A stretch of DNA of 64,000 nucleotides from Chryseobacterium potabilaquae (GTDB lineage: Bacteria; Bacteroidota; Bacteroidia; Flavobacteriales; Weeksellaceae), in the NCBI RefSeq assembly GCF_902728265.1, contig NZ_CACVBR010000001.1, forward strand, positions 186,001 through 250,000, written 5' to 3'. Under the pieces are notes generated by a model. That model was not told where the DNA came from. It made no database searches and worked only from the letters and a program-made list of their open reading frames with translations. Positions 1-64,000 of the stretch are shown here, one piece after another. Position 1 is the stretch's first letter. The number at the start of each line of letters is the position of its first letter. A program made the position numbers and the translations under genes.

Positions 1-916
1 AAAATTTTTCCAAATGATTTTGTAAAAATCCTGTGGTCGCCAATAGGGTTGTTTCTTCTGTTTTAAAATCCTTATTTCTTCCTCCTCCCAATAATACGCG
101 ATTTCCTACATTTCGAAAATAATAAAATCCTTCTTCATAATGAAAGGTACCTTTTAACCTAAGTCCCTCAATAGGTTCCGTAAGTATAATTTGTCCTCTT
201 GCTGGAATAATCTCTTCTTCTTTCAAAAATTCAGTACTAAAAGCATTGGTACAATAAATTAATTTTTCTCCCTTGATAGAAACTCCTTTTGGGAGATGAA
301 CTTCAATATCATTATCATGTTCAACTACAGATTTCACTTCCATTCCAAAAAGGAATTCTATTTTTAATTCTTGAGATTTTTCCAGTAATTTCTGCAATAA
401 CTTTCCAGAATGAAGACTTCCCTCACAGGGATTTTCAATTAAAAAGTCACATTTATTTAATCCAAACTCTTTAATTTTATTTTGATTTAAGAAATAAGTT
501 TCGGGGATACCTGTAATAGATTTCAATTTTTCATTGACCTCATCCATCATTCCCAAAGAATGGTCGCTATCAAGAATTTCAAACCCCCCACTCAATTCAA
601 AATCAATATCACTTCGATGAAAATAATTTTGAATTTTTTGAAGCCCCCGAAATCTCATTTCCACTAATTCTAATGTTTTATCCCATCCCATTTTCTGAGA
701 ATCGGCTATTACTTCGGTCAAACTTCCAAAGCATGCAAAACCTGCATTTCGGGTTGAAGCTCCTAACGGAATGGAATTTCTTTCAATAATTAAAACTGAT
801 TTTTCAGGATATTTTTCTTTGATGGAAATTGCCGTCCAAAGTCCTGTAAATCCACTTCCTATAATAATAACATTTCGATTTCTATAAAATGTTTCAAGCT
901 CCCAAATACTATTCAT
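1..916 (-). CDS. FAD-dependent oxidoreductase, DAO/DadA-like (partial, 3' end outside window)
   Basis: The reading frame begins with ATG at 916 and stays open to the window edge, giving about 305 residues without the C-terminus. A nucleotide-binding motif IIIGSGFTGLWTAI sits at residues 17-30 with the Gly-x-Gly-x-x-Gly spacing of a Rossmann FAD fold. It is followed by LGASTRNAGFACFGS, the flavin-proximal segment typical of the D-amino-acid oxidase/glycine oxidase family. Later segments (NEKLKSITGIP, PARGQIILTEP) fit the same fold. Family members oxidise secondary or primary amines, but the substrate cannot be read from this sequence. The family assignment is firm and the exact reaction unknown. 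The next gene upstream (the AAA ATPase) lies about 60 bp away on the same strand, so co-transcription is possible. Confidence 0.9.
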   Translation of the reverse strand, partial: MNSIWELETFYRNRNVIIIGSGFTGLWTAISIKEKYPEKSVLIIERNSIPLGASTRNAGFACFGSLTEVIADSQKMGWDKTLELVEMRFRGLQKIQNYFHRSDIDFELSGGFEILDSDHSLGMMDEVNEKLKSITGIPETYFLNQNKIKEFGLNKCDFLIENPCEGSLHSGKLLQKLLEKSQELKIEFLFGMEVKSVVEHDNDIEVHLPKGVSIKGEKLIYCTNAFSTEFLKEEEIIPARGQIILTEPIEGLRLKGTFHYEEGFYYFRNVGNRVLLGGGRNKDFKTEETTLLATTGFLQNHLEKF

Positions 917-978
917 TGGTAATAGTTTAGTACGTAAAAATGATGGTAAATTTTAATTTCCAAATGGTAAGTTATCCA

Positions 979-2340
979 CTACTCATTATTTCCTTTCTCT
1001 TCATCTTCATTATGATGAAAACCAATCGCTCTTCGAGGTTCTTCTACTATTTTATATGCATCCAATTCATTTTTAAGAGCTTTCACTCTATATTGAAACT
1101 GATCAAAGTTATTAATAACCACATCTTCCAAAAACCGCGATACTTGTTCCAGATATTCTTCGGTGAGCTTTCCCGCAGCATCCCTTAAGGCTCCATGCAA
1201 AAGATTTTGATCAATCTTAATATCTTCATTTCTTGTTCTTTGGTATACATTTTTAATACGCTTTTTTAGGCTCTGGGTAAAGTCAATGATCATTGTATTA
1301 CTAAAAGCTTTCATCTGAGAAGAGACTTCATGCCAAAAAGGTACTTGATCAGCTTTATTATTTTTAAGTATTTTATATAATAATGAATCATTTTCAAGGC
1401 CTCTACTCATTCCATATAAAATAATTTCGGCTCTTTCAGCAACATTGGGTGGAAAAATAGGAATTATTACATCAAATCTTCCGGGAGCAAGAATTTCCTC
1501 GTCTACTTCAGCCACAGAATTGGCAGATCCTATCATCAAAAGATCTTCCTTTTCAAACTTTCCTATATAATGAAGAATAATTTCCTGTGTTTCTAGATTA
1601 CAAGAAGCCACATTGGTTTCTGCTGTTCTCTCCATCATAATTTCATCAAAATCATCCAAAAAAAGAAGAACCTTATCTTCGTTCATCATAGTAACTAGAA
1701 AATCATTGAAATTGGTTTTATTTCCGTCTACAAAGGAGGTTCCAAGATAATGTTTTTTAACCTCTTTAAATTGATAACCAATTATTTCAGCAATTTTATT
1801 AGCCCAAAAAATCTTACCACTTCCTGGTGGACCATATAGAATTATCCCGGCCGGTTTATTGATTCCCCAATCTTTAATTTGTTGTGGATTTAAAAAAGGT
1901 TCCAATACTCCGGAAATGTAAAAAAAAAGATCTCTATATCCGATAAAGTCCCTATATTGAAGACTCGTTTTGTGCCCAAAATAATCATATACGAATTGAT
2001 AATTACCGCCTAATTTATTATCAATTCCATAACTCGAAATCGAAGAACGAAAAAAACCATTATCAAAAATATTAGGATTTATATCTTTAATAGCCTTTTC
2101 TACTTTTTCTTTAGGTTGATTAATAGTTTCTGCAATCTGTTCCAGGGTTTTGTTTTTATCAAGATCCTTCTCATATAGCTTTAAAAAATCGACATTTTCG
2201 CGTGCAAATTTTTCAAAATCTTTTTTTACTTCAAAATTAGTACTCATACAATCAACCAAATCAAGGTCAAAATCTTGTATAAATTGCTTCATAGTTTCTA
2301 CTGATACATGTAATTCCTTTGATAAATCAACTAATTTCAT
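979..2340 (-). CDS. AAA-family ATPase with N-terminal IF2-N-like domain
   Basis: This 453-residue protein has a central AAA module: Walker A GPPGSGKI at residues 170-177, Walker B LLFLDD at 225-230, a sensor-1-like GSAN at 271-274 and APGRFD at 285-290, whose Arg288 would be the arginine finger. The usual Thr/Ser after the Walker A lysine is Ile. The first 60 residues (LVDLSKELHVSVETMKQFI, then DLVDCMSTNFEV) resemble the small IF2-N domain of translation factor IF-2, and residues 65-90 look like a second small helical unit. No protease or helicase domain is attached. By fold it is a protein-remodelling ATPase; its target is unknown. The AAA call is firm and the IF2-N call is by eye. Confidence 0.85.
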   Translation of the reverse strand: MKLVDLSKELHVSVETMKQFIQDFDLDLVDCMSTNFEVKKDFEKFARENVDFLKLYEKDLDKNKTLEQIAETINQPKEKVEKAIKDINPNIFDNGFFRSSISSYGIDNKLGGNYQFVYDYFGHKTSLQYRDFIGYRDLFFYISGVLEPFLNPQQIKDWGINKPAGIILYGPPGSGKIFWANKIAEIIGYQFKEVKKHYLGTSFVDGNKTNFNDFLVTMMNEDKVLLFLDDFDEIMMERTAETNVASCNLETQEIILHYIGKFEKEDLLMIGSANSVAEVDEEILAPGRFDVIIPIFPPNVAERAEIILYGMSRGLENDSLLYKILKNNKADQVPFWHEVSSQMKAFSNTMIIDFTQSLKKRIKNVYQRTRNEDIKIDQNLLHGALRDAAGKLTEEYLEQVSRFLEDVVINNFDQFQYRVKALKNELDAYKIVEEPRRAIGFHHNEDEEKGNNE

Positions 2341-2496
2341 AACGAATGATTAATTCTATAAATTTACTATATTTTAAAATAAAGTCAAGATGAATTCATT
2401 ATTTTAGCACTATTTTTCACTTAAAATTATGCTCTATTTGTACATATATCAATTATTTTTTTTAATTTAAATTATTAATTCACTTTACCTTCATGT

Positions 2497-3030
2497 ATGA
2501 CAGCAATTAATGAGACTTTATTTACTCTCCTTCAGGATTATTTTTGTTTAGAATCAGTAAAAGCTAAAACAACTATCATTGAAGAAGGTAAACACTCTAA
2601 AAAATTTTACTTTTTAAAAAATGGTTTACTTAGAGCCTGGACGCTTCATGAAGGTAAAGAAATAACATTTCAATTTCTTTTTGAAACACAGTTTTTCTGT
2701 AGCATAGATAGTTTTTGGTACGATAAGTGTAGCCATTATAGTGTAGAAACAATTGAGGATGTTCAATTACTTTTCATTGATAAGCAAACATTACTACGTT
2801 TGATGCAAAATGATAAGTATCTTTTGGGAGTCTTTAATGAGTATTTGATTCAACGATTATTATCTTATCAAAAATTACTGATAGCCAGAATCAAAGAAAA
2901 TCCTGAAAAGAGATACCTTCAGTTACTGAAAACAAACCCAGAAATTATTCAACGCGTACCTCAACATTACATAGCTTCTTATTTAGGTATAACTTCAGTC
3001 TCTTTAAGTAGAATTCGAAACCGCAGATGA
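2497..3030 (+). CDS. Crp/Fnr family transcriptional regulator
   Basis: The protein is 177 residues. The N-terminal part is a cyclic-nucleotide-binding-type beta barrel (IIEEGKHSKKFYFLKNGLLRAW, with the Gly-x-x-x-x-x-Phe-x-Leu pattern around residues 30-52). The C-terminus holds a short helix-turn-helix (HYIASYLGITSVSLSRIRNR). The phosphate-binding cassette of true cAMP receptors is not visible, so the effector may differ or be absent; this is common in the short Crp-like regulators of Bacteroidota. It is divergent from the AAA ATPase and upstream of a SnoaL-like gene that it may control; that link is inference from position only. Confidence 0.88.
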   Translation: MTAINETLFTLLQDYFCLESVKAKTTIIEEGKHSKKFYFLKNGLLRAWTLHEGKEITFQFLFETQFFCSIDSFWYDKCSHYSVETIEDVQLLFIDKQTLLRLMQNDKYLLGVFNEYLIQRLLSYQKLLIARIKENPEKRYLQLLKTNPEIIQRVPQHYIASYLGITSVSLSRIRNRR

Positions 3031-3070
3031 TTAATTAACAATTGTTATCGCTTCAACTTTCATTATATTC

Positions 3071-3078
3071 TAATTTTG
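3071..3078 (+). promoter_or_regulatory. -7-like promoter element TAATTTTG
   Basis: The octamer TAATTTTG matches the Bacteroidota -7 consensus TAnnTTTG and lies 20 bp before the start of the SnoaL-like gene. No TTTG at the expected spacing is seen upstream, so this is only half of the consensus promoter. Confidence 0.35.
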
Positions 3079-3098
3079 AATATATAAATATTTAAAAT

Positions 3099-3482
3099 AT
3101 GGAAAAAATAGTCATTGGAATGTTGAAAGACATTATAGAAAATCCTCATTATGATGAAAAATTAATTCATCAATATTTTGCAAATGAATACAAGCAAACA
3201 GTAGATCACATAACCCTAGACCTGGACCAATTCAAAAAACATATTCAAAAGTTAAAAGGGCTGAGCCAAAGTGCACAAATTGACATTCTAAATTGTGTGA
3301 GTGGGAATGAGACAGTGTTTACTAAGCATAAGGTATGTTCAACATTGAAAGATGGTTCTATTCATACTCACAAGGTATTAGCAGAATTTAAAATAAGTAA
3401 TGGGAAAATTATTAATTGTGAGGAACTTACTTTTTTAATGGAAGGATCAGATACAGGGAAACATTTAGGATCAGTTTTTTGA
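3099..3482 (+). CDS. SnoaL-like / NTF2-fold protein
   Basis: This 127-residue protein has the layout of small polyketide-cyclase-like (SnoaL, NTF2 fold) proteins: an N-terminal helical part with Tyr-Phe-Ala-Asn-Glu-Tyr near residue 26, then alternating strands including HKVCSTLKDGSIHTHKVLAEF and the closing NGKIINCEELTFLMEG. It has no signal peptide and should be cytoplasmic. Family members range from enzymes to ligand carriers, so no reaction is assigned. It follows the Crp-like regulator by 68 bp on the same strand and has a hairpin terminator about 175 bp downstream. Confidence 0.7.
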   Translation: MEKIVIGMLKDIIENPHYDEKLIHQYFANEYKQTVDHITLDLDQFKKHIQKLKGLSQSAQIDILNCVSGNETVFTKHKVCSTLKDGSIHTHKVLAEFKISNGKIINCEELTFLMEGSDTGKHLGSVF

Positions 3483-3655
3483 TACTTTAGTTATGAAGTA
3501 CTTTGGTAATGATGTAAAATCTCATTTAAATATATACCCAACCATCTTTACGATAACAGTACCTATGATTGAATATCCTCCTAATTATTGTAATAATTCT
3601 TATTCAAAGTTTTGATATAAAAAGTAATATGATCTCATAAATGTTAAGTTGAAAG

Positions 3656-3692
3656 ATTAAGGCTAAAAGTTATATATATCTTAAGCCTTAAT
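3656..3692 (+). terminator. Rho-independent terminator
   Basis: The arms ATTAAGGCT (3656-3664) and AGCCTTAAT (3684-3692) are exact complements around a 19-base loop and are followed by a T run on the plus strand. It would end transcripts from the SnoaL-like gene; there is no other gene in the 289 bp before tolC. Confidence 0.6.
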
Positions 3693-3771
3693 TTTTTTCA
3701 CTTACAATGAAAGATGTATAGAAGGATATAGTATTTCCAAAGGAATTAATTATAGTAACTACATTTATTTT

Positions 3772-5118
3772 TTATAAATTTAATGGAGTCCCAGAATAGA
3801 AATTCAAGACCTTAAGGCTGAAAAGGTAGTTATATTTTGCCTGAACTACAGATCCTTGGGCATTAGCATAGTTATTTCTTGCTACATTGACATCATAGAT
3901 GGTTGATTTTCCAGCTGCATAACTTTCATCTGCAAAATTTAAAGCAAGTTTAGTACTTTTTTCAGTTTCTATAGCGGCCAAAAATGTTTCATAATTAGCA
4001 TCTACATCAAATTGCGCTTTCTGAATACTTTGCCTTACCTCTTGTTTTTTTTGCTCTAAAGAATTCTTTGTAATACTTTCATTAATCTTCGATTGCTCCA
4101 CTTGAAGTTTAGTAATACCTTTATTAAAAATCGGAATATTAACTGACAAACTCACATTTTGTCCGAAGTTATCTTTATACTGTTGGAAAAAATTTAGTTC
4201 CGTTACAGGATTTCCCCAATTATCAAATCCGGCGATATTTGTATTTAATAAATTATTGTAAAAACTTGTTAGTCCTGCATTGGCCTTTATTGTAGGCCAA
4301 AAAGCCGTTTTATTCACTTTAGTTTGTTCCTCCGCCGCCCTAATTCTACTTTCAGCTGCTTTAATTTGAGGTTGGGTTTCATAAGCTGTTGTGAGTATCT
4401 CATCAACCGATTTCAATGGTGGGTCCAACTGATCCGGAACATCCATATTTTCCACATCAAAATCCTTATAGTCAGCAAGCTGTAAAAGTTGGGCCAACGC
4501 AAATAGCGCTCTCTCCACGTTAATTTCCGATGTTTTAAGATTTTGTTTTTCTTTTGCTAAGGCTGACTTTGCTTCTGCTAAAACAGTTTGAGCCGTAGTC
4601 CCTACACTCGTTGTAATATCAGCTCTATCGTATTGTTTTTGGGCATTTTTTACTGCCGCTTGTGAAATTTTAACTATTTCTTTATTAAGCAATGTAGTAA
4701 GATATTGCTGAGCAATTTGAAGAGAAATATCATTCTTAGTAGCTTCAATATCATACCTGCTAGCCTCCACATCAAATTCCGTCTTTCTAATTGTCTTCTT
4801 TATTTTTCCATCATTATAAACCATCATCTCTACTCCCAGATTGGCATTATTACTAAATCTATCATTTCTAATACTTCCTGTACCCAATGCTGTCTGGCCA
4901 AAACTTACTGTATTTCCTACATTCAGAGAAGCCGAAGGAAGATAATCTCTCTTAGCCATTTTAAGATTAGCATCTTGAACCTGCTTGGAATATTCATTTT
5001 GAATCACTTGTAGATTATGCTCAACAGCATAGTCTATGCATGCTTTCAAAGACCATTTTTTCTGTGCATTTAAACTTATAAATGACACCGTAAAAATAAT
5101 AATCAATTTTTTTTTCAT
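3772..5118 (-). CDS. TolC family outer-membrane efflux protein
   Basis: This 448-residue protein has a short signal peptide (MKKKLIIIFTVSFISLNAQ) and the TolC-type repeat of long helices with Ala/Gln/Asn-rich coiled coil. The markers are LQVIQNEYSKQVQDANLKMA near residue 36, AAESRIRAAEEQTKVNKTAFWP in the middle and a C-terminal helix ending in NFYSGTPLNL. It forms the outer-membrane channel of a tripartite type I exporter. It is the third gene of a minus-strand set after the C39-ABC transporter (66 bp upstream) and HlyD. The arrangement points to export of the small double-glycine peptides encoded at 8533-9508. Confidence 0.93.
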   Translation of the reverse strand: MKKKLIIIFTVSFISLNAQKKWSLKACIDYAVEHNLQVIQNEYSKQVQDANLKMAKRDYLPSASLNVGNTVSFGQTALGTGSIRNDRFSNNANLGVEMMVYNDGKIKKTIRKTEFDVEASRYDIEATKNDISLQIAQQYLTTLLNKEIVKISQAAVKNAQKQYDRADITTSVGTTAQTVLAEAKSALAKEKQNLKTSEINVERALFALAQLLQLADYKDFDVENMDVPDQLDPPLKSVDEILTTAYETQPQIKAAESRIRAAEEQTKVNKTAFWPTIKANAGLTSFYNNLLNTNIAGFDNWGNPVTELNFFQQYKDNFGQNVSLSVNIPIFNKGITKLQVEQSKINESITKNSLEQKKQEVRQSIQKAQFDVDANYETFLAAIETEKSTKLALNFADESYAAGKSTIYDVNVARNNYANAQGSVVQAKYNYLFSLKVLNFYSGTPLNL

Positions 5119-5184
5119 CTTATGTTTTTTTCAAATGAGAAGAATATTTCTATCTTTTCTACAATATCTATACATCCGACTAGC

Positions 5185-7344
5185 CTATTCCAAACTTAAA
5201 GTTTGCTTATCCCACATACTCTTATAAATACTATCTTTTGAAATCAGTTCGTGATGCGTACCACTTTCTATAATTTGCCCTTCCTTCATTACCAAGATTA
5301 TATCTGATTGAGCCACTGTGCTCAATCGATGCGCAATAATAATCATGGTTTTCCCCTGAGCTCTGAAATCTTGGAGGGTATTTTGAATGATTTGTTCCGA
5401 TTCCGTATCCAAAGAAGAAGTGGCTTCATCTAAAATCAATATCTCAGGATTCTTATATAAAGCTCTTGCTATAGCAATCCTTTGCTTTTGACCTCCTGAT
5501 AGAAGAGCTCCATTTTCGCCCAAATACGTATTAAAACCACTAGGTAGCTTCTCCACAAAACCTAATATTCCTAAGTTTTTTGCAATATTTAAAATACGTT
5601 GCATATCAGGAAAGTCTTCCCCCAATGCGATATTTTCTATGACATTACCTGAAAAAAGATCTATCTGCTGGGGAACTACAGAGACTAAACTTCTAAGAGA
5701 ATAATTGGAAATGTAATGAATATCATAATCACCAATAAAGATTTTACCCCCTTTTAAGGTATATAAGTTCTGTAGTAAAGAAGCTAATGTCGTTTTACCA
5801 CTACCACTCTCCCCTACAATAGCAGTAGTCTTACCTGCTTCTATTACACAATTAAAATTAATAAAAACATCTGTCCTACTTCCATAACTGAAACTCACGT
5901 CCTTAAAATGAATATCATTAATATGCTCTCTGGTAAGCTCTATTTTATCGGTTTCTTCTTCTCTCTCTAAATCCATAATTTCAAAAAGACGATCAGCAGC
6001 AATTAAAGCATTTTGAACTGTTTTGTTTATTCCTATTAGTTGCCCAATTGGTCCTGTAAAATACCCAATGATAGAATAAAAAGATAAGAGTTCACCCGGA
6101 GTAATGGTATGATCAATTACATAGCTAGAACCTACCCAAAGTAATATAATGGTAAATATTCGTGACAAAAACTCTGATGAATTGCCGGAGAATAGAGCAT
6201 TTAATGCAGAAGTATAAATTGTTTTTAAAAGTTTTGTAAATGCATTGTCTGTCTTATTATTAGCAAAGGTTTCTATTCCAAATTGTTTGATGGTTTTTAC
6301 TGAAGTAGTCGATTCTACCAAATGAGACTCCAAGTCAGCACTTTCCTCCATAAGCCTACGCTCCACTTTCTTATTGAGTTTATTGGTAACCCAATACACT
6401 AAAAAATAAAACGGAATAATTAAAGTAGTAATCAATGCCAATTTCCAGTAATAGGAAAACATTAAAATAAACGAAAAAATAACAATGAAAACGTTTACAA
6501 ATATGTCGATAGCCGCATCATTAATAAAGCTTCTGATTTTAACTGCATCATTGACCCTGGAAATAATTTCCCCTACCTTCATTGTATCAAAAAAACGTTG
6601 GGGTAATTTCAACAGATGCTTGTAATAGCCTAAAATCAGATGCCTATCCATCTTTTGACCTACCTGAACCACTAATATACTTTTGATAGCTCCTATGATT
6701 ATTTGGAACAATAAAATGATAATCATTCCGACAGAAAGTAGATTCAATAACTTTTTGTTGCCATCTATTAAAACATAATCCGTAATTTTCTCAATATAAA
6801 TTGAAGTGGATAATCCTAGAATAGTATAAACAGTCGCTCCTATTAATGCTTGTAATAATATCCCTTTGTGAGGTTGTAACAGATTCCAAAATCTTCTATA
6901 AAGATTCGTTTTTTCATCCTTTTGTTCAAAATACTCATTAGGTTCTAATAAGATGAGTACTCCAGTCCAAATCTCAGAAAATTCTTTAATAGTGTATTCC
7001 TGCATTTTTCCATAACCTGGATCCATCACACTTACTTTATCCTTACTTACGGAATAGATAACAACATAATGGTGGAGATGATTATTTACAATCACATGCG
7101 CAATAGCAGGCAAGGGGATTTGGGATAAAGCATCTACTCCTCCTTTTACTCCTTTAGCGTTAAAACCAATTTCTTCCAATCCTTGAACCATTCCCAATAC
7201 ATTAGTTCCTCGTGTATCGGTATGACATATCTGTCGGATTTTTGCAATCGGCATTATCCGCCCATAATAGGCAGCAACAGATGCTAAACAAGCGGCACCA
7301 CAATCTTTGATATCGTGCTGCTTGATTTGTATATCTTTGTTCAT
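5185..7344 (-). CDS. C39-peptidase-containing ABC exporter (bacteriocin/double-glycine peptide transporter)
   Basis: This 719-residue protein has three parts. Residues 1-135 are a C39 cysteine peptidase with Gln9, catalytic Cys15 (KDCGAACLASVAAYYG), His91/His92 (HHYVVIYSV) and Asp108 (MDPG). Residues about 160-440 carry the six-helix ABC membrane domain. The remainder is the ATPase, with Walker A VGESGSGKTT, signature LLSGGQKQRIAIARAL and Walker B ILILDEATSSLD. All catalytic residues are present. Such proteins cut a leader after Gly-Gly and export the mature peptide in one step. The stop is 2 bp from the HlyD start-side gene, so translation is probably coupled. Four matching Gly-Gly precursors lie just upstream, which makes them the likely substrates. 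Confidence 0.96.
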   Translation of the reverse strand: MNKDIQIKQHDIKDCGAACLASVAAYYGRIMPIAKIRQICHTDTRGTNVLGMVQGLEEIGFNAKGVKGGVDALSQIPLPAIAHVIVNNHLHHYVVIYSVSKDKVSVMDPGYGKMQEYTIKEFSEIWTGVLILLEPNEYFEQKDEKTNLYRRFWNLLQPHKGILLQALIGATVYTILGLSTSIYIEKITDYVLIDGNKKLLNLLSVGMIIILLFQIIIGAIKSILVVQVGQKMDRHLILGYYKHLLKLPQRFFDTMKVGEIISRVNDAVKIRSFINDAAIDIFVNVFIVIFSFILMFSYYWKLALITTLIIPFYFLVYWVTNKLNKKVERRLMEESADLESHLVESTTSVKTIKQFGIETFANNKTDNAFTKLLKTIYTSALNALFSGNSSEFLSRIFTIILLWVGSSYVIDHTITPGELLSFYSIIGYFTGPIGQLIGINKTVQNALIAADRLFEIMDLEREEETDKIELTREHINDIHFKDVSFSYGSRTDVFINFNCVIEAGKTTAIVGESGSGKTTLASLLQNLYTLKGGKIFIGDYDIHYISNYSLRSLVSVVPQQIDLFSGNVIENIALGEDFPDMQRILNIAKNLGILGFVEKLPSGFNTYLGENGALLSGGQKQRIAIARALYKNPEILILDEATSSLDTESEQIIQNTLQDFRAQGKTMIIIAHRLSTVAQSDIILVMKEGQIIESGTHHELISKDSIYKSMWDKQTLSLE

Positions 7345-7346
7345 AA

Positions 7347-8423
7347 TTATTTTATTCTGGGATTAAACCAATCATCAACCTTATCAAATAGCAGCTGCCA
7401 TAATGTTCGATCAGTCAAATGGAAACGAGCTGTGAAAGTCATTCCTTTTCCGATATTCCCTTTATATCCATTTTTTAGTTGAAGATAATTGCTATTCATT
7501 TTACAAAGAACCCGGAGAGAGGATTCACCTGTTTGTTGATTTACATTAATATTTTGATCAATATCGATCACCTCCCCCTCTATCAGCCCCCATTGATTAT
7601 AATTATAGGCATCAATCTGAAATTTTACCTGTTGGCCTATATGGACAAATCCAACATCTTTTGGAGAAACAAGGCACTCTGCTATCAAGGATTGTTCAGG
7701 AGAAATTTCCGCAATGGTTTGCCCTTGGATTAAGAAGTTTCCTTTTTGTATTCCTGAGAAGTTAAAAAGACGGCCGGAAATAGGGGCAATGATGATATAA
7801 TTATTTTCCTCTTGACCAATTTTTTGAATCTCTGAACCCAATGAACGTAGCTGTCTTTCCGCTTCTCGTTTTTGGGTTTGCCATTGAGCGAACTGCTGCT
7901 CTCTAATCTCCGATATCTGGCTTGCTAAATTACGATATGCATAGTAGTCTTTATCATAATCTGCACGAGAAATGACTCCTTTTTTATATAAAATCGTAGC
8001 CCTATCCAGGTCATTTTTAGCTAAAGAAAGTTGAGCTTGTACTTGACCTATTTTTTCATTCATTGCGGATAATTCCCGCTGGTATTGCCCTGTTTCAAGA
8101 TTTCCTGATTTTCCATGAAGAAGTTTATCAAGATCCTTTAATTGGGCTGTATAATCCTCCTTATTATTGTTTTGCAATTGTTTTTGGGTATCGAGCTGTT
8201 CTGCAGTTACAACTATTAAAGTATCACCCTGCTTAATCAATTGATTATTTTTTAACAAAGAGGTTTTTATCACCCTACCATTCACAATGGCTTGCAACTT
8301 AGTATTTTCTTTTAGAGGACGTACTATTCCACGAGATGATGATGAAATAGGAAGTTTAACTAAAGGAACTACTACAAAAACCATAAGTATAAAAACAAGG
8401 AGTATTTTATATATTATTTTCAT
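7347..8423 (-). CDS. HlyD family periplasmic adaptor of type I secretion
   Basis: The start at 8423 gives 358 residues beginning MKIIYKILLVFILMVFVVVP, a single N-terminal membrane anchor. A longer frame runs back to 8495, but it would code through the hairpin at 8481-8514, so the internal start is preferred. After the anchor come a lipoyl-like half (SSSRGIVRPLKENTKLQA), a long coiled coil (residues about 75-200) and a second lipoyl/beta-barrel part (IIAPISGRLFNFSGIQKG, VGFVHIGQQVKFQIDAYNYN). It links the inner-membrane C39-ABC transporter to TolC. It lies between the peptide genes and the transporter in one minus-strand unit. Confidence 0.92.
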   Translation of the reverse strand: MKIIYKILLVFILMVFVVVPLVKLPISSSSRGIVRPLKENTKLQAIVNGRVIKTSLLKNNQLIKQGDTLIVVTAEQLDTQKQLQNNNKEDYTAQLKDLDKLLHGKSGNLETGQYQRELSAMNEKIGQVQAQLSLAKNDLDRATILYKKGVISRADYDKDYYAYRNLASQISEIREQQFAQWQTQKREAERQLRSLGSEIQKIGQEENNYIIIAPISGRLFNFSGIQKGNFLIQGQTIAEISPEQSLIAECLVSPKDVGFVHIGQQVKFQIDAYNYNQWGLIEGEVIDIDQNINVNQQTGESSLRVLCKMNSNYLQLKNGYKGNIGKGMTFTARFHLTDRTLWQLLFDKVDDWFNPRIK

Positions 8424-8480
8424 AAGGTTTCTATCAATATTTGAGTATATATAATAGAGTATATAATTAAATTTAATAGA

Positions 8481-8514
8481 AGAGACTATCTGCAATTTCT
8501 TTTAGATAGTCTCT
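8481..8514 (-). terminator. Hairpin between the precursor-peptide genes and hlyD
   Basis: The arms AGAGACTATCT (8481-8491) and AGATAGTCTCT (8504-8514) are perfect 11-bp complements around a 12-base loop. On the minus strand it follows the last precursor gene (stop at 8533) and precedes hlyD by 57 bp. Only a weak T tract follows, so it could be a leaky terminator or an RNA-processing/stability element giving more peptide mRNA than exporter mRNA. Confidence 0.55.
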
Positions 8515-8532
8515 CTTTATTAAACTATGATA

Positions 8533-8700
8533 TTAATAATAATAGTAGTTTTGTTCCTGTGGAAAAATTGCATCAAGGGCATAGCCTACGCCAGCACCTA
8601 CTGCCATTGAAAAAATTCCACCAAGAATAATTGGCCAAAACCCTCCTTCTACATTTTTCATTTCTTGAACACTAAGTTCTTTTACTTTTAAATTTTTCAT
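8533..8700 (-). CDS. Double-glycine leader peptide precursor (bacteriocin-like) 1
   Basis: This 55-residue ORF starts with ATG at 8700. Its leader MKNLKVKELSVQEMKNVEGG ends in Gly-Gly and has the Leu/Val-x-x-Leu-Ser-x-x-Glu-Met pattern of C39-processed peptides. The predicted core is 35 residues, FWPIILGGIFSMAVGAGVGY followed by ALDAIFPQEQNYYYY: hydrophobic, Gly/Ala-rich, without cysteine and ending in four tyrosines. It is the precursor nearest to the export genes. Function as a bacteriocin or signal is inferred from leader and context; the core matches nothing I recognise. Confidence 0.85.
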   Translation of the reverse strand: MKNLKVKELSVQEMKNVEGGFWPIILGGIFSMAVGAGVGYALDAIFPQEQNYYYY

Positions 8701-8778
8701 TTGTATTTTTTATTTTTTAATTAGTTACTTGTTTAAAATAGCTATCAAATTTTATTTAGATAGAATTTTTATTAATTA

Positions 8779-8970
8779 TTAGTAATAATAATAATTGCTA
8801 GGAGCATAATTATTATAAATTTGCGTACTTCCCCAATTGACTATAGCCCCTACAGCTCCTGATATTATCCCGAGACCAATAGCACCAAAAATAACTGGCC
8901 AAAATCCTCCTGCCACATTCTTAATCTCTTGAATACTTAGCTCTTCTACTTTTAAATTTTCTATTTGCAT
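8779..8970 (-). CDS. Double-glycine leader peptide precursor (bacteriocin-like) 2
   Basis: Starting at the ATG at 8970 gives 63 residues with leader MQIENLKVEELSIQEIKNVA-Gly-Gly, matching its three neighbours. An upstream ATG at 9033 would add 21 residues unlike any neighbour and run into an inverted repeat, so it is rejected. The 41-residue core begins FWPVIFGAIGLGIISGAVGA and ends NYAPSNYYYY. It shares the Phe-Trp-Pro beginning and poly-Tyr end with precursor 1, so the two are recent paralogues. The core has no cysteine and should insert into or span membranes. Confidence 0.85.
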   Translation of the reverse strand: MQIENLKVEELSIQEIKNVAGGFWPVIFGAIGLGIISGAVGAIVNWGSTQIYNNYAPSNYYYY

Positions 8971-8989
8971 ATTTTTATTTTTTATTAAG

Positions 8990-9069
8990 GCTATCTCAAA
9001 ATCTAAAATAGTACTCTCAAAATCTTTAAACAACGAAATTGTCAGACACGAGAAACATTTTGAGACAGC
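8990..9069. repeat. 80-bp element bounded by 13-bp inverted repeats
   Basis: GCTATCTCAAAAT (8990-9002) and ATTTTGAGACAGC (9057-9069) pair at 12 of 13 positions and enclose about 54 bp between precursors 2 and 3. The ends look like insertion-sequence termini, so a MITE-like remnant is possible; a large terminator-like hairpin is the alternative. There is no coding content inside. Confidence 0.4.
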
Positions 9070-9095
9070 ATCTATATCTTATTAAACTTCAAATA

Positions 9096-9275
9096 TTACC
9101 AAGGGAAATAATACCCATAATTATCATAAGTATAATTATAAGTAGCTCTTCCAAAGCCTGAAAGAATACCTTTTCCAACAGCAGAGAATATATCAGTTAC
9201 CCAATATCCTCCTTCTATACTTTTAATATCTTGAACACTTAGTTCTTCTACTTTTTTTAAATTTTTCATTTGCAT
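9096..9275 (-). CDS. Double-glycine leader peptide precursor (bacteriocin-like) 3
   Basis: This 59-residue ORF starts at 9275 (or at the second Met, 9269). Its leader MQMKNLKKVEELSVQDIKSI-Glu-Gly-Gly has one extra residue compared with the others. The 36-residue core starts YWVTDIFSAVGKGILSGFGR and ends YTYDNYGYYFPW. It is more polar and aromatic than its neighbours and again has no cysteine. The conserved leader beside three similar precursors and a C39 exporter makes a real secreted peptide likely. Confidence 0.82.
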   Translation of the reverse strand: MQMKNLKKVEELSVQDIKSIEGGYWVTDIFSAVGKGILSGFGRATYNYTYDNYGYYFPW

Positions 9276-9304
9276 TTTTTTAAATTTTTAAATTTTACTA
9301 GAAT

Positions 9305-9508
9305 TTAATATCCCCAATAATAATTAATAGCTTGTGTCACACCCCAACCAGTAACTGCTGATGCGAATGCTCCCAGCCCAGCCGCTGCAAGGTCAACACC
9401 TAGCCAACCAATAGCAGCACCACCTAATATAAGTGGAAAAAACCCTCCTTCTACATTTTTCATTTCCTGAGAACTTAGTTCTTCTAATTTCAAATTGTTC
9501 ATTTGCAT
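9305..9508 (-). CDS. Double-glycine leader peptide precursor (bacteriocin-like) 4
   Basis: This 67-residue ORF is first in the minus-strand order. Leader MQMNNLKLEELSSQEMKNVE-Gly-Gly is followed by a 45-residue core that starts FFPLILGGAAIGWLGVDLAA, contains a Gly/Ala-rich helix and ends TQAINYYWGY. The two-peptide or multi-peptide class II bacteriocins have similar small, Gly-rich cores, but no specific family is recognised. The expected promoter lies upstream of 9508, though no consensus match is seen there. Confidence 0.85.
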   Translation of the reverse strand: MQMNNLKLEELSSQEMKNVEGGFFPLILGGAAIGWLGVDLAAAGLGAFASAVTGWGVTQAINYYWGY

Positions 9509-10067
9509 TTTTTTAAATTTTTAGATTAATAATAAAATTTCATAAAACAATATTGTGCACTAATGTTTTAGACATGTCAAAATTGTATATAAATAAGCAT
9601 GTTTTTTTTAATAGAAATCACCTCTCGTTACTGTTTATTCACTATTGATGTTAATCATAACAAAAAATTAAATCTATTTATTCATTGAAAATCCTAAACA
9701 CTGTTAAAAAACACTATATTTCAATGATTTATAAAGGAGAATAATAAATTCTATTCATGGATATTTTATACAATGTAAATTTTCATATTACATGTATTTT
9801 TGCTAATGAATGATTTGTTGAGATGCTATTACCACTAGCATTTTTATTATAGCTTAGAAATTTTAGTTATTGAGAAATATTTTATTGATTGAGGCATTAC
9901 TGATTCTGTCTGGGGAAATACATTAGGTTTTAGCTCAAGACCTCATCTGTAGTGTAATACTAAATTCTTTTTAGTGAAGAAATATTATAGATATTAAGAT
10001 TGATTACCTTAATTCTAAAGTTGACGAATGTCGCTATTATTAAAAATAAATTTTATTTTATATTCAC
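9509..10067. other. Intergenic region, no gene found
   Basis: These 559 bp between the peptide cluster and the AraC gene are very AT-rich and hold no convincing ORF or consensus promoter. The promoter of the peptide operon and the terminator of araC should both be here. Confidence 0.5.
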
Positions 10068-10916
10068 TTATTCCTTAATGTAAAATTTCTTTTTAAAACC
10101 TGTAGGTGTTTCTCCTACTATTTTTTTAAATAAAGTACAGAAATAAGGAATACTTTCAAATCCAATTTGATAACAAACTTCAGCTACAGAGATATTTTGA
10201 AGTAAAAAAGTTTTAGCTTTGCTAATCCTGTATTGGTTTACAAAATCGGTAAATGTAAGATTTGTTTGTTTTTTAAAGTACCTACAAAATGCACCCGTAG
10301 TAAGATGTACGGAATAAGCAATATCTTTTACATTAGGCTTATTTTGATAATTTTCATGGACATAGTCATAGATAATCCCCATCCTGATTTTATCGTGAAA
10401 AAATAATTTTACTCTAGTATCTTCAGTATTAAGTTCTTCAATTTCATCTGACTCTGCAAGAATTTGCAATATTTTTATTAGATCCAATAAAGAATCTACT
10501 TTTTTTTCATTACTTAAATTTTTCAATCGTCTCGCTACCTCTCTTTTGGTTTCTTCTCCAAAAGAAAAGCCTAAATAAGATCGATCCAATAATCCCTTTA
10601 CTTGATTAAGCTCTGGAACATTCTTAATAACACTATCGAAAAATTGAGTTCTCATTTGGATGACAGCCTGATAGTAATTGATTTTAATACCATAATCAAA
10701 ATTTAAATGAGGAACATTAGATCCAATAAGGAGAAGATCACTCCCGGTAAAATCTGAGATGTGTTTCCCTACATGTCTAATGCCATTAGCTGCCTCTACA
10801 TATACCAATTCAATTTCAGGATGATAATGCCAATAAAAGCAATTTCGCAAAGATGGAAACGATAATTTAAAAGACAGTTCTTTTTCAAAAATTATTTTTT
10901 CTTCTTGAATTTTCAT
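10068..10916 (-). CDS. AraC family transcriptional regulator
   Basis: Starting from the ATG at 10916 gives 282 residues. The frame extends to 10988 only through the end of an inserted IS element, so the first 24 residues of that longer version are not native. The N-terminal half is a cupin-like sensor domain (FYWHYHPEIELVYVEAANG, with the His-x-His-Pro-Glu pattern). The C-terminal 100 residues are the double HTH (VKDIAYSVHLTTGAFCRYFK and VAEVCYQIGFESIPYFCTLFKK, ending GETPTGFKKKF). The ligand is unknown. The IS5-family insertion ends about 5 bp from the start codon, so the native promoter has been displaced. Confidence 0.9.
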   Translation of the reverse strand: MKIQEEKIIFEKELSFKLSFPSLRNCFYWHYHPEIELVYVEAANGIRHVGKHISDFTGSDLLLIGSNVPHLNFDYGIKINYYQAVIQMRTQFFDSVIKNVPELNQVKGLLDRSYLGFSFGEETKREVARRLKNLSNEKKVDSLLDLIKILQILAESDEIEELNTEDTRVKLFFHDKIRMGIIYDYVHENYQNKPNVKDIAYSVHLTTGAFCRYFKKQTNLTFTDFVNQYRISKAKTFLLQNISVAEVCYQIGFESIPYFCTLFKKIVGETPTGFKKKFYIKE

Positions 10917-10921
10917 ATCAA

Positions 10922-11816
10922 ACCTGTTTAAACTTTTATTTTCTTTAGAAACCAAATAGAGAAAGCCAAATAATGTAGATTTCTCCAAGTTATATTTAAA
11001 GTTTCAAACCTTAGTAATAAAGCTTTGAAGCTATCCAGCCATGCATTAGCTTTTTCTATTTTAAATCTTCTCTTATACAGATCGGTATCAAAATATTTTT
11101 CATGCTTTGTATCTCCATTACGAGGATTCTCTTTAATATTTCCGATAATTCCTTTTTTTTCTAGAATATCTCTGAATTTTTTACTGTCAAAACCAGAGTC
11201 TGCATTGAGGAATAATCCTTTACATTCTATATCTGCCTCGTTCAAAAGACTGATAATCTCTTCTAATGTATCCTTAATATTATACAAATCATGATGTTCT
11301 CCGCTTATTGGGTTTCCTAGTGATAACATTTGCCCTTGATTATCACAAAGGAAAATACAATTACTGGTCTTGGATGATTTTCTTCCCTCATATCCTACTG
11401 ATTCTCCTCCTGTTCTGCTACGGGTATGGCTTCCATCCAATTGAACGCTGGAAAGATCTAACTTTCTTTTATTGTTATACAGAAGAGAAACCCAAATTCG
11501 TCTGAAAGACCCATTCTTGCTCCATTTATTAAAATAATAATAAATTAATTGCCAGCTTATTGTTTCTTTTGAAAAGTATTCTTTCAAACTTAATTCTCGC
11601 CATTGGCAGCCTGTTTTCAATCGTTTGATAATGAGTCTGAAGATTTTTCCTAAATCAAATCTTGTAGAAAATCCTCGTTTACCTTTGCTTAAATGAGGTA
11701 AAATCCATTTTTCCAGTTTATCTTTGCTTATGAGTTCCAGATTTTAGTTCTTTTTTTTAGCAACTCTAAATTGCTAATTTTCTGGAAACTCTTTTTCTAA
11801 AAAAGTTTAAACAGGC
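10922..11816 (-). mobile_element. IS5-family insertion sequence
   Basis: The element is about 895 bp. Its ends carry the perfect 15-bp inverted repeat CCTGTTTAAACTTTT (10923-10937) and its complement at 11801-11815. A 4-bp direct repeat TCAA (10918-10921 and 11817-11820) fits a target-site duplication. It contains one transposase gene filling almost the whole length. It abuts the start codon of the araC gene. Confidence 0.85.
10928..11740 (-). CDS. IS5-family transposase (N-terminus uncertain)
   Basis: The DDE signature is complete: Asp in SVQLDGSHTRSR, Asp in FLNADSGFDSKKFRD and Glu in RFKIEKANAWLDSFKALLLRFE, with the Y-x-x-R-F-x-I-E motif of the IS5 group. The frame is open from 11743 and begins ELISKDKLEKWILPHLSKG, the usual N-terminal domain, but has no ATG; the first codon would be CTG at 11740, and a TTG lies at 11620. 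An eight-base A run on the coding strand (11751-11758) and a short upstream frame suggest either programmed frameshifting or a one-base lesion that removed the true start. The catalytic part itself is intact. Confidence 0.82.
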   Translation of the reverse strand: MELISKDKLEKWILPHLSKGKRGFSTRFDLGKIFRLIIKRLKTGCQWRELSLKEYFSKETISWQLIYYYFNKWSKNGSFRRIWVSLLYNNKRKLDLSSVQLDGSHTRSRTGGESVGYEGRKSSKTSNCIFLCDNQGQMLSLGNPISGEHHDLYNIKDTLEEIISLLNEADIECKGLFLNADSGFDSKKFRDILEKKGIIGNIKENPRNGDTKHEKYFDTDLYKRRFKIEKANAWLDSFKALLLRFETLNITWRNLHYLAFSIWFLKKIKV

Positions 11817-11858
11817 TCAATAAAAAACACCTTGTAAAGATTTGACTTACAGAAAATC

Positions 11859-11893
11859 AAAAATAAGGGTCATTTTGAAAAATCCTTATTTTT
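11859..11893 (-). terminator. Rho-independent terminator after the 272-residue T9SS protein gene
   Basis: The arms AAAAATAAGG (11859-11868) and CCTTATTTTT (11884-11893) are perfect complements. The structure lies 12 bp beyond the stop of the minus-strand gene at 11905. Confidence 0.6.
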
Positions 11894-11904
11894 TTAAACC
11901 TATT

Positions 11905-12723
11905 TTACTGTTTAATAAATTTCTTATTTACGGTTTGCTTTTCTGTTTCTATTGATATAATATAATTCCCAGTTTTAAGTGAAGAAAGATGTATTTCCGT
12001 TTCATTTCCGTTAAGAGAAGAAAATAAAGTAAGTGTTCCTGTTTTATCAAAAACTTTATAGGATTTTAAAATCTCTTTAGATGAAATTACCATCTTATTC
12101 TTTACAGGATTGGGATAAATACCAACCGTATTACTTTCTAATCTATGAATAGTATCATATGTTCCTAAAACAATACTTGAGGAACAAATACCCAATCCAA
12201 ACGTTCCTGATTCTGTATCTCCAAACCCATTGATTACTAAAGTTGTGTAAGCACTAGGAGCGCTAATTTTAAAAGTTCCTCCTCCTAATGTATTTGTTCC
12301 TCCAGAAGAAGAAATAATTGTATTTCCATTAACATTAGAAAAACAAGAATTATCAGACGTGGCAGATATTGCCCCTCCATTGGAATTGAACATTACAGTT
12401 TCTGTAGCTAAAATCCCTCCAGCACCCGCTCCTGCATATTTGAACAAAATATCATTAACGGGCTGCTCAAAGGTCAATGTAAGCGACCATGGAGATGTAT
12501 TACTTCCAACTAGCCCACCTGGATCGAGTTGAGCCGCAGCACACCCTCCAGAATAATTTAGATTTTCTCCTTGAAGTCCCGAAGATGAAGAAATAACCTG
12601 TATCCCATTAATAGTTGTCATTCCATTGGGAGGAATAATGGCTGTATTGGAACATGTTTGAGCATCGGTGAGATATCCTATGAAAGACATCCATACCATC
12701 ATAAAGGAATTTAATTTTTTCAT
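11905..12723 (-). CDS. Secreted protein with T9SS type A sorting domain
   Basis: This 272-residue protein has a signal peptide (MKKLNSFMMVWMSFIGYLTD-AQT). A central beta-rich domain of about 170 residues contains SLTLTFEQPVNDILFKYAGA and is Ser/Gly/Thr-rich. The C-terminal 75 residues are a type A sorting domain (VGIYPNPVKNKMVI, then LKTGNYIISIETEKQTVNKKFIKQ). It should be exported by Sec, carried across the outer membrane by T9SS and released or attached at the surface. The central domain is not recognised. It lies downstream of the metalloprotease gene on the same strand. Confidence 0.88.
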   Translation of the reverse strand: MKKLNSFMMVWMSFIGYLTDAQTCSNTAIIPPNGMTTINGIQVISSSSGLQGENLNYSGGCAAAQLDPGGLVGSNTSPWSLTLTFEQPVNDILFKYAGAGAGGILATETVMFNSNGGAISATSDNSCFSNVNGNTIISSSGGTNTLGGGTFKISAPSAYTTLVINGFGDTESGTFGLGICSSSIVLGTYDTIHRLESNTVGIYPNPVKNKMVISSKEILKSYKVFDKTGTLTLFSSLNGNETEIHLSSLKTGNYIISIETEKQTVNKKFIKQ

Positions 12724-12809
12724 ATTTGTAATTATTTTGTTATTTATTAAAAAGTTGATATAGATCTAGAAGAAAGTTTATTTCTATTAGCACAGACATT
12801 TTTCACCAA

Positions 12810-15713
12810 TTATTTTTTAATAAACTTCGATTTAATTATATTTTTACCTTTTTCTTCGATTGTAATCATATATTCTCCCGTGGCTAATTCGGAAACATTA
12901 ATCTGACTTCCCATAATCCTCCCCTTCATCACTAACTGACCAGCAGTACTATAAACTTTATAAACAACCCTATCAGAAACGTGAGTAAACCCTAAAACAT
13001 CCGAAACGGGATTAGGATATAACTGAATTCCATCTGAGAATTCTTCTACATTATTTGTTGATAATACATCACCAATAACAACAGTGTAATTTTCCACTTC
13101 TCCCACATCTATAGGTCCACAAGGATAAGGAATATCTACAGGCCCTCCTAAGCTCGGATACATCAAAACAACTCTCATTCTTAATGGCTTATTAAGGATA
13201 GCATTAGAGGGTACTATAAAGTTCGCTGTAACAGGATTTGGATTAAGCTCATTTGAAGCCAGCATCACGGCTTCTATATCTTCAAATAGCCCATTATTAT
13301 TAAAATCTATCCAAGCAGAGACCATATTAGCACGTGGCGGCGTATTCAACCAACTTTTAGTGACTGACAAAGGGTAGGTTGAGCCTTTTGTAAGATTTAT
13401 CTGCTTTGAAGGATCAGTTGTATAATTGGTATAAGAACTCGCGCCTGAAGAGTTATCGATATTCGCCAGGGTAACATTACTTATATAGTCATTAGGATTC
13501 CCAAGAGAGGATGCAAAACAATAATCAGATGTGGTAAATTTAACAGTATTTGAGAAAGCACCTGGTGTTGATGAACATACGGTTGCTACCTGTACATCAT
13601 ACTGTGTATTTCCTTCTAGATCATTTAATATTACTGTATTTGTAACTGAAGTAGTTTGAGACCAAAAAATGTCTACAGATTTCTTATATCTAATCTGATA
13701 AGTAGCATTAGGTATAGAATCCCAACCTATCATTGCTGAAGATAATGTAATAGTCCCCACTGCGACATTCGCAGGAACTACTGTACTGCAAACTCCATTC
13801 GTTATTATTATTTTCTGTACAGCATAAAACACATTATCTATTGCCGAAACTCTAAGTTTAATCACCTGATTATTTAAAGAAACAGGAAAAGACAAACTTT
13901 CTGTACCATCATTGGGAGTAGAAGCTGCAAGTATTGTCCAATTAGTGCCATTATCTGTAGTATAATCTATTTTTACATTCGCTACATTATAGGGTGCTCC
14001 ATTGGTATTCACTACATCCCATTCTATTAACGAAGGAGCACTAGGATCTACTTGTATAGTATTTATTTTAAATGGCCCATCATCTCTTACAAGAACAAAT
14101 TGCGTTGTTGTTTGAGTTTGCTGTTGGTTAGCAATAGGGTGATTATCTCTTACCGTTAAAGAAAAATTCATTAATCTTGAAACATTGGAAACTGTTTCCC
14201 AATCTGAAGGGATCGTCAAGTTACCATCTAATACTGAGGACAACTTGGGAAAATATCTGGTAGGAGAATTCCCTGGAAGTAAGGATCTAAATAGCCCACC
14301 TGTAGTATTATTACCCGTAACATCGGTAACAGGCGACTCGGCATTATCCATTTCATCCCAAGTATAAGACATAGGATCTCCTTCAGGATCAGTAACTGAA
14401 GCAGAAAGTACAAATGCAGTTCCTTTTGGTATCATATAAGAAATAGGGATAGGAGCAATTACCGGAGGATTATTTGATATGGGAATTTCCACATCACAGG
14501 TTGTATTAATTAAATTAGTCATCATTTGTCTCATACTTGCATAATGATAGTATGGTCCAATATTACTTCCTCCATAGCTCATAATAGTAAAACCAAATCC
14601 GGGTTCAACATTTGTTCCTGCTCCTTCCAAATGATCAGAAAAAGTATGGGTTGAACCCAGTTGATGACCAAATTCATGAGCAACAATAGTTACATCAAAA
14701 TAATCACCTTGCGGAACATTCGATGAAGAAAAGGCTGAACCTTTTCCTATGGTAGTAGTCGTGACAGGATCTAGACATATACATCCAATACAGCCTGCAT
14801 TACCTGCTATACCTGAAGTGGGAGACTGATGCCCGACTAACAAATGACCTATGTCATAATTGGCATTTCCTATAGTTGTGGTTAATACATTCTGCAACTC
14901 TAAATTCCAAACATTATTATCTGCACCATCAGTAGAATAAGGATCTGTAGCTGAATCAGTATAAATAAGTGTCGGAAAGTTTTGCACATCCAAATGCAAG
15001 GCAAGATCTTTTTCCAATATGCCATTTACTCTGGTCATCGTAGCATTAATCCCCGCAATAGCTCCCGATACTGTTCCTCCATGAAAAGCCACATAATCAC
15101 CTGTAGTAGATAGGGCTAGCCTCATGGTTCGAAATTTCTGATCGGTACTTTTGGAAAAATCAGTAGGCTGATGGCTAAATGTTTTTCCTTGCTCTCGAAG
15201 CTGCTCCAACTGTTTTACTGAAATAGAGTTTTCATCTACTCCACAAGTAAAATCCGTATTCCCTTTAGAACCAGTGTGAACTACATATATAGTTTTATCC
15301 TGAGCCTGAGTTTCTATAAATTCTGATTCTCCATTTCTAAACATCATGGATTGAAAGTCATGAGGAGCTACAGAAAACCGCACATACTTAGATGGATCGT
15401 CTATTCCTACTCCAACATATGAACCTAATTGATACTGAACTGCCAACTCCTTTACCACCACAGGAAAACTGTAAACAGCAAATCTCTCTATTTTTCCTTC
15501 AACAGTAGGCAAAGAGATTTCAATCGCTTTAGCATTTTTACCTGTCTCCTGTGCATTCTTAAGCAGAGAACACATCAAGTCAAAATCTAGTTTGTAATAA
15601 GCCTTTTTATCTGAAGGCTTATTAAAAGGTCCTTGAGAATTAATCACGGTCCATTGAGAAAATAGATTTCCTCCCAAAAAACCACACATTAAAAGGGTAA
15701 TAATTTGTTTCAT
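12810..15713 (-). CDS. Secreted reprolysin-like (metzincin) metalloprotease with Fn3 and T9SS sorting domains
   Basis: This 967-residue protein starts with a signal peptide (MKQIITLLMCGFLGGNLFSQ). The metzincin zinc site HEFGHQLGSTHTF lies near residue 348 with the Met-turn candidate IMSYGG about 30 residues later, so the catalytic domain spans roughly 200-410. A PKD/cadherin-like part follows, a fibronectin type III domain at about 640-720 (TYQIRYKKSVD, TQYDVQVATVCSS), a GEVENYTV module near 870 and a type A sorting domain (IQLYPNPVSDVLGF, GEYMITIEEKGKNIIKSKFIKK). All zinc ligands are present. It is a surface or released peptidase; the substrate is unknown. Confidence 0.93.
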   Translation of the reverse strand: MKQIITLLMCGFLGGNLFSQWTVINSQGPFNKPSDKKAYYKLDFDLMCSLLKNAQETGKNAKAIEISLPTVEGKIERFAVYSFPVVVKELAVQYQLGSYVGVGIDDPSKYVRFSVAPHDFQSMMFRNGESEFIETQAQDKTIYVVHTGSKGNTDFTCGVDENSISVKQLEQLREQGKTFSHQPTDFSKSTDQKFRTMRLALSTTGDYVAFHGGTVSGAIAGINATMTRVNGILEKDLALHLDVQNFPTLIYTDSATDPYSTDGADNNVWNLELQNVLTTTIGNANYDIGHLLVGHQSPTSGIAGNAGCIGCICLDPVTTTTIGKGSAFSSSNVPQGDYFDVTIVAHEFGHQLGSTHTFSDHLEGAGTNVEPGFGFTIMSYGGSNIGPYYHYASMRQMMTNLINTTCDVEIPISNNPPVIAPIPISYMIPKGTAFVLSASVTDPEGDPMSYTWDEMDNAESPVTDVTGNNTTGGLFRSLLPGNSPTRYFPKLSSVLDGNLTIPSDWETVSNVSRLMNFSLTVRDNHPIANQQQTQTTTQFVLVRDDGPFKINTIQVDPSAPSLIEWDVVNTNGAPYNVANVKIDYTTDNGTNWTILAASTPNDGTESLSFPVSLNNQVIKLRVSAIDNVFYAVQKIIITNGVCSTVVPANVAVGTITLSSAMIGWDSIPNATYQIRYKKSVDIFWSQTTSVTNTVILNDLEGNTQYDVQVATVCSSTPGAFSNTVKFTTSDYCFASSLGNPNDYISNVTLANIDNSSGASSYTNYTTDPSKQINLTKGSTYPLSVTKSWLNTPPRANMVSAWIDFNNNGLFEDIEAVMLASNELNPNPVTANFIVPSNAILNKPLRMRVVLMYPSLGGPVDIPYPCGPIDVGEVENYTVVIGDVLSTNNVEEFSDGIQLYPNPVSDVLGFTHVSDRVVYKVYSTAGQLVMKGRIMGSQINVSELATGEYMITIEEKGKNIIKSKFIKK

Positions 15714-15796
15714 TGCATTTTTGCTTTTTATAATTAAAAAATATTTTTACCAAAACAATGTATAGGTTAATACTATTTTTATAAAATTCCCTTAGC

Positions 15797-16501
15797 TTAA
15801 TTGGATATCTTGTATATGTAGAAAGATGCAACACTATCCCCAAGAAGTCCTATATCTAAAGCGGAAGATCCAGTTAAACCAAATGAAATCCTATCACCTT
15901 CTTGGAAAGTATAAATCGAATTAAGGCTACTTTCTGAAATAGTCAAGCTTACAAGTAAAAGATTAGCTCCACTAAAATTACGGCTATCAATAAGTGTAGC
16001 AACCCCCCCCCTGTTTCTGGTTATCCCTACTCCAGGAGAATTAGACAAAATAGAAGCCTGCACACCCGTGCCATATCTAAAGGTAAATCCCACTGCATAA
16101 GTTCCTGGACTGGGAATAACATATGTATTATCTACATCTGAAAATAAACCCGTAGTAGTACCTGTCATTCTTTCGGCTTCTAAGAAATTAACAGCTCGGA
16201 AGCCACTGGGAAAGATTCCTAAAGTCAATAGGGATATTCCCGTTGTTTTTTTCGCTGCATATATAGAGGTGTTCACAAAGGAATTCGTTAAGGTTGTGAG
16301 ATCTATTTTTTGTATTTCGCTGGTTCCTGTGTCTACACCAATAAGCTTAAGAGAGGCTAAAGATGTTGCAGTAGGAACAGTACGAACTTTTACATTACCA
16401 TTAACATCCAATGTTGCGGTGGGAGTAATAGTATTGATACCCACCTGAGAGAAAAATAGAGAATATATCCCTAAAATAAATATAGTAATAAGTTTTTTCA
16501 T
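15797..16501 (-). CDS. Secreted surface protein of the VGINT/TLDV family
   Basis: This 234-residue protein has a signal peptide (MKKLITIFILGIYSLFFSQ) followed directly by VGINTITPTATLDVNGNV. That mature N-terminus (Val-Gly-Ile-Asn-Thr...Thr-Leu-Asp-Val) is shared by other proteins in this window and resembles tail-fibre/adhesin-like proteins of Bacteroidota. The rest is beta-rich and ends IGLLGDSVASFYIYKISN. There is no T9SS sorting domain. A fragment of a close paralogue persists at 20120-20225 (IFPSGFRAVNFLE). The function is unknown; surface exposure is inferred. Confidence 0.82.
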   Translation of the reverse strand: MKKLITIFILGIYSLFFSQVGINTITPTATLDVNGNVKVRTVPTATSLASLKLIGVDTGTSEIQKIDLTTLTNSFVNTSIYAAKKTTGISLLTLGIFPSGFRAVNFLEAERMTGTTTGLFSDVDNTYVIPSPGTYAVGFTFRYGTGVQASILSNSPGVGITRNRGGVATLIDSRNFSGANLLLVSLTISESSLNSIYTFQEGDRISFGLTGSSALDIGLLGDSVASFYIYKISN

Positions 16502-16788
16502 AATTAATTTTTAAAATAGTTTTTGGAGTTAAAAATCACCGGTAGCACCTACTATGATTTATGAAATTGAAAAGAGAATTCAATCAAGTTTTACATGAAC
16601 ATGTTTTATGTTTTTTTAGAATCTAATTCTATGAAAAGCTAATTGGGTATCTATAAAAAAGTTTTTAACATAATGATATTTTAATGTGGCTATACTTTTT
16701 TAAAATATGATCTTAAATAATAGTTCCATTAGCACATTAACTTTTCAATTCCAAAAAATCATTAGTTTATATAAGTTTCAAATTCATT

Positions 16789-16962
16789 TTATACAATTCT
16801 TGTTTCCTGATTTTTTTGTAGTAAAAATTTATATATCAACGCTCCTGATATCCCTCCTAAGATAGGAGCGACCCAAAACAACCATAGTTGAGATATCGCA
16901 TTACCTTCTACAAAGAAAGCTTGAGACAAGGATCTTGCAGGATTGATAGAAGTATTGTTTTT
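16789..16962 (-). pseudogene. Aquaporin Z C-terminal remnant
   Basis: Minus-strand translation of this segment gives NTSINPARSLSQAFF and then QLWLFWVAPILGGISGALIY, ending QKNQETRIV and a stop. NTSxNPARS is the second NPA box of aquaporins, and the following block is the last transmembrane helix of AqpZ. Only about 55 C-terminal residues remain; the frame is closed upstream by a stop at 16963-16965, and no upstream aquaporin sequence is visible before the next gene (17025). It is a relic left when surface-protein genes were inserted or deleted here. Confidence 0.82.
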
Positions 16963-17024
16963 TTAATAAACCCAATCACAATTAGCTAAATTTTATTTTA
17001 ATTGCCCCTATCTATATTAGAAGC

Positions 17025-18491
17025 TTAGTTTAGCCTTTGCGCTGTCATGTAGAAATAGTAATTATTTATGTCTCTTGTAGCATGCCAAGTACAGTTGTAC
17101 CATTCTCCATTATCAAATGTTACCATAACATTTACATATTCTGCCGCTTCTTCAGTACATGAAAAGTTATCATCACCATCAATATTATAAGAATAATACC
17201 CAGCCTTAATGCTAGTCCCTGCACCGTTAACATAAGCATCATTTGTAGAAAGAGATGATATATTATAAGTGATATCAGATGATGAATTATTGAAAAACTT
17301 TGGACTTACACTACTATTGTTATAACTTTCTATGAAATCCATTCTTAAGCCATTAATAATAATGAATTTGGATTGATCTGCTGCTGTTGCCAATTCATAC
17401 GCCGCTTGTCTATCAGTCGTTGTTATATCAGTAATTGCTTTTCCATTCATCATATTTCGACTACCTCCGTTTGCTATAAAGGGGGTTGCTGGAACTATAA
17501 TTCTCGATGTTTTTACTTCTCCCACCGCAAATGAGGAATAATTCGCACCAATAATAGCACTGCAATTATATCCTAAAAAACTCAATGGAATTGTCGCAAT
17601 GTTTGGGGAACTAAAATTTGGAATTCCTGCCACAGAATAAGTAATAACACCATTTCCGATATTAAAAGTTCCAGGATTTAAGGAAAATGTCAAACCATTT
17701 TGAGTAAAAGATGGATTAGTTTGATAGCTTCCTCCGTTCCCATTAGAATACGGAATTGTAAGCGTCCCATTGTAAGGAGCACCAGAAATGAATACTGGAG
17801 GGAATGCTGAAGCGCCATTACAATTTAATCCTGAAATAGTGGGATTTATAGTTGTTTCATTATTGAGAGAGCGCCATTCTGTACCATTCCAAAAGACAAA
17901 TCCTTTATAAGCTAAAGTCCCGGCTCCTGTATTATAAACAAGTAAACCAATTGCAGGAGAAAGTATCGTTGTTTGATCAGTTGCACTTATAAGAGCTACT
18001 CGTGGAATCAAAATACCTTTGTCTGCAGATTTAATATCAAAAATAGCAGAAGCATCTGGTGAATTATTTCCTATTCCTACGGCACCATTATCTTTTGCCA
18101 CAAATTCCGTTCCTATACTTCTTACTGTCGTTCCGTTTGAAAGTGTACCCAGCTTTATCATAGCATTTACTGGGTCATTTATCCATGCATCATTTGTCGT
18201 ATCTCCAACAGTATCTCCAAAGCTAGTCCAAGCGGTTCCATTCCAAAAGTAGAAGCCTTTTGTAACAGCTCCATTGTCAGCAACCAAATAAACTAATTGC
18301 CCGTTTACAGTTCCATTCGTTATTAGATCAGTAACCCTTGGTATTAAAATACCATCATTTGCAGTAACTGGACCTAAATGATTTTTTCCTCGAATATCTA
18401 AAGTAGACTCAGGAGTTGTTGTATTAATTCCAACTTGAGAAAAGAAAGGAGAATATATTCCTAAAATAAATGTAGTAATAAATTTTTTCAT
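17025..18491 (-). CDS. Secreted surface protein of the VGINT/TLDI family
   Basis: This 488-residue protein has a signal peptide almost identical to its neighbour (MKKFITTFILGIYSPFFSQ), then VGINTTTPESTLDIRG. Two GFYFWNGTAW/GFVFWNGTEWRS motifs (residues about 80 and 200) mark repeated beta modules common in Bacteroidota secreted proteins. Residues 225-320 resemble the repeat found in the FISUMP proteins at 30174 and 34051 (NGTLTIPYSNGNGGSY, NGLTFSLNPGTFNIGNGVIT). The C-terminal 150 residues are a globular domain I do not recognise; there is no T9SS domain. An adhesin-like surface role is inferred. Confidence 0.83.
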   Translation of the reverse strand: MKKFITTFILGIYSPFFSQVGINTTTPESTLDIRGKNHLGPVTANDGILIPRVTDLITNGTVNGQLVYLVADNGAVTKGFYFWNGTAWTSFGDTVGDTTNDAWINDPVNAMIKLGTLSNGTTVRSIGTEFVAKDNGAVGIGNNSPDASAIFDIKSADKGILIPRVALISATDQTTILSPAIGLLVYNTGAGTLAYKGFVFWNGTEWRSLNNETTINPTISGLNCNGASAFPPVFISGAPYNGTLTIPYSNGNGGSYQTNPSFTQNGLTFSLNPGTFNIGNGVITYSVAGIPNFSSPNIATIPLSFLGYNCSAIIGANYSSFAVGEVKTSRIIVPATPFIANGGSRNMMNGKAITDITTTDRQAAYELATAADQSKFIIINGLRMDFIESYNNSSVSPKFFNNSSSDITYNISSLSTNDAYVNGAGTSIKAGYYSYNIDGDDNFSCTEEAAEYVNVMVTFDNGEWYNCTWHATRDINNYYFYMTAQRLN

Positions 18492-18604
18492 GATTATAGT
18501 TTTTAATGTGACAAGTATAGAAGCTTTAGTATTAAAATCGGATAAATGTCCCCAAAAAGTAATATCCTTTTCAGGGACAACCCTTCTTAATAGTAACCAG
18601 CATA

Positions 18605-18799
18605 TTAAACTTTATGCAGACGTATTTTTTTTAGGTTTTTTATCAGACAATAAACCGCCAAACCTACTCCTATGGCATATAATGCAGAAATATACATATC
18701 TATAGGAGCAGGATCGCCAGGCTCTGCCGGAAATTCGCCATCCTGTGCATACATACATCCCGAAAAAGCAATACTGAGTATTAAAATAATTTTTTTCAT
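18605..18799 (-). CDS. Small signal-peptide/TM protein, PID-CTERM-like
   Basis: This 64-residue protein has an N-terminal signal (MKKIILILSIAFSGCMYAQ), a short acidic/proline linker (EFPAEPGDPAPID), a hydrophobic segment (MYISALYAIGVGLAVYCLI) and a basic tail (KNLKKIRLHKV). The Pro-Ile-Asp before a single membrane helix and basic end resembles the PID-CTERM tail of Bacteroidota. The whole protein is little more than signal plus tail. A close paralogue is at 26267. The role is unknown. Confidence 0.72.
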   Translation of the reverse strand: MKKIILILSIAFSGCMYAQDGEFPAEPGDPAPIDMYISALYAIGVGLAVYCLIKNLKKIRLHKV

Positions 18800-18826
18800 A
18801 GTTCTTATATTTTATTTTATAATTTT

Positions 18827-19169
18827 TCTGTTGATGCATTGTTTCCTATAGCTACTTTTGCAGTAGCTATCTCCGTTTTGAATCTTGCAAGCTTGTATCA
18901 ACAACTCCTGTTGTATCTACACTTAGATCTACCCACGTTCCAGAACTAAGATACTTTACTTTTTTATCCGATATATCGTAAATTAAAGTACCATCTACAG
19001 CATTGAGTACTGATGCTGCAGAGGTGACCCACGGAAGAATCACCCCTCTATTTTCATTGCCAAATTCTAAAGAAACAGATGAGTTACTAACAGATGTCTT
19101 ACCAATAGCCACCTGAGAAAAAAACATACTAAAAAATAGTAACAAGATTAGGACAATTATTTTTTTCAT
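18827..19169 (-). pseudogene. Truncated, frameshifted copy of the 172-residue surface protein gene
   Basis: From ATG at 19169 the sequence is essentially identical to the gene at 20291-20809 (signal peptide MKKIIVLILLLFFSMFFSQ, then VAIGKTSVSNSSVSLEFGNE). At about 18875 a run of five T in the intact copy is four here (CCGTTTTGAATC), so the frame shifts and ends after LQDSKRR. The last 60 residues of the intact gene are also absent, because the repeat stops at 18827. It is a product of the duplication described for 18827-20064. Confidence 0.85.
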
Positions 19170-19246
19170 TTTGATAGGATTTAATAGTTGATTAATCTCG
19201 GCAGATAGAAACCTATACTGCCGAGATATAAAATATTAATTATTAA

Positions 19247-19816
19247 TCATTCGGGACAAGCTTGTGTGCCTACAGATGACCAACTATATGTAGTTCCATT
19301 ATCTGTAGTAAAAGGTCTTACTAGGTTTTCATACTCAGCCGTTGTTCCACTCTTTCCTATTCCAAAACTAAATCCGGTTCCATTGGATCTAATATACAGA
19401 CTTGCAGTAGGAGCAAAAGATCCTAAGGCAAAAAAGAAATCTCCTCCTGCCTGTGCATCAGAAACATTAACTATCATAGAAGAATAAACTCCCGGAGTCG
19501 ATGCATTTAAAGTTGCAGCAGTGAAAGCATGGTAAAGATCCTCTCCACCACTAGCTAAGCTAACCTTATTTCCTATATTATCTCCTATGGTATTTGGATA
19601 AATAAGATTACCGTTACCAACCATAATAGCAGGAGATCCTACAGTTTGTTGTGACCAATGCGTATTGGTCAACAAGGTCCCAGGAGGATAATTAAAACTT
19701 TCTGTAAGAAAAGTTTGGGCATGAACCTTTCCTATCAAAGCCATCATCCCCAAGTAAATAATAAGGGATAAGCTATGTACATAAAGGTTTAAAAAGTTGT
19801 ATTTTAATCTTTCCAT
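19247..19816 (-). CDS. Internally deleted copy of the 1692-residue GEVED protein (189 residues)
   Basis: The first 169 residues (signal peptide ending GKVHA, then QTFLTESFNYPPGTLL to EYENLVRPF) match the N-terminus of the protein at 20887-25965. They join in frame to its last 20 residues (TTDNGTTYSWSSVGTQACPE). All GEVED repeats, the LamG-like part and the calcium-binding repeats are missing. The frame is open, so a short secreted protein could be made, but it is best seen as the scar of a deletion within a duplicate. Confidence 0.8.
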   Translation of the reverse strand: MERLKYNFLNLYVHSLSLIIYLGMMALIGKVHAQTFLTESFNYPPGTLLTNTHWSQQTVGSPAIMVGNGNLIYPNTIGDNIGNKVSLASGGEDLYHAFTAATLNASTPGVYSSMIVNVSDAQAGGDFFFALGSFAPTASLYIRSNGTGFSFGIGKSGTTAEYENLVRPFTTDNGTTYSWSSVGTQACPE

Positions 19817-20290
19817 AAAAATGAATTTTAGATTAGTACTATAGAAGTTTTATCGCTTATAAAAAACAAATTGCAAAAATTCATACCGTATTCTTTAATT
19901 ATTCTTCCTGCTTATGATGTTAGTAAACCCATCATAATAACGATTAATACTATTTGCTCCCCGTTGTGCTTAATTATTTTTAGTTTTATGGTTATTTAAA
20001 CATCTATTTCTATATTTCTATCGATATCTTTTCAAGTTATCTGCTATTCTATTGAATGCATTATACTACAGGAAACTTTATTTTTAATTCATTCATATAA
20101 AATAACATACATGTAATAGATCTATAAAAACAAACCACCATTAGTGCTATCATTCTTTCGGGTTCCAAGAAATTAACAGCCCGAAACCCACTGGGAAAGA
20201 TTCCTAAATTCCCAATGTTTTTTCTGTTAATCTCCTTGTTTAAAACTTTGTCAAAAAAAAGGAAAGAATGTTTATTATTAGTTCCTCTAT
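19817..20290. other. Intergenic region: duplicated upstream DNA plus a surface-gene remnant
   Basis: Bases 19817-20064 repeat the DNA upstream of the large GEVED gene (25966-26213), so the short copy kept the parental promoter region. The rest holds a fragment of a VGINT-family gene near 20120-20225 and otherwise nothing recognisable. Confidence 0.7.
20120..20225 (-). pseudogene. Fragment of a paralogue of the 234-residue surface protein
   Basis: Minus-strand translation gives LGIFPSGFRAVNFLEPERM, nearly identical to LGIFPSGFRAVNFLEAERM inside the gene at 15797-16501. Similarity covers about 100 bp and then stops on both sides. It is a remnant of another member of the family, lying just downstream of the 172-residue gene. 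Confidence 0.75.
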
Positions 20291-20809
20291 CTACGGTTTC
20301 CAAAAAGACCAAACCGTTCCATTAAATACTGCAAGTTGATGTGCTACTGTATCATAAGCAATCATTCCCGCAGAAGGATTGATAATATTTAAATGAGGAC
20401 TTGCTATTTTAGGCAAGATCATCGCTTTATTAGTATCCGAAAGAACAAGAATCCCAGACGTAGTATCTGTTGATGCATTGTTTCCTATAGCTACTTTTGC
20501 AGTAGCTATCTCCGTTTTTGAATCTTGCAAGCTTGTATCAACAACTCCTGTTGTATCTACACTTAGATCTACCCACGTTCCAGAACTAAGATACTTTACT
20601 TTTTTATCCGATATATCGTAAATTAAAGTACCATCTACAGCATTGAGTACTGATGCTGCAGAAGTGACCCACGGAAGAATCACCCCTCTATTTTCATTGC
20701 CAAATTCTAAAGAAACAGATGAGTTACTAACAGATGTCTTACCAATAGCCACCTGAGAAAAAAACATACTAAAAAATAGTAACAAGATTAGGACAATTAT
20801 TTTTTTCAT
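20291..20809 (-). CDS. Secreted surface protein, VAIGKT family (172 residues)
   Basis: A signal peptide (MKKIIVLILLLFFSMFFSQ) is followed by VAIGKTSVSNSSVSLEFGNE, then two short modules of the type GVILPWVTSAASVLNAVDGT and AMILPKIASPHLNIINPSAG, each closed by a WVDLS/WSFWKP-like end. These GxxLPxV...GxxxYD repeats recur in the VGINT proteins of this island. There is no sorting domain and no recognised function. It lies 78 bp downstream of the 1692-residue gene and is probably co-transcribed with it, an arrangement preserved in the truncated copy at 18827-19816. Confidence 0.8.
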   Translation of the reverse strand: MKKIIVLILLLFFSMFFSQVAIGKTSVSNSSVSLEFGNENRGVILPWVTSAASVLNAVDGTLIYDISDKKVKYLSSGTWVDLSVDTTGVVDTSLQDSKTEIATAKVAIGNNASTDTTSGILVLSDTNKAMILPKIASPHLNIINPSAGMIAYDTVAHQLAVFNGTVWSFWKP

Positions 20810-23800
20810 TTTGATAGGATTTAATAGTTGATTAATCTCGGCAGATAGAAACCTATACTGCCGAGATATAAAATATTAATTATTAATCATTCGGGACAAG
20901 CTTGTGTGCCTACAGATGACCAACTATATGTAGTTCCATTATCTGTAGTAGTATACACTTTCAAAATACTATTTGTTGTATCATATACCATCATTCCCTC
21001 AACAAAGTTAGATTGAGAAATACCAATAGGATTACCAGAGCTATCAAATGGTACACGGTTTAAGACAAAGCCTTTGGTTTTAGCCTCTAAGGCTGTCCAG
21101 GCTCCTTTTCGAACCATAGGCCAATTATCTCCACTACTGCCTCCTCTGCCTAAGGCAGTAATACCATTCCGAGTATCTAGTACAGTTCCTGTTGTTATTG
21201 CCGGTTTGTAACAGCTAGTACATCCCGAAGGCTGAATTGTATTATCTCGAGAACTTCCAATACCCTGCCCCACATCACTCCCTATATCTGCAGCACCTCC
21301 AGGATTCACAAGGTTAGGAACTCCATTAGTATTAATCCCTCCATTTGCTATTATATTAATACTTCCATCAGTATTCAATCGAGATAAAGTAACATTTTCA
21401 TCTCCCTCTATAGCATCAACACAGCCGTCTCCATCAGAATCTAAGTCTAAATGATCAAGAATGCCATCTCCATCTGTATCAAGTTGACAATCTGCTATAA
21501 AGGATATATCATCAATAGCGAAATCATTATAATCAAATGTGGTACTTAAGTTCATTATCCTCGCCTCATACATTTCACTACTTGTCGCAGTAAAATTTAT
21601 ACTTAGTTTTTCCCATTCAGCTCCTCCCTGTACCCCGGTATTTGCATAAGCTACTTGCACACCATCTGACAATCTTACAATGCTCAACTCAAGGTTGTAT
21701 GTATCAGAAGAAGTAGCTGCTGCATGCCAAAATGAATAAGCATAGGTATTCCCATTGGTAAGGTTTAAACTTTCCTTATAAAAAGTACCTACAGAGGTAG
21801 ATCCATTGACAGCTAAATACGCATCATCTATCGCCCCCGTAGTATGTCCCGCATAATTCCATAATGCAGGACTGGAATGCCATTGTATATTCTTCGAGAT
21901 AACAGCATATGTACCTTCCGGATCACCAGAAGTACTAAAGGTATATCCACCACCAGGAGAATGTTGAAGATCTCTAGCAGTAAGTGTTGTTCCAAAAGTT
22001 CCATTAAATTCTGCTGCTGTAACATTTCCACATCCTTCTTGGGAATCCAAGATACCATCATTATCATCATCAAGATCACCATTATTAAAAATCCCATCCA
22101 TATCCGTATCCGTATCATCCGGAGAAATAGTCTGGCAAATATTATTATACGTCTCATTAACCTCTTGGTCAGATAATAAAAAATTTGATACTCTTATATA
22201 AGCAATATTGGTAGGAGATTGTTCATGTGTTACTGCAACATCATCTTTTATGAAGATAAAATTTCCTGAGGATGATAATTTATAGGCTCCTGCAATATCA
22301 TTATAAGAAGATGCGGGAGACCCATTAATATATACTTTAACCAACCCTGTACTTCCATTTCTGGTAAGTGTCAGTAATACATAATCACTAGCCGAATTAG
22401 CTAATAAATCAGTTCCCACATCACCATTAGGATAAAAATTTAAATTATCCCCTAACCTATATATTCCTTTATCAACCATATTATCTGTTACATCGAGAAT
22501 CCTTGCCCATCCTCCTTGATAAGGATTGAATTTTAAATAAATATTAACGCTATAATCATCATATAAGGAACCCGGTCCCACATTAAATTTCAATCCAGCA
22601 TTATCAGCTACATAATACACATCTCTGTTTGTATTACAATGAGCAATAAAATCATTAATGAATTCATTAGAATTGTATTCTGTATTGTAAGCAACAGGAA
22701 CTAATTCTGTCGTATTATCCTTGTCTATTAAATCATCCGTTAGCAAAAACTCTTTATCGATAATATCACCTACATTATAAATATCTACTGAAAGTTGATA
22801 ATCCTCAGCTTCTCCAAAAGGAGTAGTAGGAGCATTCGTACTATCAGTACTAGACGTTGCTCCATTACCAATACTTCTTTCATCAAGAGTTATTCCTCCT
22901 GTTGCCACCGTAGTGAAATCATGTAGATCTACATCCGATAATCGTAATCTTAAATAAATTTTAGAAGTTCCGGAGGTAATCTGAGCAGTTTGAGCAGCTG
23001 TCCACGTAAGACTTAGTAAATATTTACCTCCGCTTAAGGTTGTGGTTGTGGTTGCAACTTCCTCTACCTGAAAACGACCGTCCCCATTAAAATCAAGCCA
23101 TCCATATAAGTATTTTGTGCCTGTTAAAGAAACCGGAAGATTTACCGGCAAATTAATACTAAAAGCAAATCCACTATTTATGGAAATAAGTGATGGGTGT
23201 AAAGCATCTTCATCAGCTGATCCTATTGAGTTATCACCAACAGTATTATTTCCATTAGGAGAGGTTACTGAAGCCGGACCTACCTCAAAATCGATAAGAG
23301 AACCTAATGTAAATCCTGGCAAAGGAGCATGGACTGCGGGTAAAGCATTTCCATCCTTATCATTTTCGAAAGAGACAGGAGCATCCCCGTATTCATAGGT
23401 ATTAACAACCTCAATTTGATAATCTTCTACCTCTCCATTTGCCGCATTTGCATAATTTGTAGCATCTCCTGCTGAGGTAGCTCCATTACCAATACTTCTC
23501 TCATCTAAAAGAGCCCCTCCTGTTGCTACTGTTGTAAAATCATTCAACGATCTATCGGATAACCTTAACCTAATATATAGTTTAGAAACTCCTGTAGCAA
23601 TAGTAGAAGTCTGTGCGGTTGGCCATGTCAGAATTTGTGTACTACTTCCTGTTGTTCCAAAAGAAGTAGTAGCCACTTCTTCAACTTGGAATTTTCCATC
23701 ATTATTAAAATCAATCCAACCATATAGATATTTGGTACCAGAAGGATTATTTACAGGAACATTTAGAACATAAGAAATTCCTTTTCTTATCGGGTTCAAA

Positions 23801-26213
23801 GAGACATCTATTCCATCCTCATCCAAACCATCTCCATTTATTCCATTGTTGTTAGCAATCGCAGATACGCTGTAAGGTGTCTGTTCAACATCAGGAACTA
23901 TATTTCCTAAGGATAGCCCCGCCAATGCGATATGACCAGCAGGAACAAAATTCCCATCTTTATCATTATCATAAGAAACCGGAACATCTCCAAAATCATA
24001 AAAATCTACAGGAAGCTGATAGTCTTCAACTTCTCCAAAAGGGATAATAGGAGGATTAGTACTATCACCACCAGATGTTACTCCATTACCAATACTTCTC
24101 TCATCAAGAGTTTCTCCCCCTGTTGCTACTGTAGTAAAATCTTGTAAATCCAAATTGGATAATCGTAATCTTAAATAAATTTTAGAGGTTCCAGAAGCTA
24201 TCTGATTAGTTTGAGCAGCTGTCCATGTTAACTGTAGATTAGCTGAAGTAGTACTAGAAGTATTACTAGTAGCGATCTCGCCTACTTGAAAACGGCCATC
24301 ACCATTGAGATCAAGCCATCCGTATAAATATTTCCATCCACTTAAAGAACTTGGGATACTTATAGGAACTGAAATGGTATAGGACACTCCGCGAATAACA
24401 CTTAATAAGGGAGCAAGTCCATCTTCATCTGCTCCATCTCCATTAGTCCCATTATTATCAGCCCCTAAAACCACACTGTTTGGAGCTGCCTCAAAATCGA
24501 TAAGAGAACCTAGGGAAAATCCTGTTAAAGGGGCATGGACGGCAGGTAAAGCATTTCCTTCCTTATCATTTTCGAAAGAGGAAGGAACATCTCCGTATTC
24601 ATAGGTATTAACAACTTCAATTTGATAGTCTTCTACTTCTCCATTAGACTCAGAAAGATACCCAATAAAGTTATCTGATGAAGTAGCACCATTCCCTATA
24701 CTTCTTTCGTCTAATACAGCTCCACCATTTGCCGGCGTAGTAAAATCATTTAAAACTCTGTCGGATAACCTTAATCTCATATATAGTTTAGCTGCTCCTG
24801 GAGCAATAGTAGAGGTTTGCGTAGGTAACCAGGTAAGATTTTGAATGCTGCTTCCTCCCGTGGCAAAATCAGCAGTAGTGGCTTCTTCAACTTGAAATTT
24901 TCCATCATTGTTAAAGTCAATCCAACCGTACAGATATTTCGTCCCGGATGTATTATTTAAAGGTATATTAAGGGTATATCCCACTCCTTTTCTGATTTGA
25001 TTTACAGAAACATCTATAGCATCTTCATCCATACCGTCACCATTTGTTCCATTATTATCAGCACCCAGTCCAACACTATTAGCTTCATATTCTGTATCTG
25101 GTAGAATATTTCCCAATGAAACTCCTGTCATTATTTTGTGTTTAGCCGGTACATGGACTCCATCTTTCGTAAAGTCATAATTAGAGGGTACATCTCCATA
25201 ATCAAATATAGCCGCTGTAACACTTTCCCATGTTCTTCCCACATTGATACAATCCACTTCCAAAGTAGGAGCATTCGTAACATCTCCTTGATAAAGATAA
25301 ACAGTAGCTAATGAGTTTATATCAGCAACTGAAGGTGCTGTTACAATATCCGAAATTGCAGGCTCAGATCCGGAAGAAGGATTGATATATAATTTTACCT
25401 GATCATTTTGAGATCCGGTTACAAATTCATATTTTAAAACCACCTTAATATTTGTATTAAAAGGTCTTACTAGGTTTTCATACTCAGCCGTTGTTCCACT
25501 CTTTCCTATTCCAAAACTAAATCCGGTTCCATTGGATCTAATATACAGACTTGCAGTAGGAGCAAAAGATCCTAAGGCAAAAAAGAAATCTCCTCCTGCC
25601 TGTGCATCAGAAACATTAACTATCATAGAAGAATAAACTCCCGGAGTCGATGCATTTAAAGTTGCAGCAGTGAAAGCATGGTAAAGATCCTCTCCACTAT
25701 TAGCTAAGCTAACCTTATTTCCTATATTATCTCCTATGGTATTTGGATAAATAAGATTACCGTTACCAACCATAATAGCAGGAGATCCTACAGTTTGTTG
25801 TGACCAATGCGTATTGGTCAACAAGGTCCCGGGAGGATAATTAAAACTTTCTGTAAGAAAAGTTTGGGCATGAACCTTTCCTATCAAAGCCATCATCCCC
25901 AAGTAAATAATAAGGGATAAGCTATGGACATAAAGGTTTAAAAAGTTGTATTTTAATCTTTCCATAAAAATGAATTTTAGATTAGTACTATAGAAGTTTT
26001 ATCGCTTATAAGAAACAAATTGCAAAAATTCATACCGCATTCTTTAATTATTCTTCCTGCTTATGATGTTAGTAAACCCATCATAATAACGATTAATACT
26101 ATTTGCTCCCCGTTGTGCTTAATTATTTTTAGTTTTATGGTTATTTAAACATCTATTTCTATATTTCTATCGATATCTTTTCAAGTTATCTGCTATTCTA
26201 TTGAATACATGAT
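20466..26213. repeat. Parental copy of the duplicated segment
   Basis: The two outer parts (20466-20950 and 25460-26213) are repeated at 18827-20064. The intervening 4.5 kb is unique to this copy and carries most of the GEVED gene. Confidence 0.88.
20887..25965 (-). CDS. Giant secreted GEVED-repeat protein with LamG-like and thrombospondin type 3 repeats
   Basis: This 1692-residue protein has an N-terminal signal (ending GKVHA near residue 33) and a 200-residue beta domain. Four GEVED modules follow, ending near residues 447, 645, 846 and 1053 (GEVEDYQIEV, GEVEDYQLPV, GEVEDYQIEV, GEAEDYQLSV). Each contains a calcium-site-like core such as GWIDFNNDGKFQVEE or GWLDLNGDGRFQVGE. A LamG-like domain (about 1065-1275), two thrombospondin type 3 stretches (DTDMDGIFNNGDLDDDNDG near 1290 and DTDGDGILDHLDLDSDGDG near 1500), a carbohydrate-binding-like domain between them and a 100-residue C-terminus ending SVGTQACPE complete it. 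No canonical T9SS tail is seen. It looks like a large calcium-stabilised surface or matrix adhesin. Confidence 0.88.
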   Translation of the reverse strand: MERLKYNFLNLYVHSLSLIIYLGMMALIGKVHAQTFLTESFNYPPGTLLTNTHWSQQTVGSPAIMVGNGNLIYPNTIGDNIGNKVSLANSGEDLYHAFTAATLNASTPGVYSSMIVNVSDAQAGGDFFFALGSFAPTASLYIRSNGTGFSFGIGKSGTTAEYENLVRPFNTNIKVVLKYEFVTGSQNDQVKLYINPSSGSEPAISDIVTAPSVADINSLATVYLYQGDVTNAPTLEVDCINVGRTWESVTAAIFDYGDVPSNYDFTKDGVHVPAKHKIMTGVSLGNILPDTEYEANSVGLGADNNGTNGDGMDEDAIDVSVNQIRKGVGYTLNIPLNNTSGTKYLYGWIDFNNDGKFQVEEATTADFATGGSSIQNLTWLPTQTSTIAPGAAKLYMRLRLSDRVLNDFTTPANGGAVLDERSIGNGATSSDNFIGYLSESNGEVEDYQIEVVNTYEYGDVPSSFENDKEGNALPAVHAPLTGFSLGSLIDFEAAPNSVVLGADNNGTNGDGADEDGLAPLLSVIRGVSYTISVPISIPSSLSGWKYLYGWLDLNGDGRFQVGEIATSNTSSTTSANLQLTWTAAQTNQIASGTSKIYLRLRLSNLDLQDFTTVATGGETLDERSIGNGVTSGGDSTNPPIIPFGEVEDYQLPVDFYDFGDVPVSYDNDKDGNFVPAGHIALAGLSLGNIVPDVEQTPYSVSAIANNNGINGDGLDEDGIDVSLNPIRKGISYVLNVPVNNPSGTKYLYGWIDFNNDGKFQVEEVATTSFGTTGSSTQILTWPTAQTSTIATGVSKLYIRLRLSDRSLNDFTTVATGGALLDERSIGNGATSAGDATNYANAANGEVEDYQIEVVNTYEYGDAPVSFENDKDGNALPAVHAPLPGFTLGSLIDFEVGPASVTSPNGNNTVGDNSIGSADEDALHPSLISINSGFAFSINLPVNLPVSLTGTKYLYGWLDFNGDGRFQVEEVATTTTTLSGGKYLLSLTWTAAQTAQITSGTSKIYLRLRLSDVDLHDFTTVATGGITLDERSIGNGATSSTDSTNAPTTPFGEAEDYQLSVDIYNVGDIIDKEFLLTDDLIDKDNTTELVPVAYNTEYNSNEFINDFIAHCNTNRDVYYVADNAGLKFNVGPGSLYDDYSVNIYLKFNPYQGGWARILDVTDNMVDKGIYRLGDNLNFYPNGDVGTDLLANSASDYVLLTLTRNGSTGLVKVYINGSPASSYNDIAGAYKLSSSGNFIFIKDDVAVTHEQSPTNIAYIRVSNFLLSDQEVNETYNNICQTISPDDTDTDMDGIFNNGDLDDDNDGILDSQEGCGNVTAAEFNGTFGTTLTARDLQHSPGGGYTFSTSGDPEGTYAVISKNIQWHSSPALWNYAGHTTGAIDDAYLAVNGSTSVGTFYKESLNLTNGNTYAYSFWHAAATSSDTYNLELSIVRLSDGVQVAYANTGVQGGAEWEKLSINFTATSSEMYEARIMNLSTTFDYNDFAIDDISFIADCQLDTDGDGILDHLDLDSDGDGCVDAIEGDENVTLSRLNTDGSINIIANGGINTNGVPNLVNPGGAADIGSDVGQGIGSSRDNTIQPSGCTSCYKPAITTGTVLDTRNGITALGRGGSSGDNWPMVRKGAWTALEAKTKGFVLNRVPFDSSGNPIGISQSNFVEGMMVYDTTNSILKVYTTTDNGTTYSWSSVGTQACPE

Positions 26214-26266
26214 ATACAGTCAACTTCACTTTATAAGTTGTTGATATCAAAAATCCTTCAGTCGTT

Positions 26267-26494
26267 TTATACATTTTTATTACTGTATTTCTCATGTTTT
26301 ATCCATTTCTTGTTTCCAATTTTTTGGTTTTTATTTACTGCATGATATATTGTCAATCCTACTCCTATAATCAATAATGCAGGAATATACATTCCTATAG
26401 GCGCTGGATCTCCTGGTTCGGCTGGGACTTCATCTTCCTGAGCATACATACTTATAGATATTATCATACTGAGGATTAATACCATTTTTTTCAT
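26267..26494 (-). CDS. Small signal-peptide/TM protein, paralogue of the one at 18605
   Basis: This 75-residue protein has signal MKKMVLILSMIISISMYAQ, linker EDEVPAEPGDPAPI, membrane segment MYIPALLIIGVGLTIYHAV and a basic tail. It shares the PAEPGDPAPI linker with the protein at 18605, but Gly replaces the Asp of the PID motif and the tail is longer. It lies directly upstream of the GEVED gene, whereas its paralogue lies directly downstream of the truncated copy. The function is unknown. Confidence 0.72.
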   Translation of the reverse strand: MKKMVLILSMIISISMYAQEDEVPAEPGDPAPIGMYIPALLIIGVGLTIYHAVNKNQKIGNKKWIKHEKYSNKNV

Positions 26495-26525
26495 GTTTCG
26501 TCTAATTTGATTTTACTTTATGATT

Positions 26526-28895
26526 TTATTTTGTAATTTTTCTAATTATCAGTTGATTTCCTATTTTTATTTTCAAGAGATAATAGCCCGGAGCAACGGA
26601 AAATTTTATATTAGCTTGCCCTCCATTTAATTCTTTTACTAATCTTCCAGAACCATCATAGATGGATACTTTTTCTATTTTTTTCAAAGCCGATATCACA
26701 AATTCATCTGCTTCTCTATACACTTTCACCTCTTTTGATTCAGAGTTCAAACTTTCCAATACTTCTAAAGAAGGCTGTTTATATACTATCTCAAAGCGAT
26801 TAGAATTTTCTCCTTCCTGAGCGGAAAATGTATAGGATTCGTTTTGTAAATTTGTATATGTCCCGAACTGTTTATCATGAAGATAAATAGCTTGTTCCCC
26901 CGTAAATATTCCTTCTGTTCCATCTAGAGAAATAGTGAAACTACCCGACTCAAGATGTTTATTCCCTAAACGAATAATATCATTATCATTAAAAGGAATT
27001 CTTCGTCCTTGAATAATTACTTTTTCTGTGTCTGCTAAGCTATAGAAAGCATCCGAACCTAAGCTTAAAGCTTTCGAATCGTAAGAATCATAAGCTGAAG
27101 AAGCTCCTTGCATGTAAGATACCGCCTGAGTAGTAAAAGTTCCATAAGGAGCAGTTAACCTCAACCAATATTTACCTTCCTCATTACTCTCATTCGTCTT
27201 ATTATATGATACACCAGGAGAGGAATCCCTCATCGAATTATTGAAGACCAAATTTCCTGCACCTGACCCTTTTACAATCCATCCCTGGCCGAGTTTTGCT
27301 GTCGTATTAGTAGGGGCTGTGGTAGTAGGAGCTCCTACCCAAATTTGGCTCACTGCATTATAGGTCGAATAACCATTATTTTGTGTAGTATTTCCATTCT
27401 GGGTAATAACAGGATTTACGGAACTATCCCAAAACCAAAGAGTAGAGCCTATTAACGATTGATTGGCCAAGTAAAAGTTTCGAAGATTTATATTAGAAGG
27501 ATAAGGATTCCCTACCAAATTATAATTCAAACTGGCTATCGTAAGAGGTACACTAATATTTCCATTATTAGGTATTCCTGTAAAAGTTACTGGTGCACTA
27601 GCATTAGGAATCTTTATTGAATATCCTATTCCTGGTGTGGAATTGGTAGGATTAGTAAGGGTATTGTAGTAATTGGTTGCTGTATTATATGTCATAGCGT
27701 ATTGGGAAGTATAACCTGTATATAAAGTATATACATTCCTTTGCGTAATAGGAATTCCCCAGAAAACATACTTATCCACCTGAGCTCCATTATTTTTGTT
27801 TACAGAGAATGTTCCAGTACCATTGTATGTACTTCCAGTTCCTTGGATAAAGTTTCCTCCATCATTGATGGTTATATTTCCGCTTCCATTATAACTGCTG
27901 TTTCCACTTAAAGTATAAGTTCCCCCATTATTTAAAGTAATATTTCCTGAACCTGAATAAGAACTTCCTGAAGACTGAACTACGCTTTGGCTGCTTCCAA
28001 GCACAATACTTCCATTGTTAACCATATCTCCCGTGTTAACTGTTCCACTGGGTGAAAAAGTTCTTCCGTTGTTAACCGTGAGGGTTTGAGCAGTAAAACC
28101 AGCTCCCGAGTAGTTCCCATCAATAATCGCTATATAATCAATGGTAGGTACTCCGTTGCTCCAAGAACTGCCATTCCAGGTCGTGGTCGGAGGAGGAATC
28201 GCTCCTACATTAAAATCATCAAAAAAAGCCGAACCAATAATATTCTGACTGGAAACTATTTTAAAATCATTAAGAGGCATCGTACCTGTTGTCGCAGAAC
28301 CACCTGTCCCTTTTACCGTATTGGACCAAACATCATATTGGTCTGCAGCCAATGTTTGCAGAACTCCATTAGGACCTATATATTTGATAGAAGAAGAACC
28401 ATTATTAATATATACTGAAACAGTAATAAATTGGTTAGCAATCAAAAGACCCGTTCCCAATAATAAATCATACAGATTAACTTGGGTATGAATATTAGCT
28501 GCTGTAGGGGCCACAGTAGTCGTAGTAAAATTATCTCCTACATAAATAGAAGCCACGGAAGTGAGCCCTACTACAGAAGATAATTTATAATTGAATTTTA
28601 ATAAGACCGTATTGGAAGAAGAAGCAAAATCGGTCTTTGTGAGATATCCGTTTCTACCTAATCCCAATTTATCAAACTTCAAGGATCCGGTATCGATACT
28701 CCAAGTTGATACCGCAATCCCCGAAGATATGTTGATCGCATTAAAACGGTTAGCCGCTCCTGTAGCGTAATCTGAAACCGTATTAGAGGAACTGAAATCC
28801 TGTGTAAAATAGGTTTGTCCCAACAAAGGGGTACTCAACCCCAGTATTGCAAATACAGAAGCAATACGCATTTTTTGTCGTAATTTTGTAGTCAT
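26526..28895 (-). CDS. Secreted T9SS protein with Ser/Gly-rich repeat region
   Basis: The start at 28895 (MTTKLRQKMRIASVFAILGL) gives 789 residues with a normal signal peptide ending LLGQ; an ATG at 28964 would place 23 unlikely residues before it. A beta domain is followed by a repetitive tract of Asn/Gly/Ser modules (SGSGNITLNNGGTYTLSG, NGSGNITINDGGNFIQGTG, around residues 305-370), like autotransporter or T9SS passenger repeats. The end is a T9SS sorting domain (VKVYREADEFVISALKKIEK, GYYLLKIKIGNQLIIRKITK). It should be surface-attached or released. The function is unknown. Confidence 0.85.
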   Translation of the reverse strand: MTTKLRQKMRIASVFAILGLSTPLLGQTYFTQDFSSSNTVSDYATGAANRFNAINISSGIAVSTWSIDTGSLKFDKLGLGRNGYLTKTDFASSSNTVLLKFNYKLSSVVGLTSVASIYVGDNFTTTTVAPTAANIHTQVNLYDLLLGTGLLIANQFITVSVYINNGSSSIKYIGPNGVLQTLAADQYDVWSNTVKGTGGSATTGTMPLNDFKIVSSQNIIGSAFFDDFNVGAIPPPTTTWNGSSWSNGVPTIDYIAIIDGNYSGAGFTAQTLTVNNGRTFSPSGTVNTGDMVNNGSIVLGSSQSVVQSSGSSYSGSGNITLNNGGTYTLSGNSSYNGSGNITINDGGNFIQGTGSTYNGTGTFSVNKNNGAQVDKYVFWGIPITQRNVYTLYTGYTSQYAMTYNTATNYYNTLTNPTNSTPGIGYSIKIPNASAPVTFTGIPNNGNISVPLTIASLNYNLVGNPYPSNINLRNFYLANQSLIGSTLWFWDSSVNPVITQNGNTTQNNGYSTYNAVSQIWVGAPTTTAPTNTTAKLGQGWIVKGSGAGNLVFNNSMRDSSPGVSYNKTNESNEEGKYWLRLTAPYGTFTTQAVSYMQGASSAYDSYDSKALSLGSDAFYSLADTEKVIIQGRRIPFNDNDIIRLGNKHLESGSFTISLDGTEGIFTGEQAIYLHDKQFGTYTNLQNESYTFSAQEGENSNRFEIVYKQPSLEVLESLNSESKEVKVYREADEFVISALKKIEKVSIYDGSGRLVKELNGGQANIKFSVAPGYYLLKIKIGNQLIIRKITK

Positions 28896-28991
28896 GGTTA
28901 GTTGTAAAAAATTTAGTTTAGATAGATGAGGATGAAAGATTGGGTACAAAATTGATCCATACACTTATTTTTCTTATTCCCTCTCAAATCG

Positions 28992-29318
28992 CTACACCAA
29001 ATAGCGTTTTTTCCATTCTGCTACCGTGTGACGGCTAAGCTTAAAATGCCTTGCAACCTGGGTATTATTTAAATGATTCTTTTTCTGATAATCTAAAATT
29101 TGTAAGATACTCGCTTGATTATAGGATCGGTGACTTTGATCAAATCTATCGGTTTCTTGATCTACAGGACCAAATATCCGTTTATTGAGTTCAATAATAT
29201 CTAATACAGATAAATTTTCTTTATCCAAAAGACCTTGGCATTTACCTTTTTTTTCAGGGTATTTCTTTTCTAGAATATCACGAAAGATTAGTCGATAATT
29301 AACATTAGATTTTATCAT
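28992..29318 (-). CDS. Helix-turn-helix protein (108 residues)
   Basis: The C-terminal part HLNNTQVARHFKLSRHTVAE followed by WKKRYLV is a clear HTH of the transposase-OrfA/recombinase type. The N-terminal 60 residues are helical and not recognised. It could regulate the surface genes on either side or be a domesticated IS OrfA; no inverted repeats or catalytic partner lie beside it. It follows a second HTH protein by about 100 bp. Confidence 0.75.
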   Translation of the reverse strand: MIKSNVNYRLIFRDILEKKYPEKKGKCQGLLDKENLSVLDIIELNKRIFGPVDQETDRFDQSHRSYNQASILQILDYQKKNHLNNTQVARHFKLSRHTVAEWKKRYLV

Positions 29319-29420
29319 GTTTTATATTTTTTATAATTAATAATCAAAGGGAAATATCATAAAAAGCTCCATTATCATTATACAGAGTAAACATTCCCTA
29401 CGTTCTTTACTCAAAAAGAT

Positions 29421-29876
29421 TTAATCCTCAATCTTTTTATATTTATCCATCCATTTATTAAGGGTACTAGAGGGAATACCGTACACCTGAAGAACCTCTT
29501 TATATTGTTTTTCTCCAAGCTCCAAACTTTCCAGGATAAACTCAATCATTCCCCGAGTGTAAATATTTTTACGAAACTCACCCTTCTTTTTTTGAATAGT
29601 GACCTTCTCCGAATCTTTTGTATTCACTCTTGTCTGAGGAGAATACAAAATAAGATGCTCCGAATAAATCCGGAAAAAATCATACCCCAAAAGCTTACTC
29701 CAAATAAGCAAAATCTCTGTATCTAATGTTTCCGCAGTATACATATCGGAGACCTCCTTCTCACTACAATTAAAAGTCTTACAGAGAAAAGAAAGAGAAA
29801 GCCCATTCTCTATTACTTTCAGTTGAATTAAATCCCCTATATGGATATATTTGAAATTGATTTTTTTGTTAATCAT
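29421..29876 (-). CDS. Helix-turn-helix, transposase-OrfA-like protein
   Basis: The start at 29876 (MINKKINFKYIHIGDLIQLK) is preferred to the ATG at 29912, giving 151 residues. An N-terminal HTH-like part (LSLSFLCKTFNCSEKEVSDM) and a C-terminal one (KQYKEVLQVYGIPSSTLNKWM) frame a basic linker. This two-HTH layout occurs in small proteins of Bacteroidota often labelled transposase, but no DDE domain follows. One of the three related palindromes of the island lies 110 bp upstream. A regulatory role is plausible but unproven. Confidence 0.72.
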   Translation of the reverse strand: MINKKINFKYIHIGDLIQLKVIENGLSLSFLCKTFNCSEKEVSDMYTAETLDTEILLIWSKLLGYDFFRIYSEHLILYSPQTRVNTKDSEKVTIQKKKGEFRKNIYTRGMIEFILESLELGEKQYKEVLQVYGIPSSTLNKWMDKYKKIED

Positions 29877-29985
29877 AATGGTGTCTTTTTTATTTGTTTT
29901 AAGTGATATCACTTAAAATATGGAAGATAAAATCCTATTTCAAAATGATATTCAATAGGCTAACAAAGAATAACTGGAGTAAAGA

Positions 29986-30015
29986 GTTCAAAGGTTATTG
30001 GTATAACCCTTGAAC
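29986..30015. promoter_or_regulatory. Palindrome of the CCAAGGGTTA family (copy 1)
   Basis: The arms GTTCAAAGGTTAT and ATAACCCTTGAAC pair at 12 of 13 positions around TGGT. It is 110 bp upstream of the HTH gene at 29421-29876. Two related palindromes are at 33697 and 36812. It may be an operator, or a hairpin in the 5' untranslated RNA; it could also end the upstream FISUMP transcript. Confidence 0.5.
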
Positions 30016-30173
30016 AAGGATGCAAAATATAGAATGATCAACATTCTTTTTCTTTATCAGATTATTCCGGGAGCTATTACACTTCTTTATTACTCCAAAG
30101 CCACTCCCTATTCTAATCATTTCCTGGGCTTTTATTCGACTGAATTATACATCCCATATATAAACCTTTAATA

Positions 30174-32045
30174 CTATTCTGCTATACAACGAACCGGAAA
30201 CCCGTAAGTACGGTTAGAGGTAGCTGCTGCAGTAACTGTACCGCTGTCGAAGAACAGGTCATAACCGAAGGTATTGACCTCACTGGAACTCCAATAGTAG
30301 CCGTAGTAGCCACGGAAGTCCAAAGCCCCGTTAAAGCCGGAGCGTACCCCAGAAGCTGGAAGAGTAATCTTATTGGTTCCACAACTATACGACAAAGCAG
30401 AGCCAAAATTTGTAGGATCCAGCACAAATGTTCCTTGACGACTTACAGAATTGTTGTTCGCTAAGTTTACCCATTCTGTTCTTGTGGGAACACGGAAGCC
30501 CGCAGGGCAAGGATCTAAGCCAGTTTTGACAGGAGCTATTTCAGTACCTGAATTCCAAGCGCTATTAGGAGCATTTTGAGTATTCCACCCGCTGATTGCT
30601 GCAGGAGGAGTATCAACCGTGGCAACGGGAACTAAAATACCCCATTGGTAATAATTACCGTGAATTTCTTTTACTGCAACATGGGGATCTAAGCTCGTGT
30701 CAGCTCCCAAATTATGAGTAGCCCAGGCGTTTGCATTTCCACACATTACCACAGTACCACCACTGCCAGATGTAGATACTACTTTAGAAACATTACAAGA
30801 TATACTACCAAAATTAATGGGAATACTCATCGTAATAGCACTAGTTGGAGTACCTGTAATATTATAAACTAAATTCCCCGCACCTGTAGCCAAGGCTCCG
30901 GCAGGAAGAGTAAAGGTTAGTCCATTTTGATTAAATTGCTGTTGAGGATAAGTATCTCCATTACCTCCTAAATAAGGAACGGTAAGAGTACCGCTATAGG
31001 CTTGCCCTTGCGTAATAGCATTAGGCATAAACGTAGCGCTGCTACACGTAAGAGAAGTAACACTCGCCGTAAAATCATCCACAGGTACCGTAAATGTACA
31101 AGATTTTCCCGCTATCATAATATCAAAGCTTGCAGTACCCACTGCGGAAGGTGTTCCTGTAATCATGAGATGAAAGTTTCCATTACCGCTAGACAAACTT
31201 CCTCCCTGTAAATTAGCTATCAGACCGGTCACCCCTGCTGAATCAAACGCTCCAGCGAAATATGTTCCTCCATTACCTCCTGTATAAGGGATCGTAGTAG
31301 TTACTCCACTGGCTGCAATTCCTGAATGCAAAGTTCCCGTGGTGGTACTTCCTGTACACTGAAGAACATCTATATCTCCTGTAGGAACATTCGTAGAACA
31401 CAAAGATCCCCATTTAGGCACTGATGGATCCATAGAATCATTTACCATAATACATCCCATCCCTCCAAAACAATCCGTACAATAGATCACAAGGGCTCGG
31501 GCAGGAAATTGTATCGCATCCATCTGGACCTTTGTCATACGAGGAGGTAAAAATCCATCTGTTGTACTGGTCAAATCCAATATAGCGGAAGGATCAGGGG
31601 AAGAAGTTCCCATACCAATTCTTCCACCCGTAAAACCTAAATTATTCCCATCCATTGTAACATGACGTGAGCTGGTCAACGTCCCATCAGTTCTATAAAT
31701 TGTACCCACACTTCCTAATTTATCCCATCTATTCTCATAACCATCAAAGTAATAAAACCCAAAGTCATTGATATTCTGTGTTTGACCTGTTTGTTTATCC
31801 AAATCTGCAGGTTCATATACATATACCATAGATCCATGCTGATCCATACTGTATACATTAGAAGCTATAGCAGCAAACAATTGATTTCCAGTAAGACGGG
31901 GGACAATAACCCCTTCTGCTGTGCTTCCATCGGTATTTTTTGCTGTAACGTCAAGGGTAGCCTTCGGAGAGATCGTATTGACTCCTACCTGACCAAAAGC
32001 CGTTGCTCCAAAAAGCATGTAAAATAATAAGTTTGTTTTCTTCAT
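30174..32045 (-). CDS. Secreted FISUMP-domain protein (623 residues)
   Basis: A signal peptide (MKKTNLLFYMLFGATAFGQ) leads to VGVNTISPKATLDVTAKNTD. Beta modules follow (GFYYFDGYENRWDKLG, near residue 100), then two copies of a 95-residue repeat (TGTLHSGIAASGVTTTIPYT and AYSGTLTVPYLGGNGDTYPQ). A C-terminal Fibrobacter-succinogenes-major-paralogous (FISUMP) domain completes it: NAWATHNLGADTS, GNYYQWGI, DPCPAGFRVPTRTEW and the closing GFPVRCIAE. The domain is complete. It is a secreted or surface protein of unknown function; the same architecture recurs at 34051. Confidence 0.88.
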   Translation of the reverse strand: MKKTNLLFYMLFGATAFGQVGVNTISPKATLDVTAKNTDGSTAEGVIVPRLTGNQLFAAIASNVYSMDQHGSMVYVYEPADLDKQTGQTQNINDFGFYYFDGYENRWDKLGSVGTIYRTDGTLTSSRHVTMDGNNLGFTGGRIGMGTSSPDPSAILDLTSTTDGFLPPRMTKVQMDAIQFPARALVIYCTDCFGGMGCIMVNDSMDPSVPKWGSLCSTNVPTGDIDVLQCTGSTTTGTLHSGIAASGVTTTIPYTGGNGGTYFAGAFDSAGVTGLIANLQGGSLSSGNGNFHLMITGTPSAVGTASFDIMIAGKSCTFTVPVDDFTASVTSLTCSSATFMPNAITQGQAYSGTLTVPYLGGNGDTYPQQQFNQNGLTFTLPAGALATGAGNLVYNITGTPTSAITMSIPINFGSISCNVSKVVSTSGSGGTVVMCGNANAWATHNLGADTSLDPHVAVKEIHGNYYQWGILVPVATVDTPPAAISGWNTQNAPNSAWNSGTEIAPVKTGLDPCPAGFRVPTRTEWVNLANNNSVSRQGTFVLDPTNFGSALSYSCGTNKITLPASGVRSGFNGALDFRGYYGYYWSSSEVNTFGYDLFFDSGTVTAAATSNRTYGFPVRCIAE

Positions 32046-32221
32046 TGTTATAGTCTGTTAATTTAATTCTTATCATAAGAGAATTTTACATAGTAATTAT
32101 CTTTATAATTCATAGTTTTTAAAAAAGAGAACAGAGTTTAAATTGAAATATCATTCTTTGAATTTTTCTTAATTTTTTTAAATCTAATGTGGCTATCACA
32201 ATGAGGCTTTTTATTTTATCG

Positions 32222-32872
32222 CTATCCCTTACAATATGGAAGAAAAACCTTTTTCCCATTATTATACTCTATCAAGTCTACCAAAGAATGGACGTTGAGT
32301 TTCTTAAAAAGCCGCTTTTTATATATACTTACTGTAGATTGGTGAAGCCCTAAGGCATTAGCAATTTCTAGAGGTCCACTTCCTTTGAGTAAATAACAAT
32401 ACACTTGTTTTTCTCTCTCAGATAAAATCTCTAATCCTACACGAGAAAAGGACTTGAGTTGATTTTTGTGGATCAAATCATACAGCAATTCCTGCTGATA
32501 ATAATACCCACGTGTAAAAATAGAAGCAAGAGCAGTACGGATTTCGGATTCTTCATCGGACTTATAGACAAAAGCTTCGGCTCCCTCATAAAGATAACGA
32601 AGCATTACATCTTCTTTACAAGCGGTAAAAATCATAATTTTAAGATTCGAACTCCTCTCTTTTATCTTTTTTACCGGAGAATCATACACATCACCTAAGA
32701 GGGCAATATCCAAAATAAGAAGTATATACTCTTTTTTTTCCACCAGCTTCATAAGCTCCTCCTTATTATATGCTCTATCTATTACAATATCTTGACTCAT
32801 ACTTTTTAAAATAAAAGTCATCCCTTCCATAGACACACAATGCTCATCCGCAATAAGTACCATTTTATTCAT
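32222..32872 (-). CDS. Orphan LuxR/NarL-type response regulator
   Basis: This 216-residue protein has a receiver domain with phospho-acceptor Asp55 (ILLILDIALLGD), the acidic patch reduced to LIADEH, and a conserved Lys in AFVYKSDEE. Residues 150-205 are a LuxR HTH (LSEREKQVYCYLLKGSGPLE, LGLHQSTVSIYKKRLFKKLN). No histidine kinase is in the window. It lies upstream of the FISUMP gene with a 176-bp gap on the same strand and may control the surface-protein genes; that is inference from position. Confidence 0.9.
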   Translation of the reverse strand: MNKMVLIADEHCVSMEGMTFILKSMSQDIVIDRAYNKEELMKLVEKKEYILLILDIALLGDVYDSPVKKIKERSSNLKIMIFTACKEDVMLRYLYEGAEAFVYKSDEESEIRTALASIFTRGYYYQQELLYDLIHKNQLKSFSRVGLEILSEREKQVYCYLLKGSGPLEIANALGLHQSTVSIYKKRLFKKLNVHSLVDLIEYNNGKKVFLPYCKG

Positions 32873-33358
32873 TGTTTTATCTTTATTTAATGATATTCAT
32901 TCATTTTAGAATACAGGTCAGTTATTCATGGGCAAACTCATTGTGTCGGGTTAAATCTTTTCTTTTAAAGTTTATAATACTTAGCCTACACTTTTGTATT
33001 ACTCTCATTTGCATGGAATAGATATGAAAGAGAATTTTTTCTTCTTATCTTTTGACCGAATACAGAAGAAATATTATAGGTAACCCATCTAATCTTGGTT
33101 CAACCAGATCATGTATTCTTATTATTAAAAACCGGGAAGGAACGATGAAAACCTTCCCAGATAAAAAAACTTATGATAAAAACTAACTGAAAGCGATTTT
33201 ATCCTTTATGAAAGTCAGAATTATTTTTTAAGATGGAAGCCTAAATAAAACCCACCATAACTCCCTAAATGTTAAAAAAATTGTATTATGTTTATTAATT
33301 CTATGTGAAATATTAGTAGGAAAAATATTTTGAAGTTTCTAACTCTTTTTTATTTACA
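32873..33358. other. Intergenic region with one terminator
   Basis: There is no gene in these 486 bp. A hairpin terminator lies at 33134-33158; the rest should contain the promoter of the response regulator, for which no consensus match is seen. Confidence 0.5.
33134..33158 (-). terminator. Rho-independent terminator
   Basis: The arms GGGAAGG (33134-33140) and CCTTCCC (33152-33158) are perfect complements, followed on the minus strand by GGTTTTTAAT. It would end transcripts coming from the 79-residue gene at 33359 or from further upstream. Confidence 0.55.
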
Positions 33359-33598
33359 TCATTTTTTCAAAGAAAAATATTCTAAAGTACCTTGATTAGA
33401 AGCTTGGGTTTCAAAAATAATATCCAATTCTTCTTCCACTTCTTTAATATTACTTTCTATATCCTTCAGTTGATTTATTTCTGTCCCATCAAGTTGCTGT
33501 GACTCTATGGCTTTCATCGTTTCTTTAAGACAGTACAAATCCAATATCGTTTGGATAAATAAGATCGAACATTGATTTTCATCCTTTATATTTTTCAT
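33359..33598 (-). CDS. Small hypothetical protein (79 residues)
   Basis: The protein is acidic and helical: SILFIQTILDLYCLKETMKA, then a coiled-coil-like stretch (GTEINQLKDIESNIKEVEEE) and a short tail. There is no signal peptide or recognised domain. It is preceded 99 bp upstream by the second palindrome of the island and followed by a terminator, which supports it as an independent gene. Confidence 0.6.
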   Translation of the reverse strand: MKNIKDENQCSILFIQTILDLYCLKETMKAIESQQLDGTEINQLKDIESNIKEVEEELDIIFETQASNQGTLEYFSLKK

Positions 33599-33696
33599 AT
33601 TCTTTTTTTGTGATTCTTTAATAATGGGTTTATCTAATTTTATGCTTTGCCAAAAAGTGTAAATTTATTTCTTCATGTATGTTCAAAATAATTAAA

Positions 33697-33726
33697 GTCC
33701 AAGGGCTAACAAATTAACCCTTGGAC
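33697..33726. promoter_or_regulatory. Palindrome of the CCAAGGGTTA family (copy 2)
   Basis: The arms GTCCAAGGGCTAA and TTAACCCTTGGAC pair at 12 of 13 positions around CAAA. It is 99 bp upstream of the 79-residue gene. It lies within the 452 bp between that gene and the FISUMP gene at 34051, which otherwise hold only a 9-bp inverted repeat (GTCAGTACA at 33812, TGTACTGAC at 33922). Confidence 0.5.
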
Positions 33727-34050
33727 AAAGGATTAAAGTGGTGACAAATTTTAATTACAAATAATGATTTTAATAAAAAATACTTATTATTATACAACAT
33801 CTGAGATATGCGTCAGTACAGTGAGAAACATATTCTGATTTTTCCAAAACTCAAATTATATGTGAAATTGGTTGTAGTGTAATGGACAACTTTAATAAAG
33901 TCCTTTAATATGTTCCCAAAATGTACTGACAGCACCTTGTAGATCCCATCATTTTCTATTAAATTCGATAAAATCCGTACGCTTTATACCACTGATACAT
34001 TAATTTTTTTAGAACTCTGTGGAACTAAGAAAATTAATATCTATAATATT

Positions 34051-36057
34051 TTATTCCGAAATACAACGTATTGTGTTTCCATTAGAACGCTGATATCCAC
34101 CAGCATAAAGATTTACAGACGATGAATCAAAAGTAAAGGTATAACCAAATGTACTACTGCTACCTGGAGTACTAGCAAAGTAATTACCAGATGCATTAAA
34201 GCCATAAATTTGCCCGACGAGCACACCTGATGCCATATTCGTTCTACGAAGTCCACCCGCAGGAAAAGTTAGCTTAGCATTATTTGATGAACAAGTAAGC
34301 ACTAAAGCTGCACCCAAATAGTCAAAACTATTAACATCAGAAGTAAAAGTCCCTATTAATGTTGCCGTATTATTATTATATAAGGTAGTCCATTCTGTAG
34401 CTGAAGGAACACGATAACCAGACGGACATGGATCATTGCCTACGTTTTTAATAGGAGAGGCTTCTGTTCCTAGATTCCATGAATTATCAGGTATAGCATT
34501 AGAATCATCCCATCCGCTCACAGGACCTAAATCCATTGCTGTACCTCTTACTGCACTTCTTCCCCATTGATAATAATTACCTATACTATTTACAGTAGGA
34601 TTATCCGGGTTCTGATTGGTATCTGCTCCGAGATTATATCTGCTCCAAGATTTGGAAGATCCACACATCACCACTGAATCCCCTGCTGTAACCACCCTAG
34701 TGAGGGTACAAGTTTGTCCACCAAAAGATATAGTAAAGCTGGCAATCCCGGAAGAAAGAGGTGTACCACTTATATGAATATTCAAGGACCCGCTACCATT
34801 CAATAAGGTATCTGCTTGAACTTGAGCGAAAAGCCCTAATACTCCCGTAGAAGGCACCAGTGGGCCTGCAGGAAAAGAAACACCGTTTCCTCCTAAATAA
34901 GGTAATAAAGTACCCACTCCTGAGGCTACTATTCCTTGGGTAAGAGTTCCCGTATCTACACCTGCACTACAATCAAGTACTAAAATCGTAGGATTTAAGC
35001 TTCCTACAGTAACTGTAAATGTACAACTTTGGCCTCCAAATGAAATAGCAAAACTAGCCGTGCCCGTCCCCGAAGGAGTTCCGGAAATAGCATAAGTAAG
35101 GGTTCCGTTACCACTAGCCAATGTTCCTGCTTGAAGGGTAGCTGTAAGACCCGTTACTCCTGTAGAAGATATAGCACCACCCGCAGGATAGGTTTCTCCA
35201 TTTCCTCCAGTATAAGGAACCTGTACACTTACTCCAGAAGCAGCTGCTCCTTCTGTAAGAGTGCCTGTTGTAGTGGCTCCCGCACAATTAAGTGTGGTAA
35301 TAGTAGGTGTAGTACCCCCAACAACAGGAAGAGTAAAGGCACAATTTTGGCCTACAAGAGTAAAATCAGCGGAACCCACACCAGAAGGGGTACCAGAAAT
35401 AATGTAAGTAAGCGTTCCATTTCCATTAGCTAATGTTCCTGCTTGTAATGTAGCAGTAAGCCCTGTTATCCCGGTAGAAGCGATTCCCGCACCAGCAGGA
35501 TAAGCAGTTCCATCCCCCCCTGTATAAGGAACCTGTACGCTCACTCCTGAAGCTGCTACTCCTGATGTAAGAGTACCCGTCATAGTTCTTCCAATACAAT
35601 CAATAGTAATATTAGAAGGATTTATTGGCCCGAAGGATGAGCATGTTCGAACAGGTCTCCAAGTACCTCCTGATATAACATTGGAAGGATTATCATAGTA
35701 CCAAAAACCACGACATAGGGTTCCTTCTGTAGAACCAACTCCCGCTACGCCCGTAACAGCCGTATTAAAAACCATAAAACCATCATAATAATAAGGATAG
35801 TTATTAGCCAGTCCAAAAGCCGCTTGAGAAAAAGCAGCAAATGTTGTTAAATCTGTATGTGGATATAATAATCCTTTACCCACATTAGGAGATAGATTAT
35901 AAGCAGGATTAGAAGAGGCATCAATAAATGCCGAACTATTTGCTGCCGCTTGATTATTTGCACTATTAGCTATTCGTACTTGCCCGTAAAAATAACCTAT
36001 CATGAGAAAGAATGCCATGGAGAGCACTTTTTCTAGATTAATAAATTTATTTTTCAT
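34051..36057 (-). CDS. Secreted FISUMP-domain protein with three 95-residue repeats (668 residues)
   Basis: A signal peptide (AFFLMIGYFYGQ near residue 25) precedes VRIANSANNQAAANSSAFID. Then come GFWYYDNPSNV, three tandem repeats from about residue 155 (MTGTLTSGVAASGVSVQVPY, TTGTLTEGAAASGVSVQVPY, DTGTLTQGIVASGVGTLLPY), each closed by a GQxCxFT/GQTCTLT strand, and a complete C-terminal FISUMP domain (SRYNLGADTNQNPD, NDPCPSGYRVPSATEW, SNGNTIRCISE). The repeats are close in sequence, so copy number may vary. It lies 38 bp after the 206-residue gene, probably in the same transcript. The function is unknown. Confidence 0.88.
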   Translation of the reverse strand: MKNKFINLEKVLSMAFFLMIGYFYGQVRIANSANNQAAANSSAFIDASSNPAYNLSPNVGKGLLYPHTDLTTFAAFSQAAFGLANNYPYYYDGFMVFNTAVTGVAGVGSTEGTLCRGFWYYDNPSNVISGGTWRPVRTCSSFGPINPSNITIDCIGRTMTGTLTSGVAASGVSVQVPYTGGDGTAYPAGAGIASTGITGLTATLQAGTLANGNGTLTYIISGTPSGVGSADFTLVGQNCAFTLPVVGGTTPTITTLNCAGATTTGTLTEGAAASGVSVQVPYTGGNGETYPAGGAISSTGVTGLTATLQAGTLASGNGTLTYAISGTPSGTGTASFAISFGGQSCTFTVTVGSLNPTILVLDCSAGVDTGTLTQGIVASGVGTLLPYLGGNGVSFPAGPLVPSTGVLGLFAQVQADTLLNGSGSLNIHISGTPLSSGIASFTISFGGQTCTLTRVVTAGDSVVMCGSSKSWSRYNLGADTNQNPDNPTVNSIGNYYQWGRSAVRGTAMDLGPVSGWDDSNAIPDNSWNLGTEASPIKNVGNDPCPSGYRVPSATEWTTLYNNNTATLIGTFTSDVNSFDYLGAALVLTCSSNNAKLTFPAGGLRRTNMASGVLVGQIYGFNASGNYFASTPGSSSTFGYTFTFDSSSVNLYAGGYQRSNGNTIRCISE

Positions 36058-36095
36058 TTTTTGTATGTTTTATTATAACTACACTTTTCACAAAG

Positions 36096-36716
36096 TTAAA
36101 ATCCTGTTACCCAATCCCATGACCCATCGCCTGTACCTCCTAGATAAACCAATATTCCAGATGCTTTTGCCTGAACCTGTTTATAAGCATCATTTCTAGG
36201 AGAAGGGGAGATGTCCACATTTTGAAGACCTATATTGGATACATAAATTGTTTTACCCACACTAATCCCCGAAGTGGGAAGAGTTAATGTTTTATCAGTT
36301 GTATTGATATTTAACTTAATAAAATTATCAGTAGGCAATACAGTATAATTATCTGTTTTCTCATCTGTAACATTAAAATTTACCGAAGCAGAACCTCCTC
36401 CTGCTACCTTCCACTTAGAGGTAGGGCTATCATAATAATAGAAACCCGCTCCTGCAATATCCGAAGTCTTCCCTGCGGATCCGACTCCTGAAGTAACAAA
36501 TACCAGCACTCCATTTTGTGGAGCTCCGTAAGCGGCATCTTTTGCCGCTAATTCAGTTACCGTAAATCGAGGTATAAGTACTCCATCTGCTTTAGTTGCT
36601 GTAGTAGTACCTACTACATCTAAAGTAGATTGAGGCGTGTTTGTATTTACTCCCACTTGTCCGAAAGCAAATACACCTAACACAGTTGCCATTGTCGTAA
36701 TAAATTGTTTTTTCAT
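36096..36716 (-). CDS. Secreted surface protein of the VGVNT/TLDV family (206 residues)
   Basis: Signal peptide MKKQFITTMATVLGVFAFGQ is followed by VGVNTNTPQSTLDVVGTTTA, then GVLIPRFTVTELAA and GAGFYYYDSPTSKWKVAGGG, the same module order as its larger paralogues. The C-terminal half (DNFIKLNINTTDKTLTLPTS to GDGSWDWVTGF) resembles the small beta domain after such modules. It starts an operon with the FISUMP gene at 34051. The third palindrome lies 96 bp upstream. Confidence 0.83.
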   Translation of the reverse strand: MKKQFITTMATVLGVFAFGQVGVNTNTPQSTLDVVGTTTATKADGVLIPRFTVTELAAKDAAYGAPQNGVLVFVTSGVGSAGKTSDIAGAGFYYYDSPTSKWKVAGGGSASVNFNVTDEKTDNYTVLPTDNFIKLNINTTDKTLTLPTSGISVGKTIYVSNIGLQNVDISPSPRNDAYKQVQAKASGILVYLGGTGDGSWDWVTGF

Positions 36717-36811
36717 TTTTCTATCAATGTTTTTAATTATAATAAAGAATTTTAAAGAGTAGTTTATTCAGTCTGCCACATAGAAAGCAATTGCTATTTT
36801 TTTTAAGAGAA

Positions 36812-36840
36812 CCAAGGGTTAGTTATTATATAACCCTTGG
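36812..36840. promoter_or_regulatory. Palindrome of the CCAAGGGTTA family (copy 3)
   Basis: The arms CCAAGGGTTA (36812-36821) and TAACCCTTGG (36831-36840) are perfect complements around a 9-base loop. It is 96 bp upstream of the surface gene at 36096. On the minus strand CATATTTTG, close to a -7 element, lies about 15 bp upstream, so the palindrome would sit at the start of the transcript. Confidence 0.5.
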
Positions 36841-37361
36841 AGGGGGTTACAAAATATGATGAAATAATTCTATTTTATAACAAAAGAGATAACACATTTA
36901 AATAAAATCCTTTATAGTTTCATCATAAAAAATAATTACTTATTAATCACTTTCTAGAAACTACACACTAATAGGAATAACCCGTAAGCTTTAGGAAATC
37001 ATGACACGATTAAAAATATTACCTTCTTTTTAGCTGTTTGAAAATCTACTATTTAAAATACTTCTCCTTTTAAGCTATTATTACTAATTATTTAATAATT
37101 CGCAAACTTTAATAAAATCTATTAAGCATACTAAAAGAAAAACTTCTCTTTTCAGTATAGTCTGAGATCTCACCAAATACAGTCAATAAATTCATATAAA
37201 TTTTAAAATCTAATTCTTATTAAGAATATTCGTATCTATAATTCTTCAAGAAGATCATTGCTTCCAAATTCAGCAACAAGCAGAAAACTCTCATGGAAAG
37301 AAAAAAATAATTTATTGTTTTCATCATATACTATATGGGTTAGACCTATAATCAAAATTTC

Positions 37362-37469
37362 TTAAAAAATTACCATCATACAAATAATAGGAAGTAAAAA
37401 CGCCAATACCGCTAGCATAGTCTTGAGTAGAATATTCCCTATTGTTTTCAATTGTACTTTAGTAATCAT
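37362..37469 (-). CDS. Possible 35-residue membrane peptide
   Basis: An ATG at 37469 opens MITKVQLKTIGNILLKTMLA followed by VLAFLLPIICMMVIF and a stop. It reads as a basic start plus one membrane-spanning segment, like many small toxins or membrane peptides. No homologue is recognised and no promoter match is seen. It sits alone in the 844-bp gap between the surface island and the divergent integrase; the rest of that gap shows nothing but the third palindrome. Confidence 0.3.
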   Translation of the reverse strand: MITKVQLKTIGNILLKTMLAVLAFLLPIICMMVIF

Positions 37470-37489
37470 AATTCTATTGTGTTTTATTG

Positions 37490-37526
37490 TTAGTCTGTTA
37501 TAGACTAATTATTTTTATTATTTTTG
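37490..37526 (+). promoter_or_regulatory. Palindrome and -7 element upstream of the integrase
   Basis: The palindrome TTAGTCT/AGACTAA (37490-37508, spacer GTTAT) is followed at 37519-37526 by TATTTTTG, a match to TAnnTTTG. The palindrome occupies the place of the -33 region, as an operator would. The integrase starts 35 bp further on. Confidence 0.4.
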
Positions 37527-37560
37527 CCATTATTTTGAAATTAATTTAAAAAATTACCCC

Positions 37561-38799
37561 ATGATTTTGGCCTATTATCTTTCTCAAAAATCTCCCAATT
37601 CTAAAAATCAAATTTGTATATCTTTTAGTCAAAAAAATCAAGCAAATCAGACATCTTATTTTAAAACCTCATTGTATATCGAGCAAAAAGAATGGGACAA
37701 TGAAAAACAACGACCAAAAAATATCTATTGTAAGAAGTACAAGGAAATCAATGCAAAGCTCAACGCCATCAAAGTAGCATTGGGAGAACTGATACAGAGC
37801 AAAAAAAAGGATAAAGCACCTTCTTCAAGAACAATATCAACAGTCATCAAAAAAATCTGCTCAAACAATGAAACAAAATATCCCGAAAATAGCCTCTTAG
37901 AAATGATAGCTCAATATTTGGAGATCAAAAAAGAAACAATCTGTTTATCCACTTATAGAAGGTACCTTGTTTTTTTAAAGCTTATTGAAAAATTTGAAGG
38001 ATCTATTAACCAGCATATCATGTTGGAAGATATCAATATTAATTTTATCCATACATTTTATGCTTTTGGAAAAAATGAACAGTATACAGAAAGCACCCTT
38101 AAAAGAACATTGGAATTTGTAAAAACCATTCTGAATTTTGCAGAGCGAAGAGGAATCAGAACCGAGGTAAGGAGCTTGGAAATTCCAAAAATCAAAACTC
38201 CCAAAAGAGTAATCACACTTAATGAAAAAGAAATTAAAAAGATAAAACAAACTCAAGTGCCTCTAGACCTGCAGAGAGCAAAAGACTGGTTACTCATAAG
38301 TTGCTATACAGGACAACGAATTTCTGATTTTATGCGGTTTGAGAAAAATCAATTAGCAAAAATTGACGAAAAACTCTGCATTTCTTTTACTCAAAAGAAA
38401 ACAGGAAAAGAAATTACCCTTCCTCTCCATCCCATGGTACTGAAAATCCTCAAAAATAATGGAAATGATTTTCCACAGCCTATGAACAAATCCTTATACA
38501 ATATACATATCAAAAAAATTGCGGAATTAGCTGGAATTAAAGAACCTGTTAAAGCTCGAAAAAGAGCAGGATTCAGAACGAAAGATGTACAGATTGAAAA
38601 ATGGCAAAATATCAGCAGCCATATAGGAAGACGAAGTTTTGCTTCTAATTTTTATGGTAAAATTCCTACTCCTTTGCTAATGCAAGCCACAGGGCATACC
38701 ACCGAAAAAATGTTTCTTAATTACATTAATCCCGTCAATCATGAAAGAGTCATTACACTAGGAAATTACTTCGAAAAAATGTATACCGAAAAAAGTTAA
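37561..38799 (+). CDS. Tyrosine-type site-specific recombinase/integrase
   Basis: This 412-residue protein has an Arm-DNA-binding N-terminus (TSLYIEQKEWDNEKQRPKNI), a SAM-like core-binding domain and a catalytic domain with Arg in CYTGQRISDFMRF, the His-x-x-Arg box in SSHIGRRSFASNF, His in ATGHTTEKMF and the Tyr in LNYINP. All catalytic residues are present. This is the usual type of Bacteroidota mobile-element and invertase recombinases. No tRNA or attachment site is recognisable nearby and no other element genes accompany it; its neighbour is the surface-protein island. Confidence 0.92.
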   Translation: MILAYYLSQKSPNSKNQICISFSQKNQANQTSYFKTSLYIEQKEWDNEKQRPKNIYCKKYKEINAKLNAIKVALGELIQSKKKDKAPSSRTISTVIKKICSNNETKYPENSLLEMIAQYLEIKKETICLSTYRRYLVFLKLIEKFEGSINQHIMLEDININFIHTFYAFGKNEQYTESTLKRTLEFVKTILNFAERRGIRTEVRSLEIPKIKTPKRVITLNEKEIKKIKQTQVPLDLQRAKDWLLISCYTGQRISDFMRFEKNQLAKIDEKLCISFTQKKTGKEITLPLHPMVLKILKNNGNDFPQPMNKSLYNIHIKKIAELAGIKEPVKARKRAGFRTKDVQIEKWQNISSHIGRRSFASNFYGKIPTPLLMQATGHTTEKMFLNYINPVNHERVITLGNYFEKMYTEKS

Positions 38800-38944
38800 A
38801 AAAGCACCCCCTCCAATAAACCCTATATGATTCTTGCGCATTTAAAGTTAACTTAATAAAATTCAATATAGAACCCTTTAATCATATTAAAAACTGTAAC
38901 ATTTTATAATATTAACAGACTACTATTATGTAAAAACAAATTAC

Positions 38945-39856
38945 ATGGAGAAAATTTTATCTGTCAAAAATTTGACAAAAAAATTTAAGAGAATTGTAGT
39001 CAATAATATTTCTTTTGATGTTGAAAAAGGCAATGTATATGGTCTTTTAGGCCCCAATGGTAGTGGAAAATCTACTACATTTGGGATGCTTCTTTCCACC
39101 ATTAATCCTACAAGCGGCGATTGGTATTGGTTTGGTAAAAAAGGTACAGATTCTGATACTTTAAAAAAAATCGGAGCGATTATAGAACAACCCAATTTTT
39201 ATCCTTATTTAAGTGCTGAAACCAATTTAAAAATTGTTGCCGAAATTAAAGGTACGCCTTACCCTAGAATAGATGAAGTCTTAGAAACAGTAGGATTACT
39301 AGAGAGAAAAAAAGACCCATTTAAAACCTATTCACTAGGAATGAAACAGCGTTTGGCCATTGCCTCTGCACTGCTCAATAACCCGGAAGTATTGATCCTT
39401 GATGAACCTACCAATGGTCTTGATCCTGAAGGAATTATTCAGATAAGAGAAATCATTAACAATATTGCTCAACAAGGTATCACCATTATTATTGCAAGCC
39501 ACCTTTTGGACGAAATTGAAAAAATATGCAGCCATGTAATTGTATTGAAAGAAGGAAACTCCATTTATAGTGGAAGAGTTGACGAAATGACTGCCAATAA
39601 TGGATACTTTGAATTAAAAGCAGACAACAATACGCTATTAATAAATGCATTAGAAGAATTACAATGGTTTACTAGTGTGAAACAGGAAGGCGAGGTGATT
39701 AAAGCTCAAATACGCGATGACGCCTCTATTTCTGCTTCTACTCTCAATCAAAAACTTAGTGAAAAAGGTATTTATTTATCACACTTGGTGAAGAAAAAAT
39801 TATCTCTCGAAACTCAATTCCTCGAACTTGTAAAAAACACGAAGAACCATGCTTAA
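38945..39856 (+). CDS. ABC transporter ATP-binding protein
   Basis: This 303-residue protein carries Walker A LLGPNGSGKSTT (about residue 36), Q-loop IIEQPNFYPY, signature YSLGMKQRLAIASAL and Walker B VLILDEPTNGLDPEG, then the C-terminal extension found in CcmA/NatA-like subunits. It pairs with the permease that overlaps its 3' end by 8 bp. The pair forms an ABC-2 exporter of unknown substrate; such modules often export lipids, peptides or antibiotics. Confidence 0.94.
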   Translation: MEKILSVKNLTKKFKRIVVNNISFDVEKGNVYGLLGPNGSGKSTTFGMLLSTINPTSGDWYWFGKKGTDSDTLKKIGAIIEQPNFYPYLSAETNLKIVAEIKGTPYPRIDEVLETVGLLERKKDPFKTYSLGMKQRLAIASALLNNPEVLILDEPTNGLDPEGIIQIREIINNIAQQGITIIIASHLLDEIEKICSHVIVLKEGNSIYSGRVDEMTANNGYFELKADNNTLLINALEELQWFTSVKQEGEVIKAQIRDDASISASTLNQKLSEKGIYLSHLVKKKLSLETQFLELVKNTKNHA

Positions 39857-40694
39857 ATTATTAAAAATTGAATATTATAAAAATCTGAATTATAAACCTT
39901 TCAAGATTTTCACTCTCTTATATTTTGCTATTTTAATTGCTCTTCTTTTTATTGGTCTCGTAGATTTCAATCTTCTCGGTGGAACGTTTAATTTAAAAGA
40001 AGAAGGAATTTATAACTTTCCTGAAATATGGAATTTTACGACCTGGATTGTAGCATTATTAAAAATTTTCCTTGGGCTCATCATTGTTTTCTCTATCTCT
40101 CAAGAGTTTAGCAATAGGATGTTCAAACAAAATACAATTGATGGACTGAGCAGAAAAGAATTTATTGGTTCAAAATTACTTACTATTACTATTTTCACTA
40201 TCATCTCGACTTTATTTGTATTAGTAATTACTTTATTTTTAGGATACCAATATTCTAATGTAAAAGACTCAGAAAATGTTGTTAAAGAAATGTTTTTTAT
40301 AGGAAACTATTTTGTAAAGTTATTTACCTTTTTCTGTTTTTTGATGTTCCTTTCTATTGTATTAAGAAAATCAATGTTTGTATTTCTGGCATTTTTTGTA
40401 TACTGGATTATTGAAGGAATTTTTGTGGGGATAGAAACTTTTCAAAAGGTGAAAGGACTTCAAGGCCCTCAGAGAAATGAAGTTTTACAAAATGATTTCT
40501 TTATCTCCCATCTTTTACCCTTGGAAAGTATGTCTAACCTTATTCCAAACCCCATCATGAGACTGAAATTAGCAAAAATGATGGGCTTAAAATATGAATT
40601 TCATTATCCTACAGAAAGTATGATTACTTGCTTAGTTTGGTGTATGATATTTATTTTAGGATCATACTGGATTCTCAAGAAGAGAGATTGGTAG
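39849..40694 (+). CDS. ABC-2 type permease
   Basis: This 281-residue protein has about six hydrophobic helices (IFTLLYFAILIALLFIGLVD, VALLKIFLGLIIVFSISQEF, ITIFTIISTLFVLVITLFLG and later ones). The motif SQEFSNRMFKQNTIDGLSRK between helices 2 and 3 is typical of ABC-2 permeases. It overlaps the ATPase gene by 8 bp and so is translationally coupled. It is followed by a terminator stem that an IS4 element has split. Confidence 0.9.
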   Translation: MLKLLKIEYYKNLNYKPFKIFTLLYFAILIALLFIGLVDFNLLGGTFNLKEEGIYNFPEIWNFTTWIVALLKIFLGLIIVFSISQEFSNRMFKQNTIDGLSRKEFIGSKLLTITIFTIISTLFVLVITLFLGYQYSNVKDSENVVKEMFFIGNYFVKLFTFFCFLMFLSIVLRKSMFVFLAFFVYWIIEGIFVGIETFQKVKGLQGPQRNEVLQNDFFISHLLPLESMSNLIPNPIMRLKLAKMMGLKYEFHYPTESMITCLVWCMIFILGSYWILKKRDW

Positions 40695-40748
40695 CATTTA
40701 TCATTACTTCAAGGTTTGTCAATATAATAAATAAAGGTTGCTAAAACG

Positions 40749-42149
40749 CTAGTCATAGTCGGAAGAAAATTCCGACCATTTTTGTTTGTTTTAAGTTTTG
40801 AAGACTTTTGCGGGCTCACCTCCTGCAAAAACTATTAAAACAGGAGTTATCATATCTCTAAGTTCCATTGCAATACGTCTTTTAGCTGTTTTATATCCTA
40901 AATTATTTGCTTTTTTGTAAATCAACAATAACATTGAGGCAATCATTGTCATGTAAAGCATTACTTCCATTCCATTCTTGTTGAGCGAAACAAGATGGCT
41001 TAAATTCAGCTCTTGTTTCATAAACCTGAAGAATACCTCAATATCCCACCGTTTTTTGTAATAATCTGAAATCTCTTTGGCAGAAAGTTCAAATTCATTT
41101 GTTAAAAACCAAAATTCTTTGTTTATTTTTTCATTTTTGATGACCACCAATCGGAAGCAGGTTTCCACCTTCTCTTCCCGATAATGTAGGTTTCCCCGCT
41201 TGTTTTGTATAGGCTTTCCTGTGTAAAGTTTTACTCTACTGTCTTTAATAACTTCCCAATCATCCCATTTTATTGGGTTTTCTGTTTTAAGAAAAGATTC
41301 AATCTCTTCAAATTTTCTGTTTTCTTTGGAACGAACAATAAATTTTATACACTTTTTTTCAAACTCCTTCATCGTTCTTGTAGATTGCAAACCCCTATCT
41401 ATGATATAAATATTATCGTGATACTCTTGTTTCTTTACCTGATTCAAAACAGCCTCGGCAAGTGCGTTGTCTTCTGCCGAATATTTCTGTCCCGTAAAAA
41501 TCTCTACGGCTGCTGGTAAAATTCCATCAAATGAAAAACTGAATTTTACTAATTTCTTACCACTTTTCTGATCAATTCCTTCTCTAAGCTTGTTACAGGT
41601 ATCCGCAATAATAGTGCTGTCAACCCTGATTAAGTTGTATTTTTCGATTTCGGTCTTTGAATAAAGTCCCGATAATTTTCCGTAAATCTGCTCGTAGATT
41701 TCTATGAAATAATTGGAATCAATTTTTGAAAGCCTCTCGGAAATTGAACTCCTTCGAATCTTTTCCTCTTCCTCTAAACCGAATAAGGCTTTGAATCCAC
41801 TGCTGTTAAAAGTATCTTCCAACGTTCTTTGGCTTAATTTTTCATTATCAAAAATGCAATACAAAAGCAGATAAAATATTTTTCTTCCATGCAAAACTTT
41901 GCTATAATAATCCACTTTTGTACTTGCGGAAAGATGACTTAAAAGTGCTTCGGGAATAAATTCTAAAACGTGCTTAAGAGATGTTTTATGATCTTTAAAA
42001 ACTGACATAAATAATTGATTATCAGAAATAAAGATACGAAAAATCAAACAATAAAACAAATTAAATGATTGATTGTCAATTATTTAAAACAATAATCTTC
42101 AATACTTAAAAAGAAAAAGTCGGAAGAAAAATCTTCCGACCATGACTAG
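40749..42149 (-). mobile_element. IS4-family insertion sequence (1401 bp)
   Basis: The ends are CTAGTCATAGTCGGAAGA and, inverted at the other end, CTAGTCATGGTCGGAAGA: 17 of 18 identical. The element is flanked by an 8-bp direct repeat CTAAAACG (40741-40748 and 42150-42157), the target-site duplication. Just inside each end GTCGGAA...TTCCGAC forms a small hairpin. It encodes a single intact transposase, so it is probably active or recently so. Confidence 0.93.
40791..42008 (-). CDS. IS4-family transposase
   Basis: The start at 42008 (MSVFKDHKTSLKHVLEFIPE) gives 405 residues; the frame extends to 42059, but that version adds an unrelated head. The DDE residues are Asp in LIRVDSTIIAD, Asp in IYIIDRGLQSTRTM and Glu in the IS4 hallmark Y-(2)-R-(3)-E-(6)-K, seen as YYKKRWDIEVFFRFMKQ. 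The length and all motifs are intact. Confidence 0.93.
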   Translation of the reverse strand: MSVFKDHKTSLKHVLEFIPEALLSHLSASTKVDYYSKVLHGRKIFYLLLYCIFDNEKLSQRTLEDTFNSSGFKALFGLEEEEKIRRSSISERLSKIDSNYFIEIYEQIYGKLSGLYSKTEIEKYNLIRVDSTIIADTCNKLREGIDQKSGKKLVKFSFSFDGILPAAVEIFTGQKYSAEDNALAEAVLNQVKKQEYHDNIYIIDRGLQSTRTMKEFEKKCIKFIVRSKENRKFEEIESFLKTENPIKWDDWEVIKDSRVKLYTGKPIQNKRGNLHYREEKVETCFRLVVIKNEKINKEFWFLTNEFELSAKEISDYYKKRWDIEVFFRFMKQELNLSHLVSLNKNGMEVMLYMTMIASMLLLIYKKANNLGYKTAKRRIAMELRDMITPVLIVFAGGEPAKVFKT

Positions 42150-42173
42150 CTAAAACGCAACCTTTATTTATTT

Positions 42174-43304
42174 TTACTTTTTCTCTAATAGAGAAATATA
42201 TTCTCCATATCCTTTTTCCTTCATTTCAGCTTTTGGAATAAACTTCAATGCGGCACTGTTGATACAATAACGAAGGCCTCCTTTATCCGCAGGTCCATCA
42301 TTAAAGACGTGTCCTAAATGAGCATCTCCAGTTTTACTTCTTACTTCAACTCTAGTCATCCCATTAGACTTATCCATTTTTTCATCAATTAATTTTTTAG
42401 TAATTGGTTTTGAAAAACTAGGCCAACCACAACCCGCTTCAAACTTATCCGTAGAAATAAATAAAGGTTCCCCCGTCGTAATATCCACATAGATACCTTC
42501 ACGCGTTTCATCCCAATATTCATTTTTAAAAGGCATTTCGGTTTGATTTTCCTGAGTGACTTTATATTGTTCCGCAGTTAGCTTTTCTTTCAGAACTTTT
42601 TTATCTTGCTTCTGATATTGAGTTTTTGGAAGCGGATTAGCGTTTTTAGCCATTTCAAAAAGTCCCGGCTCAATATGACAATATCCTCCCGGATTTTTAT
42701 CTAAATAATCCTGATGATAATCTTCTGCTTTATAGAAATTTTTCAAAGGAATGGTTTCTACCAAAATAGGCTTTTTATAATTTTTAGCCAATTTTTGAAC
42801 TTCATCTTTTACAATAGCTTCTGTTTCTTTATCCGTGGAATAAATTCCGGTTCTGTATTGATCTCCTCTATCATTTCCTTGTTTGTTCAAACTTGTGGGA
42901 TCAATGGTTTTAAAGTATAAATCAATTAAAAGCTTCAGATCTACTTGTTCAGGATCATATTTCACCTTTACTGTTTCGGCAAAACCCGTTGTATGGCTTA
43001 TCACTTGTTCATAGGTAGGATTTTCTTTATTTCCATTCGCATATCCTACCTCAGTTCCTACCACACCACGAATTTGTTGAAAGAAATGCTCTGTTCCCCA
43101 AAAACATCCCCCTGCAAAATAAATCTCTCTTACGTTTTTATTGTTCATAGTTATCTCATTTTCTTTTTCTTTAGTGGCTATTTTAGTTGTAGAATTCTCT
43201 AAAATACCTGACTTCATAGCAAAAACAGCGATTCCCAGAATAACTCCGAGTACTATTAATATGTTTCTCATTTTTATCTTTTTATTTGTATTCATTTTTA
43301 TCAT
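42174..43304 (-). CDS. msrAB: Fused peptide-methionine sulfoxide reductase MsrA-MsrB
   Basis: This 376-residue protein has an N-terminal membrane anchor ([19 protein letters not shown]; the Met at 43271 is an alternative start). The MsrA domain carries catalytic Cys in [14 protein letters not shown] and [14 protein letters not shown]. The MsrB domain follows ([36 protein letters not shown] with catalytic Cys). The two zinc-binding Cys-x-x-Cys pairs of many MsrB proteins are absent. It reduces both epimers of methionine sulfoxide, probably in the periplasm given the anchor. Its terminator was interrupted by the IS4 element. Confidence 0.94.
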
Positions 43305-43787
43305 TTAAAATCATTAACTCTAATTCTAAAATAGTAGATTCTTCAAGATGAAAAAATTCTACGGTTACTACTTCAATAATCACTTTTCAAACTCTTTAGA
43401 TTTCAAAAAAATGGTTTAAAATTGTAAAGAAAAGTAGTGATCAATATCATTTACAATATTCCTTAAGAGAATGCAAATTTCACACTAAACTCTAAGAGTT
43501 TTACAATGATAATTTCTATTATACTGATAGTATTAGACATTGCTCGAGTGGTTATAATATCATATACGAAAAAGGAAAGAAAATGGTTTTCTTTCATTCA
43601 TTGTATGGTCTTATTTCTATAAAAAAAACGGAAAGTTCTAATCCATAACTAGGTATACATCCTTAAAAAAAATAATACCCCTATAAAAAAATGCAAAGTT
43701 TACATTAAATAGTCCTTACTGTCTTTACATTTATTACAATTCAAAACAAAACATCATATAAATGATCACCAAATCGGCTAAAAATCT
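43305..43787. other. Intergenic region, no gene found
   Basis: These 483 bp between msrAB and alaS diverge in both directions. I see no ORF, RNA gene or hairpin of note; the promoters of both neighbours should be here. Confidence 0.5.
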
Positions 43788-43795
43788 TAAATTTG
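43788..43795 (+). promoter_or_regulatory. -7-like promoter element TAAATTTG before alaS
   Basis: TAAATTTG matches TAnnTTTG and ends 38 bp before the alaS start at 43834. Its position supports that start over the in-frame ATG at 43762. No TTTG at the right distance is present. Confidence 0.4.
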
Positions 43796-43833
43796 CGTGT
43801 TATCAAAATTTATTAAAAAGCAAAACATTATAT

Positions 43834-46437
43834 ATGACATCACAAGAGATACGTCAAAAATTTTTAGATTATTTTAAAAGTAAAGATCACCTCATCGTTC
43901 CTTCAGCACCTATTGTATTGAAAGACGATCCTACTTTAATGTTTTCTAACTCCGGAATGACTCAATTCAAGGATTTTTTCTTAGGATATAAAACACCAAC
44001 TGCACCTAAAATTGCTGATACTCAAAAGTGTCTTAGAGTTTCAGGTAAACATAACGACTTAGATGATGTAGGAAGAGACACATATCACCATACTATGTTC
44101 GAAATGCTAGGTAACTGGTCTTTTGGTGACTATTTCAAAAAAGAGGCGATTGCTTTCGCCTGGGAGCTTTTGACAGAAGTGTATGGTATTCCGAAAGAAA
44201 ATCTCTATGTAACCGTTTTTGAAGGAGATTCTTCTGAAAATCTGGAAAGAGATCAAGATGCATATGACTTTTGGAAATCGCATATTTCTGAAGATAGAAT
44301 TATCAACGGGAATAAAAAAGATAATTTTTGGGAAATGGGTGAAAGCGGTCCATGTGGCCCTTGCTCAGAAATCCATATTGACTTAAGAACTCCGGAAGAA
44401 AAAGCCAAAGTTTCCGGATTGGAACTTGTCAACAATGACCACCCTCAAGTAGTAGAAGTTTGGAATCTGGTTTTCATGGAATTTAATAGAAAGGCAGATA
44501 AGTCATTGGAAAAACTTCCGGCCCAACATGTGGATACAGGGATGGGATTTGAGCGTCTTTGTATGGCACTTCAAGGAAAATCTTCCAATTATGACACCGA
44601 TGTTTTTACTCCTTTAATAGCTAAGGTTGAAGAACTTTCTGGTAAAAAATATACGGGAATTTTAGAAGACGAAAAAGATATTGCCATTCGTGTGGTTGTT
44701 GATCATATTAGAGCTGTTTCTTTTGCTATTGCGGATGGGCAGTTGCCTTCTAATGGAGGAGCCGGATATGTAATCAGAAGAATTTTAAGAAGAGCTATTT
44801 CTTATTCTTATCGATTTTTAGGAATGAAGGAACCTTTCCTTTTCGAATTGGTTACTGTTCTTCAACAACAAATGGGAAAATTCTTTCCAGAACTTCAAAA
44901 ACAAGGAAAGTTAGTAACAGAGGTGATCAAAAGTGAAGAAGACTCATTCTTAAAAACAATTGAAAATGGTCTCATCAGAGTTGAAAAACTTATTCAACAA
45001 ACTATGGCAGATCAGTCCAAAGTTTTACCTAGTGAGGAAGTATTTGAGCTATATGACACTTATGGTTTCCCTGGCGACTTAACAAGGATTATAGCTGAAG
45101 AAAGAGGCTTAACCATTGATGAAAAGGGATTTGAAGCAGAAATGGAAAAGCAGAAACAACGTTCTAAACAAGATTCTGCACAGAAAGTGTACGATTGGGT
45201 AACGTTAGAAGAGAGAGAAGAAAACTTTGTTGGATATGATAAATTTGAATCTGACACCTATATTACCCGATACAGAAAAGTAGAAAATAAAGACGGAGAG
45301 TTTTATCAGGTTGTATTGAGCAATTCTCCTTTCTATCCGGAAGGTGGTGGACAAATTGGCGATAAAGGCATCCTTGAAAATGCAACGGAAAGTTTTGAAG
45401 TTTTAGATACCAAGAAGGAAAATGGACTGATCATTTCTTTAATCAACGGACTTCCGAAAGATGCTAGTGCAGTTTTCTATGCTAAAGTAAATGCAACTGA
45501 TAGAAAAAATTCTCAGGCAAATCATTCCGTAACGCACTTGTTGCATGAAGCCTTAAGAGAAGTGTTGGGAACTCATGTTGAACAGAAAGGCTCATTTGTA
45601 GGTCCTGATTATCTTCGTTTCGATTTCTCTCATTTCAATAAAATGACGGAGGAAGAATTGACTTTAGTGGAAAATAAGGTTAACCAAAAAATTAAAGAAA
45701 GTATTGCTTTACAAGAATTCAGAAACATTCCAATTCAAGAGGCTTTTGATAAAGGAGCGACAGGTCTATTTGGTGAAAAATATGGTGATTATGTAAGAAT
45801 GATCCAATTTGGAAGTTCAAAAGAACTTTGCGGAGGAACCCATGTGAAGAATACAAGCGAAATCGGACATTTTAAGATCGTTTCCGAAAGTTCAGCAGCA
45901 GCAGGAATAAGAAGGATTGAAGCTATTTCCGGGGATAAATCTGAAGAATATTTCAAAAATTTGGAAAAGCAAATCATAGAACTTTCTCAATTATTGAAAT
46001 CTAAAGATGTTGTAAAATCGATTGAAAAGCTTATTGAAGATAATACCTCCTTAAAATCTGAAGTTGATGCCCTTAAAAAAGAGAAAGCAAAAGGAGAAAT
46101 CGGAGACTGGAAAAGCTCTTATGAACTAAAAGGAGACAAACAACTTTTGGTAAAGAAAACTTCTCTTGATGCAGGCTCTGTAAAAGATATTGTTTTTCAA
46201 TTGAAAAAAGAAATTCCTACTTCTGTTACCATTATTCTTTCTAATGCCGATGACAAACCCATGATCACGGTTGGTGTTTCTGATGATTTAGCGACCAACT
46301 ATCAAGCGGGAAACATTGTAAAGGAATTAGCAAAAGAAATTCAAGGTGGCGGAGGTGGAAACCCAGGTTTTGCAACAGCAGGTGGTAAAAACCTTGCCGG
46401 TCTGGAAAACGCTTATGAGAAAGCATTAACCATCTAG
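43834..46437 (+). CDS. alaS: Alanine-tRNA ligase
   Basis: The start at 43834 gives 867 residues, the usual AlaRS length, and the standard beginning MTSQEIRQKFLDYFKSKDHL. Class II motifs are present (PTLMFSNSGMTQFKDFFLG, CLRVSGKHNDLDDVG). The editing domain has HSVTHLLHEAL and the CGGTHV zinc/editing site near residue 665. The C-Ala domain ends with QGGGGGNPGFATAGGK. It charges tRNA-Ala in the cytoplasm. A strong terminator follows at 46501. Confidence 0.98.
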   Translation: MTSQEIRQKFLDYFKSKDHLIVPSAPIVLKDDPTLMFSNSGMTQFKDFFLGYKTPTAPKIADTQKCLRVSGKHNDLDDVGRDTYHHTMFEMLGNWSFGDYFKKEAIAFAWELLTEVYGIPKENLYVTVFEGDSSENLERDQDAYDFWKSHISEDRIINGNKKDNFWEMGESGPCGPCSEIHIDLRTPEEKAKVSGLELVNNDHPQVVEVWNLVFMEFNRKADKSLEKLPAQHVDTGMGFERLCMALQGKSSNYDTDVFTPLIAKVEELSGKKYTGILEDEKDIAIRVVVDHIRAVSFAIADGQLPSNGGAGYVIRRILRRAISYSYRFLGMKEPFLFELVTVLQQQMGKFFPELQKQGKLVTEVIKSEEDSFLKTIENGLIRVEKLIQQTMADQSKVLPSEEVFELYDTYGFPGDLTRIIAEERGLTIDEKGFEAEMEKQKQRSKQDSAQKVYDWVTLEEREENFVGYDKFESDTYITRYRKVENKDGEFYQVVLSNSPFYPEGGGQIGDKGILENATESFEVLDTKKENGLIISLINGLPKDASAVFYAKVNATDRKNSQANHSVTHLLHEALREVLGTHVEQKGSFVGPDYLRFDFSHFNKMTEEELTLVENKVNQKIKESIALQEFRNIPIQEAFDKGATGLFGEKYGDYVRMIQFGSSKELCGGTHVKNTSEIGHFKIVSESSAAAGIRRIEAISGDKSEEYFKNLEKQIIELSQLLKSKDVVKSIEKLIEDNTSLKSEVDALKKEKAKGEIGDWKSSYELKGDKQLLVKKTSLDAGSVKDIVFQLKKEIPTSVTIILSNADDKPMITVGVSDDLATNYQAGNIVKELAKEIQGGGGGNPGFATAGGKNLAGLENAYEKALTI

Positions 46438-46500
46438 ATGATAATTTAAAATAGAGGTTTAACTTTCTTATTTTTTGAAAGGAAACTGATAAATTCTTTG

Positions 46501-46528
46501 ATCAGCTGTATTACACAATACAGCTGAT
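46501..46528 (+). terminator. alaS terminator
   Basis: ATCAGCTGTATT (46501-46512) and AATACAGCTGAT (46517-46528) are perfect 12-bp complements around ACAC, followed by TTTTG. It lies 63 bp after the alaS stop. Confidence 0.8.
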
Positions 46529-46619
46529 TTTGTATTAAATAATTTTTTCCAATCTATACATAATTATTATACAACGTAGAGTATTCCATAGGAAAATCTA
46601 TTATATAATCTCAACAAAA

Positions 46620-46644
46620 AAGGAAACCAAAATTCGGTTTCCTT
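46620..46644 (-). terminator. Terminator for the 432-residue T9SS protein gene
   Basis: AAGGAAACC and GGTTTCCTT pair perfectly around AAAATTC. On the minus strand TTTTTTG follows, 45 bp past the stop of the gene at 46690. It may also catch plus-strand readthrough. Confidence 0.75.
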
Positions 46645-46689
46645 AAATTTAATACTAAATAAGATGTTAAAACACAGGTTTAAATATTT

Positions 46690-47988
46690 TTATTTTACGA
46701 TTAACTTTTCTGTCTGTTTTTTATCTCCCTGTATAATATGAACCATATAAACTCCTTTTTCTAATCCTTTTGTCGAAACTGCCGTTTTAGTAGTATCCCT
46801 CGTTTCAGATAAAATAAGTCTTCCTGACCTATCAAATAGCTCTATTTTCATTTTACCTTTTGATTTATCTATATTTTCTACAAAGAACTCATCATAAGCC
46901 GGATTCGGATAAATTATATGTTTAGGACCTGATATTCCAATCTCATGAGTAGCTAGCACGCTACAGCCTGTTGGATTTTGTGAGCTTCCTATACTTTGTC
47001 CTGTTGTATTACTATATCCTGTCGGAGGAGTCGCAAATCGAGGAAGTCCTCTACCGCTACCACTCGTAGATACACAATCATTTCCCGCACAAAGATTTTT
47101 ATTATGAGCAATAGACCCCGTACCCACACTCACAACACCTCCTGCATTTACGAGCTGAGATAGGTCTATTTCTGCTCCTCCTTCCATAGCATCCAAACAA
47201 CCATCATTGTCGGAATCTAAATCCAATTGGTTGGATATCCCATCACCATCAGGATCACAGAATCCAGTTCTTTTCGAGCTACCTGCACCTTTAATATAGG
47301 TTGGCCCATCTACCTGTTGAACAACCATAACACTATTAACATTTGGGCTCAAAGCTATAGTATTGAATACTGCACCATTAAAAAGCTGTAAAGGATAAAG
47401 TGGACCATTAGAAGTTTTACTTCCATACATAGACACAGATCCCTCCTGACTAATATTAATTCTTATCATAGGATTAGAGGGGGTTCCGTGGATAGTCCAA
47501 ATTTGAGGAGCTCCGATTTCATACATCGTGCCATCCGCAAAACGCACATTTTGTATAAGTCCATTTCCTGTTGAAAACTGAATTTCTTGATTGGATAATG
47601 GAATTCCATTTATATTTAACCTAAATGAATTATCTAACTCATAAATATCAATGATAATACCTAAATCACCTGCAGGAATATAAAAGGAGTGAGGTTCACC
47701 ACCACTGAGATCAAAAGCAGGTAATTGCAAAATAACATCAGGGCATTCAACAGTATCTAGAATCCCATCATTATCATCATCGACATCCAAATAATCAGGA
47801 ATACCATCCCCATCACTATCCGTAGTTGTATCCACTTTTGCCGCAAGCGTATAGTCATTTGTTTTTCCATCGATGGATTGGGCAGAAATTGTTACGCCAA
47901 GAAGTAACAATAAAATCAATATTCCATTAGAGAGAAGGGAATGCGCTCTCTTTGTGGAAGATTTACAGAAAATAAATAATTTCATCAT
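46690..47988 (-). CDS. Secreted T9SS protein with thrombospondin type 3 repeats
   Basis: This 432-residue protein has a long N-terminal signal (hydrophobic GILILLLLLGVTISAQ at about 22-37). Calcium-binding thrombospondin type 3 stretches occur twice (DSDGDGIPDYLDVDDDNDG near residue 60 and DPDGDGISNQLDLDSDNDG near 245), with a beta domain between. The VNAGGVVSVGTGS...GQSIGSSQNPTGC part matches the end of the giant GEVED protein. A type A sorting domain closes it (IIYPNPAYDEFFVENID, GVYMVHIIQGDKKQTEKLIVK). It is surface-located; the function is unknown. Confidence 0.9.
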   Translation of the reverse strand: MMKLFIFCKSSTKRAHSLLSNGILILLLLLGVTISAQSIDGKTNDYTLAAKVDTTTDSDGDGIPDYLDVDDDNDGILDTVECPDVILQLPAFDLSGGEPHSFYIPAGDLGIIIDIYELDNSFRLNINGIPLSNQEIQFSTGNGLIQNVRFADGTMYEIGAPQIWTIHGTPSNPMIRINISQEGSVSMYGSKTSNGPLYPLQLFNGAVFNTIALSPNVNSVMVVQQVDGPTYIKGAGSSKRTGFCDPDGDGISNQLDLDSDNDGCLDAMEGGAEIDLSQLVNAGGVVSVGTGSIAHNKNLCAGNDCVSTSGSGRGLPRFATPPTGYSNTTGQSIGSSQNPTGCSVLATHEIGISGPKHIIYPNPAYDEFFVENIDKSKGKMKIELFDRSGRLILSETRDTTKTAVSTKGLEKGVYMVHIIQGDKKQTEKLIVK

Positions 47989-48142
47989 TTTATTTTTTTA
48001 CTAAAATAAAATATCAATAATACCTATAAAGTATGTTTACAATTACAAGACTATCATATTACGATTACAAAAGTTCACTTTTTTAGAAGAAAAATATATT
48101 ATATTGGATGGTTCATATTATATTTATTAATCTTAGCTGTCA

Positions 48143-48194
48143 ATAGTAGGTGAGAACAGCGTTGAAGACCTAGAAAATACTTATGAGAAAGCAT
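48143..48194 (+). pseudogene. Possible remnant of an alaS 3' end
   Basis: Bases 48173-48194 match alaS 46405-46426 at 20 of 22 positions, and the frame reads VGENSVEDLENTYEKAS against AlaRS GGKNLAGLENAYEKAL. It lies beyond the T9SS gene that now follows alaS. It could be an old partial duplication; the length is too short for certainty. Confidence 0.3.
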
Positions 48195-48314
48195 CCGCTT
48201 ATCAATTAATTTTTAATGGAGTATAAAAAAACCTCCGAAAATTCAGGTGTTTTTTGTTTTTTCACACGATGTTTTCCATCAAAAAGCACTTAATATCAAT
48301 TAACAAAAACTTTT

Positions 48315-48341
48315 TTGAAAGAATAAATATTCCTAATTTTG
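48315..48341 (+). promoter_or_regulatory. Promoter of the DUF5686 gene
   Basis: TTG (48315-48317), 16 bp, TAATTTTG (48334-48341): the -7 box matches TAnnTTTG and the spacer is slightly short. It ends 16 bp before the start codon. Confidence 0.5.
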
Positions 48342-48357
48342 TTCTTGTTTTCTTTTT

Positions 48358-50772
48358 ATGAAAAGGATTGTATTGTTTATGTTTACATGGCTTTTTATTT
48401 TTGGTTATTCACAATCAAAAATAACCGTTGTTGGCGAAACCGATCAAAAGCCAATCAATGAAGCTCAAATTCTTTGTAATGGAAAAATATTGGGGAAAAC
48501 TAATTCTCAAGGAGTATTTGAATTTAAAACTAAATGTAAAAGCATCCAGGTAGAAGCCAATCATTATCAGAAAGAAACTGTTCTGGTTGAAAATAATATG
48601 CAGGTTTCTCTTCTGAAAAAATCTTCAAAGACAACAGCCATCGAAGCCATAATTTTGCAAGATAAAAGTGATCCCAGAGCCTTAGAAATTCTAAAAAAAG
48701 TAAATCGTGCATTTAGAAATAATTCTCCAAAAACATTAGATTCTTATTCTTATAAATCTTACGAAAAAGTTTCTTTAGATATTGATGAAGATAGTATTTC
48801 TCAGTTTACTCAATTTTTTGATGACAGCAAATTGTTCCGAAAAAAAAGAGTGAAAGATTCATTAAATAATGTTTCCGCCAGACAGATATTTTCAAAAAGC
48901 AAATTATTTCTTTGGGAGAGAGCTCAAGAGTTTTTATATTCTAAAAAATATGGTGAAAAAATCAATATTCTAGATAATAGAATTTCCGGATTGAAGCAAC
49001 CCATTTATGAAATGATTGCTCTCCAACAAAGCAATAGAGATAAGCTTCCTAATCAATTAATGCAAGAAAATAGAGGATTATACCGCTTTTTCTTAACGGA
49101 CACCATCGAAATGGAAGGACGGAAAAATTTTGTGATCAAATTTCGAGAAGTGAATTACAAAAAACTTGATAAAAAAAGAAAATATAACGGTTCCATTTAT
49201 ATAGATACTGAAACATACGGAATAAAAAAAATCGAAAACTTCAGTAAAAATAAAAACGATGGTATTATTACCAGTACATGGGTATTTTTTAATAACAAGT
49301 GGTTTCTTTCTCATGAAACAGTTAAACTTAGAATGAGTAAAATGGCAATGGAAGAAGAAGATAAGGGACAACCGAAAAAAGATACCGAAAAAAAAGAAAG
49401 AAAAAGTTTTGGGACCTATGCATTTCTTACGTCAAGATATTTTGACTTCAATTCTCCCATTGAAGAAAATCCTAAAGACTTTAAAGGATATACTTTTTCC
49501 GTAAAAAATATAGAAGGTAAAACCTTAGATTTATATAGAACAGACTCTTTAACCCTCCGTGAAAAAAACACTTATAATACAATTGACAGTCTTGGTAAAA
49601 AATATAATATCGATAGTAAAGCACAAGCTATAACAGGCTTGCTTAACGGACAAATAAGAATGGGAATTGTAGATTTTGCAGTAGATGAAGTCGTAAATTA
49701 TAACTCCTATGAAGGTTTTAGACTAGGCTTAAAAGCTAAACTTAATGAACGCTTTAACCCCTACATTTCACCTGATTATTATTTTGCCTATGGTTTAAGG
49801 GATCAAAAATGGAAATACGGTATTGGACTTGACATGAAAACTACCGTGGAAAAAAATTCTTTTTTCAGAATTGAATATTATAATGATGTGAATGCATCAG
49901 GTGAGTTTTATAGAAGGTTATGGAACTTTAAAATGAGAATGGCCAACTATGGAAACAATTTCAACAATGATAAATACTATCATTTCAGGGGTGCTTCCGT
50001 ATCTTATTTAAATGATATTACCAACGGCTTTACATTAGTCGTCGCTGCAAAAAGGAATTTCGAGGAAGCTAAATTTGATTATGAGTTTCGAGGAAAAGGC
50101 TCATCATTTGAAAATTTTAATACATTAGTTACTTTAAAATATTCGCCCAATTCTACCAATATTATGACTCCTCAGGGAAAGTCATTAATAGATCAAAAAT
50201 ATCCTGAGCTCTATTTTAATTACGAACAAAGCTACAAAATGCTAGGAGGAGATTTTAATTATACTCGTTTTGATGCCCTTTTTGTACATAATTTCAAAAC
50301 CATGCTAGGGACTACAGGATTCAGATTGTATGGGGGGATTGTATTCGGAGCCGCTCCTATATGGAAAAACTTTACGATGAATGGTCTCGCCTCCCCAAGC
50401 AGGGATTTCAATTTCAACCTTACTTCTTTTTTAGGTTTCGCCACACTGGAAGGAGGTAAATATTATAATGATAAATTTATAGCTTATTATTTTACTCATA
50501 AACTTCCATGGTATTTTAAAAGTATCGGACAAAATATATCAAGCTTTGATTTGGTATTGAGAGGCACCAAAGGAGATATGAGGCATCCTGAATATCATGA
50601 TTTTAAATTTCAAAAATTAGATCATCTTTATCAGGAAGTAGGCCTTGAGTGTAACAACTTTCTGTCCACATACTTTAATTTAGGCCTATTTTATAGAGTG
50701 GGTTATTATACTACCCCAAACTTCAAACAAAATTTCGCAATACAATTTAAATTAAAACTTTTAGAATTTTAA
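48358..50772 (+). CDS. DUF5686 family outer-membrane protein with carboxypeptidase-regulatory-like domain
   Basis: This 804-residue protein has a signal peptide (MKRIVLFMFTWLFIFGYSQS). A CarboxypepD_reg-like domain follows at about 20-95 (VVGETDQKPINEAQILCNGK, LGKTNSQGVFEFKTKCKSI). The remainder is the DUF5686 region with YSYKSYEKVSLDID, GSIYIDTETYGIKKIE and a C-terminal half of amphipathic strands (NPYISPDYYFAYGLRDQKWK, ending NFAIQFKLKLLEF), as in an outer-membrane beta barrel. The C-terminal Phe fits such a barrel. The family's function is not established. It is followed by a small gene after 10 bp. Confidence 0.92.
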   Translation: MKRIVLFMFTWLFIFGYSQSKITVVGETDQKPINEAQILCNGKILGKTNSQGVFEFKTKCKSIQVEANHYQKETVLVENNMQVSLLKKSSKTTAIEAIILQDKSDPRALEILKKVNRAFRNNSPKTLDSYSYKSYEKVSLDIDEDSISQFTQFFDDSKLFRKKRVKDSLNNVSARQIFSKSKLFLWERAQEFLYSKKYGEKINILDNRISGLKQPIYEMIALQQSNRDKLPNQLMQENRGLYRFFLTDTIEMEGRKNFVIKFREVNYKKLDKKRKYNGSIYIDTETYGIKKIENFSKNKNDGIITSTWVFFNNKWFLSHETVKLRMSKMAMEEEDKGQPKKDTEKKERKSFGTYAFLTSRYFDFNSPIEENPKDFKGYTFSVKNIEGKTLDLYRTDSLTLREKNTYNTIDSLGKKYNIDSKAQAITGLLNGQIRMGIVDFAVDEVVNYNSYEGFRLGLKAKLNERFNPYISPDYYFAYGLRDQKWKYGIGLDMKTTVEKNSFFRIEYYNDVNASGEFYRRLWNFKMRMANYGNNFNNDKYYHFRGASVSYLNDITNGFTLVVAAKRNFEEAKFDYEFRGKGSSFENFNTLVTLKYSPNSTNIMTPQGKSLIDQKYPELYFNYEQSYKMLGGDFNYTRFDALFVHNFKTMLGTTGFRLYGGIVFGAAPIWKNFTMNGLASPSRDFNFNLTSFLGFATLEGGKYYNDKFIAYYFTHKLPWYFKSIGQNISSFDLVLRGTKGDMRHPEYHDFKFQKLDHLYQEVGLECNNFLSTYFNLGLFYRVGYYTTPNFKQNFAIQFKLKLLEF

Positions 50773-50782
50773 ATATACTATC

Positions 50783-51019
50783 ATGCAGACAATAGAAATA
50801 AAAGCAGAACAGTTTTTTGACTTATTAAAATTAAAAGACGCTTCCATGTGGGAGATTTTTGCTCAAATGGTGGACGGAAACGAAAAAGAGATCATATTCT
50901 TAGATAATGAAGATAAAATATTATTTAATTATATTCTTCCTTCTACACAAGATAAGCTCGAGAAAGATAGAAAAGAATTTTCAAAGGAGTTTTCTGAAAA
51001 ATTGTCAACTCTTAATTAA
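50783..51019 (+). CDS. Small hypothetical protein (78 residues)
   Basis: The protein reads IEIKAEQFFDLLKLKDASMW, EIFAQMVDGNEKEIIFLDNE and a charged helical tail. It has no signal peptide. It starts 10 bp after the DUF5686 stop, so it is in the same transcript, and a terminator follows. No family is recognised. Confidence 0.75.
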   Translation: MQTIEIKAEQFFDLLKLKDASMWEIFAQMVDGNEKEIIFLDNEDKILFNYILPSTQDKLEKDRKEFSKEFSEKLSTLN

Positions 51020-51040
51020 AAAATACAATCCTCCTAAAAA

Positions 51041-51073
51041 ATGTAGAGAGTATTCATTAATAACTCTCTACAT
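51041..51073. terminator. Bidirectional terminator
   Basis: ATGTAGAGAGT (51041-51051) and ACTCTCTACAT (51063-51073) are perfect 11-bp complements. They lie between the plus-strand 78-residue gene and the end of the minus-strand ilvA. Confidence 0.75.
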
Positions 51074-51099
51074 CGGATTTTAAAAAGATTAAAAAAATA

Positions 51100-52359
51100 T
51101 TATGTCAGAAGCGACATCAACGACGGCTCTTCATTTAAATAGCTCACCAAGAAATTATTTTGTTTCATTTTAGAAAGTAGAATTTCAAAATCTTTTGTTT
51201 CTTTTACTACTATTCCTACTACAGCTATTCCTTTTTCTTTTGAATGTTTTTTGGTATATTCAAAAGTAGTAATATCATCAGTAGGTCCTAAAACATCCAT
51301 AACAAAAGATCTCAAAGCGCCTGGTCTTTGCGGAAATCTAACAAGAAAATAATGCTTTAATCCTGCATATAATAAAGCTTTTTCTTTAATTTCTTCCATA
51401 CGCGTGATATCATTATTACTCCCACTAATAATTGAAACCACATTTTTACCTTTGATTTGGTCTTTATATTCCTCTAAAGCTGATACCGATAAAGCACCGG
51501 CAGGCTCCACCACAATTGCATCTTTATTATACAGAGATAAAATTGTTTGGCAAATTTGTCCTTCTTCTATAAGGACTACATCATGAAGCCTATCTTTACA
51601 AGTTTCAAAAGTAATATCTCCCACTTTCTGTACGGCAGCACCATCCACAAAATGACTGATATTGTCTAATAAATAAGGAGCACCAGATTCTATTGCTCTT
51701 TTCATACTCGCAGCTCCTGAAGGCTCTGCACCAATAATCTTAGTATGAGGAGAAAGCTCCTGAAAGACTTTACAAACACCCGAAGCAAGTCCCCCTCCTC
51801 CTATCGGAACAAAGAGGTAATCAATGGGCACATCCGATTGCTGAAGAATCTCCAATGCAACAGTTGCCTGACCTTCAATAATAGAAGGATCATCAAAAGG
51901 ATGGATAAATGTTTTATCTTCACTTTCACAAAGTCTCATCGCTGCTTCCTTAGCTTCATCAAATGTATCTCCATATAACACTACCTCCACATAATTTCCT
52001 CCAAACATTTTTACTTGCTCCAATTTTTGATTAGGTGTAGGCAAAGGCATAAAAATTGTCCCTTTAGTTTTTAGGTGATTACATGCAGAAGCAACTCCCT
52101 GAGCATGATTTCCTGCACTTGCACAAACAACACCTTTTACAAGCTCATCGCTAGATAAGGTCATCATTTTGTTATACGCTCCTCTTATTTTATATGACCT
52201 TACCGTTTGTAAATCTTCTCTTTTAAAGCGAATATGGGCTCCATACAATTTTGAGAGATTCGTATTCATTTGCAAAGGCGTTTTCACTACTACATGACGG
52301 AGCCTTTCTGCTGCTTGATATATACTCTTAAAATCTGTCGAGTCAACTTCTGTTTTCAT
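51100..52359 (-). CDS. ilvA: Threonine ammonia-lyase (threonine deaminase)
   Basis: This 419-residue PLP enzyme has the cofactor lysine in SYKIRGAYNKM, the ASAGNHAQGVA substrate loop and the glycine-rich phosphate loop PIGGGGLASG. A C-terminal ACT-like domain (HYFLVRFPQRPGALRSFVMD) is shorter than the double one of E. coli IlvA. It makes 2-oxobutanoate, the first step of isoleucine synthesis. It is the last gene of the ilv operon, 4 bp after ilvC; its place there supports a biosynthetic rather than catabolic role. Confidence 0.96.
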   Translation of the reverse strand: MKTEVDSTDFKSIYQAAERLRHVVVKTPLQMNTNLSKLYGAHIRFKREDLQTVRSYKIRGAYNKMMTLSSDELVKGVVCASAGNHAQGVASACNHLKTKGTIFMPLPTPNQKLEQVKMFGGNYVEVVLYGDTFDEAKEAAMRLCESEDKTFIHPFDDPSIIEGQATVALEILQQSDVPIDYLFVPIGGGGLASGVCKVFQELSPHTKIIGAEPSGAASMKRAIESGAPYLLDNISHFVDGAAVQKVGDITFETCKDRLHDVVLIEEGQICQTILSLYNKDAIVVEPAGALSVSALEEYKDQIKGKNVVSIISGSNNDITRMEEIKEKALLYAGLKHYFLVRFPQRPGALRSFVMDVLGPTDDITTFEYTKKHSKEKGIAVVGIVVKETKDFEILLSKMKQNNFLVSYLNEEPSLMSLLT

Positions 52360-52363
52360 ACCA

Positions 52364-53410
52364 TTAATTATTTTCCGGTCTCAAGCTTCGAACAGTTTTC
52401 CCTGCTTTCCACATTTCACTTTCACGAAGTTCCGAAAGCTCTTCTTCTAGCTTTTCTCTATAGTCTACTTTACTATTACTATCAATGGAAAGTTGTGCTT
52501 CATTTCCTGAAGAAACACTATTATATAGCTCCTCAAATACAGGAGAAGTAGCATCTCTAAAGCGCTTCCACCAATCCAATGCTCCTCTTTGCGCAGTGGT
52601 ACTACAGTTAGCATACATCCAATCCATTCCGTTCTCTGCTACCAGAGGCATCAATGATTGAGTCAATTCCTCTACCGTTTCATTGAAAGCTTCAGAAGGA
52701 GAATGTCCATTTTTTCTCAACACTTCATACTGTGCTGCGAAAATTCCTTGGATTGCCCCCATTAAAGTTCCTCTTTCTCCAGCTAAATCACTATATACTT
52801 CTTTCTTAAAATCAGTTTCAAATAAATAACCACTTCCAATGGCTATCCCTAAAGCAACAACTCTATCTTTTGCTCTTCCCGTAGCATCTTGATGAATAGC
52901 AAAGCTACTGTTCAGCCCTCTACCTTGCAAAAACATTCTTCTTAATGATGTTCCTGAACCTTTTGGAGCTACAAGAAAAACATCCACATCCGCAGGAGGA
53001 TAAATTCCCGTACGCTCATTAAAAGTTACCCCAAAACCATGGGAAAAATAAAGGGCTTTTCCTGGGGTTAAGTGTTCTTTTACTTTTGGCCAATATTCTA
53101 TTTGAGCTGCATCACTTAATAAATAACAAATGATGGTTCCTCTTTTTAGTGCTTCTTCTATTTCAAATAAAGTTTCTCCCGGCACAAATCCATCTGCTAT
53201 AGCCTTATCCCAAGATTTAGAATTTTTACGCTGCCCAACGATTACATTGATCCCGTTTTCTTTTTGGTTAAGCGCCTGTCCTGGCCCTTGTACTCCGTAT
53301 CCAATTACCGCTACCACTTCATCTTTTAGAACTTCCTGTGCTTTTTCCAATGGAAATTCTTCTCTTGTAACTACATTCTCTTCTACTCCTCCGAAATTTA
53401 ATTTTGCCAT
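52364..53410 (-). CDS. ilvC: Ketol-acid reductoisomerase
   Basis: This 348-residue protein has an N-terminal NADP-binding Rossmann domain (VAVIGYGVQGPGQALNQKEN, then GQRKNSKSW for cofactor choice) and the knotted C-terminal domain with metal-binding acidic residues (DLAGERGTLMGAIQGIFAAQ, then FNETVEELTQ). It is the short-chain type. It converts acetohydroxy acids to dihydroxy acids in Ile and Val synthesis. It lies between ilvN (41 bp upstream) and ilvA. Confidence 0.97.
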   Translation of the reverse strand: MAKLNFGGVEENVVTREEFPLEKAQEVLKDEVVAVIGYGVQGPGQALNQKENGINVIVGQRKNSKSWDKAIADGFVPGETLFEIEEALKRGTIICYLLSDAAQIEYWPKVKEHLTPGKALYFSHGFGVTFNERTGIYPPADVDVFLVAPKGSGTSLRRMFLQGRGLNSSFAIHQDATGRAKDRVVALGIAIGSGYLFETDFKKEVYSDLAGERGTLMGAIQGIFAAQYEVLRKNGHSPSEAFNETVEELTQSLMPLVAENGMDWMYANCSTTAQRGALDWWKRFRDATSPVFEELYNSVSSGNEAQLSIDSNSKVDYREKLEEELSELRESEMWKAGKTVRSLRPENN

Positions 53411-53451
53411 TTTTTTATTTTTAAATTTGATTGTTTTATTTATTTTATATT

Positions 53452-53739
53452 TTAATTATTACTTGCGATTGCAGATACAGGTGAATTGATATGATGATAT
53501 ACCTGTAAAACATCGATTTGCTTTTCAATTTGACGAATAATCTTCCTCATTGCCTCTTCCGCTTCACTAAGAACGAATACTACTTTTTTTATACCAGGCA
53601 TTTCTGAAGAAGTCACATTCAAGCTTTCTATATTTACTCTTCTTCTTGAAAAAATAATACTTACCCTATTGAGCACTCCTGTTCGATTCTGCATATATAC
53701 AGTCACTGTAAATTCTTTTTTACCAGTCATAAGATTCAA
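53452..53739 (-). CDS. ilvN: Acetolactate synthase small (regulatory) subunit
   Basis: This 95-residue protein is essentially one ACT domain (FTVTVYMQNRTGVLNRVSII, FSRRRVNIESLNVTSSEMPG). It is shorter than the long IlvH type and so of the IlvN type. It binds valine for feedback control of IlvB. It starts 2 bp after the ilvB stop. Confidence 0.93.
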   Translation of the reverse strand: MNLMTGKKEFTVTVYMQNRTGVLNRVSIIFSRRRVNIESLNVTSSEMPGIKKVVFVLSEAEEAMRKIIRQIEKQIDVLQVYHHINSPVSAIASNN

Positions 53740-53741
53740 TT

Positions 53742-55493
53742 TTATATTTTTTCATTTTTTAACACTATTTCAGAAACACTTTTTCCTTGTGGAATCATTG
53801 GGAATACATTCTGTTCTTTTTCAACCATTATTTCCAAAATATAACTTCCATCATGATCCAACATTTCTTTCATCGCTGCTGCTAAATCTTCTCTAGCATG
53901 TATTTTTTTTCCTGGAATAGCATACGCTTCAGCGAGTTTTATAAAATCAGGGCTTTCAATATCCACAAATGAATATCTTTCATCATGAAATAGCTCCTGC
54001 CACTGTCTTACCATTCCTAAAAATGAATTATTAAGGATCATGATTTTCACATTGGGTTTAAATTGCATAATAGTCCCCAATTCTTGTATATTCATCTGTG
54101 CTCCACCATCTCCCATAATCGCTACTACAGGTCTATTCTGATCATCATAAGAAGCCCCAATCGCTGCAGGAAGACTGAATCCCATAGTTCCTAATCCTCC
54201 GCTGGTAATATTACTTTTGGAATGGTTAAACTGTATGTATCTACAAGTCACCATCTGGTGCTGCCCTACATCTGTAACCACAATTGCATTTCCCTGGGTT
54301 AATTCATTTAAATTACGAATCACTTCTCCCATTGAAATTTCACCTTCCATAGGGTTCAACTCCTTATCTATTACTTCATTATATTCGATCTCAGCACAAT
54401 GATCAAATCTACCTCTCCATTCCTTATATTCTTTAGGTTCTAATAATGGGGTAACTAAAGGCAGAGTCTGTTTACAATTTCCAAGTATAGCCACATCAGC
54501 AATTACATTTTTATTGATTTCCGCATCATCAATCTCAAAATGAATAATTTTTGCTTGGGTAGCATAGGTATCCACTTTTCCAGTCACACGATCATCAAAA
54601 CGCATTCCTACTGCAATAAGTACATCGCATTCATTAGTGAGTACATTCGGGCCATAATTACCATGCATTCCTACCATTCCTACTGCAGAAGGATGATGAG
54701 TCGGGATAGCGCTCATTCCTAAAACCGTCCAAGCAACCGGAATCCCCGATTTTTCAGCAAATTCCAAAAATTCTTGTTCAGCCTTACCTAGTATTACCCC
54801 TTGTCCAACAATGATAAAAGGACGTTTTGCAGAGTTGATAAGATTTGCTGCTTTTTTGATATGATCCAATTCAGGTGTAGGATATGGATCATAAGTAGAA
54901 ATAAAGCTACATGGTTCATATTCTTTAAACTGAATCTTTTGTAGCTGGGCATTTTTAGTAATATCAACCACAACCGGTCCCGGTCTTCCGGATTTAGCAA
55001 TATAAAAAGCTTTTGCCAACATTTCAGGTAGCTCTTCTGCATCCGTAACTTGGCAATTCCATTTTGTAACGGGAGTAGTAATATTAATAACATCAATCTC
55101 TTGGAAAGCATCAGTTCCTAAAAGATGAGCATACACCTGACCTGTAATACATACCACTGGAGTACTATCCAGCAAAGCATCTGCTAAACCTGTAATTAAA
55201 TTGGTCGCTCCTGGTCCACTGGTTGCTAGCGCCACTCCTACATTTCCTGACACCCGAGCAAGTCCTTGTGCAGCATGCACCGCACCTTGTTCATGACGAA
55301 CAAGAATATGTTCCAATTTTTCTCTATAATCATACAGTGAATCATAAATAGGAATGATTGCCCCTCCGGGATATCCGAATATTGTTTTGACCCCTTCATG
55401 TAGAAGAATTTCCAGGATTACTTGACTCCCACTTAACTCTCTTACAGTTCCATTTTCTACACTCATATTCATTATTTTACAATTTTGGTTCAT
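53742..55493 (-). CDS. ilvB: Acetolactate synthase large (catalytic) subunit
   Basis: This 583-residue ThDP enzyme shows the catalytic Glu in [16 protein letters not shown], the FAD/ThDP middle domain and the ThDP-Mg motif [12 protein letters not shown]...[11 protein letters not shown] near residues 445-480. The start at 55493 overlaps ilvD by 17 bp; Met codons at 55472 and 55466 are alternatives, and the latter removes the overlap. It forms 2-acetolactate and 2-aceto-2-hydroxybutanoate. Confidence 0.97.
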
Positions 55494-57159
55494 CTGTTAC
55501 GCAGCCTTCAGCTGCTGAGGAAACACTTACTGCATATTTGTACAATAAGCCTTTTTTCACTTTCAATTCTGGTTGTACCCAATTCTTCTTTCTTCGATCG
55601 ATTTCCTCTTGAGTTACTTTCAGCTGTATGGTATTATTCACTGCATCTATCTCAATAAGATCATCATCTTTCACAAAAGCAATTAAACCTCCTTCGTAAG
55701 CTTCCGGAGTAATATGTCCCACCACAAAACCATGTGTTCCTCCACTAAAACGTCCATCTGTAATTAAAGCTACCGTATTTCCAAATCCAGCTCCAATCAG
55801 TACACTTGTAGGTTTTAACATTTCAGGCATCCCCGGAGCACCTTTTGGACCTTCGTTTCTGATCACAATCACATCTCCATGTTGCACTCTTTGGCTCTCT
55901 ATTCCTTTTATCAAATCTTTTTCTCCATCAAAAACCCTTGCGGTTCCCAAAAACTTCTCTCCTTCTTTTCCTGTTATTTTCGCCACACTTCCCCCTTCTG
56001 CTAGATTCCCATACAGAATTCTCAAATGTCCTGTTTCTTTTATAGGCTGGGAAATCGGCTTTATAATTTTTTGTTTTGAAAAATCAAGTTCAGGAACATT
56101 TTCTAGATTTTCGCTAATTGTTTTTCCTGTCACGGTAAGACAATCTCCATGCAGTAAACCTTCTTTAAGCAAATACTTCATCACCGCTGGTATTCCTCCA
56201 TGCTCATGAAGATCCTGCATAAGATATTTTCCACTTGGTTTTAAGTCTGCTAAAACAGGAGTAACATCACTCATTTTCTGAAAATCATCTTGCGTTACAG
56301 AAACTCCAACACTTTTAGCCATCGCAATAAAATGTAATACCGCATTGGTACTTCCTCCTAAAATCACAATGATACGAAGTGCATTTTCAAAAGCCTTGCG
56401 TGTCATAATATCAGAAGGTTTTATATCTTTTTCTAATAATAGTTTTATATATTTTCCGGCATCTTGACATTCCTGCTGCTTCTCTTTACTTAATGCAGGA
56501 TTGGATGATGAATAAGGTAAGCTCATTCCCAACGCTTCTATTGCCGAAGCCATCGTATTAGCGGTGTACATTCCTCCACAAGCCCCTGCTCCGGGACATG
56601 CGTTCTTTACAACCCCTTTGAAGTCTTCTTCCGTTACATTCCCTGCTATTTTCTGTCCCAAAACTTCAAAAGCGGAAACAATATTTAGCTGTTCTCCTTT
56701 ATAACAACCAGGTGCTATGGTTCCTCCATATACCATTATTGATGGCCTGTTAAGCCTTCCCATGGCAATAATACTTCCCGGCATATTTTTATCACATCCC
56801 GGCAAAGTAATGAGGCCATCATAATATTGCCCTCCGCATATTGCTTCAATACTATCTGCTATCACATCCCGGCTTACTAAAGAATAACGCATTCCATCCG
56901 TCCCATTACTCATCCCATCACTAACGCCTATTGTATTAAATATCAAGCCTGCCAATTCATTTTCCCATACTCCCTTTTTTACCACTTTTGCAAGATCATT
57001 AAGGTGCATATTACAAGTATTACCATCATAGCCCATACTAGCAATACCTACTTGCCCTTTATTCATATCTTCATCGGTGAAACCAATTCCGTATAACATT
57101 GCTTTAGCCGCGGGCTGCTCATCATTCTGTGTAAAAATTTTTGAATATTTATTAAGCAT
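55477..57159 (-). CDS. ilvD: Dihydroxy-acid dehydratase
   Basis: This 560-residue protein carries the iron-sulfur cysteines in [11 protein letters not shown] and [19 protein letters not shown], the [14 protein letters not shown] block and the C-terminal [20 protein letters not shown]. It makes the 2-oxo acid precursors of valine and isoleucine. It overlaps the end of ilvE by 8 bp, so the two are translationally coupled. Confidence 0.97.
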
Positions 57160-58057
57160 TTTCTTCTACCTTATTTTTAAATTCGTTAATACTTTTACCG
57201 ACTACTCTATTTTTATAGGATTTTTGAATTAGAGAGCATAAGCTTTCATCCCATTCTTTTGCAAAACGTACGTTATCCATAGAGTCTAATGCTACAATTT
57301 CAGCAGCAGTCCCACAGAAAAAAGCAGCATCCGCTCCTCGCATTTCCTCTGGTGTGAAAAATTTCTCATGTACAGGGATTTCCAACTCTTTGCATATATC
57401 GATTACTACAGACCTTGTGATGCCCGGTAAAATACTTCCTTTAGCAGGAGTAAAAAGCTCACCTTCTTTTTCGTAAAAAATATTAGCTCCGGAGCTCTCT
57501 GCTACATATCCCTTCTCATCTAATAAAATAGCTTCATCATATCCGTTATCTTTTGCTTCCTGACAAGCTAAAATAGAATTCACATAATGTCCCCCTACTT
57601 TTGCCTCTATTAAAAAAGCTTGTGGATTTGGCCTTTGAAAAGAAGAAGTCATTACTTTCATTTTATCACCGAGATAACCATTACTCCACTCCCATGCTAA
57701 TAAGATTAAATGAGATTCTTTTCCTTTTGATAGAGACATATTGGGTGGACAAACAACTAGTGGCCGAATATATGCGTTGGTAAATTGATTTCTCTCTAGC
57801 AATTCATACGTCAAATCTATAAGCTCTTGCGTAGAATATTCAAAAGGAATATGCAATAATTCAGCAGAACGTCTTAAACGATCATAATGTTCTTGCGCCT
57901 TAAAAACTTGGGTCCCTTCATTCGTTTCATAAGATTTTATCCCTTCAAAAACAGAATAACCATAATGTAATGATTGTCCATAGAGATCGATATTGGCTTC
58001 CGAGGCTTTTAAAAATTTACCATTGTAATACACAATAGTGTTGTCGTTATAATACAT
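57152..58057 (-). CDS. ilvE: Branched-chain amino acid aminotransferase
   Basis: This 301-residue fold-type IV PLP enzyme shows [20 protein letters not shown] near residue 32, the lysine in [20 protein letters not shown] and [20 protein letters not shown], the family's key blocks. It carries out the final transamination to Ile, Val and Leu. It is the first structural gene after the tandem attenuators, so its expression, and that of everything downstream, should depend on charged branched-chain tRNAs. Confidence 0.96.
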
Positions 58058-58092
58058 TTATTTTAAGTTTTATTTATAAAAAGAGTAAAAAA

Positions 58093-58120
58093 AAGCCTTC
58101 TCAAATTTGTGAGAAGGCTT
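58093..58120 (-). terminator. Attenuator terminator 2 (ilvE-proximal)
   Basis: AAGCCTTCTC (58093-58102) and GAGAAGGCTT (58111-58120) are perfect 10-bp complements, followed on the minus strand by eight T. It ends 36 bp before ilvE. The segment TTGTGAGA at 58107-58114 is complementary to TCTCACAA at 58151-58158, at the end of leader ORF 2, providing the competing antiterminator. Confidence 0.9.
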
Positions 58121-58152
58121 ATAAGTATATATACATAATTATACTTTCCATC

Positions 58153-58212
58153 TCACAACCGTAAGGGAATAATAATGACAATGACAACGATAATAATTAC
58201 TATCTGGTTCAT
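58153..58212 (-). CDS. ilvL: Leader peptide 2 of the ilv operon
   Basis: A 19-codon ORF starts with ATG at 58212 and reads MNQIVIIIVVIVIIIPLRL. It holds eight Ile, four Val and two Leu codons. Its stop overlaps the antiterminator arm, so a ribosome that finishes the peptide would mask it and favour the terminator at 58093. This is the layout of a classical amino-acid attenuator for an Ile/Val/Leu operon. Confidence 0.88.
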   Translation of the reverse strand: MNQIVIIIVVIVIIIPLRL

Positions 58213-58225
58213 GACACAATTAAAA

Positions 58226-58251
58226 AAGCCGTCTCAATAATGAAACGGCTT
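58226..58251 (-). terminator. Attenuator terminator 1 (promoter-proximal)
   Basis: AAGCCGTCTC (58226-58235) and GAAACGGCTT (58242-58251) pair with one mismatch, followed on the minus strand by six T. GAAACGG at 58242-58248 is complementary to CCGTTTC at 58280-58286, immediately after the leader ORF 1 stop, giving an alternative antiterminator. Confidence 0.85.
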
Positions 58252-58286
58252 ATATTTATTTATATTAATTTTTACAATACCGTTTC

Positions 58287-58349
58287 CTAATTATTGCTAA
58301 TGACAATAATATTGACTAAGGAAGTGATATTGATATTTTTCTGACTCAT
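58287..58349 (-). CDS. Leader peptide 1 of the ilv operon
   Basis: A 20-codon ORF starts with ATG at 58349 and reads MSQKNINITSLVNIIVISNN: five Ile, two Val, one Leu, clustered in the second half with Asn. The antiterminator arm begins at the base after the stop codon. The ORF starts only a few bases after the expected transcription start. It has the same relation to its hairpin as leader 2, but fewer regulatory codons. Confidence 0.8.
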   Translation of the reverse strand: MSQKNINITSLVNIIVISNN

Positions 58350-58359
58350 AATTACAATA

Positions 58360-58390
58360 CAAATATATGGACTTTTTAATACAATCCAAA
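58360..58390 (-). promoter_or_regulatory. ilv operon promoter
   Basis: On the minus strand TTTG (58390-58387), 19 bp, TATATTTG (58367-58360): an exact match to the Bacteroidota consensus TTTG-N19-TAnnTTTG. It lies 10 bp before leader ORF 1. Confidence 0.82.
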
Positions 58391-58494
58391 TTCTTATCAA
58401 AAAAAAATATTTTTTTAGCGTTTTTTTTAAAAAACAGATACGTTTTATTGAAAAAATTTACACATTAAACTAATTACATTTATGATTTTCTCAT

Positions 58495-59346
58495 TTATTT
58501 CAATTTTATATATTCATCTACTACTTTTTTGGCTTCTTTCACCTCATGTACCCGCAAAATACAGGCTCCTTGCTTCAAAACTTTCATGTGAAGCTTTTGT
58601 GTTTCTTCATTAATATCCAAGGGGGACTTTCCAAGAGGTTTATATATAAAAGACTTTCTGGAAATTCCAATCAATAAGGGAAACTTTCTAAAACTTAGAT
58701 ACTTCACTTCTTCAAGCATCTTCATTTGGTCTTCTACTGTTTTTCCAAAACCAAATCCAGGATCTAGAATGATATCATTGACTCCCCTTTCCATTAGTTC
58801 TCTTGACTTTTGAGAAAAGTACTGATTGATAGATAATGTAATATCCGTAAATTGAGTTTTATCATGCATGGTTTCATAGGTAGGATTTACATGCATGAGA
58901 ATATAAGGAAGTTTTGTCTGAGCAACCGTATCAAACATATCAGGATCATACTGTCCTCCCGAAATATCGTTAATCAAATCAATACCTTCATTAAAACCAA
59001 ACCTTACTGTTTCAGCATGAAATGTATCCAACGAAATTAATACTTCCGGAAATTCTTTTTTGATCTGAGAAATAATGTGATCAAGTCTGGTAATTTCTTG
59101 TTCACTTGTTAAAAATGTTGAATTTGGTCTGGTTGATTGTGGTCCTATATCAATAATATCCGCTCCTTCTTTTAGTAATTTCTCCGCATGCATTAAAGCT
59201 GCTTTTTCGCTATTGAATTTCCCTCCATCTGAAAATGAATCCGGCGTGAGATTTAAAATTCCCATAATTTTTGGAGTATTTAAATCAACAATTCTCCCAT
59301 TACAGTTTAGTGAATGATAATTAATAGATGATGGATAATTTTGCAT
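58495..59346 (-). CDS. folP: Dihydropteroate synthase
   Basis: This 283-residue TIM-barrel protein has the DHPS signatures IMGILNLTPDSFSDGGKF and GADIIDIGPQSTRPNS, then SLDTFHAETVRFGF, DPGFGFGKTVEDQMKML and GISRKSFIY. All pterin and pABA-site blocks are present. It joins pABA to the pterin precursor in folate synthesis. It has its own consensus promoter and is divergent from the DUF1599 gene. Confidence 0.97.
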   Translation of the reverse strand: MQNYPSSINYHSLNCNGRIVDLNTPKIMGILNLTPDSFSDGGKFNSEKAALMHAEKLLKEGADIIDIGPQSTRPNSTFLTSEQEITRLDHIISQIKKEFPEVLISLDTFHAETVRFGFNEGIDLINDISGGQYDPDMFDTVAQTKLPYILMHVNPTYETMHDKTQFTDITLSINQYFSQKSRELMERGVNDIILDPGFGFGKTVEDQMKMLEEVKYLSFRKFPLLIGISRKSFIYKPLGKSPLDINEETQKLHMKVLKQGACILRVHEVKEAKKVVDEYIKLK

Positions 59347-59350
59347 AACA

Positions 59351-59381
59351 CAAAAATACGAACTTCTAATTTCTGGTCAAA
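59351..59381 (-). promoter_or_regulatory. folP promoter
   Basis: On the minus strand TTTG (59381-59378), 19 bp, TATTTTTG (59358-59351), an exact consensus match ending 5 bp before the start codon, so the 5' untranslated region must be very short or absent. Confidence 0.72.
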
Positions 59382-59420
59382 AAACTAATTATCAGTCCCT
59401 GCTACCTAAAACCTATTTTG

Positions 59421-59428
59421 TATCTTTG
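59421..59428 (+). promoter_or_regulatory. -7-like element TATCTTTG before the DUF1599 gene
   Basis: TATCTTTG matches TAnnTTTG and ends 17 bp before the start at 59446. The expected -33 position reads CCTG instead of TTTG. Confidence 0.45.
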
Positions 59429-59445
59429 AAAGATTAAGAAAATTT

Positions 59446-60012
59446 ATGTCAAAAACATCAATACAATTCGAGAAAGTCATTCATGATTGCCGGGATCTTT
59501 TTAGTAAAAAGTTACAGGATTATGGCGCTGCATGGAGAGTCCTAAGACCTAGTTCAATTACAGATCAAATTTATATTAAAGTAAATAGAATCCGTACGTT
59601 ACAAATGACTGATAAGAAAATGATTGATGAAAGCGAGGAAGATGAATTTATTGCTATCATAAATTATTCTATTATTGGTCTTATCCAACTTGAAAAGGGC
59701 TTTTCAAATGATTTTAATGAAGATAAAGAGGATATATTAACTCTTTATGACAAATACTCCCATGAAGCAAAGGCATTAATGGAAAGAAAAAATCATGATT
59801 ATGGTGAAGCATGGCGAGATATGAGAGTTTCGTCTATTACAGATCTTATTTATCAAAAAGTCCTAAGAACCAAACAAATTGAAGACAATCAAGGAAAAAC
59901 GATTGTTTCGGAAGGATTAGAGGCCAATTATTTTGATATGTTGAATTATGCCGTTTTTTGCCTTATAAAATTCTTTGAAAAAGAAAATAAATTTGAACCT
60001 AAAACTATTTAA
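59446..60012 (+). CDS. DUF1599 domain-containing protein
   Basis: This 188-residue protein has two copies of the DUF1599 signature: FSKKLQDYGAAWRVLRPSSI (residues 19-38) and MERKNHDYGEAWRDMRVSSI in the second half, each followed by TDxIYxKVxRxxxL/I. Members of this family are thought to act on nucleotides or modified bases, but no reaction is assigned here. It is first in a plus-strand run and is separated by 2 bp from the DoxX-like gene. Confidence 0.92.
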   Translation: MSKTSIQFEKVIHDCRDLFSKKLQDYGAAWRVLRPSSITDQIYIKVNRIRTLQMTDKKMIDESEEDEFIAIINYSIIGLIQLEKGFSNDFNEDKEDILTLYDKYSHEAKALMERKNHDYGEAWRDMRVSSITDLIYQKVLRTKQIEDNQGKTIVSEGLEANYFDMLNYAVFCLIKFFEKENKFEPKTI

Positions 60013-60014
60013 CG

Positions 60015-61130
60015 ATGATCAAAAATTTATTACGTTTCATTATCGCTATCATTTTTATTCTATCAGGCTTTGTAAAAGCTGTTGATCTTGTAGGCTTTTC
60101 TTTTAAAATGGAAGAGTATTTTTCTCCTTCTGTTTTCAATATGCCATTTTTGGAAAAATTTGCTTTGCTTTTTTCCATTATCGTAGTTGTCTTAGAGCTT
60201 CTTCTAGGATGTATGCTCTTATTAAAACTTAAGCTTAGGTTCACTCTTTCCATATTGATTGCCCTTTGTCTATTTTTTGGTTTTCTTACATTCTATTCCG
60301 CTTATTATAATGTAGTAACAGATTGTGGATGTTTTGGAGACGCTATTAAATTCACCCCTTGGCAAAGCTTTATAAAAGATGTGATACTCTTAATAGGGCT
60401 CATTATCTTATTCTTCCTTTATCGAAAAGAATTTGGAAAACAAGATGCTTATACTTATAGTAGTAAGAAAGAGTCTTCAAACAAGTTTAAATATATCCTG
60501 CTTGGAATATTTTCTCTAGCAATGATCTATATAATGGCACAAGGTATTCTTCATGAACCTATAATTGATTTCCGTGATTATAAAATAGGAACCGATTTAC
60601 AAGCCGAAAAACTGAAGATTGCCAAAAATCCGTCAGAATATAAAACATTTTACTCTCTTAAGAATACAAAAACAGGAGAAGTTGTAAAGGTAAATCAGGA
60701 TGATTATATCAAAGAAACTAAGTATTGGCAAGAAGGATCTCCTTGGAAAATTGAGGAAGGTAAAAATGAATCTGTTTTAGTAAAAGAGGGTTATAAATCG
60801 GAAATTGTAAAATTTAAAATCGAAGATCCAATGGGAATGGAGCTTACGGATGAAATCATCAAGGCCCCAAAAGCAATTCTCGTTTTCTCTTATCATCCAA
60901 AAGATATAAACCCTGAAATCCTTAAAGAAGTTGAAGATAAAGTTAAAAATCATAAAGATGCCGTAATCTTTGGTGTTTCAACTGACCCGAATACTTTCAA
61001 AACGATAAAAAATACGATGATGGACGGAACTGCTATCAAAACAATTGCTAGAAGTAATCCGTTTGTACTTACTCTACAAAATGGAAAAATTATAGACAAG
61101 CAACCCGCAAAAGACTATATCAAAAAATAA
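60015..61130 (+). CDS. DoxX/MauE-like membrane protein (BT_3928 family)
   Basis: This 371-residue protein has four membrane helices in the first 140 residues (NLLRFIIAIIFILSGFVKAV to VILLIGLIILFFLYRKEF), with the Cys-x-Cys motif VTDCGCFGD between helices 3 and 4, the mark of the DoxX/MauE group. A further helix near residue 155 leads into a periplasmic part with KAILVFSYHPKDINPEILKE. A redox or disulfide-related role is possible from the Cys pair but not shown. Confidence 0.88.
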   Translation: MIKNLLRFIIAIIFILSGFVKAVDLVGFSFKMEEYFSPSVFNMPFLEKFALLFSIIVVVLELLLGCMLLLKLKLRFTLSILIALCLFFGFLTFYSAYYNVVTDCGCFGDAIKFTPWQSFIKDVILLIGLIILFFLYRKEFGKQDAYTYSSKKESSNKFKYILLGIFSLAMIYIMAQGILHEPIIDFRDYKIGTDLQAEKLKIAKNPSEYKTFYSLKNTKTGEVVKVNQDDYIKETKYWQEGSPWKIEEGKNESVLVKEGYKSEIVKFKIEDPMGMELTDEIIKAPKAILVFSYHPKDINPEILKEVEDKVKNHKDAVIFGVSTDPNTFKTIKNTMMDGTAIKTIARSNPFVLTLQNGKIIDKQPAKDYIKK

Positions 61131-61160
61131 ATTACTTAATAATAAACCTTATACTTACTC

Positions 61161-61511
61161 ATGCAAAAGTCAAATAAATCAATTGCAGGCTATCACTTAT
61201 TAATGATTCTTTCATCAGTGGATGGAGAATTTGCTCCGGAAGAAGGTATGCTTGTTCAGCAATACCTTGCTGATGAATTTCCTTTTAGAATGAACCTGGA
61301 TAATGAACTTGAAGTACTTGCACTCCTTCAACCTGAAGAATGGAAAGATCATTTTGAATTTCATGCCCGTTGCTTTTATGACGATTCTACAGAAGAAGAG
61401 CGTATTAATTTTGCAAAATTCGCAAAATCACTAATCAAAGCCGATCATAAAGTAACCAATGAAGAACATATTTTTTATATGCTTTTAAAAAATCTATGGC
61501 ATATTGCATGA
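61161..61511 (+). CDS. TerB-like protein (116 residues)
   Basis: The protein is all-helical, with GYHLLMILSSVDGEFAPEEG and AKFAKSLIKADHKVTNEEHI at the two ends. The paired Asp-Gly-Glu and Asp-His-Lys turns are the metal-site-like motifs of TerB folds. It is cytoplasmic. Its biological role is unknown. It stands 30 bp after the DoxX-like gene and 23 bp before the peptidase gene. Confidence 0.72.
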   Translation: MQKSNKSIAGYHLLMILSSVDGEFAPEEGMLVQQYLADEFPFRMNLDNELEVLALLQPEEWKDHFEFHARCFYDDSTEEERINFAKFAKSLIKADHKVTNEEHIFYMLLKNLWHIA

Positions 61512-61534
61512 TATCCCTTTAAAACCACATACCC

Positions 61535-63661
61535 ATGAAAAAATTCTATTTAACCCTATTCGTAATGAGCAATTCTCTATTTTATTCTCAAACATTTCCT
61601 AATATTAAAGCACCTACTGCTGAAAAGAAAGAACATATAAGAGATATACACGGTGATAAAGTGAATGATCCTTATTACTGGATGATCGATTACTTTAAAA
61701 AAGGAAAAGATTCTACACAGGTTGTCGAGTATTTAAAATCTGAAAACACCTATTGGAAAGAAATGATGAAAGATACAGACTCTTTCAGAGAAATCTTATT
61801 CCAAGAGATGAAAGCAAGAATTAAGGAAAAAGATGAATCTGTTCCTACATTCAAAAATGGGTATTATTACTATACGAGAACTGAAACAGGAAAACAATAT
61901 TTTAAATATTGCAGAAAGAAAGGAAATCTCAACGCTTCTGAAGAAATTCTTCTGGATGTAGATCAGCTTGCAGAAGGACATTCTTATTATTCCGCAAGTG
62001 GGTTTAATATCAGCCCAGATAATACAAAAATGATTTATGGTGTAGATGACGTTTCAAGAAGACAATATACCCTTTATTTAAAAGATCTTACTACAGGAGA
62101 AACGACTCCTTTAGGAATTAAAAATACGACTGGTTCCGCTACTTGGGCAAATGATAATAAAACGATTTTCTATACAGCTAAAAACCCTACCACTCTTTTA
62201 ACAGAAAAGATATTTCGACATACACTAGGAACTGATGTGGCTCAAGATCACTTGGTATATGAAGAAAAAGATAAATCAAATTATATTGGGGTAGGCAAAT
62301 CTAAAAACGAAAATTTTATTTTCATATATTCCACAGCAACGACGTCTTCTGAAACACGATTTCTGGATGCCAACAATCCCAATGGAACATTCCTTGTTTT
62401 TCAACCCAGAATGAAAGACGTTCTGTATGATGTCACTGCTCTTGAAAATAAATTTTTAATCACTACCAATAAAGATGCATTGAATTTCAAGGTAATGGAA
62501 ACACCTTTAAACGCAACTGAGGTTAAAAATTGGAAAGATTTTATTCCCCACAGAAAAGATGTATTGATGGAGGGAATATCGGCTTTTAAAAACTACCTTG
62601 TTTTTAGTGAAAGACAAAATGGACTCTCACAACTGGTCATCTATAACCGAAAAACCGGTAAAAAAGAATTTTTAAAATTTGATGAGCCTACTTATACGGT
62701 TTATCCTTCAGGTAACCCTGAATATAATACTGACAATTTCCGATTTGGCTACACCTCCATGATTACTCCAAGTTCACAGTTTGAACAGGATTTAAGTACA
62801 GGAAAAAGAACTTTACTAAAGCAACAGGAAGTTTTAGGAGGATATAATAAAGAAGAATATATCACGGAAAGGCTTTTTGCTACTGCAAAAGACGGAACAA
62901 AAATTCCGATTTCTATTGTTTATAAAAAGGGATTCCAGAAAAATGGAAATAGCCCACTTCTCTTATATGCTTATGGTTCTTATGGCAGCTCAATGGATGC
63001 CACATTCAGTACCACAAGATTAAGTCTTTTAAATAGAGGCTTTGCCTTTGCTATTGCGCATATTCGTGGTGGGCAGGAAATGGGAAGACAATGGTATGAA
63101 GATGGCAAAATGATGAAAAAGAAAAATACATTTACCGACTTCATCGATGCCGGAGAATATTTAGTGAAAGAAAAATATACCTCCTCAAAACATTTATATG
63201 CGCAAGGTGGTAGCGCAGGAGGTTTATTAATGGGAGCTATTGTAAACATGAACCCTAGTCTATGGCATGGAATTATTTCTCAAGTCCCTTTTGTAGACGT
63301 GGTCAATACGATGTTGGATGAAAGTATTCCATTGACTACTAATGAGTATGATGAATGGGGAAATCCTAATAATAAAGAGGCTTATTTTTACATGAAATCG
63401 TATTCACCCTATGAAAATATAGAAAAGAAGAATTATCCCAATCTATTGGTAACAACAGGATTACATGACTCTCAAGTACAATATTTTGAACCCGCTAAAT
63501 GGGTAGCAAAGCTGAGAGATATGAAAACGGATCAGAATATTATATTATTAAAAACAGACATGGATTATGGTCATGGTGGTGCCTCAGGAAGATTTGACTA
63601 CTTGAAAGATATAGCATTAGTGTATGCATTCATGTTTAAATTAGAAGGAATTAAACAATAA
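61535..63661 (+). CDS. S9 family prolyl oligopeptidase / oligopeptidase B-like
   Basis: This 708-residue protein has a signal peptide (MKKFYLTLFVMSNSLFYSQ), an N-terminal beta-propeller (from VNDPYYWMIDYFKKGKDSTQ) and an alpha/beta hydrolase domain with nucleophile Ser in YAQGGSAGGLLMG near residue 552, an Asp in TTGLHDSQVQYFEP and His in DYGHGGASGRFDYL. All three catalytic residues are present. It resembles PtrB, which cuts short peptides after basic residues, but specificity is not certain. The signal places it in the periplasm. Confidence 0.94.
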   Translation: MKKFYLTLFVMSNSLFYSQTFPNIKAPTAEKKEHIRDIHGDKVNDPYYWMIDYFKKGKDSTQVVEYLKSENTYWKEMMKDTDSFREILFQEMKARIKEKDESVPTFKNGYYYYTRTETGKQYFKYCRKKGNLNASEEILLDVDQLAEGHSYYSASGFNISPDNTKMIYGVDDVSRRQYTLYLKDLTTGETTPLGIKNTTGSATWANDNKTIFYTAKNPTTLLTEKIFRHTLGTDVAQDHLVYEEKDKSNYIGVGKSKNENFIFIYSTATTSSETRFLDANNPNGTFLVFQPRMKDVLYDVTALENKFLITTNKDALNFKVMETPLNATEVKNWKDFIPHRKDVLMEGISAFKNYLVFSERQNGLSQLVIYNRKTGKKEFLKFDEPTYTVYPSGNPEYNTDNFRFGYTSMITPSSQFEQDLSTGKRTLLKQQEVLGGYNKEEYITERLFATAKDGTKIPISIVYKKGFQKNGNSPLLLYAYGSYGSSMDATFSTTRLSLLNRGFAFAIAHIRGGQEMGRQWYEDGKMMKKKNTFTDFIDAGEYLVKEKYTSSKHLYAQGGSAGGLLMGAIVNMNPSLWHGIISQVPFVDVVNTMLDESIPLTTNEYDEWGNPNNKEAYFYMKSYSPYENIEKKNYPNLLVTTGLHDSQVQYFEPAKWVAKLRDMKTDQNIILLKTDMDYGHGGASGRFDYLKDIALVYAFMFKLEGIKQ

Positions 63662-63676
63662 TTTTTTAGATAAACT

Positions 63677-64000
63677 ATGAGAAGAAAAATAGTCGCAGGA
63701 AATTGGAAAATGAATAAGAGTGTAATTGATGCTCAACAATTAATGTATCAATTGCTTGAATATAAAAAAAATAATCCTACTCAATGTGAGGTATGGATTG
63801 CTCCTCCATCTTTATACTTAATGATGGCTAAAGATCTTTTTGAGAAAAATGAAATTGGAGTTTTTGCACAAGATATGAGCGAACATGAAAGCGGAGCATA
63901 TACTGGAGAGATTTCTGCGGAGATGTTGGAATCAATTGATGTAGATGGCTCATTGATTGGCCATTCTGAAAGAAGACAATACCATGGTGAAACAGATTCT
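63677..64000 (+). CDS. tpiA: Triosephosphate isomerase (partial, 3' end outside window)
   Basis: The frame opens with ATG at 63677 and stays open to the window edge (108 residues). It shows the TIM start RRKIVAGNWKMNKS with the active-site Asn and Lys, and IGHSERRQYHGETDS with the electrophilic His. It interconverts dihydroxyacetone phosphate and glyceraldehyde 3-phosphate in glycolysis. It lies 15 bp after the S9 peptidase gene. Confidence 0.97.
   Translation, partial: MRRKIVAGNWKMNKSVIDAQQLMYQLLEYKKNNPTQCEVWIAPPSLYLMMAKDLFEKNEIGVFAQDMSEHESGAYTGEISAEMLESIDVDGSLIGHSERRQYHGETDS

Follow-up and report, generated by a model that had tools for sequence, protein, structure and literature searches.

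Ahead of the ilvEDBNCA operon of Chryseobacterium potabilaquae there are very probably two complete leader-peptide attenuators, one after the other; they are predicted to lie on one transcript, and both would likely have to be read through before the operon is expressed. This reading is drawn from sequence comparison, starting from a window of 64,000 nucleotides (the whole stretch of DNA that was analysed). The original prediction of two such units in tandem before ilvE has held: both are read directly in the sequence, no pair arose in a combined 2,980 shuffled sequences, and both leaders with their terminators are found in every assessable genome of the clade (85 of 85, the window included). 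On the minus strand, the order between a folP-like gene (Pterin_bind, same strand) and ilvE is promoter, leader ORF 1, terminator 1, leader ORF 2 and terminator 2; the regulatory stretch spans 58389-58093 and the ATG of ilvE is at 58057. The features are as follows.

58360-58389, minus strand: promoter, read from the sequence, with TTG at 58389-58387, a 19-nt spacer and the -7 box TATATTTG at 58367-58360
58355, minus strand: predicted transcription start, placed from the position of the box, which gives a 6-nt 5' UTR in the window
58287-58349, minus strand: leader ORF 1, MSQKNINITSLVNIIVISNN, with control codons I14 I15 V16 I17
58290-58310, minus strand: hairpin P1 within leader 1, ATTATTG/CAATAAT
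58280-58286, minus strand: antiterminator arm A1, GAAACGG, exact complement of CCGTTTC at 58248-58242
58227-58250, minus strand: intrinsic terminator 1, fold -14.9 kcal/mol, T-run at 58227-58222
58153-58212, minus strand: leader ORF 2, MNQIVIIIVVIVIIIPLRL, with control codons I11 V12 I13 I14 I15
58151-58158, minus strand: antiterminator arm A2, TTGTGAGA, exact complement of TCTCACAA at 58114-58107
58147-58168, minus strand: protector (1:2) hairpin, TCC+CTTAC / GTGAG+GGA, -4.9 kcal/mol
58123-58146, minus strand: hairpin P2 between both antiterminator arms of unit 2
58093-58120, minus strand: intrinsic terminator 2, fold -16.0 kcal/mol, T-run at 58094-58087
57152-58057, minus strand: ilvE, branched-chain aminotransferase (NF005146 / TIGR01122 above cut-off)
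55477-57159, minus strand: ilvD, dihydroxy-acid dehydratase (TIGR00110 above cut-off)
53742-55493, minus strand: ilvB, acetolactate synthase large subunit (TIGR00118 above cut-off)
53452-53739, minus strand: ilvN-like small subunit with an ACT domain (PF22629 ACT_AHAS_ss, E 2.8e-15)
52364-53410, minus strand: ilvC, ketol-acid reductoisomerase (TIGR00465 above cut-off)
51100-52359, minus strand: ilvA, threonine ammonia-lyase (NF006390 / TIGR02079 above cut-off)

The operon order is thus ilvE-ilvD-ilvB-ilvN-like (ACT small subunit)-ilvC-ilvA. The ilvN-like small subunit matches no NCBIfam family at 1e-20, and its listed TTG start may differ from the true start. Several details of the original prediction are borne out by the letters themselves: the promoter was claimed at 58360-58390, and a TTG and a -7 box are read at 58389-58360; the 7-bp match of unit 1 and the 8-bp match of unit 2 are both exactly complementary; and the I/V/L count of leader 2 is 14/19, as given (leader 1 has 8/20). 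Terminator 1 is also present, but its 3' end had been given as 58226, one base off the end of the stem at 58227. Arm A2 overlaps the stop codon of leader 2. The A1..B1 and A2..B2 folds, which can form before the terminator 3' arm is made, have predicted energies of -11.4 and -15.3 kcal/mol, close to those of the respective terminators (-14.9 and -16.0 kcal/mol).

The window holds no Rfam match above the gathering cut-off. A search of the region that admitted E values up to 1 gave 11 matches, all below cut-off (best 30.4 bits versus 60) and none of them a T-box, so that a T-box or other Rfam riboswitch or leader finds no support. Elsewhere in the same genome, a leader with His codons (MNQNFLTLHHYHHFC, 4 His of 15) and a terminator are found about 201 nt before a hisG match (L226, G000:C20), and this leader is a single unit. 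For the leucine operon, no leader was found in the examined stretch upstream of leuC, where a leuA-like ORF lies (by reading).

Units were sought with a detector that required three things together: an ORF that starts with ATG, is 10-45 codons long and has many I/V/L codons; an intrinsic terminator; and an antiterminator arm. A strict first version missed unit 1 in many clade members on account of the I/V/L fraction cut-off and of TTG starts, and the relaxed detector was recalibrated on shuffles. Dinucleotide shuffles of ilvD upstream regions (n=1,800) gave one unit in 9 and two in 0, and those of ilvE upstream regions (n=1,180, slightly looser settings) gave one unit in 2 and two in 0; the same 1,180 ilvE shuffles without the antiterminator rule gave one unit in 13 and two in 0. 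Over the whole window and on both strands, the detector returned both target units and two other single matches, each inside a longer ORF.

Within the Chryseobacterium clade, each of 47 distinct loci (window included) carries a pair of terminators within its last 330 nt (47/47). Both leaders are present in all 47 of these first loci by the relaxed rule with no antiterminator demanded, and in 43/47 when a 6-bp antiterminator is demanded, under which rule unit 1 drops out in L017, L027, L065 and L074. From 21 of the 47 loci a covariance model was made that covers unit 2 alone; run over 173 genomes of the genus, it gave 93 matches at E <= 0.001, of which 86 were strong (E 4.3e-11 or lower; next best 2.3e-6). 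The 86 strong genomes comprise 46 of the first set and 40 further ones, and all 40 were inspected (one of them, L264, repeats L048 of the first set; L265 repeats L052; four identical upstream regions were removed before counting). Both leaders and terminators are present in 39 of the further 40 loci, 37 of them with the antiterminator rule, and the remaining locus, G689, runs into the end of its contig and is not assessable; the ilvE start was recognised by script in 39/40 and is plain in the sequence in L238. In total, both leaders and terminators precede ilvE in all assessable genomes, and two units are kept in 79/85 when the 6-bp antiterminator is demanded. A further 20 loci of the genus were examined; each has a single unit, which resembles unit 2 in position and type.

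Both leader stretches keep lengths divisible by three in 46 aligned relatives, and the leader peptides are similar across the clade; leader 1 ends early in L027. In the clade alignment, minority letters by codon position number 86, 91 and 87 in leader 1, with no third-position excess, and 74, 21 and 51 in leader 2; neither these counts nor the early end in L027 indicate selection on the leader peptide as such. The terminator stems are paired in 99.5% of cells (terminator 1) and 99.6% (terminator 2, with one compensatory pair) over 47 sequences. The protector of unit 2 is paired in 376/376 cells versus 40-52% in slid controls, with no both-side change; that of unit 1 has just 4 pairs and a slid control nearly equal to it (97.9% versus 95.7% paired). 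Hairpin P1 is paired in 98.2% of cells with both-side changes in 4/6 pairs (47 sequences), its slid controls being up to 82% paired at +/-3, and this covarying hairpin inside the coding sequence of leader 1 is possibly an RNA polymerase pause hairpin or a spacer hairpin. P2 is paired in 97% of cells, and no covariation was found in it among the 47 sequences.

Of the antiterminators, the A1 pairing is kept in 95.5% of cells with a compensatory change in 0/8 pairs, and the A2 pairing in 91.8%, with such a change in one pair, the only varying one, which is unpaired in 22/47. The cores are nearly invariant, and covariation within the clade, rejected as a proof because there is too little variation, neither supports nor refutes pairing. 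Support for the predicted antiterminators comes instead from comparison between lineages and from codon geometry. In a swap test on 68 non-redundant units across lineages, picked without requiring an antiterminator, the unit's own complementary run averaged 5.72 versus 4.45 for swapped arms, and 0/5,000 permutations were as high. The own run is at least 6 bp in just 35/68 units, and swapped arms reach 6 bp in 609/4,556 cases, so that any single 6-bp match is weak.

The geometry was examined in 75 non-redundant leaders aligned on arm A, a few spurious ones included. Codons for I/V/L occupy 80-88% of positions 15-26 nt upstream of arm A (60, 66, 61 and 64 of 75), then 55% at 12-14 nt (40/73), 15% at 9-11 nt (11/72), 19% at 6-8 nt (12/64) and 9% at 3-5 nt (5/56). 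The distance from the ribosomal A site to the leading edge is about 12 nt, and hence the codons at which a stall would cover arm A are mostly not I/V/L. The spread of the block relative to arm A is slightly tighter than relative to the stop codon (MAD 2 versus 3 nt, SD 6.3 versus 6.6). Fifteen units have an arm that starts 10 nt or more ahead of the end of the stop codon; in 9/15 of them the block stops 12-16 nt short of the arm but 21-30 nt short of the stop codon, and unit 1 of the clade supplies four of these nine.

At stalling distance, unit 1 of the window has the codons I-I-V-I and unit 2 has I-V-I-I-I, and the corresponding control codons of the clade are mostly (A/I)-V-V-I-x in unit 1 and I-V-I-I-I in 46/47 loci in unit 2. 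The Leu codons of the window lie 33 nt from the arm in unit 1 and 6 and 0 nt from it in unit 2, outside the control zone, and so no response to Leu is predicted.

The predicted start of the transcript is tied to a single promoter. A TAnnTTTG box is placed at -12 to -5 in Flavobacterium psychrophilum, according to the available part of the source (PMC9723704), and the start sites given here are extrapolated from the position of this motif in that other genus. The box precedes leader 1 in 46/47 clade loci, the locus without it being L074; in the 46 loci no second TAnnTTTG box was found between the units or elsewhere in the 420 nt before ilvE. The gap from the box to the ATG of leader 1 is 4 nt in 45/47 clade loci and in 35/40 later loci, or in 79/85 genomes overall once the repeat locus and the contig-cut locus are removed. 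A 4-nt gap puts the A of AUG at +1, so that leader 1 is predicted to be leaderless in these 79 genomes. The window itself has no ATG 4 nt past the box, and the ATG used sits 10 nt past it. In other lineages the gap is 14-23 nt in 48/49 loci and 7 nt in L127, the 49 loci being those with a box no more than 40 nt from the first recognised leader. Five more loci (L074, L249, L252, L255 and L258) keep the 4-nt spacing with a degenerate box; they form a sub-lineage with a leader 1 of the MNFTNQKNIIVISIINTIVIQ type and the -7 box TACCTTTA, in which unit 1 has possibly changed or decayed.

Comparative genomics places similar arrangements well beyond this clade. By the relaxed rule, two units are found in g11 (2/3, one detection set aside), g12 (2/2), g21 (1/1), g26 (3/4), g28 (2/3), g54 (2/2) and g35 (2/3), as well as in two Flavobacterium, one Tenacibaculum and Roseivirga L061, and three units are found in L055. 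By the antiterminator rule, two units remain in g11 (2/3), g12 (2/2), g21 (0/1), g26 (3/4), g28 (1/3), g54 (2/2) and g35 (1/3); Tenacibaculum keeps two, and each Flavobacterium, L055 and L061 keep one. In the neighbouring genus g9 the antiterminator rule leaves one unit in 14/16 loci. A second detection in 11/16 of its loci (2/16 with the antiterminator rule) looks unrelated and was left out of account, as were a second detection in L090 and a third in L008. All of these are probably the ends of upstream genes that have nothing to do with the leader, a judgement made by eye on those for which the peptide was listed; some of them (L008, L086) are still among the 75 leaders. No unit was found upstream in L051, L060 and L102, and L052 is cut. 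Inspection of L127 (g35) by eye shows three terminators along with three leader-like ORFs, of which the first begins with TTG. In both L055 (MAG FLAVO1) and L127 (G393) the apparent triple arrays before ilvE have near-identical units 2 and 3, suggesting that a unit may have been duplicated recently. Three of the 16 weaker matches of the unit-2 model were examined (G699, G645 and a second site in G703), and in all three a tandem array of a different type precedes an ilvE; G703 apparently has two ilvE loci with different tandem leader types (L271, L273). In the Chitinophagaceae L049, L053 and L054, longer single leaders (33 codons) and GC-rich terminators precede ilvE. In family f3 (taken as Flavobacteriaceae), the regions upstream of ilvD, irrespective of whether ilvD heads its operon, have one unit in 33, two in 5 and none in 52 of 90 loci; these stand for 90 of 109 genomes with an IlvD match (30 loci returned and 60 fetched, with 19 left out).

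The pair had been described as unusual for a Bacteroidota genome. It is real, but it is not the curiosity of a single genome: pairs, along with two apparent triples, are found in several Flavobacteriales lineages, and single units in others. A tree of IlvE with 74 rows unites the Chryseobacterium clade with the two Flavobacterium (100/85) and places rows with a single unit beside them, and the remaining tandem rows sit far away; two gains of the tandem, or one gain and several losses, are both possible origins. The two Flavobacterium (L045, L046) have leaders that resemble those of the Chryseobacterium clade, with which their IlvE groups, and the operon together with its leader may have moved between families.

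The proposed mechanism follows from this arrangement. The RNA would begin near leader 1, as predicted from the -7 box, and a ribosome would load at or within a few nucleotides of its 5' end. When Ile-tRNA and Val-tRNA are ample, the ribosome would reach the stop codon and cover arm A, the terminator (3:4) would form, and transcription would end in unit 1 at about 58222. When Ile or Val is short, the geometry implies that the ribosome would stall when its A site is 12-26 nt upstream of arm A, the free arm A would pair with the 5' arm of the terminator (2:3), and the polymerase would continue. Unit 2 would repeat the decision at about 58087, and on ribosome-free RNA its protector (1:2) would favour termination. 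Since both units have Ile together with Val as control codons, the probabilities of readthrough would multiply, as a matter of arithmetic, with lower leak, wider range and a steeper 'pseudo-cooperative' response. Most likely, then, the two gates would multiply on a common signal rather than form an AND of different amino acids. Of the two-step or AND-type response originally envisaged, the serial two-step form is favoured, but an AND over different amino acids is not, both gates having Ile/Val codons at the stalling position; an AND over Ile, Val and Leu was rejected because the Leu codons lie beyond the control zone.

Other explanations of the pair were weighed against multiplying gates with a common signal. 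The two gates may differ in weight, unit 1 reading mainly Val (with Ile) and unit 2 mainly Ile, in a partial AND; the Val-rich control codons of unit 1 in most of the clade, set against those of unit 2, speak for this, and an operon that makes both Ile and Val would fit it, but in most of the clade the last position of unit 1 at which a stall would be effective is an Ile codon, the window has I-I-V-I there, and a shortage of Ile alone should open both gates, so that we consider a division of this kind unlikely. That one unit alone senses, the other being a constitutive partial terminator or a relic, appears quite improbable: the ORF and terminator of both units are kept throughout the assessable genomes, and hairpin P1 in leader 1 covaries, although single-unit relatives exist in which the operon presumably works with one, L074 combines its degenerate box with an imperfect terminator 1, and two units no longer remain in 6/85 genomes once the antiterminator rule is applied.

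Terminated leader RNAs or leader peptides might act in trans, in the manner of rnTrpL and peTrpL of Sinorhizobium meliloti, for which the available part of the report describes trans roles of a leaderless attenuator RNA (PMC7298713). The similarity of the leader peptides across the clade would suit such a role, but the conserved elements are explicable in cis, and action in trans is very improbable here. It is scarcely credible that the terminators merely insulate ilvE from transcription of the upstream folP and that the ORFs are there by chance; the folP-like gene does lie on the same strand, but a conserved promoter box precedes both terminators, leader lengths, codon geometry and arms are conserved, and the shuffles yielded no pair of units.

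The attenuators of the E. coli ilvGMEDA, trp and his type are single leader-peptide attenuators of amino-acid operons. The present units resemble them in having a leader ORF rich in codons for the product, mutually exclusive antiterminator and terminator structures with a predicted protector, and a position upstream of a biosynthetic operon. They differ in that there are two serial copies (up to three in relatives) and in that the first leader is predicted to be leaderless in most of the clade.

A search of the open-access literature for tandem leader-ORF attenuators found none besides the mgtCBR leader of Salmonella, in which two short ORFs, mgtM and mgtP, each control transcription (PMC3641672). 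As the available part of that paper describes it, the mgtCBR signals differ (ATP and proline) and act additively, and its stem-loops are unlike intrinsic terminators, whereas the two units here appear to read the same amino acids and both have intrinsic terminators (PMC3641672). A two-signal tandem of the mgtCBR type was set aside, as Ile/Val codons are placed for control in both units. The proposed logic resembles that of the tandem TPP and c-di-GMP-I riboswitches, same-signal sensors in series that the available part of a paper on them calls pseudo-cooperative (PMC9481103); they are complete sensors, each with its own decision point, from which a steeper 'digital' output is expected, but their sensor is a ligand-binding aptamer and not a translating ribosome (PMC9481103). 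For a tandem with the same signal, two complete units lie behind a single TAnnTTTG box in 46/47 loci, and the identity of the signal is judged by codon placement only: Ile/Val in both sets of control codons, with unit 1 weighted to Val in most of the clade.

Partial parallels come from three further systems. In the rimP leader of several Gammaproteobacteria, as here, the first terminator is preceded by another one that has a potential antiterminator, but unlike here no amino-acid-reading leader ORF is described in the available part of that report (PMC2965389). The trpL attenuator RNA of S. meliloti, an alphaproteobacterium, has its 5' end at the leader ATG, like leader 1 where it is predicted to be leaderless, but it is a single Trp leader rather than a tandem (PMC7298713, in its available part). 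For F. psychrophilum, strong clues for leader-peptide attenuation before amino-acid operons have been presented, with no tandem arrangement described in the available part of the paper (PMC9723704). Attenuation of amino-acid operons in Flavobacteriales is in itself not new, and the single His-codon leader before hisG is a further example in the present genome.

In the available part of the same source, the genes of this group are described as being without Shine-Dalgarno sequences (PMC9723704). The codon edge at about 12 nt over 75 leaders indicates that ribosomes would follow RNA polymerase closely at these leaders, and an AUG at +1 suggests how a ribosome could arrive in time. Coupling of transcription and translation in Bacteroidota has, to our knowledge, been little studied. 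Classic attenuation is one leader and one terminator; two or three units in series with the same signal would correspond to tandem riboswitches, with the ribosome as sensor, and would make testable predictions on leak, range and steepness; the natural single, double and triple heads of the same operon are a ready comparative series. A broader proposal, which we put forward tentatively and at somewhat short of even odds, is that serial attenuation is a standing architecture of Flavobacteriales, in which two or three same-signal units act as near-digital starvation switches and the first sensor of the Chryseobacterium clade has a leaderless AUG at +1. If this is true, the leaderless AUG would let a ribosome load as soon as the transcript emerges, and transcription and translation would be tightly coupled at these 5' ends in Bacteroidota.
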